Program-made: the position numbers and the translations under genes | DNA from: Thiobacter sp. AK1 | Lineage (GTDB): Bacteria > Pseudomonadota > Gammaproteobacteria > Burkholderiales > Thiobacteraceae | Assembly: GCF_039822265.1 (NCBI RefSeq) | Contig: NZ_JBAJEX010000001.1 | Span: 62,001 to 126,000, forward strand | Length of the DNA stretch: 64,000 nucleotides | Reading direction: 5' to 3' | The notes under the pieces: generated by a model | Database searches by the model: none | What the model was told of the DNA's origin: nothing | Seen by the model: only the letters and a program-made list of their open reading frames with translations | Shown here: piece by piece, positions 1-64,000 of the stretch | Numbering within the stretch: position 1 is the stretch's first letter | Layout: each line of letters begins with the position of its first letter

Positions 1-1784
<1,784 letters not shown>

Positions 1785-1813
1785 AGAGGGGCCTCGTTGG
1801 CAACGGCGGGCAC

Positions 1814-2629
1814 ATGTCCATGTCTGTACGCCGCGTGTTTTTCGTTTCCGACCACACCGGGATCACCGTGGAAACACTTGGCCGTGGTCTGCTCAGTCAG
1901 TTTGATCATATTGAGTTTGTGCGCGAGACGCTACCCTTCGTGGACGACGCCAGCAAGGTGGAGGCGGCGCTGGCACGTATCACCGCCGCGGCGGCGGAAG
2001 ATGGCGTGCGTCCCGTTGTAATCAGTTCCCTGGCCGACCCGGCACTACGCGACCGCTTGGCGCGTGCCCCCGCCCTGGTGATGGATGTGTTCGATCGCTT
2101 CCTACCCCCGTTGCAGGCTGAGTTGGGTACGCCTCCCGCGGGTGCAGTGGGTCGGCTGCATGGGGTGGGCGGTGCCTACGGCAGCCGCATCGACGCGGTC
2201 AATTTCGCCCTGGCCCACGATGACGGTCTGGGACAGCGTCTGCACCAGGCGGATGTGGTGTTGATCGGTGTCTCGCGCTGCGGCAAGACACCCACCTGTC
2301 TCTATCTCGCGCTGCAGTATGGGCTATATGCAGCCAATGTCCCACTCACTGCGGAGGATTTCGAGCGGGGACGGCTACCTAGTGCGCTGGATGTGGTTCG
2401 GGCGAAGCTGTTTGGCCTATCCATCCGGCCGGAACGTCTGCACCAGATCCGCGAGGAGCGACGTCCCGGCAGCAGCTATGCGGCGCTCGCCACCTGTCAG
2501 CGCGAGGTGCAGGCGGCAGAGGCATTGTTCCGCCGCCTGGACATTCCCTATCTCGATTCCACCAACATGTCGGTGGAAGAAATCGCCTCCAGCCTCGTGC
2601 ACCGGCAGGGCCTACGGCCGCGCTTGTAA
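1814..2629 (+). CDS. ppsR: PEP synthase regulatory kinase/pyrophosphorylase (DUF299, PSRP)
   Basis: Bifunctional regulator that inactivates PEP synthase by ADP-dependent phosphorylation and reactivates it by phosphate-dependent dephosphorylation. The 271-residue protein has the family N-terminus ([18 protein letters not shown]) and the P-loop-like GVSRCGKT at residues 152-159, followed by the typical [12 protein letters not shown] and KLFGLSI blocks. The length is normal. It starts only 29 bp from the divergent ppsA start, so the pair shares a very compact regulatory region. A second ATG at 1820 (MSVRRVFF) is an equally plausible start. The 3' end overlaps the convergent RNA methyltransferase gene by 18 bp. 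Confidence 0.95.
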
Positions 2630-3400
2630 CTGGCGCACCCTTTCGAACAGACAGACGGCTGCGGCCGCAGCCGCGTTGAGGGATTCGATGCCGCCTGGCA
2701 TGGGGATGCGCACGCAGCACCGGGCCGCGGCGAGCAGCTCCGCGCTCAAGCCCGCGCCCTCGTTGCCGAAGGCGAAGGCGACGCGGCCACGCAGATCGAG
2801 ATCGTAAAGAGAGGCGCGGGCGGCGAGACTGGTGGCGATCACCTCCCCTGGAAATGCCCGTGCCACCGCCACGAGATCGGCGTCTTCGTAAAGCGCCAGC
2901 GCGAACTGTGCGCCCATGCCGCCGCGCAGGGCGCGCGGTGACCAGGCATCGGCACAACCCTTGGACAAATACACGGCGTCGGCCGCGGCGGCCGCCGCGC
3001 TCCGCAGCATGGATCCGAGGTTGCCCGGATCTTGGATGTCTTCCAGCAACAAGGCGAGCCGCACCTCACGGCGAGGCGCCGTCGGAATCGCAATCAGCGT
3101 GAGCACGCCGCTGGGCGTATCCACCGGCGCAAGCGCATCCAACAAGGCATCGTCGAGAAGGGCGATGCGCCGCGCATCCAGTCCCGCAAGTAAAGCATGC
3201 GTGGCAACAGTGTCTTTTAGCCGCGCCGCGAGGAGCACCCGTTCCGGCACGCCGCCGGCGGCACGAAATGCTTCCAGCAGGTGCCAGCCATCCAGCACGG
3301 TCCGCCGCTGACGGCGGCGCTCGCGCGCCGAGGTCAAAAGCTTGCGCACGCTGCGCACCAGCGGATTGTCGGCTGAGCTGATACGCACCGGCGCGCTCAC
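2612..3400 (-). CDS. TrmH/SpoU-family RNA 2'-O-methyltransferase
   Basis: SPOUT-class methyltransferase that transfers a methyl group from SAM to a ribose in rRNA or tRNA; which RNA cannot be told. The N-terminal substrate-binding part (NPLVRSVRKLL, DGWHLLEAF) precedes the trefoil-knot core: LLLEDIQDPGNLGSMLRSA about residues 118-136, FGNEGAGLS about 211-219, and IPMPGGIESLNAA about 232-244, which are the three SpoU motifs. I chose the GTG at 3400-3398 because it overlaps the stop of the upstream pentapeptide gene as GTGA, suggesting translational coupling; an upstream start at 3451 is open but would run deep into that gene. 262 residues, typical for the family. Confidence 0.88.
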   Translation of the reverse strand: MSAPVRISSADNPLVRSVRKLLTSARERRRQRRTVLDGWHLLEAFRAAGGVPERVLLAARLKDTVATHALLAGLDARRIALLDDALLDALAPVDTPSGVLTLIAIPTAPRREVRLALLLEDIQDPGNLGSMLRSAAAAAADAVYLSKGCADAWSPRALRGGMGAQFALALYEDADLVAVARAFPGEVIATSLAARASLYDLDLRGRVAFAFGNEGAGLSAELLAAARCCVRIPMPGGIESLNAAAAAAVCLFERVRQLQARP

Positions 3401-4308
3401 GGCAGACACACGCCCACCGACTCGGGCAGACAGATGCGACCATCGCTCCACAAGGCCAGACCGAGACGCGCATCCGTGAGATCCACGGCCTCAAGACGAG
3501 CGCCGCGCAGATCGGCGCGGGTGAGATCGGCATGCTTAAGGCTCGCGTAGGCCAGGTTCGCGCCCTGGAGGCTAGCGGCCTGCAAGGTGGCGCCTTCCAG
3601 ATTGGCATAGCTCAGGTCGGCTCCACCCAGGTTGGCGTAGGCCAGCCGGGCAAGACTCAGGTTGGCGCTATTAAGATGGGCACCCGCGAGCATGGCGCTG
3701 GAAAGATCCACGCCGCGCAGCCAGGCACCGTTGCGGTCGCAGCCGGCCCAATTGACCTGGGGCCCGGCAGGCGCGCGGCAATCGGATGTGGCGCGCCCGA
3801 GATGTACCTCGATGGGACGCACCGGAGCGAACCGGGCCGCGGCCCAAATCACCAGCGCCGCCAGCAAGACGAGCAGCAATCCCATGCCCAGGAAGCGCTC
3901 GCGGCGGGCGGCGAGTTCCTGTTCCAGTTCCGCGTGGCGCTGGCGCAGCAGCTTGAGCTCGGCACGCTCCGGTGCGCGCCGTTCACGGCGGCTGCGTTTT
4001 TCCCCTGCGTCAGGAAACGGTCGCGGCTGGCGGGTGCGCCGGTCGGGTAGACGCCGTTCGTCCAACCAGCGCAGCCGCGCCCGCCGTCTTTCCTCCTGCC
4101 ATTCCGGCAAATCCGTGGGCGGCCGTGCAGATTCCGCGCCGAGCCAATCTGTGCGCTGTCCAAGGGGAATCCAGGCGAGTCGGTCCAGGCTGATCTCGTC
4201 CTCCGGCCGCAGGCGACCCAACAGGAGATCACGCCGGAGCCACCTTTCCGGAAAAGGCCCACTCACCCGACCCTGCCGCCGCAGGTACCAGAGGCTTTGC
4301 AACTTCAT
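3397..4308 (-). CDS. Membrane-anchored pentapeptide-repeat protein with GYF_2-like N-terminus
   Basis: Function unknown. From the ATG at 4308 (MKLQSLWYLRRQGRVSGPF) the 303-residue protein begins with a GYF_2/DUF4339-like module (WYL...GPF...L..G.L...D...), then a long Arg/Glu-rich stretch (about 70-138) likely helical, one transmembrane segment at about 139-160 (GMGLLLVLLAALVIWAAARF), and about 18 pentapeptide units of A(N/D)LxxA type at about 195-285 forming a right-handed beta-helix. Cys residues flank the helix (SDCR, GCD, RICL, VCLP) and could cap it by disulfides if it is extracytoplasmic. Upstream in-frame ATGs (4317, 4326, 4365) exist. It is coupled by a GTGA overlap to the TrmH-family gene. 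The orientation with the repeats in the periplasm is inferred from the Arg-rich N-side. Confidence 0.8.
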   Translation of the reverse strand: MKLQSLWYLRRQGRVSGPFPERWLRRDLLLGRLRPEDEISLDRLAWIPLGQRTDWLGAESARPPTDLPEWQEERRRARLRWLDERRLPDRRTRQPRPFPDAGEKRSRRERRAPERAELKLLRQRHAELEQELAARRERFLGMGLLLVLLAALVIWAAARFAPVRPIEVHLGRATSDCRAPAGPQVNWAGCDRNGAWLRGVDLSSAMLAGAHLNSANLSLARLAYANLGGADLSYANLEGATLQAASLQGANLAYASLKHADLTRADLRGARLEAVDLTDARLGLALWSDGRICLPESVGVCLP

Positions 4309-4369
4309 GTCCGGCATGACGTGCATAATGCAAGGAAGATTGGGTATAGTGGCGACCGCACGCACGGAG

Positions 4370-4441
4370 TTTAACCCAGATCATCCATTAGACCGGCGCA
4401 TGCCCCATGAACTGCAGGACAAATGGATAGTCTGGGTTTAA
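4370..4441. repeat. 72-bp imperfect palindromic element, complete copy
   Basis: Twenty-base arms, TTTAACCCAGATCATCCATT at 4370-4389 and AATGGATAGTCTGGGTTTAA at 4422-4441, are imperfect reverse complements of each other and flank a core that starts AGACCGGCGCATG. The left arm and core recur at 58961-59005. No coding capacity; the shape suggests a MITE-like or intergenic palindromic repeat. Confidence 0.7.
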
Positions 4442-4496
4442 CCCAGGATGTCCCTTGTCGAGGTTGACGAAAGTAGGTGATGGGCTCCGCCTGGAC

Positions 4497-4687
4497 CGTC
4501 ATTCCCGTGCAAGCGGCCAGGTCGCTGTGGCCGCAGCTCCACCGGTTCCTGGGTTATGGGTCGCCAGCGGCACCCGGAATGGCGACGAAGGCGCCCTTCC
4601 CGCGCAAGCGGGAATCCAGACCAACCTCGCCAAGGCGCGGGCGGGGTCCTGGATGCCGGCTCTCGTTTTGCTCGGTGGGAATGACGG
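4497..4687. repeat. REP-like hairpin repeats (three units)
   Basis: Units at 4497-4516 (CGTCATTCCCGTGCAAGCGG), 4596-4620 (TTCCCGCGCAAGCGGGAA self-complementary, then TCCAGA) and 4646-4687 (inverted half ending GGGAATGACGG). They match the common betaproteobacterial pattern GTCATTCCCGCGCAAGCGGGAATCCAG in direct and inverted orientation. Related copies are found in other gaps of this window. Confidence 0.65.
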
Positions 4688-4797
4688 TAGAAGCGTCATC
4701 CTGGCGGCAGCTCATTACGTGGCCATCCGCCGCGGTGACTGGTTGGCCTTGAGGCAAACGCCACTGGCGCCACCCGAGCCCGATCGATCCGCACGCC

Positions 4798-5766
4798 ATG
4801 AGAATCGTCATCGTCACCCCCGCCGGCCCGCGCCAGCGCACTGGCAACCGCCAGACGGCCTTGCGCTGGGCACGCTTGCTGCGCCAACTGGGGCACCAGG
4901 TATGGATCGCCACGCGCTGGGAGGGCCAGCCGGCGGATTTGCTGATCGCGCTCCATGCGCGCCGTTCCCGCCGCTCCATCCACCGTTTCCACTTCCGCCA
5001 TCCGACGCGTCCGCTGGTGGTCGTGCTCACGGGTACCGATCTCTACCGCGATCTCCCCCACGACGCGGCCGCGCGCCGCTCCCTGGACATGGCCAGCCGG
5101 GTGGTGGTGCTCCAGGAGGAGGGCCGCCGCGCTCTTTCGGGCCGGTGGCGGCGCAAGACCAGCGTGGTGTATCAGTCCGCGCCTGCCGGGCAACCGCTGC
5201 CGCCTGATCGAGACTTTACCGTCTGTGTGGTGGGTCACCTGCGTGAGGAAAAGGACCCTTTCCGCTGCGCCCAGGCTCTCTGCCATCTGCCCCCCACCTC
5301 GCGCATCCAAGTACGGCATCTTGGCCGGGCGCTGGATGGCGCCCACGAAACGCAGGCACGCTACCTGAATGCCAGCCTGCCTCGCTATCACTGGCTGGGG
5401 GAAGTGGATCGGCGCCAGGTGCGCGCCATCATGCGGCAAAGCCGCCTGCTGGTGGTGAGTTCCCGCATGGAAGGAGGCGCGAACGTGATCGCAGAGGCGC
5501 TGGCAGTGGGGCTGCCGGTACTGGCTTCGCAGGTGCCCGGCAACGTGGGCATGCTCGGACGCGATTACGCCGGTTATTTTCCAGTGGGCGACGAACGGAC
5601 TTTGGCGATGCTTCTTGGCCGGGCGGAATCGAACCCGGCCTTCCTCGCATCGCTGGCCGCCCAGTGCCAGCGACGTGCCAGACGCATGACGCCGGCGCGT
5701 GAGCGACGGGCGCTTGCACGGGTCATCGACTCGGCCCGCCGCCGCGCTCAGAAACGCCACAGGTAG
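4798..5766 (+). CDS. senB: SenB-like (TIGR04348) glycosyltransferase, putative selenosugar synthase
   Basis: 322-residue GT4-fold protein that resembles SenB, the enzyme that joins selenophosphate to a UDP-sugar to make a selenosugar for selenoneine synthesis. Matching blocks are TPAGPRQRTGNRQTALRWAR at the N-terminus, ALHARRS (51-57), VLTGTDLYRD (76-85), VVGHLREEKDP (144-154), SRMEGGANVIAEAL (222-235) and PGNVGMLGRDYAGYFPVGD (247-265), all characteristic of that family as I remember it. The neighbours are not senA (selenoneine synthase) or senC (selenophosphate synthetase); no other selenium gene is in the window. Its end overlaps the convergent methyltransferase by 19 bp. The family call is good; the substrate is inferred. 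Confidence 0.72.
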   Translation: MRIVIVTPAGPRQRTGNRQTALRWARLLRQLGHQVWIATRWEGQPADLLIALHARRSRRSIHRFHFRHPTRPLVVVLTGTDLYRDLPHDAAARRSLDMASRVVVLQEEGRRALSGRWRRKTSVVYQSAPAGQPLPPDRDFTVCVVGHLREEKDPFRCAQALCHLPPTSRIQVRHLGRALDGAHETQARYLNASLPRYHWLGEVDRRQVRAIMRQSRLLVVSSRMEGGANVIAEALAVGLPVLASQVPGNVGMLGRDYAGYFPVGDERTLAMLLGRAESNPAFLASLAAQCQRRARRMTPARERRALARVIDSARRRAQKRHR

Positions 5767-6524
5767 AGGCGTTGCCGGCCACCGGTTTCGATGATTTGGT
5801 CCGCGGCCACCCCGGGCACCGGAAATTCCACGCTGATGAAAAGGCTGCCGGGGCGCATTTCGGCACGCACCTTCTGCCACAGCTGTGGCATGGCCGCCGG
5901 CGAGAGGTAAGCGAACACCAGGTCGTAAGACTCAAGAGGAAGGCGCCAAAAGGAACCCCAGCGCAGTCGCAGATTGGCTAAGCCCCAGGCGCGCATACAG
6001 CTCGCCAGCCAGGGCAGCGGCGCCGCCTCGATGCCTTCGAATTGCAGATCCGGGCGGCGACGCGCGAGATACAGGAGCGGCCCGCCTAGACCCGCGCCTA
6101 GATCCAGCACCCGCCCGGAGACCGGCAGGTGCGCTTCGATGGCCTGCCACACAGGCTGCCCCGACAGGTAAAGGGGCACGCGGCTGCGCCAGGTGCTCCA
6201 ATAGATCAGGCTCAGCAGCAAGAATGCGGCCAGAAACCACGCGGGCGCGATCTCCAGCGAGGCCACCAATAGCAGTGCAGGGACGAAGCCAAACTGGATG
6301 GGCAGCCACCACCAGGGCAAGCGCAAGGCGGCGGCGAACGTGGTCGCGCCGAGACTGTGGAGCAGAAACCAAGCTGCGGCGGGTAAGGCAAAGAAGAAAG
6401 CCAGGGTGGCCACCGCCAGACCCGCCCCCAGCTGAGCCAAGGCAGCCCGCAGCGCCACCGGCCAGTGCCGTGGCCCGTTCCCGAGCCGTGTCGGTTTAGG
6501 GGCGGGCGGGAGGGATGGCCGCAT
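5748..6524 (-). CDS. Membrane-anchored class I SAM-dependent methyltransferase
   Basis: 258 residues. The N-terminal half has hydrophobic helices (about 22-56 and 71-110), so the enzyme is likely bound to the inner membrane. The second half is a Rossmann methyltransferase: motif I is VLDLGAGLGGP at about 139-149, followed by FEGIEAAPLPW (acidic motif II) and SYDLVFAYLSP (motif IV). The substrate is unknown. The start overlaps the end of motB by 29 bp, so it may be translated from the motAB transcript; this linkage looks positional rather than functional. The end overlaps the convergent SenB-like gene. Confidence 0.75.
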   Translation of the reverse strand: MRPSLPPAPKPTRLGNGPRHWPVALRAALAQLGAGLAVATLAFFFALPAAAWFLLHSLGATTFAAALRLPWWWLPIQFGFVPALLLVASLEIAPAWFLAAFLLLSLIYWSTWRSRVPLYLSGQPVWQAIEAHLPVSGRVLDLGAGLGGPLLYLARRRPDLQFEGIEAAPLPWLASCMRAWGLANLRLRWGSFWRLPLESYDLVFAYLSPAAMPQLWQKVRAEMRPGSLFISVEFPVPGVAADQIIETGGRQRLYLWRF

Positions 6525-7431
6525 CCGGATTGGCCTTCAGGGCCTCGGCCGACAGCTCGAGTTTGCCGCCATCGCTGCGCACCGCCTGTTCCGTGCGCTT
6601 GTTCATGACGATGATGCTGATGCGACGGTTGATGGGATTGAAGGGATCGTCCTTGTCAAAGGGCACCGCCGAACCCAGACCCACCACGCGCAGGATCTTG
6701 CCTTCGTTGATGCCACCGTTCACCAGTTCCCGGCGCGAGGCATTGGCGCGGTCGGCCGACAACTCCCAGTTGCTGTAGCCCCGCTCGCCACCCGAGTAGG
6801 GCGTGGCGTCGGTATGGCCCGACAAGCTGATGGTATTGGGTACGTCGTTCAATACCTTGGCAATCTCGCTCAGGATCGCCCGCGCGTAAGGTTCCAGCAC
6901 TGCGCTGCCCACCTTGAACATCGGGCGGTTCTTCTCGTCCACGATTTGGATGCGCAAGCCCTCGCTGGTGATGTCGATCAACAGCTGCTTCTTGAACGGC
7001 TTGAGGGCGGGATTGCTGTCGATGAGTTTTTCCAGCTTGTCCTTGAGTTTCTCCAACTGCTGGCGCTCCAACCGTTCCTGCTCGGCACGCGCGGCCTCCA
7101 GGTTCACGGTTTTCTTCTTCTGGGGCGTGTCGGTCTTTTCCACCTGGCCGGTTTTGCGTGATACATCGGTGCCGCCACCTTTGATCACGGATGAGGCATC
7201 CCCCGCCCCACTGCCACCGGATAGGGAAATCTTGAGGGGCGCCTTGAAGTATTCGGCGATACCCTCGCGTTGGGCCTTGGTGGTGGAACCCAGCAGCCAC
7301 ATGAGGAGGAAGAAGGCCATCATGGCGGTGACGAAGTCCGCATAGGCGATTTTCCACGCACCCCCATGGTGGCCATGGGCGGCCTTCTTGATCCGCTTGA
7401 CGATGATGGGACGTTGGGAATCGTCACTCAT
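6496..7431 (-). CDS. motB: Flagellar motor stator protein MotB
   Basis: Peptidoglycan-anchoring half of the proton-driven flagellar stator. The 311-residue protein has the cytoplasmic N-terminus (IIVKRIKKAAHGHHGGAWKIAYADFVTAMMAFFLLMWLLGS), in which the Asp of YADFVTAMMAFF is the proton-carrying residue next to the single membrane helix (about 28-48). A Lys/Gln-rich linker leads to an OmpA-like domain (about 165-290) with VLEPYARAILSEIAKVL, LSGHTDATPY and NRRISIIV. It is six bases downstream of motA, in the usual motA-motB order. Confidence 0.96.
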   Translation of the reverse strand: MSDDSQRPIIVKRIKKAAHGHHGGAWKIAYADFVTAMMAFFLLMWLLGSTTKAQREGIAEYFKAPLKISLSGGSGAGDASSVIKGGGTDVSRKTGQVEKTDTPQKKKTVNLEAARAEQERLERQQLEKLKDKLEKLIDSNPALKPFKKQLLIDITSEGLRIQIVDEKNRPMFKVGSAVLEPYARAILSEIAKVLNDVPNTISLSGHTDATPYSGGERGYSNWELSADRANASRRELVNGGINEGKILRVVGLGSAVPFDKDDPFNPINRRISIIVMNKRTEQAVRSDGGKLELSAEALKANPDAAIPPARP

Positions 7432-7437
7432 GGCGCG

Positions 7438-8298
7438 TCACTTGCCTTTGCGGCTCTTCACTTCTTCCTCCAGCTCGCTGAAGCTGGGCCGTTCGGTGGA
7501 GTAGAGCACTTTGCGCCCGAATTCCACCGCCATCTGCGGCGCATAGCCATTAAGGCTAGCGAGCAGGGTGACCTTGATGCACTCCAGGAACTTGGTTTGT
7601 TCCGCGAGGCTGTGCTCCAGGCGTGTGGCCAGTGGCCCGACGAAACCATAGGCGAGCAGGATACCGAGGAAAGTTCCCACCAGGGCGTGGGCGATCAGCA
7701 TGCCTAGCTCGGAGGGTGGCAGGCCCACCGATTCCATGGTGTGCACCACCCCCATCACGGCGGCGACGATACCGAAGGCAGGCATGGCATCTCCCAGCTT
7801 GGTCAAGGCATTGATGGGCACCTCTCCTTCGTGATGATGGGTTTCGATCTCGTTGTCCATGAGGTTTTCGATTTCGAAGGCGTTGAGACTGCCGCTCACC
7901 ATGAGGCGAAGGTAGTCCGTGATGAAGTCCATCACATGGTGGTCAGCCAGGATGGCTGGGTATTTAGAGAACAGTGGACTCTCCTGGGGCGACTCCACGT
8001 CGCTCTCGATGGACATCAGGCCTTCCTTGCGCACCTTGGCCAGCACCTCGTAGAGCATGGACAAAAGATCCATGTACAACGCCTTGTTGTACTTGGAACC
8101 CTTGAACAGTTGGGGCAGGGCCTTGAGGGTGGCCTTCATGGGCTTGCCGCCATTGGCCACCACGAAGGCACCGACGGCGGCCCCACCGATCATGAGGAGT
8201 TCCAGGGGTTGCAGCAGCGCGGCGATGTGACCGCCGGAGAGGATGAAGCCGCCCAGCACGGAGCCGAGGACGACGATGTAGCCGATGATGACGAACAT
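7438..8298 (-). CDS. motA: Flagellar motor stator protein MotA
   Basis: Ion-channel half of the stator with four membrane helices. The ATG at 8298 gives MFVIIGYIVVLGSVLGGFIL and a protein of 286 residues, the usual length; an upstream start at 8379 would add 27 atypical residues. Family landmarks are GGKPMKATLKALPQLFKGSKYNK, the large cytoplasmic loop with the SIESDVESPQESPLFSKYP stretch, and the C-terminal GDAMPAFGIVAAVMGVVHTM, which lines the channel. It is followed by motB. No good sigma-28 site was found upstream, so its promoter is undetermined. Confidence 0.96.
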   Translation of the reverse strand: MFVIIGYIVVLGSVLGGFILSGGHIAALLQPLELLMIGGAAVGAFVVANGGKPMKATLKALPQLFKGSKYNKALYMDLLSMLYEVLAKVRKEGLMSIESDVESPQESPLFSKYPAILADHHVMDFITDYLRLMVSGSLNAFEIENLMDNEIETHHHEGEVPINALTKLGDAMPAFGIVAAVMGVVHTMESVGLPPSELGMLIAHALVGTFLGILLAYGFVGPLATRLEHSLAEQTKFLECIKVTLLASLNGYAPQMAVEFGRKVLYSTERPSFSELEEEVKSRKGK

Positions 8299-8456
8299 GA
8301 GCCAGTCTCTATAGCGAACGAAGAGGCGGCAGCTTGTCGGGATCAACCGTGCGGCTAGGCACGGACTGCCTAAAGACAACTACGGCATGAATACTGCGAT
8401 CTTTAGGGTCGCCTTGCAAAAGCGTGCGGCCCGCGCCGCGCGAGTCAGACGCCTCC

Positions 8457-9056
8457 TCAACACTTGCCACTGGCGGCGAGCACACGCGCTACCGGTGCGA
8501 AGCTTCTGCGGTGTTCCGGACAGGCGCCGTGACGGCGCAATGCTTGCAGATGATCTTTGGTGGGATAGCCCTTGTGCCGTGCGAATCCATAGACCGGATA
8601 GAGACGGTCCAGATGTGCCAACGCCCGGTCGCGCGCGACCTTGGCCAGGATGGAGGCGGCGGAGATCTCGGCTACCGTGTCATCCCCTGCGACGATGGTT
8701 TCCACGCAGGCGGCAAACCCCGCTGGCAGCACGGGCGCGCGATTGCCGTCCACGCGCACGTGGGTGGGCGCCACGGGCAGGCAGGCCAATGCCCGCTGCA
8801 TGGCCAACAGGCTTGCCTGCAGGATGTCGAGGCGATCGATTTCCCAGGCCTCGGCGCGGGCGACGGCCCAAGCCAGGGCATGGCGAGTGATGTCGCGATA
8901 GAGGGACTCGCGGCGCGCCGGCGTGAGTTTCTTGGAATCCTTGAGCCCCGCGAGGGGACGTCTGGGATCGAGAATGACCGCCGCGGCATAGACAGGTCCC
9001 GCCAGGGGTCCCCTGCCCGCCTCGTCCACGCCGCATACCAGCAGCCGTTCAGCCAC
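8457..9056 (-). CDS. rnhB: Ribonuclease HII
   Basis: Removes misincorporated ribonucleotides and RNA from RNA-DNA hybrids. The 199-residue protein opens with [23 protein letters not shown], which carries the first catalytic Asp and Glu, and continues with [15 protein letters not shown], a central RVDGNR (another catalytic Asp) and [16 protein letters not shown]. It ends the long minus-strand array from rpsB and overlaps the 3' end of lpxB by 8 bp, as in many proteobacteria. Confidence 0.96.
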
Positions 9057-10203
9057 GCTGCCCTTCCAGGAAGGTGGCGATGGTGGCCGCTACCTGCTCT
9101 GCATTGGAGCGACGCATCAGCTCGTGCATGCGCAAAAACTCTGCCTCCAGCCCCGCGCTGAAGCGGGAATGGGCAAGCAGGTTGCATACCGCCTGGGCGA
9201 GATTTTCCGGCGTGGCGTCATTCTGTAGCAGCTCGGGTACCACGAACCGACCCGCGAGGACGTTGGGCAGCCCCACGTAGGGCAGATAGCGCCGCGGCCA
9301 CATGAGACGATAGGTGAGCGTGGGCACGCGGTAGGTGATCACCATGGGACGTTTCACCAATGCTGCCTCCAGGGTTGCCGTACCGGACGCCACAAGCACT
9401 GCGTTGGCTGCGGTCATCGCAGCGTGGGCGTGACCGAACAGCATGCGTAGCGGGAGATCCTGGGCCTGTTGGGCATAAAGGGCGGCCTCGAAGCGATCCC
9501 GTGTCTCGCGCGTGACCAGTGGGACCAGGAAAGACACACCGGGCCGCAGGCGCAGGATCGCCTGTGCGGTCTTGACGAAGAGGTCGGCCATCAACGCCAG
9601 TTCGCTTTGCCGGCTGCCCGGCAGGAGGGCCACGATTTCTCCTTCCGGCGGCAGCCGCAGAGCCTCACGGGCCGCTGCCCGATCGGGCACGAGGGGCAGT
9701 AAGTCCGCCAAGGGATGACCGACATAGGTGGCAGGAATGCCCGCCGCTTCGTAGATGGGCGGCTCAAAGGGAAACAATAGCAGCATGTGGGAGACCGCCC
9801 GCCGAATTTTGCGCAGGCGCCCCGCGCGCCAGGCCCACACCGAGGGGCCGACGTACTGGAAGGTCGGAATGCCTGCGGCCTTGAGGACGCGCGCCAGCCC
9901 TAGATTGAAATCGGGCGCATCCACCCCGATGAAGAGATGCGGCCGGTTAGCGAGGAAATGCCGGCGCAGACGGCGTCGGATGCGCAGGATGGCGGGCAGA
10001 TTCCTGAGGGCTTCCACGTAGCCACGCACCGCCAAGGTTTCCAGGGAAAACAGAGATCGTACGCCAGCTGCGATCATCTTTGGGCCGCCGATGCCTTCGA
10101 AGTGCGCGCCGGGCAGCCGGGACTTGAGGGCGGTGACTAGATGGCTGCCCAGCAGATCGCCGGACGCTTCTCCCGCCACGATGCCGATGCGCACCTGCTC
10201 CAT
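9049..10203 (-). CDS. lpxB: Lipid-A-disaccharide synthase
   Basis: Peripheral membrane GT19 enzyme that joins UDP-diacylglucosamine and lipid X to form the lipid A disaccharide. I start at the ATG at 10203 ([19 protein letters not shown]), giving 384 residues as is usual; the frame is open further upstream but into lpxA. Recognisable parts include [44 protein letters not shown], and [25 protein letters not shown], plus the C-terminal [10 protein letters not shown] and [12 protein letters not shown]. It lies 16 bp after lpxA in the canonical lpxD-fabZ-lpxA-lpxB order. Confidence 0.96.
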
Positions 10204-10219
10204 GGGCCGCGCGCCGGGA

Positions 10220-10993
10220 TTAGCGGATGATGCCGCGCGTGGAGCGGGCAAGAAAGTCCACCAGCAGCCTGACCGCCGGCTCTGCCTCGGCTTGACGGGC
10301 AAGCGCTGCTTTGGCCTCTTCCAGGGTGAGGCCGGCGCGGTAGAGTGTCTTGTAAGCCTGCTTTAGGGCCGTCAGCGTCTCGGGCGAGAAGCCGCGCCGG
10401 CGCAATCCTTCGGTGTTGAGTCCGTGCGGCTTGGCACCATCGCTACCCGCCGCCGTGACATAGGGCGGGATGTCTTTGAAGACCGTGGTGTTCACCGCCG
10501 TCATGACATGCGCGCCGATCTTGCAGAACTGGTGCACCCCAGTGAAGCCGCCCAGGATAGCGTAATCATCCACCTCCACATGGCCAGCGAGATTGGTGCA
10601 GTTGGCGAAGATGGTGTGGTTGCCGACGATGCAGTCATGGGCGATGTGCACGTAGGCCATGATCCAATTGTCACTGCCGATGCGTGTGACGCCACCACCC
10701 TGGACCGTACCCACGTTGAGGGTGGTGAACTCGCGGATGGTATTGCGGTCGCCAATTTCCAGGCGTGTGGGTTCACCTCCGTATTTCTTGTCTTGGGGAA
10801 TCTCGCCGATGGAGGCGAACTGGAAGATACGGTTGTCGCGCCCGATGCGGGTATGACCGGTGATCACGGCATGCGCCCCGATGCGGGTGCCGTCGCCGAT
10901 TTCCACGTGTTCGCCCACCACGGCATAGGCGCCGATCTCGACGTTCGCACCGAGACGGGCACCGGGATGAACGATAGCGGTGCGATGGATCAT
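10220..10993 (-). CDS. lpxA: UDP-N-acetylglucosamine acyltransferase
   Basis: First enzyme of lipid A synthesis, moving a 3-hydroxyacyl chain from acyl carrier protein to UDP-GlcNAc. The ATG at 10993 ([15 protein letters not shown]) overlaps the fabZ stop as ATGA. The 257-residue protein is a left-handed beta-helix built from isoleucine-rich hexapeptide repeats, with the catalytic histidine region [24 protein letters not shown] and the C-terminal helical part [29 protein letters not shown]. Length and order are standard. Confidence 0.97.
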
Positions 10994-11436
10994 ACGACCT
11001 TGCGCACCGTGCACATGAGTTCGGCCTCGGCAGCGACGGTATCTCCCACGCGCGCCTTGCCCGCAAACTTCCAGATCCCCTTGATGGCGCGCAGGAATTC
11101 CACTTCCAGCAGGAGCGTATCGCCAGGCCCAACCGGCCGCTTGAAGCGGGCACCGTCGATGCCTACGAAGTAATACACGGAGTCGGCATCCGGGGTCGTG
11201 TTCTCGCTCTTGAAAGAGAGAATGGCGGCCGCCTGGGCCATGGCTTCCACGATCAGTACGCCTGGAAACACCGGCCGGTTGGGAAAGTGGCCCTGGAAAA
11301 AGGGCTCATTCACACTGACGTTCTTCACCGCCACGATTCTTTTGCCGGGCTCGATCTGGTCCACGCGATCCAGCATCAGGAAGGGATAGCGATGGGGCAG
11401 ATATTTCATGATCTCGTTGATGTCCATGGCACTCAC
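10990..11436 (-). CDS. fabZ: 3-hydroxyacyl-[ACP] dehydratase FabZ
   Basis: Hot-dog-fold dehydratase of fatty acid elongation; it competes with LpxA for 3-hydroxyacyl-ACP, which explains the shared operon. The core is [31 protein letters not shown], with catalytic His, then [25 protein letters not shown] with the catalytic Glu. I favour the GTG at 11436, which overlaps the lpxD stop as GTGA and has AAGGAAA a proper distance upstream; an ATG at 11427 is the alternative. About 148 residues. Confidence 0.95.
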
Positions 11437-12485
11437 GGCTGTTTCCTTTCCAGTTCCTGAATTCGCTGTTCCAATGCACGGATGCGCTGCGCCATCTCCT
11501 CGACCTGACGTAGCCGCGCCTGCATGCGCATCCACTCGCGGTGCGGCTGTGCCGACCACACGCCGGTATAGGTGCTGCCGGGCTCGGTGATGGACTTGGT
11601 GACGAAGCTGCCCACGGCGATGGTCACGTTGTCCGCAATGGTCAGATGGCCGATGATCCCCGCCGCGCCACCCACCATGCAGTGGCGGCCGATGGTGGTG
11701 CTGCCCGCCACACCCACGCAGGCGGCCATCACGGTGTGGGCACCGATGCGCACGTTGTGAGCGATCTGGATTAGGTTGTCGAGCTTGACACCCTCTTCGA
11801 TCACCGTGTCATCCAGGGCACCGCGGTCGATGGTCGTGTTGGCGCCGATTTCCACGTCGTCCCCGATCACCACTCGGCCGATTTGCGGAATCTTCACCCA
11901 GTGTCCGTCTTCCGGCGCAAAACCGAAACCATCGGCACCGATCACCGCGCCGGCATGCACGATCACCCGCCTGCCGAGAATACAGCCGTGATAGATGGTG
12001 ACGCCGGCATGGAGCACACAGTCCTCGCCCAGCACCACACCCTCCCCCACATGACAGCCGGCACCGATCCGGCAGCGTGCGCCGATGCGCGCGCCGCGGG
12101 CAACATGTGTTAGAGGGCCGATGGCGGCGCTGGCATCCACTTGGGCGCCATCTTCCACCACGGCGCTGGAATGGATGCCCGGCGCGAGGGCCGGTGGCGG
12201 GTTGAAGAGGGCGAGTGCCCGTGCCAAATAGGCGTAGGGGTTGGCCACGACGATGCGCGGCAGGCCTGTGGCGTCCCGGTCGCGTGGCCCGACGATCACC
12301 GCCGCGGCTTTCGTGGTGGCCAGTTGCGCGCGGTACTTGGGGTTGGTGAGAAAACTGAGCGCCTCCGGCCCCGCCTGAGCCAGGGTGGCGATTTCCCGAA
12401 TGCGCACCGCGCCATCCCCCACCACCTCGCCACCGAGACGTTGGGCGATTTCGGCGAGACTGAAGCCGGGGGACGCATCGGGCAT
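11433..12485 (-). CDS. lpxD: UDP-3-O-(3-hydroxyacyl)glucosamine N-acyltransferase
   Basis: Third step of lipid A synthesis. The ATG at 12485 ([19 protein letters not shown]) gives 350 residues; a TTG at 12503 in frame is less likely. An N-terminal uridine-binding domain (about 1-100, with [12 protein letters not shown]) precedes the hexapeptide-repeat helix, which includes [20 protein letters not shown] and the catalytic-histidine loop [15 protein letters not shown] short C-terminal coiled coil ([26 protein letters not shown]) follows. It sits between skp and fabZ as usual. Confidence 0.96.
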
Positions 12486-12513
12486 GATCGCAACGTTGCG
12501 CAAGCAGGCTGCG

Positions 12514-13020
12514 TCACTTGTCGGCGAGTAGCTTCAGGATCTTGTCGGTGATGTCGATGCGGTTGCTGACATACACCGCCTCCTGCAGGATGAGGTCGTA
12601 TTTTTCCTTCTCCGCCAGCTCACCAATGGCCTTGTTGACGCGCTCCTGGAAGGCCGCCCGCTCTTCGTTCTGACGAATGTTGAGATCCTCCCGAAATTCG
12701 CGCTGAGCCCGCTGCAGGTCGCGATTGAGATTGGCGAGCTCGCGTTCCTTGTTGCGGCGTTCGGTCTCGCTCAGGGTGACACTCTCCTTTTCCAGATAGG
12801 CCTGCAGGTCACGAAACTGCTTGGCCATTTTCTGGATCTCGGCATCGCGTGCAGCAAATTCTTTTTCCAGTTTCTTGCTGGCGCGGATGGCGGGCGCCGA
12901 CTCGCGGAAGATGCGTTCCACGTTTACGAAGCCCACCTTGAGCTCTGCCGCCATAACCGAGCCGGTGATACCTGCGGTCACCAACAGGGCGACTGCCATG
13001 ATCTGCTTGACGCTTCTCAT
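12514..13020 (-). CDS. skp: OmpH/Skp periplasmic chaperone
   Basis: Holds unfolded outer-membrane proteins on their way to the Bam complex. The ATG at 13020 with AGAGAGAAG upstream gives a 168-residue precursor: a signal peptide ([24 protein letters not shown], cleavage after VMA), then [13 protein letters not shown], long charged helices with heptad character (about 60-130) that form the tentacles, and a C-terminal [32 protein letters not shown]. It lies directly after bamA. Confidence 0.93.
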
Positions 13021-13030
13021 ACTTCTCTCT

Positions 13031-15307
13031 CTAGAAAACGGAACCCAACTGGAACTGGAATACCTCGGTCTTATCATCAGGCTTGGGGTTTAAGGCCTTG
13101 GCCAGACTGAACTTGAGCGGGCCCACGGGTGACACCCAGCTCAGAGCGATACCGGCCGAATAGCGCAGATCGCCCAGGCTCACCTTGGCGTCCGGCCCAT
13201 AGACGGCGCCAGCGTCGAGGAAGGCGCTTAAGCGTGCCGACTTGTCGTTTTTCAAACCCGGCAGGGGGAAGAGATATTCGGCATTGCCTATTATGCGGCG
13301 CGTGCCGCCAATGGCTTGGCCTAAGTTGTCCTTGGGCCCGATGGTGCCCGCCTTATAGCCGCGCACCGAGGTGACGCCACCCGCGTAGTAATTCTTGAAG
13401 AAGGGGAAGGGATCGCCCAGCAGGCCCTTGGCCCAGCCGACCTCGCCATTCAACAAAAGCGCCGTATCCCGCGACAGGGGTGTGAGCCATTGGTGCTGAT
13501 AGGTGAGTTTCACGTAATTGAGCTCGGCGCCCGGCAGGCCGATCTCGCCCACGGCCCGTTGCAGCCTGCCTTTCATGGGATAGAGACGGCTGTCGCGGGT
13601 ATCCCGCGCCCAGGAGGCATCACCGCGCAGGATGGAATAGCTGTTACCGAAGGTGGAAACGAACTGTGCATACACCGGCGAGGCCGTGGTGTCCACGGTG
13701 GACTTGGTATGTTCGTAACCGAGGCCAAAGCCGATGCTATCGGTTTCCGCGATGGGCACCCCCAGCCGCAGCCCGAGGCCCTGGCTGGAGGTCGTGTAGG
13801 TGGTGACCGACAGGGCAGTCGAGTCTACCTTGCGCGTATAGATGTCGAAGCCCAGGCTCAGGCCATCGTCGGTGTAATAGGGATTGGTGTAGGACAGGGC
13901 GTAGACCGTGTTCACCTTGCTGGTGTTGGCTTGCACCGCCAAGAAATTACCCGATCCCAGCACGTTGGCCTGGGAGACGGAGCCACTCAAAATCAGACCC
14001 TCTCCGCTGGAGAAACCGGCACCCGCCATGATGCTACCGGTGGGTTTTTCCTCCACACGCACGTTGACGTCTACCTGGTCCGTGGTGCCCGGCACGGCCG
14101 GCGTTTCGATGTTCACTTCCTTGAAATAATCCAACTTGTCGATGCGCTCTTTGGAGCGGTTGATCTTGGCAGCCGAATACCAGCCGCCCTCGATCTGGCG
14201 CATCTCGCGCCGGATCACCTCGTCACGGGTACGCGTGTTGCCCGAGATACGCACCTGGCGCACATAGACACGCCGACCGGGATCGATGAAGAAAGTAAAG
14301 GCTACTCGCTGTCGCTCCCGATCCACTTCGGGTACGGCGTTGACGTTGGCGAAGGCATACCCTTCGTTGCCCAGCCGGTCGCTGATCGCCTTGGTGGTTT
14401 CCGTGATGCGCTCGCGCGAGAACACCTCGCCACTCTTCACCTTAACCAGCTTGCGCAGTTCGTCTTCCGGAATGAGCAGCTCGCCGGCGACCTTGATGTC
14501 GGACAGGGTATAGCGTGGCCCCTCGTGAATGTTGATGGTGATGTAGATGTCTTTCTTGTCCGGGGTGATCTGCACCTGGGTGGATTCGATGGCGAAATCC
14601 ATATAGCCCCGGTTGAGATAGAAGGAGCGCAGGGTCTCCAAATCACCCGCCAGTTTTTGCTTGGAATATTGATCGTTCTTGGTGTACCAGGAGAGCCAGT
14701 TGGGCGTGGAAAGATTCATCAGTTCCAGCAAGTCCTTCTCCCGGAAGGCTTGAGCACCGACGATGTTGATCTGGCGGATCTTGGCCACCTCCCCTTCCGA
14801 GATGTCGAAGCGGATCGCCACGCGATTGCGCTCCAGAGGCGTGACGGTAGTCTTGATCTCCACCCCATATTTGCCGCGCGCGAGATACTGGCGCTTGAGC
14901 TCCTGCTCGGCCTTGTCCAGCAGCGCCCGGTCGAAAATGCGCGACTCGGCCAGCCCCACTTCCTTGAGGCCGGTCTTAAGCTGGTCCTTGCTGAATTCCT
15001 TGGCACCGAAGATATCAATCTGGCCGATGGCGGGCCGTTCCTGGACCTGGACGATGAGGACACCATCCTGCACCTCCAGGCGCACGTCGCTGAAGAAACC
15101 AGTGGCGTACAGGGCCTTGATGGCGGCGGCGGATTTTTCCTCGTCGAAGGTCTCACCCACCTTCACCGGCAGATAGCTGAACACGGTTCCTGCCTCGGTG
15201 CGCTGGATGCCCTCGACGCGGATGTCTTTCACCACGAAGGGCTCGAAGGCGAATGCGGCGCGGCTCAGTCCCGCTGCCACCAGCCACACCAGGAGGGAAG
15301 GTCTCAT
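13031..15307 (-). CDS. bamA: Outer membrane protein assembly factor BamA
   Basis: Central pore of the outer-membrane beta-barrel insertion machine. The 758-residue precursor has a short signal peptide (MRPSLLVWLVAAGLSRAAFA), five POTRA domains (about 22-420; the first starts FVVKDIRVEGIQRTEAGTVFSYL) and a 16-strand barrel. The barrel has the L6 motif VRGYKAG and ends in a C-terminal phenylalanine (FQLGSVF), the signature recognised by Bam itself. It is preceded by rseP with 4 bp between the genes and followed by skp. Confidence 0.97.
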   Translation of the reverse strand: MRPSLLVWLVAAGLSRAAFAFEPFVVKDIRVEGIQRTEAGTVFSYLPVKVGETFDEEKSAAAIKALYATGFFSDVRLEVQDGVLIVQVQERPAIGQIDIFGAKEFSKDQLKTGLKEVGLAESRIFDRALLDKAEQELKRQYLARGKYGVEIKTTVTPLERNRVAIRFDISEGEVAKIRQINIVGAQAFREKDLLELMNLSTPNWLSWYTKNDQYSKQKLAGDLETLRSFYLNRGYMDFAIESTQVQITPDKKDIYITINIHEGPRYTLSDIKVAGELLIPEDELRKLVKVKSGEVFSRERITETTKAISDRLGNEGYAFANVNAVPEVDRERQRVAFTFFIDPGRRVYVRQVRISGNTRTRDEVIRREMRQIEGGWYSAAKINRSKERIDKLDYFKEVNIETPAVPGTTDQVDVNVRVEEKPTGSIMAGAGFSSGEGLILSGSVSQANVLGSGNFLAVQANTSKVNTVYALSYTNPYYTDDGLSLGFDIYTRKVDSTALSVTTYTTSSQGLGLRLGVPIAETDSIGFGLGYEHTKSTVDTTASPVYAQFVSTFGNSYSILRGDASWARDTRDSRLYPMKGRLQRAVGEIGLPGAELNYVKLTYQHQWLTPLSRDTALLLNGEVGWAKGLLGDPFPFFKNYYAGGVTSVRGYKAGTIGPKDNLGQAIGGTRRIIGNAEYLFPLPGLKNDKSARLSAFLDAGAVYGPDAKVSLGDLRYSAGIALSWVSPVGPLKFSLAKALNPKPDDKTEVFQFQLGSVF

Positions 15308-15311
15308 GCGA

Positions 15312-16649
15312 TCAGGGCCCCAGCAAGCGGTTGATGTCGTTGTAGAGGGCGAACAGCATTAGGGTGAACAGGAGCGCCATGCCGATCCTTTGCCCGAGCA
15401 TGAGAATCTTCTCGGACGGTGGGCGTCCCGTGATGATTTCGCCGACATGATACAACAAATGCCCTCCATCCAGCACCGGCACCGGGAGCAGGTTGAGCAC
15501 ACCCAGACTCACGCTGAGCAGGGCGAGAAAGAGTAGCCAAGGCAGCCAGCCCATCTGCGCCGTCTGCCCCGCATAGTCGGCGATGGCCACCGGTCCGCTC
15601 AGATTGCGCCACGACACCTCGCCCCAGAGCATCTTCCAAAGAAGCTGCACACTCAACACCGCCCCATCCCAGGTCTTGCGCGCGCCGGCGACGAGGGCAC
15701 CCAACACGCCGTGCCGCACCGTGGTGAAAGCATAGGCGCTGGCGCCGATGCGACCGATGCGCTCGTCCTGTACTGTCTCCGCACGCGGTGTGACCACGAT
15801 CTCCACGTTGCGACCTTCGCGCAGTACGCGCAGAGTCAACGCCTGGCCGGGGTGGCGGCGAATCTTTTCCACCAGGGCCTGCCAGCTGTCCACCGGCTCG
15901 CCATTCACCGCCACGACCCAGTCTCCTGTTTGCAGGCCCGCGGCTGCCGCGGGTGAATCTGGCAATACCTCGCCGATGCGCGGCTGGAGAAAGCGCGCGG
16001 GGGCAAGCCCCAGACGCGTAAGAAACGCGCGCCCCTGGTCGGCCCCATCGTCGGCGGCGATGCGCAGGACATACACCGCGCGGCGGCCGTCGGCCTTGCG
16101 CACCCATACTTCTAGCTGGCTGGCGCGTCCCAGCCGGGAAAGCAGTGTCCAATGCACGTCGTCCCACACGGCCACCGGTTCACCGGCGATGACTTCCAGC
16201 GTATCGCCCTTGGTAAGCCCCGCCACGGCGGCCGGCGTCCCCGGCGCAGGCGCATCGATCACCGGGCGCAGGCCAGGCATGCCATGCAGGAACAGGCCCC
16301 AATAGATGAGTAACGCGAGCAGAAAGTTGGCCAGCGGCCCCGCGGCCACGATCACCATGCGCCGCCACACTGGCTGGCGGTTGAACGCCTGCGGCAGCGC
16401 CTCCGGTGACACCGGTCCTTCGTGCTCATCCAGCATTTTCACGTAGCCGCCGATGGGAAAGGCGGCGATCACCCATTCGGTGCCGTCCGGAAAGAAGCGG
16501 CGCGCCCAGAGGGGGCGGCCAAATCCCACCGAGAAACGCAGCACGCGCACGCCGCAGGCACGTGCCGCCAAATAATGGCCGAATTCGTGCACGACGATGA
16601 GCACCCCCAGGGTCACTAGGAACGCGATGGGCGTGATGAGGACGCTCAT
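15312..16649 (-). CDS. rseP: Site-2 intramembrane protease RseP
   Basis: Zinc metalloprotease that cleaves anti-sigma factor in the membrane during the envelope stress response. The 445-residue protein has [16 protein letters not shown] near residues 20-34, which carries the HExxH zinc site, and the second membrane motif [13 protein letters not shown]. Two PDZ domains lie between them (about 115-290), the second containing [29 protein letters not shown]. Its start codon overlaps the dxr stop as ATGA. Confidence 0.96.
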
Positions 16650-17827
16650 GTTACCTCGCTTTGCGATAGCAGCCGGCGAGCGAGGGCACGTGCCTGCGCG
16701 TCCGCCGCCAGCACCGTGTCGAGACTGTCCGCAGCTTGAACCGGCAGGCGTGCCAGCACCGTCTCGATCAAGGCCGGAATGCGCCGGAAGGGCAATGCTT
16801 CCGCAAGAAAGGCCTCCACTGCGATTTCGTTGGCGGCATTGAGCACCGCGGGGGCCGTACCCCCCGCCCGTAGCGCCTGGTAAGCAAGGTTTAGACAGGG
16901 AAAGCGGTCAGGATCGGGCGCTTCGAAGGTAAGCCGCGCCACGCGGAACAGATCGAGCGCTTCCACTCCGCTGTCGATGCGTTCCGGGTAGCCGAGCGCG
17001 TGGGCAATGGGCGTGCGCATGTCCGGATTGCTAAGCTGCGCCAGCACCGAACCATCCACGTATTCCACCATGGAATGGATCACGCTCTGGGGATGGATCA
17101 CCACCTGGATCTGCTCTGGCTGGGCGTCGAACAGCCAGTAAGCCTCGATCACCTCCAGCCCCTTGTTCATCATGGTGGCCGAATCCACGGAAATCTTGCG
17201 ACCCATCACCCAGTTGGGATGGGCGCAGGCCTCGGCCGGCGTGACGCCCTCCAGAGATTCCGGCGCGCGCGTGCGAAACGGCCCGCCGGAGGCGGTGAGC
17301 AGGATGCGCCGCACGCCCCGCGCCGCAAGTCCCCTGCCGTCCCCTGGCAGGCACTGGAAGACGGCGTTGTGCTCGCTGTCGATGGGCAACAATTCGGCAC
17401 CGTTGGCCTTGACTGCCTCCATGAACAGCGCTCCCGACATCACCAACGCCTCCTTGTTCGCAAGCAGGATGCGTTTGCCGGCCTGCGCCGCTGCCAGGGT
17501 GGGCACCAGCCCGGCAGCGCCGACGATGGCGGCCATGACCGTGTCCACCTCCGGCGCGCTGGCAACCTGCGCCAGCGCCGCCTCGCCCGCCAGCACCTGG
17601 GTGGGGAGGTCTTCCTCTCGTAGCGCTTGTGCCAATGCCTCGGCGGCCTGTCTGTCGGTCAGCACCGCATAGACGGGGCGAAAGCGCCGACACTGTTCCA
17701 TCAGTCGCTGCCACTGTGCCTGCGCCGTCAGGGCGAATGCTTGGAAGCGGTCGGGATGGCGCGCCACCACGTCCAGCGTGCTGGTACCGATGGAGCCGGT
17801 GGAGCCGAGGATGGTCAGTCGCCGCAT
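16646..17827 (-). CDS. dxr: 1-deoxy-D-xylulose 5-phosphate reductoisomerase
   Basis: Second enzyme of the methylerythritol phosphate route to isoprenoids, using NADPH. The 393-residue protein has the N-terminal dinucleotide fold [28 protein letters not shown], the metal/substrate segment [23 protein letters not shown], and [27 protein letters not shown]. Length is normal. It lies between cdsA and rseP; UppS two genes upstream uses the same pathway's product. Confidence 0.97.
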
Positions 17828-17837
17828 GGTGTCCCCG

Positions 17838-18665
17838 TCAATTGCCCAGGCGCCCCAGGTAGGCGAAAGCGAGCAGCAGAAACACGGGTAGCGCGGCGGT
17901 CTGGCTGTCGATGCGATCTAGCACGCCACCATGACCCGGGATGAGGTGGCTGCTGTCTTTCACGCCCGCCACGCGCTTGATGTGGGATTCGAACAAATCG
18001 CCTTCCACACTCACCGCCACCAGGAACACGCAGGCCGCGACCAGGACCGGCGCCGACACCCGATGCCCTGCCAGGAGCAGATTGGGACTCGACACCCCCA
18101 CCAACCATGCCAGGAGCATGCCCGCCAGCACGGCGCCGAGCACGCCTTCCCACGTCTTGCCGGGACTGATGAGGGGCGCGAGCTTGTGGCGTCCAAAGCG
18201 GTGGCCCGCGAAATAAGCGGCACTGTCCGCAAGCCAGATCAGGCCCATGATGAACAAGACCAGACCCGGCCCGACCAAGCGCAACTCCAGCATGGCCACC
18301 CAGGTGGGCAAAAGCAGCAACCAGCCGGTGAGCGCACGCACAGGCCACGCCTGCCCGCGCCAGCCAAGCGCGAGCCAGAAGGGAACGACCGCGAGCCAGA
18401 ACAGGGTGGCCGCGACTGCCAGCCAACCGGTGAGGGTGGGGCCGGTTTCCAGCAACCGGTAGCAGCCAAAGAGAATCAGCGTCGTCAGCGCAAGATAGGC
18501 CCATGCGCCGCGGCCCGCAAAGCCGGACAGACGTGCCCATTCATGCGCGGCGAGCAGGACCACGATGCCCAGCAGCACCGCCCATGCCCATTGCGGCAAC
18601 AGAAACAGCGCCGCCAGGAATAACGGGATCAAGATCAGCGCGACGAGCAGCCGCTGCCTAAGCAT
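17838..18665 (-). CDS. cdsA: Phosphatidate cytidylyltransferase
   Basis: Makes CDP-diacylglycerol for all phospholipids. The ATG at 18665 ([21 protein letters not shown]) gives 275 residues and overlaps uppS by 8 bp; the frame is open upstream but lies entirely in uppS. There are about eight membrane segments and the family signature near the end, [24 protein letters not shown], with the metal-binding Asp residues. [18 protein letters not shown] is the other conserved loop. Confidence 0.96.
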
Positions 18666-19413
18666 TTTCCTCAAGCTGCTCGCTGGTGCGGCCGAAACGT
18701 CGCTCCCGCCTCTGGAAAGAGGCGATGGCCGCATCGAAGGCCTTGGCGTCGAAATCGGGCCAGAGTGTATCGGTGAAGTAGAGCTCGGTATAGGCGAGCT
18801 GCCAGAGCAGGAAGTTGCTGATGCGCTGCTCGCCACCGGTACGGATGAAGAGATCCGGCTCCGGCGCATCCGACAGGCATAGGTAGGGGGCGAGCTCCTC
18901 CTCGCCGAAGCCGTGCATCAGTTCTGGACGTTCGGCCAGCATGCGGTTGGCGGCTTGCAGGATGTCCCAGCGTCCACCATAGTTGGCGGCAATGGTCAGC
19001 GTGAGTCGGTTGTTGCCGGCCGTGAGGGCCTCGGCATCGGCGATGAGTTTCTGCAGGCGTGGGTCGAAGCGGGACACGTCGCCAATGAGGCGGAAGCGAA
19101 TCCCGTTCTCGTGCAGCTTGGCCACTTCCTGCTCCAGAGCGACCACGAACAGCTGCATGAGCAGGGAGACTTCCTCTGGCGGTCGACGCCAGTTCTCGCT
19201 GCTGAAGGCGAACAGGGTGAGATATTGCACGCCGCGCTCGATGCAGGCACGAATGATTTCGCGCACCGTCTCCACACCCTTGCGATGCCCCGCCACGCGC
19301 GGCAGCCTGCGATTCTTGGCCCAACGACCATTGCCATCCATGATGATGGCCACATGGCGCGGCACGCGACTGGGCTCCGGGATGCCGCGAGTAGAGCTGC
19401 GCAAGAGGGACAC
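18658..19413 (-). CDS. uppS: Undecaprenyl diphosphate synthase (cis-prenyltransferase)
   Basis: Builds the C55 lipid carrier for peptidoglycan and O-antigen. The 251-residue protein has [16 protein letters not shown] (catalytic Asp) near residues 20-35, [26 protein letters not shown] and the C-terminal [35 protein letters not shown]. Only 9 bp separate it from frr. Confidence 0.97.
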
Positions 19414-19422
19414 GGGCCCGCC

Positions 19423-19986
19423 TCAGATCGCCAGCAGATCGGCTTCTTTGGCGTTAAGCAGTTTGTCGATTTCCGCCACGAAGCGGTCGGTGAGCTTTTG
19501 TACCTCGTCTTCTGCCCGCCGTGCCTCGTCCTCGCTGATCTCTTTGTCCTTGACCATCTCCTTGAGCGTATTGTTGGCGTCTCGGCGCGCGTTGCGTACC
19601 GCCACCTTTGCCGTCTCACCCTCGTGCTTGACGACCTTGATCAGTTCCCGGCGCCGCTCTTCCGTGAGGGGTGGCATGGGCACCCGGATCATGTCACCCT
19701 GGGAAGCGGGATTGAGCCCCAAGTCGGATTCGCGGATCGCCTTCTCCACCACCGGCAGCATCTTTTTCTCCCAGGGTGTGACGCCGATGGTGCGAGCATC
19801 TACCAGGGTGACATTGGCAACCTGGTTTATCGGCACCAGGCTGCCGTAGTAGTCCACCATGATGTGATCCAGCAACCCGGTGTGGGCGCGGCCGGTGCGC
19901 ACCTTGCCGAGATCGGACTTGAGCGCCTCGATGGCCTTTTGCATCTTCTGTTCGGCTTGTTTCTTCACTTCGGCAACGGAACTCAT
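19423..19986 (-). CDS. frr: Ribosome recycling factor
   Basis: Splits the post-termination ribosome together with EF-G. The ATG at 19986 ([23 protein letters not shown]) gives 187 residues, two more than the classic 185. Conserved parts are [42 protein letters not shown], and [20 protein letters not shown]. It follows pyrH with a 26-bp gap. Confidence 0.97.
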
Positions 19987-20012
19987 GTCTGCAATCCCTT
20001 TCGATCGATGGT

Positions 20013-20729
20013 TCAGCTCACGGTGACCAGCGTGCCCTCGTCCTCGCCGCGCACCACGCGTTCCAACGCGCCGGGCTTGAAGATGCTGAACACGCACACC
20101 GGCAGCTTCTGCTCTCGGCACAGGGCGAAGGCGGTCGCATCCATCACGCCGAGATTGCGGCCAATGGCCTCGTCAAAGGTGAGCGTGCGGTAACGGTTGG
20201 CATGCGGATCTTTCTTAGGATCCGCGCTATAGACGCCGTCCACCTTGGTGGCTTTCAGAACGATGTCGGCAGCCATTTCCGCGCCCCGTAGAGCGGCGGC
20301 AGTGTCAGTGGTGAAGAAGGGATTGCCGGTACCGGCAGCAAAGATCACCACCTTGCCCTCCTCCAGGTAACGCAGGGCCTTGCCGCGAATGTAGGGTTCG
20401 GCCACCTGCTCGATGGTGAGGGCCGACTGCACGCGGCAGTCCACCCCCGAGCGGCGCAACGCGTCTTGTAATGCCAAGGCATTGATCACCGTGGCCAGCA
20501 TGCCCATGTAATCCGCCTGGGCGCGGTCCATGCCCGCCGCTCCCGCCGAAACGCCACGAAAAATGTTGCCGCCGCCGATGACGATACCGATCTGCACCCC
20601 CAAAGCGGCGGTGCGCGCCACCTGGGCGGCCATGCCGTCCAGGGTCACGCGATCGATGCCGTAGCTGCCCTCGCCCATCAGCGCCTCGCCGGAGAGCTTG
20701 AGCAGGATACGCCGATAGCGCAGCGCCAT
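20013..20729 (-). CDS. pyrH: Uridylate kinase
   Basis: Amino-acid-kinase-fold enzyme that phosphorylates UMP to UDP. The 238-residue protein has [14 protein letters not shown] at the N-terminus, [30 protein letters not shown] and [16 protein letters not shown]. It sits 4 bp after tsf in the rpsB-tsf-pyrH-frr order. Confidence 0.97.
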
Positions 20730-20733
20730 GGGC

Positions 20734-21612
20734 TCAGACTTTCGCCGCGGCCGCCACCTCAGCCGCGTAGTCCACGACCTTCTTCTCGATCCCCTCGCCG
20801 ACGATGAAGAGGGTGAAACTATTCACGGTGGCACCCTTGGACTTGAGCAGCGCTTCCACGCTCTGATCCGGATTCTTGACGAAGGGCTGCCCGAGCAGGG
20901 TCACTTCCGCCAGAAACTTGGCTACGCTGCCTTCCACGATTTTATCCACGATGTTGGCCGGCTTGCCTGATTCCAGCGCTCGCGCTTTGGCGATTTCGCG
21001 CTCGCGCTCGATGGTCTCGGCCGGCACCTGCTCCTTGGACACGGCGATGGGCTTGGATGCCGCCACGTGCATGGCGATGTCCTTGCCCAGGGTCTCGTCG
21101 CCGCCGTTAAGGTCCACCATCACGCCGATGCGATTGCCGTGGAGATACACGGACAGGCGGCCGGAGGTGGCGAAACGGGCGATGCGGCGGATAGCCATGT
21201 TCTCGCCCAGCTTCATGATCAGCGCCTGCCGCGCTTCCTCGACGGTCTGACCGGAAGCCATCTTCAGCTTGGACAATGCTTCCACGTCGGCGGGATCGTG
21301 CTCCGCCACCAGTTGGGCGCACGCCTTGGCAAAGTTGAGGAATTCCTCGTTCTTGGCCACGAAGTCGGTCTCGCAATTGACCTCCACCAATGCGCCGATC
21401 TTACCGTCCGGGCTGACGTAGCTACCGATCACGCCTTCCGCGGCGATACGGCCCGCTGCCTTGGAGGCCTTGGCGCCGCTTTTGATGCGCAGCAGGTCCT
21501 CGGCCTTGTTCATGTCGCCATTGGCCTCGGTGAGCGCCTTCTTGCATTCCATCATGCCGAGCCCGGTTCGCTCGCGCAGTTCCTTCACCATGCTTGCGGT
21601 GATTTCAGCCAT
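20734..21612 (-). CDS. tsf: Translation elongation factor Ts
   Basis: Nucleotide exchange factor for EF-Tu. The 292-residue protein has the N-terminal UBA-like part [34 protein letters not shown] and [16 protein letters not shown], with the TDFV tip that contacts EF-Tu. It is separated from rpsB by 74 bp that contain a perfect 9-bp hairpin, so its expression may be partly attenuated relative to rpsB. Confidence 0.97.
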
Positions 21613-21661
21613 TGTGTACTCCTAAAAACAGATTCGATGGGGAGAAGGTCCGCGTGAAACG

Positions 21662-21685
21662 ACAAAGGGGCTTGCGCCCCTTTGT
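21662..21685 (-). terminator. Hairpin between rpsB and tsf (attenuator or partial terminator)
   Basis: ACAAAGGGG at 21662-21670 pairs perfectly with CCCCTTTGT at 21677-21685 across a 6-base loop. It starts two bases after the rpsB stop. On the minus strand the run after the stem is CGTTTC, a poor U tract, so read-through into tsf is expected. An rpsB-tsf intercistronic terminator is known in other proteobacteria. Confidence 0.6.
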
Positions 21686-21686
21686 T

Positions 21687-22433
21687 TCAGACGGCGGGCT
21701 GTTCCGCGTCGGCGACCTCAATGAATTCCTCGCCACCGACGATTTCACTGATGATCTGCGCCTTGCCCTCCAGCACCGCATCGGCCAGGCCGCGGGCGTA
21801 GAGCCGGATGGCGCGGCTAGAGTCGTCGTTGCCCGGGATGACGTAGTCCACGCCATCGGGTGAGCAGTTGGTATCCACCACGGCCACCACTGGAATACCC
21901 AGCTTGCGCGCCTCCGTCACGGCGCCCTTGTGATAGCCCACGTCGATGACGAACAAGGCGTCTGGCAGGCTGCTCATGTCCTGGATGCCGCCCAGGCTGC
22001 GCTCCAGCTTTTCCAGCTCGCGCCGGTAACCCAACGCTTCCTTCTTGGCCATCTTGTCCAGGGTACCGTCCTCGGCCATTTGCTGCATCTCACGCAAGCG
22101 CTTCACCGACTGCTTGACGGTCTTGAAGTTGGTCAGCATGCCGCCCAGCCAGCGATGGTTGACGAAGGGCATGCCGGCACGGCTGGCCTCTTCGGCGATG
22201 ATCTCCCGCCCCTGGCGCTTGGTGCAGACGAACAGGATGGTCCCCTTGTTGGCCGCCAGCTGGCGCACGAACTTGAGCGCCTCCTCGTATAGGGGCAGGG
22301 TCTTTTCCAGATTGATGATGTGGATCTTGTTCCGCTCCCCGAAAATGTAGGGAGCCATCTTGGGGTTCCAGTAGCGGGTCTGGTGGCCGAAATGGACACC
22401 CGCTTCCAGCATCTGACGCATGGTAACGGACAT
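21687..22433 (-). CDS. rpsB: 30S ribosomal protein S2
   Basis: Structural protein of the small ribosomal subunit. The ATG at 22433 ([26 protein letters not shown]) gives 248 residues. [30 protein letters not shown] and [24 protein letters not shown] are diagnostic. First gene of the array; a promoter lies about 155 bp upstream, leaving a long leader where S2 could control its own synthesis as in other bacteria. Confidence 0.97.
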
Positions 22434-22588
22434 GGGAATACTCCTAAGCCAAAGGGTTGAGCCTCCACCCGCCGGGCCGACACCGGCGACATGCGCCGGC
22501 ACCCTTCTGGCCCGCCGCAACGTATGCGACGACGGCAGGTGTGGGAATTTTCGCGACCGGGGCCCTCCCCAGCCTAGCGAAGCCGCGC

Positions 22589-22618
22589 ATTATAGCGGGG
22601 GTGAGCTAATTCATTCAA
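22589..22618 (-). promoter_or_regulatory. Sigma-70-type promoter for rpsB
   Basis: Minus strand TTGAAT at 22618-22613, an 18-base spacer, and a perfect TATAAT at 22594-22589. It implies a leader of roughly 150 nt before the rpsB start; the leader (22434-22580) is GC-rich and can fold, but I cannot assign a known motif. Confidence 0.6.
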
Positions 22619-22633
22619 GAGAAAGCGCATTTT

Positions 22634-22663
22634 TTGGCATCGCGGACCCCGGGACGGTATAAT
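22634..22663 (+). promoter_or_regulatory. Sigma-70-type promoter for map
   Basis: TTGGCA at 22634-22639, 18-base spacer, TATAAT at 22658-22663. The map start codon is at 22694, leaving a short leader. Together with the rpsB promoter this forms a compact divergent promoter pair. Confidence 0.6.
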
Positions 22664-22693
22664 CAAGCACTTTCGTCAACTATTCGTCCGTTC

Positions 22694-23509
22694 ATGCCCA
22701 TCACCATCAAGAACCCCGAGGAAATCGAAAAAATGCGCATTGCCGGCCGGCTGGCCTCGGAGGTGCTGGATTACATCGCGCCCTTTATCAAACCTGGGGT
22801 CACCACGGGGGAGATCGACCGCCTATGCCATGATTACATGGTGAACGTGCAGGGCACCATTCCTGCGCCACTCAACTACGCGCCGCCGGGTTATCCGCCC
22901 TATCCTGCCTCCGTCTGTACCTCGGTCAACCACGTGATCTGCCACGGCGTGCCCTCGGACAGCAAAAAGCTCAAGAGCGGAGACATTATCAACGTGGACG
23001 TCACCGTCATCAAAGACGGTTTCCACGGCGATACCAGCCGCATGTTCTACGTGGGCGAACCTTCCATCCTGGCGCGCCGCTTGTGCGAGGTGGCCTTCGA
23101 ATGCATGTGGCTGGGCATCGAGGAAGTGGCGCCGGGCAAGCATCTGGGCGACATCGGCCATGCCATTCAGAACCATGCCCAGGCCCACGGTTTTTCAGTG
23201 GTGCGGGAATTCTGCGGCCATGGCATCGGCCGCAATTTCCACGAGGAACCTCAGGTGCTGCATTACGGCAAGCCCCATACCGGCGTGGAATTGAAACCCG
23301 GCATGACCTTCACCATCGAGCCGATGATCAATGCCGGCAAGCGCGACATCCGCCAGCTCGCCGACGGTTGGACCATCGTCACCAAGGACCACAGCCTGTC
23401 CGCCCAGTGGGAGCACACTGTGCTGGTCACCGAAACCGGCTACGAGGTGCTCACGGTCTCCGCCGGTGCGCCCGCCAAGCCGGCGCGCCTGTCCCGTGTC
23501 GCGGTCTGA
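22694..23509 (+). CDS. map: Methionine aminopeptidase, type I
   Basis: Removes the initiator methionine from nascent proteins after deformylation. The ATG at 22694 (MPITIKNPEEIEKMRIAGRLASEVLDYI) gives 271 residues. Metal ligands are seen in INVDVTVIKDGFHGDTSRMF (two Asp), FCGHGIGRNFHEEP (His), FTIEPM (Glu) and QWEHTVLVTETG (Glu). Map upstream of glnD, divergent from rpsB, is a widespread proteobacterial arrangement. Confidence 0.97.
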   Translation: MPITIKNPEEIEKMRIAGRLASEVLDYIAPFIKPGVTTGEIDRLCHDYMVNVQGTIPAPLNYAPPGYPPYPASVCTSVNHVICHGVPSDSKKLKSGDIINVDVTVIKDGFHGDTSRMFYVGEPSILARRLCEVAFECMWLGIEEVAPGKHLGDIGHAIQNHAQAHGFSVVREFCGHGIGRNFHEEPQVLHYGKPHTGVELKPGMTFTIEPMINAGKRDIRQLADGWTIVTKDHSLSAQWEHTVLVTETGYEVLTVSAGAPAKPARLSRVAV

Positions 23510-23528
23510 GCCCTTTCCTTTCCTTCCG

Positions 23529-26078
23529 GTGAATCTGTCGGCGCTGCGTGCGGACCTCAAGCAAGGGCGCACGCGACTCGCCGCGACCTATCAGGGCCGA
23601 CCCGGTGCTTACCTGCGCGCCCACAGCGACCTGCTCGATGCGGTGCTAATCCGCCTCTGGCAAGCCGCTGCCCCGCCCCGTGAAACGGCGCTGGTGGCGG
23701 TGGGCGGCTTCGGGCGCCGGGAACAATTTCCCCATTCGGATGTGGACCTCTTGATCCTGCTCCACGAGGAACCGGGTGCGCGCCTGACCGCCGCTCTAGA
23801 GCGGCTGGTGGGCGGTTTCTGGGACGTTGGACTCGAAGTAGGCCACAGCGTGCGCACCATCGCCTCCTGCCTGGAGGAAGCAAGACGGGACGTGACCGTG
23901 GCGACCAATCTCTTGGAAGCGCGCCGCATCACGGGTTCACGCCGCCTCTTTTCAAACTTACGGCAGGCCTTTCGTGAGGCCTTGGACGTGCCAGGCTTCG
24001 TGTCGTCCAAAGTGCTGGAACAACAGCAGCGCCATACCCGTTTCCAGGACAGCGCCTATAACCTGGAACCCAATGTCAAGGAAAGCCCCGGGGGCCTGAG
24101 AGATCTGCAGAACTGCCTCTGGATCGCTCGCGCCTTGGGCATGGGCGGTGGCTGGCACGGCCTGGCTCGCGCCGGTCTGCTGAGTCGCAGCGAGGTACGC
24201 CGGATCATGAGCCTTCAGACACGCCTGCAAGATCTACGCATCCGTCTGCACCGCCTCGCGGGACGGCGCGAGGACCGTCTGCTGTTCGATTACCAGGAGA
24301 CTCTTGCCAGCGAGCTGGCTTGCCAGCCGCGTGGCGGGCGCGCCGCCAGCGATGTCTTCATGCAGCGCTACTATCGCACCGCCAAGGAAGTGCGTCTTTT
24401 CAACCACGCGTTGCTGATCGGCCTGTCCGAGCGGCTGGAACCACGGCTGGGCGAGCCGGCACTGATCAACGCCCATTTCTCCCATCGCCGCGGCTTGCTG
24501 GAAATCAACGCGCCGGACGTATTCGAGCGCCATCCCGCGGCGATTCTGGATGCCTTTCTACTGTTGCAGCAACGCACCGATCTCGTCGATCTCAGCCCGG
24601 CCACGGTGCGTGCCCTGGTGCGGGCCGTTCCCCGCATAGATGCCGCCTTCCGGCGGGTACCGGAAAACCGGGCCCGTTTCCTTGCCATGTTGCGCGCCCC
24701 CCGCGGCCTGACCCATGCACTCCGGCGGATGAATCTGTACGGCGTGTTGGGGCGTTACTTGCCGGTGTTTGGCCGCGTCGTAGGCCAAATGCAGCACGAC
24801 CTGTTCCACGTCTATACGGTTGACGAACACATCCTCATGGTGGTGCGCAACCTGCGCCGCTTCACCCTGCCCGAATACGCCCACGAATATCCCCTCTGCT
24901 CGCGCCTGATCGCCAACTTCGAGCGCCAGGAGGTGCTCTATATCGCGGCCCTGTTCCATGACATTGCCAAGGGGCGGGGTGGAGATCACTCCATCCTGGG
25001 GGCGCGCGAAGCACGGCGGTTCTGCCGGGACCATGGCTTATCGGAGGAAGATACCGAACTGGTGGTTTGGCTGGTAGCCGAACATCTGACCATGTCCACC
25101 ACCGCCCAGAAACAGGATTTGTCCGACCCCGCGGTGATCGCCGCCTTCGCCGCGCGGGTCAAGACGCAGCGCCGGCTCACGGCCCTGTATCTGCTCACCG
25201 TGGCCGACATCCGCGGCACCAGCCCCAAGGTGTGGAACGCGTGGAAAGGCAAGCTCTTGGAGGAGTTGTTCCGCGCCACTGAGCGCAATCTGAGCGGCGG
25301 CATGGTGAGCCGGGATGTGCAGATGGAGCTGCGCCGGCGGGAAGCGTTGCGGTTGCTGGCGCGGGCGGCCGTGCCGCCGGAAGTGCCCCAGGAAGTATGG
25401 CCGCAGCTGGGGGAGAACTATTTCCTGCGCCATGGCGCGCAGGAAATCGCTTGGCATACCCGCATGCTGGCCCGCGCCCTTTACAGCGCAACGCCGCTGG
25501 TGCGCGCCCGCGCCGCCCCTCACGGAGAAGGCATCCAGGTGATGATCTACACCCCTGACCGGGAAGATTTATTCGCCCGCATCTGCGCCTTCTTCGAGCG
25601 CATGAACTTTAACGTGGTGGAAGCAAGGATCCATACCACGCCTCACGGCTATGCCCTGGACACCTTCCTCATCCTCGACCTGGGCGGCATAAGCGCAAGC
25701 TACCGCGACCTGTTACCTTTCATCGAGTTCGAGTTGGCAGCCCGCCTGGCGTCTTCCGCGCCACCGGAGCCGCCGCTGGCGGGGCGTGTCAGCCGCCTGG
25801 TGCGCCATTTCCCCATCGAGCCGCGGGTGAGCATTGCACCGGATGAGCGCGGCCAATATCACGTGCTGTCGGTGACGGCGGGCGACCGTCCTGGCCTCTT
25901 GTCGCGTATCGCCCAGGTGCTGTTCCACCACGGTATTCGACTACACATGGCCAAGATCACCACCCTGGGTGAGCGCGCGGAGGATACCTTCCTGGTGCGG
26001 GCCGATGACGAACGGCTCGACCACCCACGGCAAGTGGTGCAACTGCAGGCCGATCTGATCGCCGCCCTGCGCGGCTGA
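23529..26078 (+). CDS. glnD: [Protein-PII] uridylyltransferase / uridylyl-removing enzyme
   Basis: Primary nitrogen sensor; it uridylylates PII proteins when glutamine is low and reverses this when glutamine is high. I start at the GTG at 23529 (VNLSALRADLKQGRTRL), 19 bp after map; the frame is open further upstream but overlaps map. The 849-residue protein has the nucleotidyltransferase motif VGGFGRREQFPHSDVDLLIL near 60-79, an HD phosphohydrolase site ALFHDIAKGRGGDHS near 476-490, and two C-terminal ACT domains starting at IQVMIYTPDREDLFARI and HVLSVTAGDRPGLLSRIAQV, which bind glutamine in the family. Confidence 0.95.
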   Translation: MNLSALRADLKQGRTRLAATYQGRPGAYLRAHSDLLDAVLIRLWQAAAPPRETALVAVGGFGRREQFPHSDVDLLILLHEEPGARLTAALERLVGGFWDVGLEVGHSVRTIASCLEEARRDVTVATNLLEARRITGSRRLFSNLRQAFREALDVPGFVSSKVLEQQQRHTRFQDSAYNLEPNVKESPGGLRDLQNCLWIARALGMGGGWHGLARAGLLSRSEVRRIMSLQTRLQDLRIRLHRLAGRREDRLLFDYQETLASELACQPRGGRAASDVFMQRYYRTAKEVRLFNHALLIGLSERLEPRLGEPALINAHFSHRRGLLEINAPDVFERHPAAILDAFLLLQQRTDLVDLSPATVRALVRAVPRIDAAFRRVPENRARFLAMLRAPRGLTHALRRMNLYGVLGRYLPVFGRVVGQMQHDLFHVYTVDEHILMVVRNLRRFTLPEYAHEYPLCSRLIANFERQEVLYIAALFHDIAKGRGGDHSILGAREARRFCRDHGLSEEDTELVVWLVAEHLTMSTTAQKQDLSDPAVIAAFAARVKTQRRLTALYLLTVADIRGTSPKVWNAWKGKLLEELFRATERNLSGGMVSRDVQMELRRREALRLLARAAVPPEVPQEVWPQLGENYFLRHGAQEIAWHTRMLARALYSATPLVRARAAPHGEGIQVMIYTPDREDLFARICAFFERMNFNVVEARIHTTPHGYALDTFLILDLGGISASYRDLLPFIEFELAARLASSAPPEPPLAGRVSRLVRHFPIEPRVSIAPDERGQYHVLSVTAGDRPGLLSRIAQVLFHHGIRLHMAKITTLGERAEDTFLVRADDERLDHPRQVVQLQADLIAALRG

Positions 26079-26086
26079 GGCGCCCA

Positions 26087-26362
26087 TCAACCGGCGGCCT
26101 GCGCCTGTTCCAGCCGATATAGCCAGGCGAGCAGCTCGGCCACGGCCAGGTACAGTTCGGGCGGAATCTGTTCGTCCAGATCCACCTGCATCAGAAGCGC
26201 CACCAGTGCCGGCGATTCGTGCACGTAAACCCCGGCCTGACGGGCCCGCTCGATGATGGCCTCGGCAAGCACGCCCCGTCCCTTGGCCACTACCCGGGGC
26301 GCAGCCATGCCATCCCGATAGGCGAGGGCAACCGCACTGGGGCGCGGATCCGGTTTAGCCAT
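26087..26362 (-). CDS. FlhB C-terminal-like protein (FhlB, EscU/YscU-type)
   Basis: 91-residue protein that matches only the cytoplasmic C-terminal domain of FlhB, the export-switch protein of the flagellar type III system: AVALAYRDGMAAPRVVAKGRGVLAEAIIERARQAGVYVHE, then a PPELYLAVAELLAWLY end. The autocleavage NPTH motif of real FlhB is absent, and there are no membrane helices. The ATG at 26362 overlaps the fliK stop by 8 bp. In other bacteria such stand-alone proteins accompany fliK, and a role in export specificity is plausible. It is the last gene of the flagellar array and faces glnD. Confidence 0.85.
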   Translation of the reverse strand: MAKPDPRPSAVALAYRDGMAAPRVVAKGRGVLAEAIIERARQAGVYVHESPALVALLMQVDLDEQIPPELYLAVAELLAWLYRLEQAQAAG

Positions 26363-27431
26363 CGCCCGCCACCTGGAACCGGGCCAGGGTGAGCCCGGCC
26401 CGTGCAAACCCCGCCTGCAGGTCGTCTGCCGCCCGCGCGAGCCTTGCGCGGGTGTGAGCCTCTTGGACGACCAGCTCCACGTGAACGCCCAGGGCATCGA
26501 GACGCAGCCGCGCCTGCACTTCCCCCAGAAGCGGTAGGGTGAGGGCGAGACGGGTGAACCACTGGCGCTCCGCAGGCGCGCCATGCTCGCTTCCCCCTTC
26601 GCGCTCCTCTATTTCCCAGCGTAGCGTCTGGCCAGGCCAAGCCTCGCCTTGCCAGACGATCTGACGCGTATCCAGGGTCTCCAGTTGCTGCTGCACCAGG
26701 GGTGCGGTCTGGGGATGCACCGGCTCGCGAGGCGCTGGCGCCGGCTGCGCGCCGCCTCCAGCGCCCACCCCGTCGGGACCCTGTGCGGCCGGCAGGGGCG
26801 TGGCTGGGCTCGAGGCAGCCGACAACGGGCTTTTCGCGACTTGATCCTGGGCCAGGGCAAAGGCGCGCGGCTGGGAGAGCTGGGCTTGGGGTTCGCGCAA
26901 CAACGCAGCGAGGCTGCGTTCCCCCGACACCCATTGCGCCTGGTGGGCCTCGTAGAATAGCCCACTCTCGCTCAAGCTGGTCTTCAGGGCCAGGGCGAGT
27001 TTCTGGGGATCGGTGGGCGGTGCATCGACCACCGGCACGCTCGCAGCCGTGGCCGCGCCCGCCCCGGTGAGGCTGTTCGCGCGGGCGAGCAAGGCGCCGA
27101 TGTGGCGTGCGGCATCGCTGAGATTGACCGCGGGGCGGGCTTGGCCGGCTTCATGGACCAGCACGAAGGTTAAGCGCGGCTCGCTCGCCAAGAAGCGCAG
27201 CGTCACCTGGGCCCCAGGCTGGGTGTCGCGGGGCAGGTTGAGATCCAGGTGCTGGCCATTGACCTGGACCAGAAACCGGCCGCTGGGTTGCTGCGAGAGC
27301 ACCGTCCCACTCACCTGCTGCCCCGGCGTGAGCTTGAGGAAAGTTTCGGGCAGCCGCTCCGCTCCTTCCACCAGGGGTGTGGCGCCGCGAAGCAACTGCT
27401 GGAGCTGGGCGAGGACGTCATTGACCGGCAT
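26355..27431 (-). CDS. fliK: Flagellar hook-length control protein FliK-like
   Basis: 358 residues with the layout of FliK: a low-complexity Pro/Ala/Gln-rich middle (about 190-245) serving as a ruler or linker, and a C-terminal Flg_hook domain (about 250-355) with LRWEIEERE, WFTRLALTLPLLGEVQARLRLDALGVHVELVVQEAHTRARL and FARAGLTLARFQV. The N-terminal part (VNDVLAQLQQLLRGATPLVEGAERLPETFLKLTPGQQVSGTVL) has a small beta-rich domain typical of betaproteobacterial FliK-like proteins. The gene lies with the late flagellar genes rather than with hook genes, so it could be a second FliK-like paralogue. Confidence 0.8.
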   Translation of the reverse strand: MPVNDVLAQLQQLLRGATPLVEGAERLPETFLKLTPGQQVSGTVLSQQPSGRFLVQVNGQHLDLNLPRDTQPGAQVTLRFLASEPRLTFVLVHEAGQARPAVNLSDAARHIGALLARANSLTGAGAATAASVPVVDAPPTDPQKLALALKTSLSESGLFYEAHQAQWVSGERSLAALLREPQAQLSQPRAFALAQDQVAKSPLSAASSPATPLPAAQGPDGVGAGGGAQPAPAPREPVHPQTAPLVQQQLETLDTRQIVWQGEAWPGQTLRWEIEEREGGSEHGAPAERQWFTRLALTLPLLGEVQARLRLDALGVHVELVVQEAHTRARLARAADDLQAGFARAGLTLARFQVAGDG

Positions 27432-27458
27432 GCGCGACTCCCTGCCCGCGAGGGAGGT

Positions 27459-27830
27459 TCAGAGGTGACCACCCCGCTGCATGGCGACGATGAGCTCGGC
27501 CTCCGCGCGGGAAATGCCGCAGGAGGCGGCCACCTCGGCCACGTCCAGCCCCTGCTTGGCCAAATGGAACGCCTTGGTGTAGGGGGTGGCAGGCGTTTCT
27601 TCGGGGGCACGGCTCGAGGCCTGCTCGAGGCGATTCAGACGTTCCCGCAGCTCGGCCAGCTCGCGCTTGAGCTCCATGAGTTCGCGCGCCTGCGTGCCCC
27701 GCCGCCACAGTCCACCGCCCTGCCCGCGCGAGGAATACATGAGAAGCAGCAGCTCGGCGATGTACACACCCAGGATCACCATCGCGCCGATCAGGACTTC
27801 TTTCCAGGTGAGAACGAATGCGCCTTCCAT
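27459..27830 (-). CDS. DUF2802 protein of the flagellar cluster
   Basis: 123-residue protein with one N-terminal membrane helix (VLIGAMVILGVYIAELLLLMY, about 12-32), a charged coiled-coil segment (ELMELKRELAELRERLNRLEQ, about 50-70) and a C-terminal helix-turn-helix-like tail (AFHLAKQGLDVAEVAASCGISRAEAELIVAMQR) that is the hallmark of DUF2802. The family is found near flagellar or chemotaxis genes in Pseudomonas-type and betaproteobacterial genomes. Its role is not known to me; the C-terminus resembles the DNA-recognition fold of small regulators but faces the cytoplasm from a membrane anchor. Confidence 0.82.
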   Translation of the reverse strand: MEGAFVLTWKEVLIGAMVILGVYIAELLLLMYSSRGQGGGLWRRGTQARELMELKRELAELRERLNRLEQASSRAPEETPATPYTKAFHLAKQGLDVAEVAASCGISRAEAELIVAMQRGGHL

Positions 27831-27881
27831 GACGGCTTCCTCCTACACTGCTTCGTTGCAGGATTATATGCTCGCCTCCCA

Positions 27882-28064
27882 TCAGGCGTAATCGTCTATG
27901 TGGTCGGCTGGCACGCGTGGCCTGGACGGCTCGGACGACGGTTGACGGCGGCGTTGACGCTGACGCGGCCATTCGGGTCGGCGCGGCATGCGCTCCGGCT
28001 TGACGGGGAGCAGGTCTGGTACCTGCCCCAGGGGCGTAGGCGTAGCCAACCGCTCCCCACTCAT
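27882..28064 (-). CDS. Small basic/proline-rich hypothetical protein in flagellar cluster
   Basis: 60 codons starting MSGERLATPTPLGQVPD, with a run of Arg, Pro and Gln in the middle and the acidic end HIDDYA. The ATG at 28064 overlaps the fliT stop as ATGA, the same coupling seen between other genes in this array, which is the main argument that it is translated. No motif is recognised, and it looks intrinsically disordered. Its position between fliT and the DUF2802 gene suggests a flagellar accessory role, an inference only. It may be a chance frame. Confidence 0.5.
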   Translation of the reverse strand: MSGERLATPTPLGQVPDLLPVKPERMPRRPEWPRQRQRRRQPSSEPSRPRVPADHIDDYA

Positions 28065-28402
28065 GGTGATGCTTGCCAGCCGCCAGGGGCGCTCTGGTAG
28101 GCCACGGCAAGCTGACGCTGGGCACGCAGGGTGGCCAAGATGTCCTGCATCTCGGCCATCCAGGTCTGGCTGAGACGAGTGATTTCCTGGTCAGCCTCGA
28201 CAATCGCGTGGATACAGGCATCTTTCTCGGCGGCGCAGGCGCCGAAATCCAGGTCTGTGCTGGTGAGCGCGTCGACCGCGGCCCTACGCGCCCGTTCCAG
28301 CTCAATGAGCACGTCCCAGTGCCCCGCCTGGGCGGCAGCCAGCATGCGCCGCGTGGTCTCCAGGATGGCGCGGTACTGGGCGAGGGCTTGGCGAGCGTCC
28401 AT
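28061..28402 (-). CDS. fliT: FliT-like flagellar chaperone
   Basis: 113-residue all-helical protein (MDARQALAQYRAILETTRRMLAAAQAGHWDVLIELERAR...) resembling FliT, the export chaperone of the cap protein FliD. The GHWDxLxELE motif in the first helical hairpin is the family feature. The ATG at 28402 is chosen; a TTG at 28408 overlapping the fliS stop as TTGA is possible. It follows fliS as in most flagellar loci. Confidence 0.78.
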   Translation of the reverse strand: MDARQALAQYRAILETTRRMLAAAQAGHWDVLIELERARRAAVDALTSTDLDFGACAAEKDACIHAIVEADQEITRLSQTWMAEMQDILATLRAQRQLAVAYQSAPGGWQASP

Positions 28403-28404
28403 GG

Positions 28405-28854
28405 TCAAGCCCTTAGACTCAGGCCGGCAGGCGCTTCCGCCATCTGGGCGACGGGAAGCTGCTGGCGCTCGCGCGCGGCGAGTGCCACCCAGGCTTCGCG
28501 CAGGTTGCCCAATAGGCCCATCACCTCGTCCAGCCCCGCCGGATCGTTCCTGAGGTTGGCGCTGGCCAGCCGCCGCTTCATGTAGTCGTAAAGGGCCTCG
28601 AGATTGCGGGCGATCTCCCCACCCTTCTCATGATCCAAGACCGACCGCAGGCCTTCCACGATGCCGATGGCCTTGGAAATCAGCGCCCCTTTTTCGGCCA
28701 GTTTCATTTCCTGCATGCGGCCCTTGGCCGAGGCGAGGGCGGCCAGCGCACCGTCATAGAGCAGCACGATGAGCTGCACGGGGCTTGCTGTGGCGACGGC
28801 GGTCTGCAGATCCACGTCCGTATAGGCAGTGAGCGCCCGATTCATCGTGTTCAT
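28405..28854 (-). CDS. fliS: Flagellar export chaperone FliS
   Basis: Binds the C-terminus of flagellin in the cytoplasm and prevents its premature polymerisation. The 149-residue protein has ALTAYTDVDLQTAVATASPVQLIVLLYDGALAALASAKGRM, with the VQLIVLLYDGA helix typical of the family, and AIGIVEGLRSVLDHEKGGEIARNLEALYDYMKRRL. It is followed by fliT with a short overlap. Confidence 0.95.
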   Translation of the reverse strand: MNTMNRALTAYTDVDLQTAVATASPVQLIVLLYDGALAALASAKGRMQEMKLAEKGALISKAIGIVEGLRSVLDHEKGGEIARNLEALYDYMKRRLASANLRNDPAGLDEVMGLLGNLREAWVALAARERQQLPVAQMAEAPAGLSLRA

Positions 28855-28878
28855 GGTGGTTATCCGTCCTTTCCTGGG

Positions 28879-30240
28879 TCAGCGAGGGAGTGAAGAGAGC
28901 GCGCGCAAAAGCTGGCTGCTGGTCTGTTGCATGCTGCCCAGCATGGCATCGAGCGCGGCGAACTGGGCGCGCAGGCGTTGTTCCATGGCGTCCAAGCGTA
29001 CCTGGAGCTGAGCCTTGCGTTGCTCGATGTCGGAGATGCTCGCGTTCAGACTCTGCGTGGTCGCATCCAGCACGCCGTTCGTCTGGAGTAGATTGTCAAG
29101 CTGCGTAAACAGACGCTGGGCAAAGCCCTGGGTGTTGTCCGTCAGCAGGTTGATGACGCTATCGAGCTTGTTGCTCACCGCGGCATTGAAGTCGGCACTG
29201 TTGAGCGCAAGCTTGCCGTCCTTCTGGAGGCTGATGCCGATCTGGGCGAGATAGTTGAAATCATTCCCGGGCAGGTTCACCGAAGCATTGAACACACCCA
29301 GAATCTGGGACTGGATGGTGAGCACCGTGTTTTGCGCCTCCAAGGTGCCGCCTTTTTGGTGCAGCTCATCCATATCGCTGACGAGCTTGTTGTAAGCATT
29401 GATGAAATCGTTCACCTTGGCGGTGATGGCGTCCCGATCCACCGCCACCGTCAGTTGAGTACTGCCCACGGCCTTGAGATTGAGGGTTACGCCCTGGATG
29501 ACGCCGCTTACGCTGTTGGAGGCACTTGTAATGCCCGTCAGCCCATCGACGGTCAACACGGCATCCTGCGCTGCCACGGTCTGGGTGAGGTTTTGCCCGC
29601 CGGCCACGTAGGATAGGCGAGAAAGCCCGAGATTGTCGGTATTGTTGCCATCGCCCGTATCGGTCACCGCCACTGTGATGGCTTTGGCCGCGCCGGTATC
29701 GTTGGGCGACAGTACCAGGCGGTAACCCGTGCCATCGTTGAGCAACGTGGCAGATACACCAAAGTTGCCGGTGGCGGAGTTGATGGCATTGGCAATGCCC
29801 GCCAGCGTGTTATTGCTGCTGTCGATGGTGACCGTGAAGCTATTTGTGCCGTTACTCAGAGTGAGCGTGCCTAAGCCCACCTGCGTCGTATTGGTGTCGG
29901 CGAACGCGCCCGAGACGAGCTTCTGCGCCTGCGCAAGCTGGGTCACAGTGATGGAATGGGTGCCCGGTAGCGCAGTGGCGTCCGCCGTGGCGGTGAAATA
30001 AACATCAGTAGCCGGTATCGCCTTGAACACCTGGAAATCGGTTCTGTCCTTGAGTGCGCCAATGGCGCTTTGCAAGGCGGCGAGATCGCTTTTCAGTTTG
30101 CCGTAAGCGGAAATCTCGCTGGTGAGCAGGGATTTCTTCTGGTCGAGGACATTCAGGGGCCGGCGCTCGATGGCCATGAGCTGGGAAACCAGCCCGTTCA
30201 CGTCCAGATTGGAACCGATACCGGCAGATGAAATCGCCAT
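28879..30240 (-). CDS. fliD: Flagellar hook-associated protein 2 (filament cap) FliD
   Basis: Forms the pentameric cap under which flagellin subunits fold. The ATG at 30240 with AGGAG eight bases upstream gives MAISSAGIGSNLDVNGLVSQLMAIERRPL and a 453-residue protein. N- and C-terminal coiled regions (residues 1-60 and about 370-453, the latter with LTDNTQGFAQRLFTQLDNLL and SISDIEQRKAQLQVRLDAMEQRLRAQFAALDAMLGSMQQTS) flank a variable beta-rich centre. No cysteine is visible. It lies between flaG and fliS. Confidence 0.95.
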   Translation of the reverse strand: MAISSAGIGSNLDVNGLVSQLMAIERRPLNVLDQKKSLLTSEISAYGKLKSDLAALQSAIGALKDRTDFQVFKAIPATDVYFTATADATALPGTHSITVTQLAQAQKLVSGAFADTNTTQVGLGTLTLSNGTNSFTVTIDSSNNTLAGIANAINSATGNFGVSATLLNDGTGYRLVLSPNDTGAAKAITVAVTDTGDGNNTDNLGLSRLSYVAGGQNLTQTVAAQDAVLTVDGLTGITSASNSVSGVIQGVTLNLKAVGSTQLTVAVDRDAITAKVNDFINAYNKLVSDMDELHQKGGTLEAQNTVLTIQSQILGVFNASVNLPGNDFNYLAQIGISLQKDGKLALNSADFNAAVSNKLDSVINLLTDNTQGFAQRLFTQLDNLLQTNGVLDATTQSLNASISDIEQRKAQLQVRLDAMEQRLRAQFAALDAMLGSMQQTSSQLLRALSSLPR

Positions 30241-30276
30241 GACACGCTCCTGTCTTGCCTGTTTGCTCCGATGGAT

Positions 30277-30300
30277 GGCATGGCGCTCGCGCGCCATGCC
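30277..30300. other. Perfect 10-bp stem-loop between flaG and fliD
   Basis: GGCATGGCGC at 30277-30286 and GCGCCATGCC at 30291-30300 are exact reverse complements around a 4-base loop. There is no T tract on either side, so an intrinsic terminator is unlikely; RNA processing or message stability is possible. Confidence 0.5.
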
Positions 30301-30326
30301 AAACGACTTGCCTAGATCTCAGCCAA

Positions 30327-30704
30327 TCAAACCTTTGATCGGAACAGCACACCCTGTGCCGAATCCAGGTGTTTGGCGATGGTGAGCGCCTCTTCCGGTG
30401 GGATTTGGCGGATGACCTCGCCACTTTCCCGATCCACCACCTTCACCACTACCATTCCGGTGTCCTGGTCCACCGAAATTTTCAAGTCGCTTTGGGCGGA
30501 CTGGATGAAGGCATTGATGCGCTCGACCGCCTGCTTCACCACCTGGGCGTCGGCTTGTTGCCTCTGTCCAGGCGCGGGAAGCAGTAGTGTGGTCGCCGGA
30601 GGCGGCATAGGTGGCGGCGTCTCGGGCGAGACGTTTGGCGCCGCCCCTGAAACACCACCCATCCGCATCCCCGGACCCAAGGGGGAGATGGAACCGTTGG
30701 ACAT
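30327..30704 (-). CDS. flaG: FlaG family flagellar protein
   Basis: 125 residues: a disordered Pro-rich N-terminal half and a C-terminal FlaG domain with VERINAFIQSAQSDLKISVDQDTGMVVVKVVDRESGEVIRQIPPEEALTIAKHLD. FlaG genes lie beside flagellin and fliD in many polar flagellates, where loss tends to change filament length. The position here between fliC and fliD agrees. Confidence 0.92.
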   Translation of the reverse strand: MSNGSISPLGPGMRMGGVSGAAPNVSPETPPPMPPPATTLLLPAPGQRQQADAQVVKQAVERINAFIQSAQSDLKISVDQDTGMVVVKVVDRESGEVIRQIPPEEALTIAKHLDSAQGVLFRSKV

Positions 30705-30735
30705 GGCCTACCCTCCGTTCGTGCGGGGAGCCGAG

Positions 30736-30770
30736 CGGGAAGGACTTCGCGCCAGCGCGAGGCCCTCCCG
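30736..30770 (-). terminator. Hairpin downstream of fliC
   Basis: CGGGAAGGACTTCGCGC pairs with GCGCGAGGCCCTCCCG around a three-base loop, with a few mismatches. It begins about 25 bp after the fliC stop and lies before flaG. It lacks a T tract on the minus strand, so it could limit read-through into flaG or stabilise the 3' end of flagellin mRNA. Confidence 0.45.
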
Positions 30771-30794
30771 TTTCGGTCGTCCGCTGTTCCGGAT

Positions 30795-31649
30795 TTACCG
30801 CAGCAGCGTCAGCGCCGTCTGCGGCAGGGCGTTGGCCTGGGCCAGCACTGCCGTACCCGCTTGCTGCAGGATCTGTCCGCGGGTAAGCGCCGCGGTCTCG
30901 GCCGCGAAGTCCGCATCCATGATACGGCTGCGGGAGGCTTCCAGATTCTCCACGTAGTTTTGCAGGTTGGCGATCACCGCCTCAAAGCGGTTCTGCACCG
31001 CGCCGAAAGTGGAGCGAATGGTGGAAATCTGGGAAATATCCGCATCCAGGTTGGCCAAGGCCGCTGAGGCATTGGCCTGGGTAGTGACATCGATGACGCC
31101 TGTCGCGCTCAGGCTGCCGCTGTAAGTCCAGAGGCCAGCCGAACCATTCACCGCCAGGTTGGTGGTGCTCACGCTCACCTGGTTATCCGCTGTTCCGGAT
31201 GCGCCCACCTGGAACGTGAGGGTCGAAGCGCCAGACAGCAGCAGGGTGCCGTTGAAGGAGGTGGTCTGGACGATACGCGAGATTTCCTGAGTGAGCTGGT
31301 CCACCTCTTTCTGTAGCTGCTTGCGGTTGGTATCGCTCAAGGTGCCATTGGCCGCCTGCACGGCGATCTCACGAATCCGCTGCACGTTGCGGGCAATTTG
31401 GCGCAGGGCGCCTTCCGCGGTCTGCCCCAGGGAAATGCCGTCGTTGGCATTGCGGATCGCCTGATTATTGCCCCGAATCTGGGCGGTGAAGGCCTCCGAC
31501 ACGGCGAGGCCTGCAGCATCATCCTTCGCGCTGTTGACCCGCAGGCCGGAAGACAGCCGCTGCAGGGTTACCGCCAGCTGGCTGCTGTTGGTGGCTAGGT
31601 TGCGCTGAGCGTTCAGGGACGCGATGTTGGTGTTGACGATCAGAGCCAT
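30795..31649 (-). CDS. fliC: Flagellin
   Basis: Subunit of the flagellar filament. The ATG at 31649 follows GGAGATCG with good spacing. The 284-residue protein has complete conserved ends: [18 protein letters not shown]...[20 protein letters not shown] at the N-terminus and [63 protein letters not shown] at the C-terminus. It is short, with almost no D2/D3 domain; the central 140-210 region is rich in Ser and Thr, the type of site O-glycosylated in other flagellins. A near-consensus sigma-28 promoter lies 80 bp upstream. The gene directly before it encodes the radical SAM/glycosyltransferase giant, suggesting that the filament is a glycoprotein; this link is inferred. Confidence 0.97.
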
Positions 31650-31727
31650 TTTTCGATCTCCTTATACAGGTCATCCCGCATGGCGGCGGGCACGGCTGGC
31701 GCGCCACTCGCGCTGCCGTCATGGCCT

Positions 31728-31754
31728 TTAACGGCGCTTGCGACTTGAACTTTA
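31728..31754 (-). promoter_or_regulatory. Sigma-28 (FliA) promoter of fliC
   Basis: On the minus strand TAAAGTTC (31754-31747), an 11-base spacer, then GCCGTTAA (31735-31728). The FliA consensus is TAAAGTTT-N11-GCCGATAA, so both halves match at 7 of 8 positions with exact spacing. The leader to the fliC ATG would be about 70 nt. Confidence 0.85.
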
Positions 31755-31943
31755 GGGCGAGCCAGCGCATCGTGCGGAGTTCACTACAGACCTCCCCTAC
31801 GGGTTGTTTTTCACGGCGCTGACAAGGCGCGCAGGGAAGTCGGCTTCTGGAGCCCTTTGTTTGCCTACTGCTGGCCTCTCCGCGCCGAGAATGCGCGATG
31901 TATCCCTGTGGGGAAAGCCCGCTACTGAGACTGGGAGTCAACG

Positions 31944-34900
31944 CTACCGGGTCAAGGCGCGCAGCCATTCATCCAGATGGTTTTCCAGCAGGTAGTGCCG
32001 GCGTACCCATTCTCGAAGTTCGTCACCTTCCGCTTGCGCGGCATCAAGGTCATGAATGCGCTCGCGGATGGCTTCGACCCAGGCCTCGGTGGTGTTCGGA
32101 ACCCGTTTCACCGGTGCGTCGCGATAGGGATGGATGTCGGTGCACACCACAGGCCATCCTAGGATGCCGTATTCCAGCAGGCGCAGATTGCTCTTGGCTT
32201 CGTTGAAGGCGTTGATGGCAAGGGGTGCCACGGCCAGATCCAGGTCCAGGCTCGCCAGCTTGGCGGGATAGTCATAGAAGGAAACGACAAAATCGTGATA
32301 CTCGCGTACGTGAGGACGGAGCGCGTCGGGACACATGCCAAAGAACACCCAGTCCACTTCTTGGGCGGTCGCTTTTACCACATCGGCTATGAGAGCTAGA
32401 TCCCCGGCGTGCTGCTGCGCACCCGCCCAGCCCACGCGGGGTTTTCGCCCCACGCGGCGCCGTGACGTGAGATGCCCCCAGATCGCGTTTTCCAAGCGGT
32501 TAGGCAGGACGCGCACATCCTCGTGCATAGTCCGGCATAAGTTTGCGATAGGCTCGGTACTAACCACCACCCGATCGGAGAGGGACAGCGCTTTGCGTAA
32601 ACGGGGTTTGACGTCGCGCGGCATATGCCGATGGAAAGAGTTCTCGGGAGGCAGTTCCGTCACCAGATCGTCCAGCGAGAAGACGAGTAGCACGTCTTTA
32701 TTGTATTGCCGGTATTGGTGCATGGCCTTCAGGTGCGCATCTCCGAGCGTGGCATGCAATACGAAGGTGTCGGGCTGGGCACGCGCCAGCTCGACGGGCC
32801 AAACCACCCTGCTCTCGAAATATTTGCCACCTTGAACGACGTCACCATGGGCGAGCCCGGCCCGGCTCAGGGCGCGGAACGGGCCAATGATACGGTACTC
32901 CCCGGAACCGCCGGCTAGCGGCAAGCCCAACAAGCGGGGCCGGTCGTGAAAATTCGGGTCCCAGTCGATGACCAGCGTGCTTTCCACTTCATACCCGGGT
33001 GGCAACAAGCTGAGATGGCGGTTGTAGGCAGGATCGGTGGCCAAGACTGGCAGCCAACGCTCCAGCATCACAGCCCGTTCCTGCTCGGCACGCGCGTAGT
33101 CAGTGGCAAGTTTCATAAGATCGACCCCAGCGCTCTTGATGCTGCTCGACCCATGGTGCACCACCGTAGCATACGGGGTCCAGACGACCTTGTAGCCTGC
33201 GCGCCCAACCTTCAAGCAAAGATCGACGTCGTTTAACAACACTTTCAGATGATCTTCATCCATTTCCGCGACCTGCTGGTACACGGTTTTCCGTACCAGC
33301 ATGCAGGCCGCGGAGACCGCCGAATAGTTTTGATCGACGAGGGCACGTTTCATGTAACCCGGGTCATTCAGGCCCAGTCTGCCGTTGAAAGGATGATCAG
33401 CAACGCCGTGAAGACCCAGCACGACACCAGCGTGTTGCAACTTGCCTGTCTCGGGATAAACTAGCCTCGCCCCGACGATTCCCACCTCTGGCCGCTGGCC
33501 GTAGTTCAACATGCGTTCCAACCATTGCGGCTGAACGATTTGGGTATCGTTGTTCAAAAGTAGCAAATAGTCGCCCTTTGCCTGCCGAGCCGCCAGGTTG
33601 TTCATGGCGGAAAAATTGAACGGTGCGTCATAGGACAGCAGGCGCACCCGCTCGCCGTGGGTCTTTTCCAGCTCGCGGTAATAATCCAGCACGTCAGGGT
33701 CAGTGCTTTGGTTATCGACGATGATCACTTCGTAGTAGGGATAGCTCGTCTTTGCCAAGAGGCTTTCCACGCACGGCTTGAGAAACTCTAGCTTGTCCCG
33801 GTTCGGAATGATGATGGAAACCAAGGGTTGCTCTGCATGTGCGTACGTCACGCGATGCGTGCCAGGGATGTAACCCGGAGTCACTTCGCCCGCAATTCCA
33901 GCCCGGCGCAAATGGGCGCGGACAGCCTCCATCGCTGCCTCGTCGCTTTTGGTGAGCATCCCTGTTTCCGGCAGATGAACGAGGACATCGGCAATGTGTC
34001 CAATAGCCTCCTCTCCCACTCGGTCGAGCACGCGCAGGGCCAAGTCATAGGTTTCGGCACCTTCCAGAGTGGAATAACCACCAGCCTCAAGCACGGTATC
34101 GGCGCGAACCGTGAAGGGACCGATGTAGTCCATGGAGCGGAGCAAATCCAAGTTGAAGTCTGGCTTGAACCAGGGCTCTGTCATCCCACCATCGTGCCCA
34201 CTCCGGTCATGGTCGCTATAAATGAGGCGCCAGTTCATTCTCGAGTTGATGTAATCACCCATCCGGAGCATTGCATGGGGCTCGAGTCGCGCCCCAGGAA
34301 GAAGGCACCAAAGCCACGCTTGCGACAAACCCGCCAATACGACATCCACTGCTCGCTTGCGCTCGGAAACTGTGCCCGCCTGAATCCACACCAGCTGAGG
34401 AATCGTGTTAAATGCTGGGTCTGGTGAGGGCACGGGCGCTACGACAATAAGTCGCCAATTTTTATACAGTTGCAGCGCTAAGGAATCTACCGTGTCCGCG
34501 AGTAGCCCCAACTCATTTCCCCCAACCACGACCAGACAAACAAACTCCGGCTGGTTACCCCATTTGGTCATCATGCGCTCGGCAAACAACTCGCCATCGA
34601 TTTCTTGCAAGCCGTGTTTGCTGCGCCAGATTTGGTACCGTTCAGTTTCGCCGCGCAATGCGTCGGATCTCGTTATCGCACCCGTAGGTCTCACGTAGCC
34701 AGCCTCGACCAGCGCCAAGCGCTCGGTACGTGCCCGTGCGGTAAGTTCGTCGGCCAGATCTCGGCTGCGCTCGTAGATGTCGCGCCAAGTCACGGCAAGG
34801 TGCTCCTGACCCAACCCAGTGCGTTGTTGCTGTAAACCTTCGCGCACTCGCACTTCGACCGATGTATGTGCCAGATGCTTTGGGCGCGAATAGCGCGCCA

Positions 34901-37574
34901 ACCGTATGAGATATTCCCAATCCTCGAGCACCGGTAATCGGTCGTCGAAGAGACCAGCCTGACGCACGAGTTCCCAGCGATGTGCCCAAGTACAGATCGG
35001 AATATAGTTGGCCACCAGCAGCCGCTCCCGTGAGAAATCTAGGTGAGCGTACGGATTGTGCCCGGCGCCAAGTACCGTGCGCTGGCCGTCCGGTTCAATG
35101 CGCTCCGGAACGAGAACGGCATCGGTGTAGACAAAGTCGCACCCGTCCTCATGCAAAGCTGCGACCACGGTCGATAAGTGATCGGTCCGCCAGAGGTCAT
35201 CGTCATCGAGATAACAGACGATCTCGCCGCGCGCGAACTTTAGTGCCGTGTTACGGGCTGCGCCAGGACCGAGCGAGCGCGGATGGCAGAAATAACGCAG
35301 GCGGCTGCGCTCGGGGTCGGCGGCGGCGACGATCGCCGCGACGTCCTCGCCGCCGTCGTTGACCACGATTCCTTCCCAGTTCGGATAGTCCTGGGCCACG
35401 AGCGAGGCGAGCGCATCGGCGAGCAGGCGCGCTCGGTTGTGCGTAGGAATGATGACAGTCACCAGCGGCCCGCCTGGGTCGTGGTGCAAAGCCAGCGGCT
35501 GCTGCGCCGCAGCCTGGCGCGCCAAGGTCGCGCGCGCCCAGGCGAGATCCTCGGCGCGATAGAGGGTCGGGTTGTTGAGCATGATCTGCGCGCGCTTTTC
35601 CTCAAAGTGCGCGAGCGCATGCTGGTAGAGCCCGGTGTCGTGCCGGCGATAGAGGAAGAGCGGCTCCGGGATATAGCGCCCGTAGTAACCGCGCGCGCAG
35701 GCGGCCACCCAGAAGTCCCAGTCCTCGCAACCTTTGACGTTGTCGCGGTAGCCACCCACATCCTCCCACACGCAGCGTCGGTAGAGCGCGCAGTACGAGA
35801 TATGATTCTGATAGGGTAGCCGCACCGGATCATAAGGCGCGGCTTTGACGAGTTCGGTGACCCCATCGAAGTCCACTCGGTCGGTGTAGGCAATAGCCAC
35901 GGTGGGGTCTGCCTCGAGCGCGGCAACACAGCGCTCGAGCATAGTCGGCGCGATCATGTCATCGGCATCGAGGCAAAGGATGTATTGACCGCGTGCTTCT
36001 CGAATGCCACGGTTGCGCGCGTGTGCAGGCTGGCCCGAGTTCGGCTGCCGGATAACCCTAATCGCCACCTGACGGCAGTCTGCCACAAGACGTTCACACA
36101 CTTGCGGAGTATCGTCCGTGGAGCCGTCATCCACGATGATGATTTCAAAGTCTCGAAAGGTCTGCGCAAGTACGCTGCCTACGGCCTCGCTCAGATAGCG
36201 CCCGTAGTTGTAACAAGTGATGACCACCGAGACCTTGGGCGAGCACAGACTATCGGAAAGCGCCGCGGTCGCCTCCAACGCTGCCCCTGGGAGGGCAGCC
36301 GCCGACCGCCTGCCCTCCTCGACATCAACCCGGTCTGCCCCATCGGCGAGCTTGCGCCAGGCGGCAAAGGCCTCCTTCACCACCGCCTTCATGTCGGCGT
36401 AGGGCTCGGTCTTGACCAAAAACGGCATGATGTAGGTGTAACGCGCGCGGTGCAGCGGCGCGCGCTCGGGCGTGTCGTACGGAACGAATTCGTCCGGCCC
36501 GTGGTTCTTAAGATAGTTCGGGTCGATGCCGTCACAGACCTCGCGCGCCCCGCAACGGGCGCATGGTTCGCCGAAGTGCTTGAGATTCGCCCCACGTACG
36601 CCAGTCACCCGTACACCGTTGTCGTGCTGTGCCTGCGTGGGGCGGAAGGTCAAATAGTCCTCAATCCCGCCCTCGCGCACCGGAAGCCTCGCGGCACACT
36701 GTGCTGGCGTACCGCCAAAATGGCCGGCCGCATTCATCCATTCATAGGGGTCGTACCGCACGCCAAGCATCCCGACCAAGTTCTTTTCCATGCCGCGCAC
36801 TGCACACAAGGGCGCGTAGCGGATATTGACGGCCACATCGTTCGACTCAAGAATCGCCACCGCCTCGCTGAGGTACGGATGGATGTCGCTATAGCGCGCC
36901 TGCACGCCAAAAGCGCGCCCGTCGCGGTTCCATTCGTAATAGGCATTCATGATGATGAAATTGTGCAGATAGATGCCGTGCCGCAGGATCTCCCGCGCAA
37001 TGTCCGGCAGATGGCGGTAGTTCCAATCGACAACCGTGGTGTTGCTCGTGAACTGGAAACCCTTTTCGTCGAGATACTCCATGGCGCGGCGCTGTCTTTC
37101 CCATGATTCGCCAGTCAGTCTTTCGAACAACGCCTCGTCGACGGCATGCATGGAAAAGAGAAAATTCACCAGCCCCGCCTCGAGCAGGTCGTCTATGAGC
37201 CGCTCGTTCTGGCAGTTTTTCATGCGCCGCATGAGGTACTGGCCGAGAGTGATGATGCGCCCTTTGAGTCCAAGTTCCTGATGGGCGTAGCGCGTAATCT
37301 CGATGATGTTTTGATGCAGTGTGGGCTCGCCGCCCGTGAAGTCGAAGTTCACGAACCCCTGGGCGGCAAGCAGGCGGAGGATCTCCTTGCACTCCTCAAG
37401 CGTGCGGAACTCTGCACGGCGCATGCCACGGAACTGATCGTCGCTACCGTCGAGATAGCTGTAGTAGCAGAACTTGCAGGAGTGGACGCATTTCAGTCCC
37501 ACGTCCAGCACGGCCCCGCGGCTGAGCCGGCCGGGTGTATGGAGAAAATATCCTGGGTTATTTCCGTTCGGCAT
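31944..37574 (-). CDS. Giant multi-domain protein: radical SAM + four GT2 modules + GT4-like module
   Basis: One uninterrupted frame of 1876 residues with GAGGACGTGAT before the ATG. Domains seen: radical SAM about 20-350, with C29-x3-C33-x2-C36 for the 4Fe-4S cluster, GGEP at 81-84, and a second cysteine set C338-C341-C347 resembling an auxiliary-cluster (SPASM/twitch) site; GT2 module 1 at about 446-690 (VSVVITCYNYGRYL, VDDGSTDDT, LDADD); GT2 module 2 at about 703-930 (VTVIIPTHNRARLL, YLDDDD); GT2 module 3 at about 1009-1235, RfbC-like, with IYSDHDRS and EPWFKPDFNLDLL but a weakened nucleotide-binding start; GT2 module 4 at about 1250-1510 (VSIIIPNRDKLEFL, LLLNNDTQ); a GT4-like end at about 1550-1876 (VGWAGAQQHAGD, EAKSNLRLLEYGILGWPVVCTD). 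No signal peptide or membrane helix, so cytoplasmic. It lies between a UDP-glucuronate decarboxylase and flagellin. The likely role is building a glycan, perhaps on flagellin; the radical SAM chemistry is unknown. Confidence 0.88.
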   Translation of the reverse strand: MPNGNNPGYFLHTPGRLSRGAVLDVGLKCVHSCKFCYYSYLDGSDDQFRGMRRAEFRTLEECKEILRLLAAQGFVNFDFTGGEPTLHQNIIEITRYAHQELGLKGRIITLGQYLMRRMKNCQNERLIDDLLEAGLVNFLFSMHAVDEALFERLTGESWERQRRAMEYLDEKGFQFTSNTTVVDWNYRHLPDIAREILRHGIYLHNFIIMNAYYEWNRDGRAFGVQARYSDIHPYLSEAVAILESNDVAVNIRYAPLCAVRGMEKNLVGMLGVRYDPYEWMNAAGHFGGTPAQCAARLPVREGGIEDYLTFRPTQAQHDNGVRVTGVRGANLKHFGEPCARCGAREVCDGIDPNYLKNHGPDEFVPYDTPERAPLHRARYTYIMPFLVKTEPYADMKAVVKEAFAAWRKLADGADRVDVEEGRRSAAALPGAALEATAALSDSLCSPKVSVVITCYNYGRYLSEAVGSVLAQTFRDFEIIIVDDGSTDDTPQVCERLVADCRQVAIRVIRQPNSGQPAHARNRGIREARGQYILCLDADDMIAPTMLERCVAALEADPTVAIAYTDRVDFDGVTELVKAAPYDPVRLPYQNHISYCALYRRCVWEDVGGYRDNVKGCEDWDFWVAACARGYYGRYIPEPLFLYRRHDTGLYQHALAHFEEKRAQIMLNNPTLYRAEDLAWARATLARQAAAQQPLALHHDPGGPLVTVIIPTHNRARLLADALASLVAQDYPNWEGIVVNDGGEDVAAIVAAADPERSRLRYFCHPRSLGPGAARNTALKFARGEIVCYLDDDDLWRTDHLSTVVAALHEDGCDFVYTDAVLVPERIEPDGQRTVLGAGHNPYAHLDFSRERLLVANYIPICTWAHRWELVRQAGLFDDRLPVLEDWEYLIRLARYSRPKHLAHTSVEVRVREGLQQQRTGLGQEHLAVTWRDIYERSRDLADELTARARTERLALVEAGYVRPTGAITRSDALRGETERYQIWRSKHGLQEIDGELFAERMMTKWGNQPEFVCLVVVGGNELGLLADTVDSLALQLYKNWRLIVVAPVPSPDPAFNTIPQLVWIQAGTVSERKRAVDVVLAGLSQAWLWCLLPGARLEPHAMLRMGDYINSRMNWRLIYSDHDRSGHDGGMTEPWFKPDFNLDLLRSMDYIGPFTVRADTVLEAGGYSTLEGAETYDLALRVLDRVGEEAIGHIADVLVHLPETGMLTKSDEAAMEAVRAHLRRAGIAGEVTPGYIPGTHRVTYAHAEQPLVSIIIPNRDKLEFLKPCVESLLAKTSYPYYEVIIVDNQSTDPDVLDYYRELEKTHGERVRLLSYDAPFNFSAMNNLAARQAKGDYLLLLNNDTQIVQPQWLERMLNYGQRPEVGIVGARLVYPETGKLQHAGVVLGLHGVADHPFNGRLGLNDPGYMKRALVDQNYSAVSAACMLVRKTVYQQVAEMDEDHLKVLLNDVDLCLKVGRAGYKVVWTPYATVVHHGSSSIKSAGVDLMKLATDYARAEQERAVMLERWLPVLATDPAYNRHLSLLPPGYEVESTLVIDWDPNFHDRPRLLGLPLAGGSGEYRIIGPFRALSRAGLAHGDVVQGGKYFESRVVWPVELARAQPDTFVLHATLGDAHLKAMHQYRQYNKDVLLVFSLDDLVTELPPENSFHRHMPRDVKPRLRKALSLSDRVVVSTEPIANLCRTMHEDVRVLPNRLENAIWGHLTSRRRVGRKPRVGWAGAQQHAGDLALIADVVKATAQEVDWVFFGMCPDALRPHVREYHDFVVSFYDYPAKLASLDLDLAVAPLAINAFNEAKSNLRLLEYGILGWPVVCTDIHPYRDAPVKRVPNTTEAWVEAIRERIHDLDAAQAEGDELREWVRRHYLLENHLDEWLRALTR

Positions 37575-37688
37575 ATCACGTCCTCACTAACAGGGCCACC
37601 GCTCCATGCGCACGCTCACGCCATATTGTCCGCGTTGTTTTGCGCACACCAATTTTGCTCACTCATCTACCGAGCCAGCCGCCAACCA

Positions 37689-38627
37689 CTACGATTTTAG
37701 GAGTCTTTTGAAATAGCCTATGGTCTCCCGCAACCCATCTTCCAGCTCCACTTGCGGCGCCCACCCAAGCTTGACTCGAGCCAGAGTAATATCTGGCTTG
37801 CGTTGCTTGGGATCGTCCTTCGGAAGAGGACGAAAGGTGATCTTTGCCTTTCCACCGACCAGTTTCAAAATTTTCTCGGCGAGCTCCAGCATTGTGACTT
37901 CCTGCGGATTACCAAGGTTGACGGGCCCCGTAAAATCCTTGTCACTGTCCATCAGTCGCAACAACGCTTCGATCATGTCATCGACATAACAGAAGGAGCG
38001 GGTTTGCTGCCCATCCCCAAAAATTGTGATGTCTTCGCCTCTTAGAGCTTGCACGACAAAATTACTTACCACTCTCCCATCATTCGGATGCATACGTGGG
38101 CCGTAAGTATTGAAGATTCGCGCCACTTTGATATCCAGGTTGTGCTGGCGGTGATAATCGAAAAATAGGGTTTCGGCGCAGCGCTTACCTTCGTCATAAC
38201 ACGAGCGTGGGCCAATTGGGTTGACGCGCCCCCAATAGTCTTCCGTTTGTGGATGCACCTCGGGATCGCCATACACTTCACTCGTAGATGCCTGCAATAT
38301 GCGCGCCTTGATCCGCTTGGCCAGCCCCAGCATGTTGATCGCACCATGAACGCTCGTTTTCGTGGTCTGGACTGGGTCACGCTGGTAATGCACGGGCGAA
38401 GCTGGACATGCGAGGTTGAATATCCGGTCCACCTCGACATACAGAGGGAAAGTGACGTCATGTCGCAACAGCTCGAAATAAGGATGAGCTAGCAGATGAA
38501 AAATGTTGGCTTTGGTGCCCGTAAAAAAATTGTCAACACACAATACGTCATATCCGCGTTGAATCAAGCGCTCACACAAGTGTGAGCCCAAAAATCCAGC
38601 CCCGCCGGTTACCAGAATCCGCTGCAT
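37689..38627 (-). CDS. UDP-glucuronate decarboxylase (UDP-xylose synthase), SDR family
   Basis: Oxidises and decarboxylates UDP-glucuronate to UDP-xylose with tightly bound NAD. The ATG at 38627 follows GGGGAG; 312 residues, typical for soluble bacterial UXS. Motifs: [19 protein letters not shown] (NAD-binding), [27 protein letters not shown] with catalytic Ser/Thr, [13 protein letters not shown] with the YxxxK pair, [22 protein letters not shown] and [15 protein letters not shown], which together are specific to the UXS branch of epimerase-like proteins. It is 114 bp upstream of the giant glycosyltransferase gene in the same direction. Its base composition is clearly lower in GC than flanking housekeeping genes (line 37861-37920 is 28 of 60), which suggests acquisition by transfer. 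Confidence 0.9.
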
Positions 38628-39552
38628 ATACTCCCCCACTACTCCTTTACATTCAGAGTATTCATTAGTCAATCGGTGCGCGCGCCATGAGATGAACTAC
38701 CCATGACATTCATCTCCGTCTTTTACATCTCTCCGGCGCCTACCCGGGGTGGACGAGCCCAGGCAGTCCGGCTCGCAGTCGAATTCTCGACCGGGTATTC
38801 AATGCCCTGCGGCCATCGCGCGCAACCCAGGCGCACCTGCGATCACCTCTATCCTGCGTCCTGAAGAGCAATCTGGGTTAAAACCCCAATCGACTGCTCG
38901 TCGGACGCCATCGCAGCCCATGAGCAGAGCGGGTAGGGTCTCCGCCCACGCCCGGTGCCTGGATGGAAACACGGAACGGCCACTGCTGGGTCTGGCTACG
39001 GTTGCTTGCCTTATCGAGTGCTACGTAAGCAGGTGACACGCTTACGTCGTCCCCGCCAAAGCGGGGACCCAGGAAGAAGGCCGGTACGATTCTGGAGTCC
39101 CGCTTTCGCGGGAATGACGGACCACTCATTAAGCCTGTCACTTGCTTTTGTAACGCCCTTTAAAAGGACGCACCTGCACTTCACCTAGAAGCGGAAGGAG
39201 GCAGCGTAGCGGGCAACCCATTTTTGCCACCCTTAGCCGTTTTCGGCATGGCGATTCAAGACTTTAACCTCCCGTGAAGAGGTTGGAAGGTGTGCTACAG
39301 AAACCTGGCCATTTAGGTTGCCAGCGGCGCTGGAGTCGGGAATGACGACAGACCTTCTCTGCAGGCAAACATGCCAAAGGGGCGGATCAAAGCGCTCCGC
39401 TGGCGTAATGGGCGAGACGTTTCGATGCATGGATGCAGCCGGGACACGGTTCAGCGTGTCTTGCCTCTGTGTCGCTGAGGCCGCAATCGATACGTCCTTT
39501 TTCGGAACCACGGCGACAAACTTGAGGCGCGGTGTGCCAGCCCAAGCCACCG
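38628..39552. other. 925-bp gene-free stretch with repeats
   Basis: No supported gene; the open frames lack RBS, family resemblance and codon bias. It contains a fragment like the arms of the palindromic element (TGGGTTAAAACCCCA, 38873-38887), a full inverted pair of the REP-like repeat (39045-39120) and a half unit at about 39329-39350. A weak promoter-like TTGACT (38672-38667) lies before the UDP-glucuronate decarboxylase gene. Confidence 0.6.
39045..39120. repeat. REP-like repeat, inverted pair
   Basis: CGTCGTCCCCGCCAAAGCGG at 39045-39064, followed by GGACCCAGG, and the opposing unit TCTGGAGTCCCGCTTTCGCG with GGAATGACGG ending at 39120. The two units face each other, giving a structure that can fold as a long hairpin. 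Same family as the repeats near 4.5, 42.3, 59.1 and 63.2 kb. Confidence 0.65.
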
Positions 39553-40095
39553 CTAACCCAAGATCCACTCCACCGCGCGCCCTACATCCCGCACCACCAA
39601 GGTGGCCGGCGGCACGTCCGCGCGCGCCTGCTCGCCATAGCCGGTAAGCACGAGGATTGGCGTTGCGCCCACCGCGAGGCCGGCCTCGATGTCGGCCGCC
39701 TTGTCGCCGATGATGTAGGAGCGTGTGAGGTCGATGTCGTGCTCTTCCGCGGCCCTGAGCAGCATGCCAGGTTCGGGCTTGCGGCAATCACAGTCGCGAA
39801 GGGGCCCGTACTGGGGGTGATGGGGGCAGTAGTAGTAGGCGTCGATGTGGCCACCGTGGCGCGCCAGGTCCGCGTCCACCTGTCGGTGCAATTCCAATAC
39901 GTCCGCCTCGGTGTAGTAGCCGCGGGCAATGCCGGACTGGTTGGTGGTGACGATGACCAGGAAACCCGCTTCGTTCAGGCGCCGGATGGCGTCGATGGCG
40001 CCTGGGATCCATTCCCAATCCTGCCAGCGATGGAGGTACTCCTTCTCTACGTTGAGGGTCCCGTCACGGTCGAGGAAAACGGCGGGTTTGTCCAT
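39553..40095 (-). CDS. gmhB: D-glycero-beta-D-manno-heptose 1,7-bisphosphate 7-phosphatase
   Basis: HAD-family phosphatase of the ADP-heptose route for the LPS inner core. The ATG at 40095 overlaps the def stop (TGATG), giving 180 residues. Motifs: AVFLDRDGTLNVEKEYL (nucleophile DxD), VIVTTNQSGIARGYY (motif 2), YYYCPHHPQYGPLRDCDCRKPEPGML with the Cys/His zinc site and the catalytic Lys, and YIIGDKAADIEAGLAVGA (motif 4). The first residues of the longer open frame are the end of def read in another frame. Confidence 0.94.
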   Translation of the reverse strand: MDKPAVFLDRDGTLNVEKEYLHRWQDWEWIPGAIDAIRRLNEAGFLVIVTTNQSGIARGYYTEADVLELHRQVDADLARHGGHIDAYYYCPHHPQYGPLRDCDCRKPEPGMLLRAAEEHDIDLTRSYIIGDKAADIEAGLAVGATPILVLTGYGEQARADVPPATLVVRDVGRAVEWILG

Positions 40096-40628
40096 CAGTC
40101 GTCCTGCAAGTTCTGCCCGGGAAAGAGCACGTCCGTGAAACCGAATTTGCGCATGTCGCGCATGCGCATGGGATAGAGGATGCCGTAGAGGTGATCCACC
40201 TCGTGCTGCACCACGCGGGCATGGAAACCTTCCACGGTGCGGTCGATGGACGCGCCGTAGGCATCGAAGCCCTGGTAGCGCAAACGCTTGTAACGCGGCA
40301 CCATGCCACGCAGGCCGGGCACGGAAAGACAGCCTTCCCAACCCTCTTCCATTTCGTCGTCCAGCTTGCTGAGGCTTGGATTGATGAGCACGGTGTAGGG
40401 CACATCCTCGGCGTCTGGATAGCGCGGATTGCGGCGGACACCGAAGATCACGACTTGCAGTAAAACCCCGATCTGTGGCGCGGCAAGTCCGGCACCGTTG
40501 TGCGCCTCCATGGTGTCGTGCATGTCCTGAATGAGGGCGTGCAGCTCGGGGGTGTCGAAGTGCGCGACCGGATCGGCCACGCGCAATAGTCGTGGATCCC
40601 CCATGCGTAGGATTTCACGCACGGCCAT
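40095..40628 (-). CDS. def: Peptide deformylase
   Basis: Removes the formyl group from nascent proteins. The 177-residue metalloenzyme has the three family motifs: [24 protein letters not shown] and [12 protein letters not shown], containing the Cys and two His metal ligands and the catalytic Glu (here Q-H-E-V-D-H). It lies 2 bp after the phosphorylase gene and overlaps gmhB. It is probably a second deformylase, since the main def gene usually sits beside fmt; that gene is not in the window. Confidence 0.95.
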
Positions 40629-40630
40629 AA

Positions 40631-41377
40631 TCAGCTGCTATGCAGACTCACCAGGTGCTCCAGGATGGTGCGCACACGCTGCATGGCACCCTTGAGCACG
40701 GATTCCACGTCGGTGAGACGAATGCCTTGTGCGCTCGCCCCCCGCCCCGCGGCGTAGTTCGCCACCACGCCCAAGTGGGCATAACACAGGCCCAGTTCCT
40801 TGGCCAGGATGGCTTCCGGCATGCCGGTCATGCCCACCATGGTGGCTCCGTCCCGCTCCAGGCGATCGATCTCGGCTTTGGTTTCGAGCCGCGGCCCCTG
40901 GGTGCAGGCATAAACGCCGCCTGCCACGTAGCTTTCTCCTGCGGCCTCGGCCGCTCGCATGCAAAGCTGGCGCATGTCTTCGCAGTAAGGATGCGTGAAG
41001 TCCAGGTGCGTCACCGGCGTTTCGTTGCCTTCCCGGTAAGTGCTCTTGCGCCCCCACGTGTAGTCGATGATCTGGTCCGGAACGACGATGCGCCCGGGTG
41101 TCAGATCCGGGTGGATACCACCCACCGAGGCGACAGACACCACGTCTTTCACGCCCCGCGAGTGTAGGGCCCACATGTTGGCTCGGTAATTGACCTCGTG
41201 GGGCGCGATGGTGTGTCCATAGCCGTGGCGGGCCAAAAAGATCACCTCCTCGTTTTTGATGCGGCCGAAGGTGAGCGCGCCGGAAGGCTCGCCGTAGGGT
41301 GTGCGAATGACCTGGCGATGGGTGATTTCCAAGTTCGCGAGCTGGGTAAGGCCGGTGCCGCCGATGATCGCAAGCAT
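40631..41377 (-). CDS. S-methyl-5'-thioinosine / 5'-methylthioadenosine phosphorylase
   Basis: Purine nucleoside phosphorylase-fold enzyme that splits methylthio-nucleosides, salvaging purine and the methylthioribose unit. The 248-residue protein begins [18 protein letters not shown] and has [95 protein letters not shown]. The [14 protein letters not shown] segment replaces the usual methylthioadenosine-specific residues, as in the Pseudomonas methylthioinosine phosphorylase, so I lean to that substrate. It lies near hpt, which would recycle the hypoxanthine formed. Confidence 0.85.
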
Positions 41378-41622
41378 GCGTGACGTTTCCGCGTGCCAAT
41401 GATGGGATGGGTCGTGATTCTACCTGGGTTTATCGAGGATTTCGTAGCCACATGCCAAGTTTCCATCGTCCCCGTACAGGCGGGCACTGGGGACACTCGC
41501 CATGGGATGACGAATTGCCGCCCACGCGGCAACGACGATCCACACCCGGCAAGTCGCGTATTTTTGCAAGCGGACACGGCCGCTCCAGGCGCACGCGGGA
41601 GGTGCTGTCTCGCCTCGAAGAC

Positions 41623-42171
41623 TCAGTTCTGCTTCAGCGCATAGATTTCGGGCAGGTTGCGCCAAGCGCCATGGACATCCATGCCACAGCCGAACACGAA
41701 GCGGTTTGGCAGTTTCAGGCCGACGAAGTCGGCCTCGATGGGTTTGGGGCGTCCCGTTTCCTTCTCGGTGAGAACCGCGGTGTACACCTCGGCTGCGCCC
41801 AGCTCGCGGAGCTTGTCCAGAATCGCGGCCAGAGTACGCCCTTCGTCCAGAATGTCGTCCAACACCAAGACCACTCGTCCTTTCACGCTCTCGCTGGGCA
41901 ACACCTTCCAGATCAATTCCTGTCCCTGGGTGCCGCGGCCATAGCGGCTGGCGTGCACGTAGTCAAACTCCAGGGGAAAGCGCAGCAGAGGCAAAAGCTG
42001 ACCGGTGAATACCACCGCGCCACCCATTACCGACAGCAGCACGGGATGGCGACTGCCCAAACGGGCGGTGATCTCCTCCGCCACGCGCGCAATGGCGGCA
42101 GCCACCTGCTCACGGGAATAGACCAGTTCTGCCTGCGCGAGCAGCGCCCAGGCTTGTTCCGTACTCAGCAC
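41623..42171 (-). CDS. hpt: Hypoxanthine(-guanine) phosphoribosyltransferase
   Basis: Salvages hypoxanthine or guanine with PRPP. The GTG at 42171 is chosen because GAGGA lies seven bases upstream; the frame is open further upstream without an RBS. The 182-residue protein has LSVMGGAVVFTGQLLPLL, the FDYVHASRYG loop, the PRPP motif VVLVLDDILDEGRTLAAIL and the C-terminal DFVGLKLPNRFVFGCGMDVHGAWRNLPEIYAL. It stands alone between two gaps and can act on hypoxanthine from the methylthioinosine phosphorylase gene downstream. Confidence 0.93.
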   Translation of the reverse strand: MLSTEQAWALLAQAELVYSREQVAAAIARVAEEITARLGSRHPVLLSVMGGAVVFTGQLLPLLRFPLEFDYVHASRYGRGTQGQELIWKVLPSESVKGRVVLVLDDILDEGRTLAAILDKLRELGAAEVYTAVLTEKETGRPKPIEADFVGLKLPNRFVFGCGMDVHGAWRNLPEIYALKQN

Positions 42172-42583
42172 TGATTTGTCCTCACCAGAATGGCCTTTTA
42201 TTCGTTTTCGATCGCGGCCAAAGCCGCTCCCACCCATCCCTGCATCCTTATCGCGAATGAGGTCAGTGCGCGACCTCTTTCCGTCGTCCCCGGCCAAGCG
42301 GGATCCAGGCGACGGGTTGGCCGGCGCCGCCCACGCAAACTCGTCCCCGCGCCAGATGCTTTCTGGGGCCTCGGCTGCGTGGGGAGGACCCATGGCTGTC
42401 CCGCGGTTACAGACGCCAAAGTGGATTGCTGCTTGCGCGGTCATGGCGGCGCACGCGCAGCCGCTCACCCACTTTCACAAGCCTGGACGGCTTGCAAGAC
42501 GCGTCAGCGTCGATCTGCGAAGGAAATAAGGAAATTGAATCCCTCGCGGCTAAAGCGGCAGCCACACGCCCAGCACTGGCCCC
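42172..42583. other. 412-bp gene-free stretch with one REP-like unit
   Basis: A single repeat unit, CGTCGTCCCCGGCCAAGCGG followed by GATCCAGG, is at 42282-42309. No reading frame here looks real, and no promoter or terminator is clear apart from the RBS of hpt at the left end. Confidence 0.6.
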
Positions 42584-42952
42584 TCAGTAGGTGAAGGTCA
42601 CGGTGTCATCGTCCATGGCGCGCTGGATGAGGTAGGCACCGCCCACGGTTTCCTCGATTTCGGGAATGAGGTCCTCGCCCCACAATTCCAGGGTGGGCGT
42701 ACACACCTTGAAGCGCACGCCGGCTTCGTGGGCATCGCGCATGAAGTCATACACGGTTTTACCGCTGCCTTCCTTGATCTGGATACGCTCGGCCACGCCG
42801 CGCTTGGCCAATTCGCCCGCGCCGGCGGTGAGGATGATTTCCACGTCGTATTCCATGGCCGCGGCGACCGTGGCTTGGAAGAATGGCGCGCCCAGCTCCG
42901 CCGGATTACGCGGATCGGTATTGACCATCACGATCATCAGTTTGTCGGCCAT
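42584..42952 (-). CDS. DsrE-family protein
   Basis: 122 residues with the DsrE-like fold pattern: MADKLMIVMVNTDPRNPAELGAPFFQATVAAAMEYDVEIILTAGAGELAKRG, GKTVYDFMRDAHEAGVRFKVCTPTLELWG. The single Cys in FKVCTPT is at the position of the sulfur-carrying Cys of DsrE/TusD relatives. AAGGAGG precedes the ATG at 42952. It follows galU by 20 bp. Proteins of this type are common in sulfur-metabolising proteobacteria, but one member does not prove sulfur oxidation. Confidence 0.85.
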   Translation of the reverse strand: MADKLMIVMVNTDPRNPAELGAPFFQATVAAAMEYDVEIILTAGAGELAKRGVAERIQIKEGSGKTVYDFMRDAHEAGVRFKVCTPTLELWGEDLIPEIEETVGGAYLIQRAMDDDTVTFTY

Positions 42953-42972
42953 GATGTCCTCCTTGGCGGCGA

Positions 42973-43857
42973 TCACTGAGGCAGTCGGCACTTCAGGGAG
43001 AGCAAATAGTCGCGGAATGCCGCGCCCACGTCCGGATGTTTCAAAGCATAGTCTATGGTGGCCTTGAGGTACCCCAGTTTGCTGCCGCAGTCGTAGCGGG
43101 TGCCCGTGAATTCATACGCCAGGACAGGCTCTTCCGCCAGCAGCGCGGCAATGGCATCGGTGAGCTGGATCTCGCCCCCCGCCCCAGGCGCCACCTGGCG
43201 CAGCAGGTCGAACACGCGCGGCGTGAGGATGTAACGACCCACCACGGCGAGGGTGGAGGGGGCCTCTTCGGGGCACGGCTTCTCGACGATGCCCTTCACC
43301 CGCCACAAGCGATCGCTCATGGCGTGGGCATCGACGATGCCATAAAAGCGGGTGTGGGCGCGCTCCACTTGTTGCACGCCGAGAATCGAGCATTGGTGAC
43401 GCTCGTAGAGCGCCACCATCTGGGCCAGTACCGGTGGGCGAGCGTCGATCAAGTCATCGGCAAGGATGACGGCGAAGGGTTCCCCATCCACCACCGGCTG
43501 GGCGCACAGCACCGCATGCCCGAGTCCCAGCGCCTCCGACTGCCGGGTATAGACGCAGCTCACCGCAGGGGGAAGCATGGCGCGCAATGCTGCTAGGACC
43601 TCGTGCTTGCCGCGCGCGGCAAGCTCCGCCTCGAGTTCGTAGTTCTTGTCGAAATGGTCCTCGATGGCACGCTTGCTGCGCCCAGTGACGAACACCATTT
43701 CGCTCAGTCCCGCGGCGATGGCCTCCTCCACCGCGTACTGGATCAAGGGCTTGTCCACCACCGGCAGCATTTCCTTGGGACTGGCCTTGGTGGCCGGCAG
43801 AAACCGTGTGCCCATGCCCGCCACGGGATAGACCGCCTTGCTGAGTTTCTTTTGCAT
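42973..43857 (-). CDS. galU: UTP-glucose-1-phosphate uridylyltransferase
   Basis: Makes UDP-glucose for surface polysaccharides; after oxidation by a UDP-glucose dehydrogenase (not in the window) it would feed the UDP-glucuronate decarboxylase at 37.7 kb. The ATG at 43857 with GCGAGGAG upstream gives 294 residues. Motifs: [40 protein letters not shown] at the N-terminus, [25 protein letters not shown] and [15 protein letters not shown]. It lies 10 bp after ligA. Confidence 0.95.
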
Positions 43858-43867
43858 GTCTCCTCGC

Positions 43868-45904
<2,037 letters not shown>

Positions 45905-47005
45905 TCAGGAAAACAGGCGCAGGGCCTGGGCACTGCCAGCGGGAATGCCGCGCGCATCCATCTTGGCGTAAAGGGCTAACAATTGCTGACGAATCTTGGC
46001 CACGCCCTCGTCGCTCAAGGGACGCAGGTTGTCGTCCACCAGGGTTCCGTGCAGCGTGTCGGCGAGGTGGCGGGCGAACTGCATCATCTGGTCGAACACC
46101 TTGAGCCCGCCCGCGACGCGGGGCACATCGAACAGCAAGGTCACCCCATGGGTGGAAAATTGGCGCAGGGTCGCCGCCTCGAAGGGAGCAGGTTCCTGGT
46201 TGGCCAAAGCGTAGAGAACGTTGTTCTGCTCATCCCGGTACTGGAAGGTGCCGTCGGCGGAAAGCCGCAGGCCGGCGGCCTCCGCCAGCGCCCGCAGTTG
46301 GGTACCGGGGAAACTCGCCTGTCCCACCGCCACCACGTTTACGCCCACCAACACGTCCACGTCGGCGCAGAATTCATCCAGGGCACGGGCCGCTTCCAGC
46401 GTGGCGGCTTTCTCCGGCAGCTGGGCCACGGCCATGAGACGGGCGGCGGCCTCCTGTGCCTGGTGCAGGAAACGATCCACGGTCTCAGCCGTCACCGCGC
46501 CGGCGCGGTCGGCAAGCTGCAGCGCGCCCACGACTACGGCAAACTCTGCCGACTCGCGCGCCTCGGCCACTGCCATCCATTCACCTCCGGGCGTGCGGCC
46601 ATACCAGGTACAGGGCTTGTCCCAGGGCATATCGGTGGCGAGCGCCGCCTTCACCGTTTGGCCCACCTGGGGCTCGGCCAATTCCAGGCGCGCCACGCAG
46701 GCGATGGCGCGGTCCACTTCTGGCGGCCACTCCGCGTCGGCCGGGGGCGTGGCAGGGGGATGCGCCGGTTCGCGCAGCACCTCGGGTTCCCCTGGCGCAA
46801 GCGCCGGAGACACCGTGGGCTCGATGCGCGTCTGGCTGGGGGTCTTGCCTAATCGGGTAGCGCCAAACAGCACGTCATCACGCTGGGCCTGGAAACGCTC
46901 CTGGGCGAGCTTGCGGAAACGGCGCTCCTGCCAGGCGTTGTAGGCCACCACCCCGAGGATCACCAGGGCCCCCAAGGCCAGCAGACTCAGTTGCAGATCG
47001 TTCAT
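45905..47005 (-). CDS. zipA: Cell division protein ZipA homologue
   Basis: Inner-membrane anchor for the FtsZ ring. The 366-residue protein has an N-terminal membrane helix (LQLSLLALGALVILGVVAYNAW, about 4-25), a basic segment, a Pro-rich linker (about 55-90), and a C-terminal ZipA-type FtsZ-binding domain with LRLSADGTFQYRDEQNNVLYALANQEPAPFEAATLRQFSTHGVTLLFDVPRVAGGLKVFDQMMQFARHLADTL. Its position between smc and ligA is conserved in betaproteobacteria. Confidence 0.9.
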   Translation of the reverse strand: MNDLQLSLLALGALVILGVVAYNAWQERRFRKLAQERFQAQRDDVLFGATRLGKTPSQTRIEPTVSPALAPGEPEVLREPAHPPATPPADAEWPPEVDRAIACVARLELAEPQVGQTVKAALATDMPWDKPCTWYGRTPGGEWMAVAEARESAEFAVVVGALQLADRAGAVTAETVDRFLHQAQEAAARLMAVAQLPEKAATLEAARALDEFCADVDVLVGVNVVAVGQASFPGTQLRALAEAAGLRLSADGTFQYRDEQNNVLYALANQEPAPFEAATLRQFSTHGVTLLFDVPRVAGGLKVFDQMMQFARHLADTLHGTLVDDNLRPLSDEGVAKIRQQLLALYAKMDARGIPAGSAQALRLFS

Positions 47006-47039
47006 GCTTGCATCCTTTTCGGCTAGTGGCGCACTTCTT

Positions 47040-50000
47040 TTAGGCCACGGCCTTTTCCTGCATCTTCATCGCATCATCCACGTCCACCGCCACCACGCGC
47101 GACACGCCGGGCTCCGGCATGGTGACGCCAATGAGCTGTTGGGCCATTTCCATGGTGATCTTGTTGTGGGTCACGAAAAGGAACTGGGTGTGCTCCGACA
47201 TGCGTTTGACCAGTTCGCAGTAGCGCAGAGTATTGGCATCATCCAGCGGCGCGTCCACCTCGTCCAGCAGACAGAAGGGCGCCGGATTGAGGCGGAACAG
47301 AGAGAACACCAAAGCCAGCGCCGTCAGGGCCTTCTCCCCGCCCGAGAGCAGATGCAGGCTGTTGTTGCGTTTGCCCGGCGGCTGGGCCACGATTTGCACC
47401 CCCGCATCCAGCAGGTTGTCGCCGGTGAGGATGAGTTCGGCATGCCCGCCGCGGAAGATGGAGGGGAACAGCTCCTTGAAATAGCGGTTCACCGTGTCAT
47501 AGGTTTGCTGTAGCCGCTCGCGGGTTTCTCGGTCGATGCGTGCGATCGCGGTTTCCAAGGTCTCCACCGCCTGGGCGAGATCGGCGGCCTGGGCGTCGAG
47601 ATAGGTCTTGCGCGCGCTGGCCGCCTCGAGTTCCTCCAGCGCGGCGAGGTTGACCGCACCCAACGCTTCGATGTCTTGTTTGAGCCGGACGATTTCCCGC
47701 GCGAGATGATCGGCCCGCACGCCCTTCTTAACCTGCGCGGCCAGGGTTTGCAGATCCGCCTGCGCCTCCTGGAGTTGGGCTTGCGCCTGCTCATTGCTCA
47801 GACGCGCCTCCTGTTCCTTGAGCCGCGCCTGCTCCAGCCGGTCGCGCAGGGGACCGAGTCGCCGCTCGACCTCCGCCCGCTCCTGCTCCACCGCCTGCAG
47901 TGCCTGGGCCGCCTGGGCCAGGGCATCGCGTGCGCCGGCCTGTAGCGCTTCCGCCTGCTGGCGTGCTTTTAGGGCCGCATCCAGGGCGGTGCGCAAAGGC
48001 GCTTCGTCGAGTTCGACAAGCTCCTTGTCGAGACGTGCCAGTTCCGCCGCCAGCCGTTCCTCCTCTTCGCGAGAGAGCCGCACCAGGTTTTCTAGCTCCG
48101 CCACCTTGGCTGCGCAGCTGCGCTCGCCGAATACCGCTTCCTGCGCCGCGCGCTCCACTTCGCCCAGCCGATTGCGCTGGCGGTTGAGCGCCTCCTCGGC
48201 TTCGTCGCGGGCGTGCTTGGCGTCTTGCAGATGCTCCAGCAGCTCCTCCATGCGCAGGCGCAGTTCCCGCAGTGCCTCGGCACTCGCCAATTTCTGTGCC
48301 TGCTCCCGCTCGATGGCGGCACGCACTTCCCCAAGTTCATCCTCGATGGCCTGGGAACGCTGGTGGGCCTGCGCTTCCAGCTGGGTGAGTTTCTGCACCT
48401 CCAGCTGGAGTTGGTGCACCGCCTGCTGCATGCGACTGATTTCAGTCTGCCGTGCGGCCAGCTCGGTCTTGTGGCTCGCGAGGGCGGCCTCCGCCTGTTC
48501 GACCCACTGTTCCAGTTCGCCCTGGCGTGCCCGCTGGCTCGCGATCGCCTGGGCGAGTTGCTCGATCTCGCGCTGTCGCAGCAGCACCCCGTGCAAGGGC
48601 GATTGCTCGCCATGAAAGCTCAGGCTGTTGCGGGTAATCACGTGGCCCGCCTGGCAGACGATGGCTTCGCCCGGCGCGAGCCGATCCCGCAGGGCGAGCG
48701 CCTGGGCGCAATCGGCCACGGCATACACGCCGGCCAGCCAGTCCACCAGACAGCCGCCGCCTTCGCCCTTCCAGCGTACGTACTGGAGAAGGGGCGTGAA
48801 ATCAGCGCGCGCCTCAGGCGTGGCGGTGCTGCCGATTTCCGTCAGGACCACCGCCGCTGGGGGCAGATCGGCAAGCCATGCGCCGGCGCGCGCCACATCG
48901 TCCACCACCAGCGCATGGACCCGCTCCCGCAGCACACCCTCCAAGGCCACGTCCCAGCCGTTGGCAATGTCCAGCTTTTGCCATAACCGGGCTAGATGGC
49001 TGAGACCGTGACGGCCCAGCCACGCGGCCAGCTTTTCATCCTGGTCGGCGGCGGCCTGCATCTGCTCCAGGGCCTGTCGACGCGCCTCCAGCGCGGCGAG
49101 CGCACGCACGCTCTCCTGCACCCGTCCCTGGGCTTCACGCAGGCTGCGCTCCAGCTCCGGCTGGCGCTGGTGCATCTCGGCATACCCCCGGCGCGCTTCT
49201 TCGAGGACACGGGAAGCGGCTTCCACCTCGCTACGCAGGCGCGCAAGACGCGCGGAATCCGGCACCTCGAGTCGGCTGCGCTCGTCTTCCAGGCGGCTCA
49301 TGCGTCCGTAGAGCTGTTCCAGGGTCTTTTCCGCGTGGGCGTAATGGGTCTCCTCCACGCGCCGACCCTGCTCCACATCGGTGAGGTTCTTCTGCAGCTC
49401 AAGATGTCGCTGTTGCGCCGCTTCGAAGGCCGCGCGGGCTACAGGCAGCGCTGCTTTTTCTTGCACCACGGCCGCTTCGGCCTCGGCCACCGCCTCGCGT
49501 GCGGCGATCAGTTTCTCCCGCCAGTCGGCGAGTTCCGCTTCGGCCGCTTCCTGCCGCGCCCGGCTTTGTGCCAGTCGTTCCATGAGTGCCGCGCGTTGTT
49601 GCGTCATGCGGGCATGGTTGTCGCGCTGGTGCGCCAGCTGCTGTTCGATCCGGGCCACCTCGCTGTTGGCCGCATAGACCTGGGCCTGCACCTCGTGCAA
49701 GCGATCGCTGGCCTGGTAATGGGCGGTACGCGCTTCTTCCAGTCGCGCCTCGGCTTCACGCAGGCGCGCGGTCTCTGCCTCCAGTTCGTTTACCAGCCGT
49801 TCCACTTCGCGCGCCATTCGCTCCCACTGGCCCTGCGCCTCCTGCTTGCGCAGGAACCACAGCATGTGCTGGGAGGCGGTCAATTGGTCGTTCAGCGTGT
49901 GGTACTGGCGCGCCACCTCGGCCTGGGCCGCGAGTTTCTCCAGCTGGCCGGCGAGTTCCTGGCGGATGTCATCCACCCGCAGCAGGTTCTCGCGCGTATC

Positions 50001-50555
50001 CCGCAGGCGCAGTTCGGTTTCGCGCCGGCGTTCCTTGTAGATGGACACCCCTGCCGCTTCCTCTAGGAACACACGCAATTCCTCGGGCTTGGCTTCCACC
50101 ACGCGCGATATCATGCCCTGCTCGATGATGGCGTAAGCACGCGCCCCCAGGCCGGTGCCGAGGAACATGTCGGTCACGTCGCGCCGGCGCACGTGGATGT
50201 TGTTGATGTAATAGTTGGAGTCGCCGTTGCGGTCGAGCACGCGCTTGACGGAAATCTCGGCATAGGCCGACCACTGGCCATGGGCACGCCCTAGGCTATT
50301 GTCGAACACCAGCTCGACACTGGCGCGCGAGACCGGCTTGCGGCCACCGGAACCGTTGAACAGCACGTCCTGCATGGACTCGCCGCGCAGATGCTTGGCC
50401 GAGGATTCTCCCAGCACCCAGCGCACCGCATCGATGACATTGGATTTGCCGCAGCCATTGGGACCGACGATGCCGATGAGCTGCCCGGGAACGTGGATAG
50501 TGGTGGGATCGACGAAGGACTTGAAGCCCGCCAGCTTGATGTGGGTCAGTCGCAC
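47040..50555 (-). CDS. smc: Chromosome segregation/condensation ATPase SMC
   Basis: Chromosome-organising ATPase that works with ScpA and ScpB. The 1171-residue protein has the N-terminal Walker A GIVGPNGCGKSNVIDAVRWVLGE (about 28-50), long coiled coils rich in Glu, Ala and Arg (about 170-500 and 660-1000), a hinge domain in the middle (about 510-650), the ABC signature LHLLSGGEKALTALALVFSLF and Walker B PFCLLDEVDAPLDDAN near the C-terminus. The coiled-coil coding region generates long Ser/Arg-rich frames on the other strand, which are not genes. Confidence 0.97.
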   Translation of the reverse strand: MRLTHIKLAGFKSFVDPTTIHVPGQLIGIVGPNGCGKSNVIDAVRWVLGESSAKHLRGESMQDVLFNGSGGRKPVSRASVELVFDNSLGRAHGQWSAYAEISVKRVLDRNGDSNYYINNIHVRRRDVTDMFLGTGLGARAYAIIEQGMISRVVEAKPEELRVFLEEAAGVSIYKERRRETELRLRDTRENLLRVDDIRQELAGQLEKLAAQAEVARQYHTLNDQLTASQHMLWFLRKQEAQGQWERMAREVERLVNELEAETARLREAEARLEEARTAHYQASDRLHEVQAQVYAANSEVARIEQQLAHQRDNHARMTQQRAALMERLAQSRARQEAAEAELADWREKLIAAREAVAEAEAAVVQEKAALPVARAAFEAAQQRHLELQKNLTDVEQGRRVEETHYAHAEKTLEQLYGRMSRLEDERSRLEVPDSARLARLRSEVEAASRVLEEARRGYAEMHQRQPELERSLREAQGRVQESVRALAALEARRQALEQMQAAADQDEKLAAWLGRHGLSHLARLWQKLDIANGWDVALEGVLRERVHALVVDDVARAGAWLADLPPAAVVLTEIGSTATPEARADFTPLLQYVRWKGEGGGCLVDWLAGVYAVADCAQALALRDRLAPGEAIVCQAGHVITRNSLSFHGEQSPLHGVLLRQREIEQLAQAIASQRARQGELEQWVEQAEAALASHKTELAARQTEISRMQQAVHQLQLEVQKLTQLEAQAHQRSQAIEDELGEVRAAIEREQAQKLASAEALRELRLRMEELLEHLQDAKHARDEAEEALNRQRNRLGEVERAAQEAVFGERSCAAKVAELENLVRLSREEEERLAAELARLDKELVELDEAPLRTALDAALKARQQAEALQAGARDALAQAAQALQAVEQERAEVERRLGPLRDRLEQARLKEQEARLSNEQAQAQLQEAQADLQTLAAQVKKGVRADHLAREIVRLKQDIEALGAVNLAALEELEAASARKTYLDAQAADLAQAVETLETAIARIDRETRERLQQTYDTVNRYFKELFPSIFRGGHAELILTGDNLLDAGVQIVAQPPGKRNNSLHLLSGGEKALTALALVFSLFRLNPAPFCLLDEVDAPLDDANTLRYCELVKRMSEHTQFLFVTHNKITMEMAQQLIGVTMPEPGVSRVVAVDVDDAMKMQEKAVA

Positions 50556-50638
50556 GGATGTCTTGTTCTCGATCGGGGAAGCGCCTTGTGCGCGCGTCCG
50601 TGTGGTGGTCGGCGGCTGGGGGCCGCCGCGCGATGCCG

Positions 50639-50644
50639 TATAAT
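50639..50644 (+). promoter_or_regulatory. Candidate -10 box of queF
   Basis: TATAAT at 50639-50644, 30 bp before the queF ATG. No good -35 hexamer is seen in the GC-rich stretch upstream. Confidence 0.35.
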
Positions 50645-50673
50645 TCTACCCGAATTCCCACGAGATTCGAGCC

Positions 50674-51093
50674 ATGCCGAGCCAGCCTTCCAAGTCCCTG
50701 GAAACCTTCGATAATCCCTATCCCGACCGGGACTACCACATCCACATGGAGATTCCGGAATTCACCTGCCTGTGTCCCAAGACCGGGCAGCCGGATTTCG
50801 CCACCCTCTTTCTCGATTACATTCCGGACCACAAATGCGTCGAGCTCAAAAGTCTCAAGCTCTACATCTGGTCTTACCGTAACGAGGGCGCGTTCCACGA
50901 GGCCGTCACCAACCGCATCTTGGATGACTTGGTGACGGCCACTCAGCCCCGTTTCATGCGGCTGACGGCCAAGTTCTACGTGCGCGGGGGAATTTTCACC
51001 AATGTGGTGGCGGAATACCATCGGCCCGGCTGGCAGCCACGGCCGCTGGTGGAACTCACCGCCTTCCCACCCCAGTCCAACATGCGCGGCTGA
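50674..51093 (+). CDS. queF: NADPH-dependent 7-cyano-7-deazaguanine reductase (preQ0 reductase)
   Basis: Converts preQ0 to preQ1 in queuosine biosynthesis. The 139-residue protein is the short single-domain (type I) form of the tunnelling-fold family: [16 protein letters not shown] has the catalytic Cys and Asp, and [34 protein letters not shown] has the QueF signature E(S/L)K-S-LK-Y. It is divergent from smc. Confidence 0.96.
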
Positions 51094-51256
51094 CACTTGC
51101 GCGTCCCGGGTGACGGCGCGCCGTGGCAGCGGCCTTGGCAAACCTCGATGAAACCCCGGCACGCCGCCCGGACTTTTTCCTGAACGCTCACTGCCGCCTT
51201 TTTGCCATTCGCGTTACTATACTGCCTCGATTTAACAAGAAAAGAACATCGGCGTA

Positions 51257-52513
51257 ATGAGCAACGATCTTTTCCTGGGCCTGGATTTCGGCACCAGTGG
51301 CGCCCGGGCGTGCGTCATTGACGAGGGAGGACGCGTCCTGGCCCGGGCCCATGCCCTCTATGACGTCCACGAATGGATGAGCTGGCTTAAGGCCCTGGCT
51401 TGGCTGGTGGCCGAACTGCCGAGGAATCTGCGGCACCGGCTCGGGGCCATTGCGGTGGCAGGCACCTCGGGAACCGTGTTGCTCACTGACGCCACCAACC
51501 GGCCCATTACCGCGCCCCTCCTCTACAACGACGATCGCGCCCAGGACGAGGCCGCCCGCATCCGCGCGGTGGCGCCAGCGGGTCACGTGGCGGCCATGGC
51601 CACGTCAGGACTAGCCAAGTTAATGTGGCTGCGCGCCCAGCCGGGCACCGCGCGTGCCCGCTATTGCACCGACCAGGCGAGCTGGTTGGCGGCCATGCTC
51701 ACCGGCCGGCCGGGCCTGAGCGATTACCACAACGCCCTCAAGCTCGGCTATGACGTGGAGCACCTCACCTGGCCAGACTGGGTGCGGGGACTGGGCATCG
51801 CTTCCCTTCTGCCGCGGGTGGTCGCTCCTGGTGAAACCCTGGGCATGGTACCGCTGGAAGTGGCGGTCAAGCTGGATATTCCAGACGACTGCCTGGTGCG
51901 CGCCGGCACCACCGATAGCATTGCCGCCTTCATCGCGGCGGGGGCATCGGAAAATGGCGATGGCGTCACCTCCCTGGGCTCCACGCTAGCGCTCAAACTC
52001 CTCTCGGCGCACCCGGTGCAGGATGCCGCCAGCGGCGTCTACAGCCACCGCTACGGCAGCCGCTGGCTGGCAGGCGGGGCTTCCAATAGTGGCGGCGCGG
52101 TGTTGCGCCAGTTCTTCGATGACCGGCGCCTGGCGGAACTCTCGGAAAAAATCGACCCGAACATTCCCAGCGGGCTCGACTACTATCCCCTGCCTGCGCC
52201 CGGCGAGCGTTTTCCCGTCAACGATCCTGGCCTGCTGCCCCGGATGGATCCACGTCCGGAGGATGACGTGCGGTTCCTGCACGGCCTGCTGGAAGGCATC
52301 GCCCGCATCGAGGCGGAGGGCTACCGGCGGCTGGTGGCCCTGGGCGCAAGCCCTTTGAAGCGGGTCTATACCACCGGCGGTGGCGCACGCAATGCCGCGT
52401 GGACCGCCATCCGCGCACGGTTGCTCGAGGTGCCGGTGACAGCGGCGCGCCACACCGAGGCGGCTTATGGCGCCGCACGGCTGGCCCAGCAGGGCACGCG
52501 CCTGTTGGCCTGA
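51257..52513 (+). CDS. FGGY-family carbohydrate kinase, D-ribulose-kinase-like
   Basis: ATP-dependent sugar kinase of the hexokinase/actin fold. 418 residues, shorter than typical xylulokinases (~480-500). LFLGLDFGTSGARACVIDEGG is the N-terminal phosphate-1 motif, AGTTDSIAAFIAAGASENGDGVTSLGSTLALKLL the phosphate-2 region, and VYTTGGGARNAAWTAIRARLL the adenosine motif. The short form and the DFGTSGAR start resemble the cyanobacterial/plant enzyme shown to act on D-ribulose. A TATACT -10-like box lies at 51218-51223. It is followed by the PilZ-type gene at 8 bp spacing, so the two are probably cotranscribed. Confidence 0.82.
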   Translation: MSNDLFLGLDFGTSGARACVIDEGGRVLARAHALYDVHEWMSWLKALAWLVAELPRNLRHRLGAIAVAGTSGTVLLTDATNRPITAPLLYNDDRAQDEAARIRAVAPAGHVAAMATSGLAKLMWLRAQPGTARARYCTDQASWLAAMLTGRPGLSDYHNALKLGYDVEHLTWPDWVRGLGIASLLPRVVAPGETLGMVPLEVAVKLDIPDDCLVRAGTTDSIAAFIAAGASENGDGVTSLGSTLALKLLSAHPVQDAASGVYSHRYGSRWLAGGASNSGGAVLRQFFDDRRLAELSEKIDPNIPSGLDYYPLPAPGERFPVNDPGLLPRMDPRPEDDVRFLHGLLEGIARIEAEGYRRLVALGASPLKRVYTTGGGARNAAWTAIRARLLEVPVTAARHTEAAYGAARLAQQGTRLLA

Positions 52514-52521
52514 GGTGCCTC

Positions 52522-53037
52522 GTGGCATCGGCGGGTATCACCCTGGATCTCACCCTGCCCCTGGCTTTCACGCCCCGGGAACGGTTCGACGGACAGGAAC
52601 TCGCCGACTGGATGCGCGGCAACGTCGCCATGCTACAGGCCTTGGCCAGTCTCGAATCCTCGCGCGAACGGGATGGTGAAAGCGGTGGCAATCCCCTCCT
52701 CGCGCGACTGGAAGCCAAGATCGATCTGACCCTCACCCTGGTGGGTGAACTGTTGCGGCGTCAGACGCCGCTGCCGCCGGCCACGGCGATGGCGCTCACC
52801 AGCCAGACCATCGCCTGGGAACACCCACAGACGCTTGCGCCCCACAGCCAGGGCGTGGTTTCGCTTTACGTTTCCCCGCGCCTGCCGTGGCCGCTCAAGC
52901 TGCCGGTGGAAATCATCGGCACCCAGGACGGCAAGACCCGCGCCAAGCTCATCCATCTCAGCGAAGAAGCCCAGGAATGGCTCGACCGCACCCTGTTCCG
53001 CCATCATCGGCGGGCAGTGCATGCGCGGGCCAAATAG
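52522..53037 (+). CDS. Atypical PilZ (tPilZ-like) domain protein, copy 1
   Basis: 171 residues from the GTG at 52522, which has GAGGT before it. It resembles the atypical PilZ family: an opening ITLDLTLPLAFTPRERFDGQELADWMRGNVAMLQALASLE, then RLEAKIDLTLTLVGELLRRQTPLPPATAMALT, SLYVSPRLPWPLKLPVEI and the end EEAQEWLDRTLFRHHRRAVHAR. Family members are c-di-GMP receptors or relatives; the classic RxxxR...D/NxSxxG pattern is not present, so nucleotide binding is uncertain. A nearly identical copy lies 1007 bp downstream beyond hicBA. Confidence 0.72.
   Translation: MASAGITLDLTLPLAFTPRERFDGQELADWMRGNVAMLQALASLESSRERDGESGGNPLLARLEAKIDLTLTLVGELLRRQTPLPPATAMALTSQTIAWEHPQTLAPHSQGVVSLYVSPRLPWPLKLPVEIIGTQDGKTRAKLIHLSEEAQEWLDRTLFRHHRRAVHARAK
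52732..53025 (+). repeat. 294-bp direct repeat, copy 1 (within PilZ gene 1)
   Basis: Matches 53739-54032 at a constant offset of 1007 bp with only two mismatches that I can see (cagACcatcg versus cagGGcatcg region). The repeats lie in the two PilZ-type genes and bracket hicBA. Confidence 0.9.
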
Positions 53038-53070
53038 CCTAGAATCTGGCCATAACCCTCGAGGTGATGC

Positions 53071-53280
53071 ATGAAACTGAGTATCGAATACGAGCAGGAA
53101 GAAGACGGGCGCTGGCTTGCGGAAGTGCCGGAACTGCCCGGCGTATTGGTTTATGGGGTTAGCGCCGAGGCAGCCATGGCCAAGGCGGAGATCCTGGCAC
53201 TGCGTGTATTGGCCGAGCGCCTCGAGGCCGGCGAAGGCCACCCCGAACCGATCAGCATTTCCTTCGCTGCTGCCGCATGA
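53071..53280 (+). CDS. hicB: HicB-like antitoxin
   Basis: 69 residues with the partial RNase H-like fold of HicB: MKLSIEYEQEEDGRWLAEVPELPGVLVYGVSAEAAMAKAEILALRVLAERLEAG. No C-terminal DNA-binding domain is present, so autoregulation by itself is doubtful. It has GAGGTG before the ATG, and its stop overlaps the hicA start as ATGA. It lies 33 bp after PilZ copy 1. Confidence 0.85.
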   Translation: MKLSIEYEQEEDGRWLAEVPELPGVLVYGVSAEAAMAKAEILALRVLAERLEAGEGHPEPISISFAAAA

Positions 53281-53489
53281 GCCAGTGGCCGTCGGCCAGG
53301 GCCAAGCGCGTTCTCGCGGCATTGCTCCAGATCGGCTGGAGCGTCAAACGCCAATCAGGTTCTCACCGCACCTTGTCGCGCCCCGGCTGGCCGGACGTGG
53401 TGTTTGCGTTTCACGATGGCGAGGAATTAGGGCCGCGCATGTTGGCGCGGATCGCCAAGCACACCGGGCTACAGCCCAAAGACCTCTGA
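53277..53489 (+). CDS. hicA: HicA-like mRNA interferase toxin
   Basis: 70 residues with a dsRBD-like fold: AKRVLAALLQIGWSVKRQSGSHRTLSRPGWPDVVFAFHDGEELGPRMLARIAKHTGL. The GSH-R motif has the catalytic His of HicA toxins, and the protein ends with the helix that binds the target. Antitoxin-first order is less common for hicAB but well known. The pair has the composition of its neighbours. Confidence 0.85.
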   Translation: MSQWPSARAKRVLAALLQIGWSVKRQSGSHRTLSRPGWPDVVFAFHDGEELGPRMLARIAKHTGLQPKDL

Positions 53490-53615
53490 GTTTGGATCTT
53501 ATTCGTCCGTTCTCCAAACCAACCACGTGGAACCCACCGGCGTCCACCTCAGCGCAACACTGCCTTCCAATGGCTGCCCCGAGAGTCGTTCGCGCCGGAG
53601 GAACTGGCAGAATGG

Positions 53616-54044
53616 ATGCACGGCAACAGCATCGTGCTGCAAGCCCTGAGCAGTCTCGAAAGCCTTCCCAAGGACGGCGACACCGAACACCGCATCGACC
53701 ACAACGTCGCCCGGCTGGAAGCCAAGATCGACCTCACTCTCACCCTGGTGGGTGAACTGTTGCGGCGTCAGACGCCGCTGCCGCCGGCCACGGCGATGGC
53801 GCTCACCAGCCAGGGCATCGCCTGGGAACACCCACAGACGCTTGCGCCCCACAGCCAGGGCGTGGTTTCGCTTTACGTTTCCCCGCGCCTGCCGTGGCCG
53901 CTCAAGCTGCCGGTGGAAATCATCGGCACCCAGGACGGCAAGACCCGCGCCAAGCTCATCCATCTCAGCGAAGAAGCCCAGGAATGGCTCGACCGCACCC
54001 TGTTCCGCCATCATCGGCGGGCAGTGCATGCGAGGGCGCGCTGA
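53616..54044 (+). CDS. Atypical PilZ domain protein, copy 2, N-terminus broken by a frameshift
   Basis: 142 residues from the ATG at 53616; residues from about 48 onward are almost identical to PilZ copy 1. Comparison with copy 1 shows that the true N-terminus begins at a GTG at 53527 (VEPTGVHLSATLP) in another frame and joins FQWLPRESFAPEELAEWMHGN after loss of one base near 53563-53565. As the sequence stands, only a shortened protein can be made from 53616, without a convincing RBS. It may be a decaying pseudogene, or the base may be missing through sequencing error. Confidence 0.65.
   Translation: MHGNSIVLQALSSLESLPKDGDTEHRIDHNVARLEAKIDLTLTLVGELLRRQTPLPPATAMALTSQGIAWEHPQTLAPHSQGVVSLYVSPRLPWPLKLPVEIIGTQDGKTRAKLIHLSEEAQEWLDRTLFRHHRRAVHARAR
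53739..54032 (+). repeat. 294-bp direct repeat, copy 2 (within PilZ gene 2)
   Basis: Partner of 52732-53025. Identity falls sharply upstream of both copies, although the protein sequences remain related, which points to recent gene conversion of an older duplication. Confidence 0.9.
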
Positions 54045-54075
54045 CTGCCGGCACCCGATCCGGACCCTGCGCCGC

Positions 54076-54092
54076 TGCGACATCGTGTCGCA
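54076..54092. promoter_or_regulatory. Candidate operator before the TonB-dependent receptor gene
   Basis: TGCGACA-TCG-TGTCGCA, a perfect 7-bp inverted repeat with a 3-base spacer, 64 bp before the receptor start. The size and symmetry suit a dimeric repressor; I cannot name the regulator. No cobalamin riboswitch fits in the 111-bp gap. Confidence 0.4.
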
Positions 54093-54155
54093 TTCCGCAA
54101 GCTGCCTGCCCTGCCTACACTCGCGCCTGTTGATTTTTCCGACAGGACGCTTGCC

Positions 54156-56423
54156 ATGTACACACTCCCACCGCACCCGCGCCGCACGGCGCTCGCCCTC
54201 GCTCTCGCCGCCCTTCCCTGGAACGTAATGGCAGAGGAGATCACCCCGCTGCCGCCGGTGACGGTCACCGCGCCGGCGCTGACGGACTTCGAAGGCACGG
54301 TGCTGAACGGAGATACCCTGCGTGCGAGTACGGTGCGCGACAGCGCCCGGCTCCTCACGGAAATTCCGGGCGTGAGCGTGAACCCGGCTGGCGGCATCTC
54401 CAGTCTCCCCGCCATCCACGGGCTGGCCGACGACCGCCTGCGGCTGACGGTGGACGGCGCCGATCTCATCGCCAGCTGTCCCAACCACATGAACGCACCG
54501 CTATCCTACGTGGATCCGGCGCAGATCGAGGAGATCCGCGTCTATTCGGGCATCGCCCCGGTTTCCGCCGGTGGCGATGCCCTGGGCGCGGTGGTGCAGG
54601 TGGAAACACGCGGCCCGGCATTCGCCAAGCCCGGTGAGCGCCTCCTCAAGGGCCGCCTGGGCGCGAGCTACGGCTCCAACGCCAATGTCCGCGGGGTGAA
54701 CGCCTCGGCGGTGCTGGCCAATGACAGCCTGTCACTGGCCTACACGGGCGCAGCGAGCCAGGCCGACAACTACACCGCCGGCAGCGATTTCAAGACCTAC
54801 GACTTCAGCGGCCGCGCCGGCCACACCCTGCCCCGGGACGAGGTGGGCTCCACGGCCTACAAGGCGGTCAACCACCAGCTGGGCCTGGGCTGGAAGAGTG
54901 GCGAGCACCTGCTGGAGGCGAAGTTCGCCTTCCAGGACGTGCCCTACCAGCTCTATCCCAACCAGCGCATGGACATGCTGGACAACACCGAGCACCGCAT
55001 GAGTCTGCGCTACGTGGGCCGCTTCCACTGGGGCGAGCTGGAGGCGCGCCTCTACCGGCAGACGGTGAACCACGCCATGGACTTTGGCGCAGATAAGCGG
55101 TTTTACTACGGCTTCTTATCCGGTGGCCCCGGCGCGCCCGTCGGCACGGCGTGCGGCCAGATGGGTAATAATTGTGCCTGGGGCATGCCCATGTACACGG
55201 AAAGCCGCACCACCGGCGGCCGCGTCAAGGCGGAGCTCGCCCTGACCGCGCGCGATCTTCTGCGGGTGGGGGGCGAATTCCAGCGCTATCGGTTGGACGA
55301 CTGGTGGCCGCCTTCCGGCGCCGGCATGTGGCCCGGCAGCTTCTGGAACATCAACGACGGCAAGCGCGACCGCGTGGGTATGTTCGGTGAATGGGAACGC
55401 CAGTGGGATGGGCAGTGGAAGACCCTCGCCGGCTTGCGCTATGAGCAGGTGAAGACCGACACCGGTCCGGTGGTGGGATACGCCCGTGCTGTCATGGGGA
55501 ATCAACTTCGTGATGCCGACCTGTTCAACGCCCGCGACCACGCACGCACGTTCAACGACTGGGATGTTTCCCTGCTCGCCCGCTACACGCCAAGCGCTAC
55601 CCAGGACATCGAGTTCGGCTTCGCGCGCAAGACCCGCGCCCCCAGCCTGTACGAGCTCTACCCCTGGTCCACCTGGTCCATGGCGGCGGTGATGAACAAT
55701 TTCCTGGGGGATGGCAACGGCTACATCGGCAATCCGGATCTCAAGGCCGAGAAGGCGCACACCCTCTCCGCCACCTTCGACTGGCATGCCGGCGACCGCG
55801 CCTGGGAATTCAAGGCCACGCCCTACTACACGCGCGTGACCGATTACATCGACGCCATTCAGTGGAACGCGGCGGCCAACGCCCCCGCGACGACGCTCAC
55901 CACCCAGCAGTTCGTGACCCTCAAGTACGTGAACCAGACGGCGCGGTTGTATGGCATCGATCTCTCGGGCAAGCTGCCGCTCGCGCACAACGCCCTGGGC
56001 GACTGGGGCCTGAAAGGGCTGCTGGCCTACACCAACGGCAAGAACCTGGACACCGGCGACGACCTGTACAACATCATGCCGCTCAACGCCAGACTCGCCC
56101 TGACCCAGAAGCTCGGCCGCTGGGACAATGGCGTCGAAGTCGTGGCAGTACGACGCAAGGATGCCGTCTCCGACGTGCGCAACGAGCTTAAGACGCCGGG
56201 CTATGGACTCGTCAACCTGCGTGCGTCCTACGCCTTCAAGCAGGCACGGCTCGACTTCGGCGTGGAGAACCTGTTCGACCGGTTCTACTTCCTGCCCACC
56301 GGCGGTGCCTATGTGGGCCAGGGCACCACCATGGCCATCAATCCGAGCACCCAACCCAAGTGGGGCACGCCCCTGCCCGGCATGGGGCGCAATTTCTACG
56401 CCGCCGTCACGCTGGATTTTTGA
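54156..56423 (+). CDS. TonB-dependent outer-membrane receptor
   Basis: 755-residue gated barrel importing a metal or metal chelate with TonB energy; the substrate is unknown. A signal peptide (MYTLPPHPRRTALALALAALPWNVMA) is followed by a TonB-box-like ITPLPPVTVTAPA, the plug (about 45-165, with TEIPGVSVNPAGGISSLPAIHGL and VDPAQIEEIRVYSGIAPVSAGGDALGAVVQV) and a 22-strand barrel ending VTLDF. In the plug, ADLIASCPNHMNAPLSY clusters Cys, His and Met, and a GTACGQMGNNCAWGMPMYT loop adds more Cys and Met, suggesting copper or another soft metal. A candidate operator lies upstream. The stop overlaps the convergent VOC gene by 17 bp. Confidence 0.88.
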   Translation: MYTLPPHPRRTALALALAALPWNVMAEEITPLPPVTVTAPALTDFEGTVLNGDTLRASTVRDSARLLTEIPGVSVNPAGGISSLPAIHGLADDRLRLTVDGADLIASCPNHMNAPLSYVDPAQIEEIRVYSGIAPVSAGGDALGAVVQVETRGPAFAKPGERLLKGRLGASYGSNANVRGVNASAVLANDSLSLAYTGAASQADNYTAGSDFKTYDFSGRAGHTLPRDEVGSTAYKAVNHQLGLGWKSGEHLLEAKFAFQDVPYQLYPNQRMDMLDNTEHRMSLRYVGRFHWGELEARLYRQTVNHAMDFGADKRFYYGFLSGGPGAPVGTACGQMGNNCAWGMPMYTESRTTGGRVKAELALTARDLLRVGGEFQRYRLDDWWPPSGAGMWPGSFWNINDGKRDRVGMFGEWERQWDGQWKTLAGLRYEQVKTDTGPVVGYARAVMGNQLRDADLFNARDHARTFNDWDVSLLARYTPSATQDIEFGFARKTRAPSLYELYPWSTWSMAAVMNNFLGDGNGYIGNPDLKAEKAHTLSATFDWHAGDRAWEFKATPYYTRVTDYIDAIQWNAAANAPATTLTTQQFVTLKYVNQTARLYGIDLSGKLPLAHNALGDWGLKGLLAYTNGKNLDTGDDLYNIMPLNARLALTQKLGRWDNGVEVVAVRRKDAVSDVRNELKTPGYGLVNLRASYAFKQARLDFGVENLFDRFYFLPTGGAYVGQGTTMAINPSTQPKWGTPLPGMGRNFYAAVTLDF

Positions 56424-56787
56424 CTTCGATGAACTCCAGCGCGTTGCCGTCCGGGTCGCGGCAGAACAGCGCCGCCCGCCCCGACCTGCTCAGGGTGTAG
56501 GCGATGCCGGCCGCGTCGAGGGCCGCCCGAAGCGCCGCAAGGTCATCCACCGCCAGCGCCACATGCCGGTCCCGCCCGCCGTGGGCCGGCCGCCCCTCGA
56601 CCGGATCCGGATTGGGCAACGCGAGCAGATGAATCTGCTGCGCGCCGATGTCGTACCACGCGCCGGGGTAGCCGAGATCGGGGCGACGCGGGTCGGGCGC
56701 GAGCCCCAAGACGCTTTCATAGAAGCCACGGGCGCGGGCGAGGTCCGCCACCAGCAGGGAGACATGGAGGATGCCTTGCAGTTTCAT
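56407..56787 (-). CDS. VOC-family (glyoxalase/bleomycin-resistance fold) protein
   Basis: 126 residues from the ATG at 56787, with two beta-alpha-beta-beta-beta modules: ILHVSLLVADLARARGFYESVLGL and RHVALAVDDLAALRAALDAAGI, ending RDPDGNALEFIEV. The His, His and Glu metal ligands of the fold are at HVSL, RHVAL and LEFIE. The substrate is unknown. It overlaps the DMT transporter stop region as ATGA and so is probably cotranscribed with it. Confidence 0.85.
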   Translation of the reverse strand: MKLQGILHVSLLVADLARARGFYESVLGLAPDPRRPDLGYPGAWYDIGAQQIHLLALPNPDPVEGRPAHGGRDRHVALAVDDLAALRAALDAAGIAYTLSRSGRAALFCRDPDGNALEFIEVKNPA

Positions 56788-57674
56788 CGCTGTTTGGCTC
56801 TGGCGTTTGGCTCCATATGGCCAGACAACAGGCTGGCAGCGACGATCATCGCACCGCCGAGCCAGTCCCGCGGCGCCAGCTTCTCGTCCACCAGGAACCA
56901 GGCGGCGACCGCCGCCACCACCAGCTCGAATAGCAGGATCACGATCGCCCGATTGGCAGGGGTATGGGTGAGGCCATATTGCATCACCGCGGTCACGCCA
57001 CACATGACCAGTCCCAAGCCCGCCACCAGCGCGCCGTGCTCCAACACCGGGGCCGCGCCACGGCCAAAGCTTGGCACATCCACCCAGACCACGACGAACG
57101 CCACCGCGACGACACCGCCCCACACCGAGAGTGACTTGGCCGCCACCGACAGGGCCTGCGCCTTGCGGCTCAGGACGTTGGAGCAGGCGAAGGCAAAGCC
57201 GGCGGAAAGCCCCAGCCATTCCGCGCCATTCTTCGGCCAGGGCAGGCCCACCTCCGGCCGCCAGAGCATGATGAGCGCACCCGCCAATGACAGGGCGATG
57301 ACGCCGTAGCCTGCCAGCACCAGACGTTCCTTTAGCAACAGCCGGGAAAGCAATACGGTCCAAAGAGGCGCCAGGTAGAACAGCAGCAGCACGCGCACCA
57401 CCTCGCCGTGGATCACGCCCAGCACGTAGGCCAGATTGGCCCAGCCGGCAGCGAGTCCGATGCCCAGCACAAGCCCCGTGCCAAAGCGGAATTCGTGCAC
57501 CGCCCGCCAGGTCAAGGGTAGCCCGAGCAGCAAGGCGACGAGGAAGATCGCGAGGATGGCGGAGGGTCCAGGCAGACCTGCCTGCTCCAGCAGACGCAAG
57601 GGATACCAAACCAGGCCCCAGGTGGTAGCGCCGGCAAGCAGGCCGCCGATGGCGAGCGAGTTAGATTTGGTCAC
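56784..57674 (-). CDS. EamA/DMT-family transporter
   Basis: 296-residue inner-membrane protein with ten hydrophobic segments in two EamA repeats: the first from GGLLAGATTWGLVWYPLRLLE to SLAGALIMLW, the second from LGLSAGFAFACSNVLSRKA to GAMIVAASLLSG. ERLVLAGYGVIALSLAGALIM and DEKLAPRDWLGGAMIVAASLL are the usual end-of-repeat motifs. The family exports metabolites such as amino acids; the substrate here cannot be told. Confidence 0.88.
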   Translation of the reverse strand: MTKSNSLAIGGLLAGATTWGLVWYPLRLLEQAGLPGPSAILAIFLVALLLGLPLTWRAVHEFRFGTGLVLGIGLAAGWANLAYVLGVIHGEVVRVLLLFYLAPLWTVLLSRLLLKERLVLAGYGVIALSLAGALIMLWRPEVGLPWPKNGAEWLGLSAGFAFACSNVLSRKAQALSVAAKSLSVWGGVVAVAFVVVWVDVPSFGRGAAPVLEHGALVAGLGLVMCGVTAVMQYGLTHTPANRAIVILLFELVVAAVAAWFLVDEKLAPRDWLGGAMIVAASLLSGHMEPNARAKQR

Positions 57675-57769
57675 GGTGTGATCGCGTCTTATAATGCGGG
57701 CTTTTCCTGCGTATCGCCTGCCAGCCCGTCCCCGGCAGGCTCCTCGTGAGCGTTCCCTAGGAGCGTTTC

Positions 57770-58960
57770 TTGAATCCCGATCTCGCCAAGCTCAAGCCCT
57801 ATCCCTTCCAACGCCTACGTGCGTTGCTACATGGTCTCACACCGCCGGCGGATTGTACCCCGATCAATCTCTCCATCGGCGAGCCGAAACATCCGACCCC
57901 GGCCTTCATCCGCCAGGCGCTGGTGGATCACCTGGATGGGCTGTCTGGCTATCCCGCCACCCACGGCATGGACGAGTTGCGATTGGCCATCGCCCACTGG
58001 CTGGAAAAGCGCTACGCCCTGCCCCACATCAACCCCCAGACCCAAGTGCTGCCCGTGCTGGGCAGCCGCGAGGCGCTGTTCGCCTTTGCGCAAGTGATCG
58101 TGGACCGCACGCGCCAGCCGGTGGTCATCTCGCCCAACCCCTTCTATCAGATCTACGAAGGCGCCGCGCTGCTCGCGGGCGCGGAACCATACTACGTCAA
58201 CACGACGGCGGAGCATGGCTTTCGCATGGATCTCTCCCAGGTGCCGCCCCAGGTGCTGGCGCGCACCCAGCTGGTGTACGTCTGCTCCCCCGGCAATCCC
58301 ACCGGCAAAGTGATGCATCTCGACGACTGGCGAGTGCTGTTCGAGCTGTCCGACCGTCATGACTTCGTGATCGCGGCCGACGAGTGCTATTCCGAAATCT
58401 ATTTCGACGAGGCCAATCCGCCCTTGGGGGCGCTCGAAGCGGCGCATCGGCTGGGACGCCGCGACTTCGTCAACCTGGTGGTATTTGGCAGTCTGTCCAA
58501 GCGTTCCAACGTGCCCGGCATGCGATCCGGCTTCGTCGCCGGCGATGCCGAGCTACTGGAGAAATTTCTCCTCTACCGAACCTATCACGGCTGCGCGATG
58601 AGTCCCACCATCCAGCATGCCAGCGCCGTCGCCTGGCGCGATGAGGCACACGTCGCGGAAAACCGCCGCCTCTACCGCGCCAAGTTCGAGGATTTCCGTG
58701 CCATCGTTGGCGATGTGCTATCGCTCACCATGCCCGACGCCGCCTTTTACTACTGGGTGCGCACCCCGATTGCGGACACGGTCTTCGCCCAGGGTCTGTA
58801 CCGCGACTATAATGTCACGGTTTTACCCGGCACCTTTCTTGCGCGCGAAGCCCACGGCGCAAACCCCGGTGCAGGCTTCGTGCGCATCGCGTTAGTGGCC
58901 TCCGAGACCGAATGCCGCGAAGCAGCCGAACGGATCAGGGCCTTCGTGAAGGCGCTTTGA
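57770..58960 (+). CDS. dapC: N-succinyldiaminopimelate aminotransferase
   Basis: PLP enzyme of the succinylase branch of lysine/diaminopimelate synthesis. Starts at a TTG (57770) seven bases after AGGAG; 396 residues. PINLSIGEPKHPTPAFI, YPATHGMDELRLAIAHWL, VCSPGNPTGKVM and VIAADECYSEIYFDE are class I aminotransferase blocks, and the PLP lysine is in VVFGSLSKRSNVPGMRSGFVAGD. The linked dapD and dapE support this specificity over a general aminotransferase. Confidence 0.93.
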   Translation: MNPDLAKLKPYPFQRLRALLHGLTPPADCTPINLSIGEPKHPTPAFIRQALVDHLDGLSGYPATHGMDELRLAIAHWLEKRYALPHINPQTQVLPVLGSREALFAFAQVIVDRTRQPVVISPNPFYQIYEGAALLAGAEPYYVNTTAEHGFRMDLSQVPPQVLARTQLVYVCSPGNPTGKVMHLDDWRVLFELSDRHDFVIAADECYSEIYFDEANPPLGALEAAHRLGRRDFVNLVVFGSLSKRSNVPGMRSGFVAGDAELLEKFLLYRTYHGCAMSPTIQHASAVAWRDEAHVAENRRLYRAKFEDFRAIVGDVLSLTMPDAAFYYWVRTPIADTVFAQGLYRDYNVTVLPGTFLAREAHGANPGAGFVRIALVASETECREAAERIRAFVKAL

Positions 58961-59005
58961 ACCAGATTATCCATTAGACCGGCGCGTGCGCCATGAACTG
59001 CACGG
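58961..59005. repeat. Half copy of the palindromic element
   Basis: ACCAGATTATCCATTAGACC and the following GGCGCGTGCGCCATGAACTG match the left arm and core of the element at 4370-4441 with a few changes. It begins directly after the dapC stop. A REP-like half unit follows at about 59052-59092 (CTGGATTGCGG, ending GGGAATGACG). Confidence 0.65.
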
Positions 59006-59210
59006 CTTAGCCAGCGGCAATTCAGGCCCATGCTTGACAGCCAGCGCCGCCCACTGGATTGCGGCGCCTGGCGCACCCGGCGGGAATGACGATCGGAACG
59101 GCATCTAGGGGATCACCATGGTAGCGCCTTTGCCAGGATTTTCTGCTCGCGCGGGAACGAGGCAAAGTGTCACGCATTTACGTAATTCTCGACGATAAGG
59201 ACGACTCATC

Positions 59211-60032
<822 letters not shown>

Positions 60033-60078
60033 GCCTGGCTTTGCGAAAGAAGCGTGGCTAGGCCGACTTGCGTGTTGA

Positions 60079-62474
<2,396 letters not shown>

Positions 62475-62488
62475 GCCGCAAAGCCCGA

Positions 62489-63013
62489 TCACAGCTCTCC
62501 ATTTGCGCCGGCGCGCATGATGCTCTCCAGCATGTCGCGCACCTCGATGGCCTTGGCCTTGAGTTCCGGCTTGAGGTTGGCGGCATTGATGAGCATGTTG
62601 AGATCCATCATCACCAGCCAGCCCTGCCCCTTCTCATCTTCCACCAGGGCAATGCGGCAGGGCAAATAGGCCGCGAAGTCGAGACTGTAGTCCAGCATCT
62701 GGCGCGCGGTCATGGCATCGCAAAACTGGAAGATGGTGGCCTGGCGGGAAGGCTTGCCGGTGATCGCTTCCACCTGCTTGGACAGGGGCAGCTCGGCCAC
62801 CAGCTTCATGTTGAGCGCGTTGGCACGTAGCTTGAGGGATTGTTCCGCATCCTCCAGCGAGACGCCCTTGGCCAGCGGCATCTTGATCACCGTTTCCGCG
62901 ATCGACATCAAACGCGGCGCGCCGGTTTGCGCCTTGCGGGTGCCCTGGGCGGCATGTGCCCCTGAAAATACCAACAAACCAGTGAGAACGATCAGGACAG
63001 ACAATACACGCAT
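62489..63013 (-). CDS. Secreted DUF302-domain protein
   Basis: 174 residues from the ATG at 63013 with GGAGG upstream. An N-terminal signal peptide (MRVLSVLIVLTGLLVFSGAHA) is followed by a DUF302 domain with MPLAKGVSLEDAEQSLKLRANALNMKLVAELPLSKQVEA, FQFCDAMTARQMLDYSLDFAAYLPCRIALVEDEKGQGWLVMMDLNMLI. DUF302 proteins are small periplasmic proteins common in sulfur and iron oxidisers; the function is unknown. The two Cys residues of the domain could be linked. It is convergent to prmB. Confidence 0.88.
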   Translation of the reverse strand: MRVLSVLIVLTGLLVFSGAHAAQGTRKAQTGAPRLMSIAETVIKMPLAKGVSLEDAEQSLKLRANALNMKLVAELPLSKQVEAITGKPSRQATIFQFCDAMTARQMLDYSLDFAAYLPCRIALVEDEKGQGWLVMMDLNMLINAANLKPELKAKAIEVRDMLESIMRAGANGEL

Positions 63014-63349
63014 GAGACCTCCACAAGACCCACGACAGAAACGGGGCACACGTTGCGCCCTTGCGCCAGCATAGCGCATATTTCGGCCTCAGACGCAAAG
63101 CCCCTGTGGGACGGGCTTGAGCCGCAATCAGCATCGCTTCACCACAGGCGGTCCACTCGCTGGGCGTCTCGTCATCTCCGCGCAAGCGGCAATCCCGGCT
63201 TACGCGGCATCAGCCACCGGCGTTGCTAGCTTCCGGCTTGCTTCGCTCGACCGGCACGACGGTCAATGTGCCAGTCGGCGAATCAGCGTTGTGGCCCTTC
63301 GCATCGATTCCCGGTTGCGCGAAGATGACGCCAAGGCGCCGCCGCAGAC
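63014..63349. other. 336-bp gene-free stretch with one REP-like unit
   Basis: A repeat-like unit CGTCATCTCCGCGCAAGCGG followed by CAATCCC lies at 63170-63197. The rest has no supported gene. A perfect short inverted repeat (CCGGCTTGCTTCGCTCGACCGG region near 63232-63254) may end the transcript from rluB. Confidence 0.5.
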
Positions 63350-64000
63350 TTACCTGCTTTCCGGTAGCCGTGGACGCGGTCGTGCGGGCCGTGATGTGGC
63401 TCCCAGGCCCACTTCCTGGAGCAGGGCCGCCACCTCGTCGCGCGAAAGCTCCAGGAATTTGCCGCGCTTGAGGCGAGGCGGCAGGCGCAGGCTGCCATAG
63501 CGCACACGGATCAGACGGGAAACCATGAGGCCAACGGCCTCGAACATGCGGCGCACCTCCCGGTTGCGTCCTTCCCGGATCACCACGTGGTACCAGTGGT
63601 TGGCCCCTTCGCCGCCACCGTCTTCGATGCTTTCGAAACGAGCCGGCGTGCCATCGATGTCCACGCCTTCCCGCAACTGCTGGGTCTGCTCGGGCGTGAG
63701 CCTGCCCATCACGCGCACGGCGTATTCCCGTTCCACCTCGTAGCGCGGATGCATCAGCCGGTTGGCGAGCTCCCCGGAGGTGGTAAACAATAGGAGCCCG
63801 CTGCTGTTGAGATCCAGCCGCCCCACGGCCAGCCACTTGGCCGTGCGCAAAGGTGGCAAGTGGCGGAAAACGCTGGGGCGGCCCTGGGGATCGGAGCGGC
63901 TGACGATCTCGCCCTCCGGCTTGTTGTACAGCAGCACGCGCGGCATGCGCTTGGCCGCTAGATGCAAGCGCACCGGCTTGCCATCCACGAAGATGTGGTC
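63350..64000 (-). CDS. rluB: RsuA/RluB-family pseudouridine synthase, N-terminus beyond right edge
   Basis: Makes pseudouridine in 23S rRNA. The frame is open to the end of the window (reads DHIFVDGKPVRLHL at the edge, the end of the S4 RNA-binding domain). The catalytic domain has LLYNKPEGEIVSRSDPQGRPSVFRHLP, WLAVGRLDLNSSGLLLFTTSGELANRLMHP (catalytic Asp in GRLDLNSSGL), EREYAVRVMG and VVIREGRNREVRRMFEAVGLMVSRLIRVRYG. The C-terminus is short and basic (RPARPRPRLPESR), so the RluB assignment over RsuA or RluF is by the REGRNREVRRM motif and typical genome context. Confidence 0.9.
   Translation of the reverse strand, partial: DHIFVDGKPVRLHLAAKRMPRVLLYNKPEGEIVSRSDPQGRPSVFRHLPPLRTAKWLAVGRLDLNSSGLLLFTTSGELANRLMHPRYEVEREYAVRVMGRLTPEQTQQLREGVDIDGTPARFESIEDGGGEGANHWYHVVIREGRNREVRRMFEAVGLMVSRLIRVRYGSLRLPPRLKRGKFLELSRDEVAALLQEVGLGATSRPARPRPRLPESR

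Follow-up and report, generated by a model that had tools for sequence, protein, structure and literature searches.

A radical SAM domain joined to a series of glycosyltransferase modules in one reading frame next to flagellin in Thiobacter sp. AK1

What would a single polypeptide do that joins a radical SAM (rSAM) domain to a row of glycosyltransferases (GTs) and whose gene lies beside the gene for flagellin? The question arises from a 64,000-nucleotide stretch of a Thiobacter sp. AK1 contig (the window), in which an earlier note, made from the sequence alone, had described an unbroken frame of 1876 residues with an rSAM domain and five transferase modules. The frame was confirmed, with zero internal stops and a position inside a 634,625-base contig, and was assigned to the minus strand, which the note had not given. 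The five transferases were confirmed in part: of the modules, three are sound GT2s, a fourth (GT2c) is a vestigial GT2, and the weakly supported GT4-like end is just probable. Our preferred reading, to which we give a probability of roughly 0.6, is that the fusion protein is a cytoplasmic flagellin O-glycosylation line in which the rSAM domain alters a glycan sugar.

Features of the fusion gene and its surroundings, in positions of the window
Feature	Position	Strand	Evidence or remark
Fused protein, rSAM - GT2a - GT2b - vestigial GT2c - GT2d - GT4-like	31944..37574	minus	1876 aa; ATG 37574, stop 31944
rSAM domain, residues 1-409, probably with a single auxiliary Fe-S site	36348..37574	minus	Pfam, alignment, AF2
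CX3CX2C motif, C29-C33-C36	37467..37490	minus	invariant in 30/30 aligned relatives
C257, probable fourth auxiliary-cluster ligand (putative role)	36804..36806	minus	invariant in 30/30
CX2CX5C, C338-C341-C347, probable auxiliary-cluster ligands (putative role)	36534..36563	minus	invariant in 30/30
GT2a, residues 446-655	35610..36239	minus	Pfam; motifs kept; accompanies rSAM domain
GT2b, residues 703-920	34815..35468	minus	NCBIfam, Pfam
GT2c, about residues 1010-1240, vestigial	33855..34547	minus	without DDGS, DXD, or Pfam match
GT2d, residues 1250-1490	33105..33827	minus	Pfam
Probable GT4-like end, residues 1530-1876	31947..32987	minus	sub-threshold Pfam; family homologues
Flagellin FliC, 284 aa	30795..31649	minus	Flagellin_N and Flagellin_C
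FlaG	30327..30704	minus	
FliD filament cap	28879..30297	minus	
FliS chaperone	28405..28854	minus	
UDP-glucuronate decarboxylase (UDP-xylose synthase, UXS)	37689..38672	minus	matches to solved UXS enzymes
Sigma-28-like site upstream of decarboxylase and fusion gene	39240..39266	minus	2 mismatches
Sigma-28-like site before flagellin	31728..31754	minus	2 mismatches

Three GT2 stretches scored above the Pfam threshold independently, near residues 449, 703, and 1250. These modules, GT2a (VDDGSTD and DADD), GT2b (VNDGG and DDDD), and GT2d (VDNQSTD and NND), each combined a Glycos_transf_2 match with a DDGS-like and a DXD-like motif. The third GT2 module had been suspected of being weak, and this was borne out: neither DDGS nor DXD was found in GT2c of the window or in four homologues from the same family, the Pfam match was absent in the window, and one homologue gave a sub-threshold GT2 match (E 0.0024). 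The C-terminal end likewise matched Glyco_trans_1_4 below threshold (15.1 bits against a cut-off of 27, E 0.028), as did two of its homologues (E 0.0016 and 0.007). Its AF2 model, made from a seven-row alignment, had a pLDDT of 43, and a profile search against solved structures returned a single match, a periplasmic binding protein with E 0.75. On the basis of the sequence, this end is probably a GT4-like transferase.

Structure prediction, which the earlier note had called for, yielded little for the GT4-like end but gave a model of the rSAM domain with a pLDDT of 93.9, whose top structural matches were rSAM structures. By Pfam (PF04055, E 1e-21, residues 28-195 of the fusion protein), alignment, and AF2, the domain has the CX3CX2C motif, the GGE-type motif (G81-G82-E83-P84 within TGGEP, the same in all 30 aligned relatives), and the fold of the radical SAM superfamily. 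C29-C33-C36, GGEP, and C338-C341-C347 were as previously reported; C257 had been overlooked. All seven cysteines are present in every row of the 30-row alignment (outside which stand L029 and L031, with frame breaks, and L008, L045, and L047), the invariance of C257 being partly selected in the viral rows because one of the two viral-scan search patterns contained it. SPASM domains bind two auxiliary clusters through a seven-cysteine C-terminal motif, a set of which the four invariant cysteines beyond CX3CX2C (C257, C338, C341, and C347) fall short. Twitch-type rSAM enzymes provide four cysteine ligands to a single auxiliary cluster, and by alignment alone the four extra cysteines match this ligand count. 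The invariant cysteines support the auxiliary cluster suggested earlier, and the domain probably carries one auxiliary Fe-S site.

The fusion gene does adjoin flagellin, as had been claimed: 295 bases separate its stop from the flagellin start, and flagellin, FlaG, FliD, and FliS follow downstream. On the same strand, 114 bases upstream, lies the decarboxylase gene, a full-length match to solved UXS enzymes (E 3.2e-127, residues 14-325; 2b69, 4gll, 4m55, and 4lk3 all at E 5e-126 or better) and the one decarboxylase match in the source genome at E ≤1e-40. No inverted repeats of at least 14 bases were found around this upstream gene. With flagellin genes that have GT and sugar genes for neighbors, the gene content is that of a flagellin glycosylation locus. 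Sigma-28-like sites, scored against a general consensus, numbered three in the window at up to 3 mismatches against 0.08 expected by chance and zero in a 195 kb viral control at the same threshold. Two of eight same-family stretches (L061 and L064) have a 2-mismatch site 84-90 bases before the homologous GT frame; the absence of the site in five of the eight counts against our proposal, as do the lack of a decarboxylase match in the fetched same-family GT stretches and a same-genus genome (G009) without rSAM domain and without decarboxylase.

The protein might instead build a cell-surface polysaccharide, such as LPS O-antigen, with flagellin adjacent by chance. Polysaccharide loci often contain RfbC-like GT2 pairs and the genes for making UDP-xylose, which would suit such a role, as would the GTs close to unfused relatives. 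In four same-family loci, however, flagellin (79-93% identity) shares its fetched stretch with the homologous GT part, one large gene separating the two in three of them; the unit here and the gene in two relatives have sigma-28-like sites ahead of them; fused carriers cluster around flagellar genes; and Pfam identified zero lipid-carrier or polysaccharide-export families in 14 neighboring ORFs. We consider a polysaccharide product quite improbable.

The modules differ in their nearest relatives. The part from GT2b to the GT4-like end was matched, as a multi-GT protein, in nine of ten genomes of the same bacterial family, where its top scores lie, by a narrow margin for GT2b (172-212 bits, 41-45%; next L012 with 144 bits, 43%); GT2c had above-threshold matches in same-family genomes only, and the same-family homologues of GT2d and of the GT4-like end were 55-76% and 60-78% identical, respectively. 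For rSAM and GT2a the nearest kin found (62-70%) belong to other phyla, where they are fused likewise and near flagellar genes. The rSAM domain had no match in same-family genomes, and GT2a matched L014, L012, and L030 best, at 62-70%, and its best same-family match (L066) at 43%. Because rSAM-GT2a resembles sequences of other phyla and the remainder those of the family, rSAM-GT2a behaves as a transferable unit. Judging from module similarity, we conclude that the fusion gene joins two histories, that of a family multi-GT protein and that of an rSAM-GT2a pair from elsewhere. Base composition was considered as a sign of transfer and rejected: the G+C of rSAM and GT2a (0.60) falls within the 0.55-0.62 of the other modules, so that the case for transfer comes from module similarity; the decarboxylase alone is low, at 0.51. 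In the five scanned of seven same-family loci with long homologues, the N-terminal slot holds a methyltransferase (L059, L060, and L062) or a GT2 (L061 and L064).

A misassembled chimera or a gene in decay could account for the vestigial GT2c and for a joint, near residues 660-700 (about positions 35,470-35,600), that is present in no other genome seen, and the homologue in G009 is split across two contigs. The rSAM-GT2a pair is, however, also fused in L012, L014, and L030, and the GT2b to GT4-like part is continuous in L060 and L061 and, as far as the contig end, in L064. The loss in GT2c is shared by four family relatives and is therefore old. An artifact or decay is highly improbable.

The rSAM-GT2 combination recurs among bacteria. 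Of 23 bacterial carriers, comprising the window and 22 fetched loci, 10 have the two in one frame, and a GT2 match is fused or at most 5 kb away in 19 of the 22 bacterial rSAM loci; close rSAM copies in two genomes of a later 395-genome sample (G611 and G788) were both unfused. A Flagellin_N match lay within 8 kb of six of the 10 fused and none of the 13 unfused carriers (Fisher p 0.002), counts in which Flagellin_N matches cluster, some contigs are short (e.g., 15 kb for L032), one match among the six is FlgL, the window, as the starting point, is itself among the six, and the carriers are related to one another. In the fused-type carrier L026 (Telmatospirillum siberiense 26-4b1) the flagellin match is 23 kb away. 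Chance neighborhood was rejected, since, given the size of each of the 10 fused carriers' genomes and its number of Flagellin_N matches, about 0.13 carriers would be expected within 8 kb. Recurrence of the domain order by fliC had been put forward as a check; the rSAM-GT2 pair does recur, with varying tails, whereas the exact order rSAM-GT2-GT2-GT2 (vestigial)-GT2-GT4 was seen here only. The opposite outcome envisaged in the earlier note, homologues always separate and far from flagellin, was not what we saw, although the 13 unfused carriers conform to it and weigh against our proposal. Identical rSAM sequences (L036/L037 and L040/L041/L046) were counted once per set, L009/L010/L011 duplicate the contigs of L034/L035/L045, L047 and rows below 35% identity were left out of the rSAM family, L029 and L031 were retained in the neighborhood counts, and the genome and viral scans used short patterns and were non-exhaustive. 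Three Rhodospirillaceae rows grouped in the tree (support 100/99). Among 72,556 plasmid records the rSAM family had no match at 1e-10; at a cut-off of 0.01, 66 records matched, none over 80% of the rSAM query, and the five listed were two PqqE, one BlsE, and two unannotated proteins.

Relatives of the domain also occur in phages, a point that, like the two histories and the varying N-terminal slot, lay outside the earlier note. The rSAM gene lies at most 1.6 kb behind the major capsid gene in seven of 12 distinct viral contigs, in the order capsid, small protein, rSAM, GT, with the glycosyltransferase following in six of these seven and a methyltransferase in four. Capsid glycosylation from two GT genes is suggested in the available part of one phage study (PMC11256854). 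In the tree, 10 of the 11 viral rows form a clade (support 100/100) and L035 falls elsewhere. Campylobacter phages of the CP220 group have radical SAM proteins (15 phage records) that match the rSAM domain distantly, but at 25-27% identity these are not of the same family.

FgtA/Fgt1 of Pseudomonas, large flagellin glycosyltransferases, are multi-module GTs next to fliC and, to our knowledge, have no radical SAM domain. Flagellin islands with GT-methyltransferase fusions, as described in the available text for Enterobacteriaceae (GT41/GT2; PMC4875605) and C. difficile type B (GT2; PMC5207246), likewise fuse a GT to a tailoring domain beside flagellin, but here the tailoring domain is radical SAM with a probable auxiliary Fe-S site. 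The enterobacterial tailoring listed there comprises formylation, methylation, acetylation, amination, and lipid addition (PMC4875605), and the matches listed in the flagellin-island literature had no mention of "radical SAM." FliB, a flagellin lysine methylase, is likewise an Fe-S, SAM-dependent flagellin modifier, with one cluster and a CX4CX3CC motif; the CX3CX2C motif is not reported for it in the available part of PMC8598068, and the rSAM domain lacks CX4CX3CC and has CX3CX2C and CX2CX5C instead, which places it outside FliB. In the openly accessible literature we found no such radical SAM-GT flagellin enzyme and no paper combining radical SAM, glycosyltransferase, and flagellin glycosylation. 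Among the matches listed, to the extent of their available text, FliB alone was relevant to radical SAM and flagellin, nothing was relevant to radical SAM, glycosyltransferase, fusion, and phage together, and one rSAM epimerase of neomycin appeared for rSAM and sugar.

The fold of the rSAM domain bears on what it modifies. Viperins with bound CTP or UTP head the list, which includes SuiB (Z 20.2), BlsE (Z 19.9), SkfB (18.8), and anSME (17.6). As the nearest folds span peptide-acting SuiB, nucleotide-acting viperin, and the sugar-nucleoside enzyme BlsE, the fold does not decide the substrate. BlsE (cytosylglucuronate decarboxylase, PDB 7vob) acts on a sugar acid and matches the family profile in the rSAM core (E 1e-12), but it is a stand-alone antibiotic enzyme without GT fusion and is 18% identical over the aligned fold. 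The domain might modify the flagellin polypeptide itself, in the manner of a RiPP maturase joined to its partner, acting on a side chain later glycosylated by GT2a or introducing a crosslink or a methyl group. The closeness to SuiB, SkfB, and anSME would fit, as would FliB, a different Fe-S enzyme that methylates flagellin lysines (PMC8598068, available part), and the structural proteins adjoining rSAM genes in bacteria and phages alike. We nevertheless regard this as unlikely: the same slot is a methyltransferase or GT in the five scanned relatives, in the available text of PMC5207246 rhamnose is the proposed target of a methyltransferase fused to a GT, most unfused copies have a GT2 close by and lack a Flagellin_N match within 8 kb, and the full SPASM cysteine set is missing. 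It is possible, if doubtful, that the domain modifies a nucleotide sugar (e.g., UDP-glucuronate or UDP-xylose) ahead of transfer and hands the product to GT2a. The adjacent decarboxylase, the place of BlsE among the best sequence and fold matches, and the nucleotide-bound viperins point that way, but the sequence likeness to BlsE is limited to residues 47-201, and L017 is the only fetched relative with a strong decarboxylase match in its flank (535 bits; next L026, 127 bits).

We favor O-glycan tailoring, like the role proposed for the fused methyltransferases. The fusion protein would probably be produced late, with the flagellar regulon, and its GT2 and GT4-like modules would assemble a short glycan on flagellin that has yet to be exported; one of its sugars may come from UDP-xylose made by the neighboring decarboxylase. 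The rSAM domain, in the slot held by a fused methyltransferase in some relatives, would together with GT2a alter a glycan sugar, for instance oxidizing, epimerizing, or decarboxylating it by means of a 5'-deoxyadenosyl radical and one auxiliary cluster. We infer flagellin as the acceptor and the glycan, rather than the protein, as what the rSAM domain acts on, and likewise the chemistry and the use of xylose.

A wider view, plausible but tentative, is that the rSAM-GT family makes radical changes on glycans or glycan-bearing residues of self-assembling coats, that is, filaments in several phyla and phage capsids; the rSAM-GT2 cassette would have been traded between phyla and spliced into flagellin GTs in the methyltransferase's place, with one branch in phages. 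Motility, immune recognition, and the attachment of phages can be affected by the glycans that flagellin and capsids carry. If these readings are right, radical SAM chemistry would join protein glycosylation, and the fusion protein would be a testable case of one polypeptide that both builds a glycan and radically alters it. The bacterial family would then offer a natural module-swap series in which different tailoring domains occupying one slot can be compared, and there would be a lead as to what the uncharacterized rSAM-GT pair does close to phage capsid genes.

The fusion gene is a single stop-free frame of 1876 residues (window 37574..31944, minus strand) on a contig of 634,625 bases; the source genome totals 2.54 Mb in 32 contigs (completeness rating 99.97%). 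GT2c lacked both DDGS and DXD in the window copy and in four same-family homologues, and a Pfam match to it was missing in the window and below threshold in one homologue. In the window and in two homologues, the final 350 residues matched Glyco_trans_1_4 with scores under the curated cut-off. On the basis of the motif loss in GT2c and this sub-threshold end, the sequence indicates three sound GT2 modules (a, b, and d), one vestigial GT2 (GT2c), and one probable GT4 at the C terminus.

Coordinates of the modules and promoter-like sites, and distances to Flagellin_N matches in bacterial rSAM carriers (L-numbers are fetched loci)
Feature	Position or distance	Basis or remark
Radical SAM (rSAM) domain	residues 28-195	Pfam, E 1e-21
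GT2a stretch	near residues 449-575	Pfam
GT2b stretch	near residues 703-908	Pfam
GT2c	about residues 1010-1240	aligns with GT2 modules; between second and third Pfam GT2 stretches
GT2d stretch	near residues 1250-1477	Pfam
Sigma-28-like site	before flagellin	consensus scan
Sigma-28-like site	39240-39266	568 bases before decarboxylase; consensus scan
Sigma-28-like site, weaker	39499-39525	consensus scan
Flagellin_N, fused, ≤8 kb	window 0.3, L012 0.1, L030 2.9, L013 3.8, L015 4.3, L014 7.3 kb	
Flagellin_N, fused, 8-25 kb	L028 15.7, L026 23 kb	
Flagellin_N, unfused	L024 13 kb	

Scanning 84,980 species genomes with short sequence patterns yielded 22 bacterial rSAM loci; in IMG/VR, two alignment-based scans detected the domain at ≥40% identity in 12 distinct viral contigs (duplicates checked). 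Among 395 genomes sampled from the phylum of genome G379, nine had rSAM matches at 1e-40. Three of these had been found before, G611 and G788 added close copies without fusion, and four were more distant. Residues C29, C33, C36, C257, C338, C341, and C347 were invariant in all 30 rows of the rSAM alignment, a pattern that fits a SAM cluster plus one auxiliary cluster; the full SPASM motif was absent from these rows. The predicted structure was confident (pLDDT 93.9, pTM 0.93), its nearest solved folds being viperins (Z 21.9), SuiB (20.2), and BlsE (19.9), then SkfB, anSME, and MoaA among others, and a profile search of solved sequences placed PqqE, BlsE, and MoaA on top. Since the nearest folds are of mixed substrate type, the substrate of the modeled fold could be a nucleotide, a sugar, or a peptide. 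Such a fold is compatible with both rivals to glycan tailoring, in which the domain would act either on residues of flagellin or on a nucleotide sugar. Besides the unfused copy, six genomes had a second, more distant rSAM paralogue, separated from it by 1.1-1.5 kb in G385, G387, G389, G397, and G399 and by about 56 kb in G388. Long frames with distant rSAM relatives were also seen in L076 (genome G784) and L077 (G591), and one 1144-residue frame of G784 carried two rSAM matches.

Pairing of rSAM with GT2 was recurrent. A GT2 match was fused or within 5 kb in 19 of the 22 bacterial loci and at about 7 kb in L017 and L025, and L021 had none in its flank. When the window was added (23 carriers), rSAM and GT2 shared one frame in 10, namely the window, L012, L013, L014, L015, L026, L028, L029, L030, and L032, with L029 counted as fused although its rSAM part has a frame break. 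A Flagellin_N match was located within 8 kb on the same contig in 6/10 fused vs 0/13 unfused carriers (Fisher p 0.002) and within 25 kb in 8/10 vs 1/13 (Fisher p 0.0007). For L014, NCBIfam identifies the match as FlgL (160.8 bits vs a cut-off of 127.2), so true flagellin lies within 8 kb in 5/10 fused carriers; for L012, L013, L015, and L030 flagellin models scored best, below curated cut-offs. L013 (8546-19387) encodes a single 3614-residue frame with rSAM, four GT2, a GT4-type match, a GT9 match, and many TPRs; this frame is 3.8 kb from a flagellin-like gene.

The modules of the window protein differed in their nearest kin. The rSAM domain was closest to L030, L012, L014, and L013 (63-70%) and GT2a to L014, L012, and L030 (62-70%), in genomes labeled Chloroflexota, Myxococcota, and Thermodesulfobacteriota. 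Within the family no other rSAM match was found, the domain being confined to the window's own genome (1/10), and a class-wide sample held it in 2/369 genomes, the second a 31% match; the best family match to GT2a was 43% (L066), followed by 28-34%. GT2c, GT2d, and the GT4-like end were nearest to the same family (42-78%), as was GT2b by score (172-212 bits vs 144 for L012, whose 43% identity was no lower). Because rSAM and GT2a are closest to other phyla and the later modules to the family, a distant rSAM-GT2a unit appears to have been joined onto a resident multi-GT gene. Base composition was neutral, neither for nor against such transfer. The L012 contig, whose rSAM fusion is closest by identity to that of the window, carries a Chloroflexi label and is possibly a misbinned low-coverage contig.

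The C-terminal GT part was matched in 9/10 family genomes, only weakly or over short stretches in G004 and G007, and the fetched same-family loci held long GT homologues without rSAM. N-terminal slots, corresponding to rSAM-GT2a, were scanned in five homologues (L059-L062 and L064); L065 is truncated by its contig end. In L060 and L062 the slot contained a methyltransferase followed by a GT2; in L059 a GT-like part (judged by eye) preceded a methyltransferase, and L061 and L064 had an additional GT2. By sequence, the joined unit thus appears to occupy the slot where relatives have a methyltransferase or another GT2. The homologous GT gene of G009, a genome of the same genus, was split between the terminal regions of two contigs (L062 and L063) and so may contain a repeat or a mobile element at that point.

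On the same strand, 3' of the fusion gene, are genes for flagellin, FlaG, FliD, and FliS, with a FliK-type hook-length protein more distant. Flagellin (79-93% identity) was found in 4/8 same-family stretches (L059, L060, L063, and L065), in three of which one large gene separated it from the multi-GT homologue. The second large protein so placed in L059 (1446-4997) and L060 (7081-10824) was scanned in L059 and was TPR-rich with a GT9 match. A UDP-glucuronate decarboxylase gene (best match among solved structures E 3e-127; an enzyme producing UDP-xylose) lies 114 bases upstream of the fusion gene on the same strand; it occurs elsewhere in the genomes of four same-family relatives (73-75%) and is absent from G009. 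Using a sigma-28 consensus with ≤3 mismatches, we found three sites in 64 kb vs 0.08 expected. Among the eight same-family stretches, L061 and L064 had a 2-mismatch site 84-90 bases upstream of the reading frame of the GT homologue, L063 had a sole 3-mismatch site before flagellin, and L059, L060, L062, L065, and L066 had none; the viral loci (195 kb) had zero. These putative sites are supporting for a flagellar link, not universal in the family. A palindrome-bearing 23-base repeat (39098-39120) between a sigma-28-like site and the decarboxylase has one further genomic copy, near the contig 2 start.

Viral rows fell into one clade (10/11, support 100/100), with the Rhodospirillaceae fusions and L028 as its neighbors (94/95). 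An HK97 capsid gene ended ≤1.6 kb upstream of rSAM in 7/12 distinct viral contigs (L034, L037, L038, L041, L042, L043, and L044), all with a small protein in between (phrog_5707 in L038), a candidate for either a target or a decoration protein. A GT followed rSAM in six of the seven, L042 ending at its contig end, and was glycosyltransferase phrog_14945 in the two tested; L038 and L044 had a methyltransferase ahead of rSAM, and L041 and L043 had an FkbM methyltransferase behind it. The cassette capsid, small protein, rSAM, and GT was noted in L034, L036-L038, L040-L044, and L046, some with a methyltransferase on either side. L039 had rSAM and GT with no capsid match within its 10-kb flank, L035 carried an island with GTs and methyltransferases, and L045 carried an rSAM-GT2 fusion, then terminase-like and portal-like genes (read by eye). 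L096 and L097 were also rSAM-GT2 fusions; a large ORF with intein-type matches follows in each (L096:7930-12252 and L097:9919-12969), possibly an intein-bearing terminase. GenBank phages gave only distant rSAM matches (15 Campylobacter phage records, 25-27%).

Large-GT flagellin glycosylation, fusions of GTs to tailoring domains, and rSAM enzymes that act on sugars are all known separately; among the open-licence PubMed Central papers listed by the literature searches, none described their union, its cross-phylum recurrence, or the relatives beside phage capsid genes. Passages of PMC4875605 and PMC5207246 describe GT-methyltransferase fusions for flagellin, and the authors of the latter propose there that the fused enzyme adds rhamnose and also methylates it. 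On the basis of these fusions, the recurrent rSAM-GT2 pairing, and the methyltransferase in the same slot of three relatives, we consider glycan tailoring the most likely role of the rSAM domain, and the flagellar neighborhood makes flagellin the likely acceptor. The rSAM domain would then tailor a glycan that flagellin receives, and xylose from the product of the neighboring decarboxylase, an idea based on one adjacent gene, may join that glycan.
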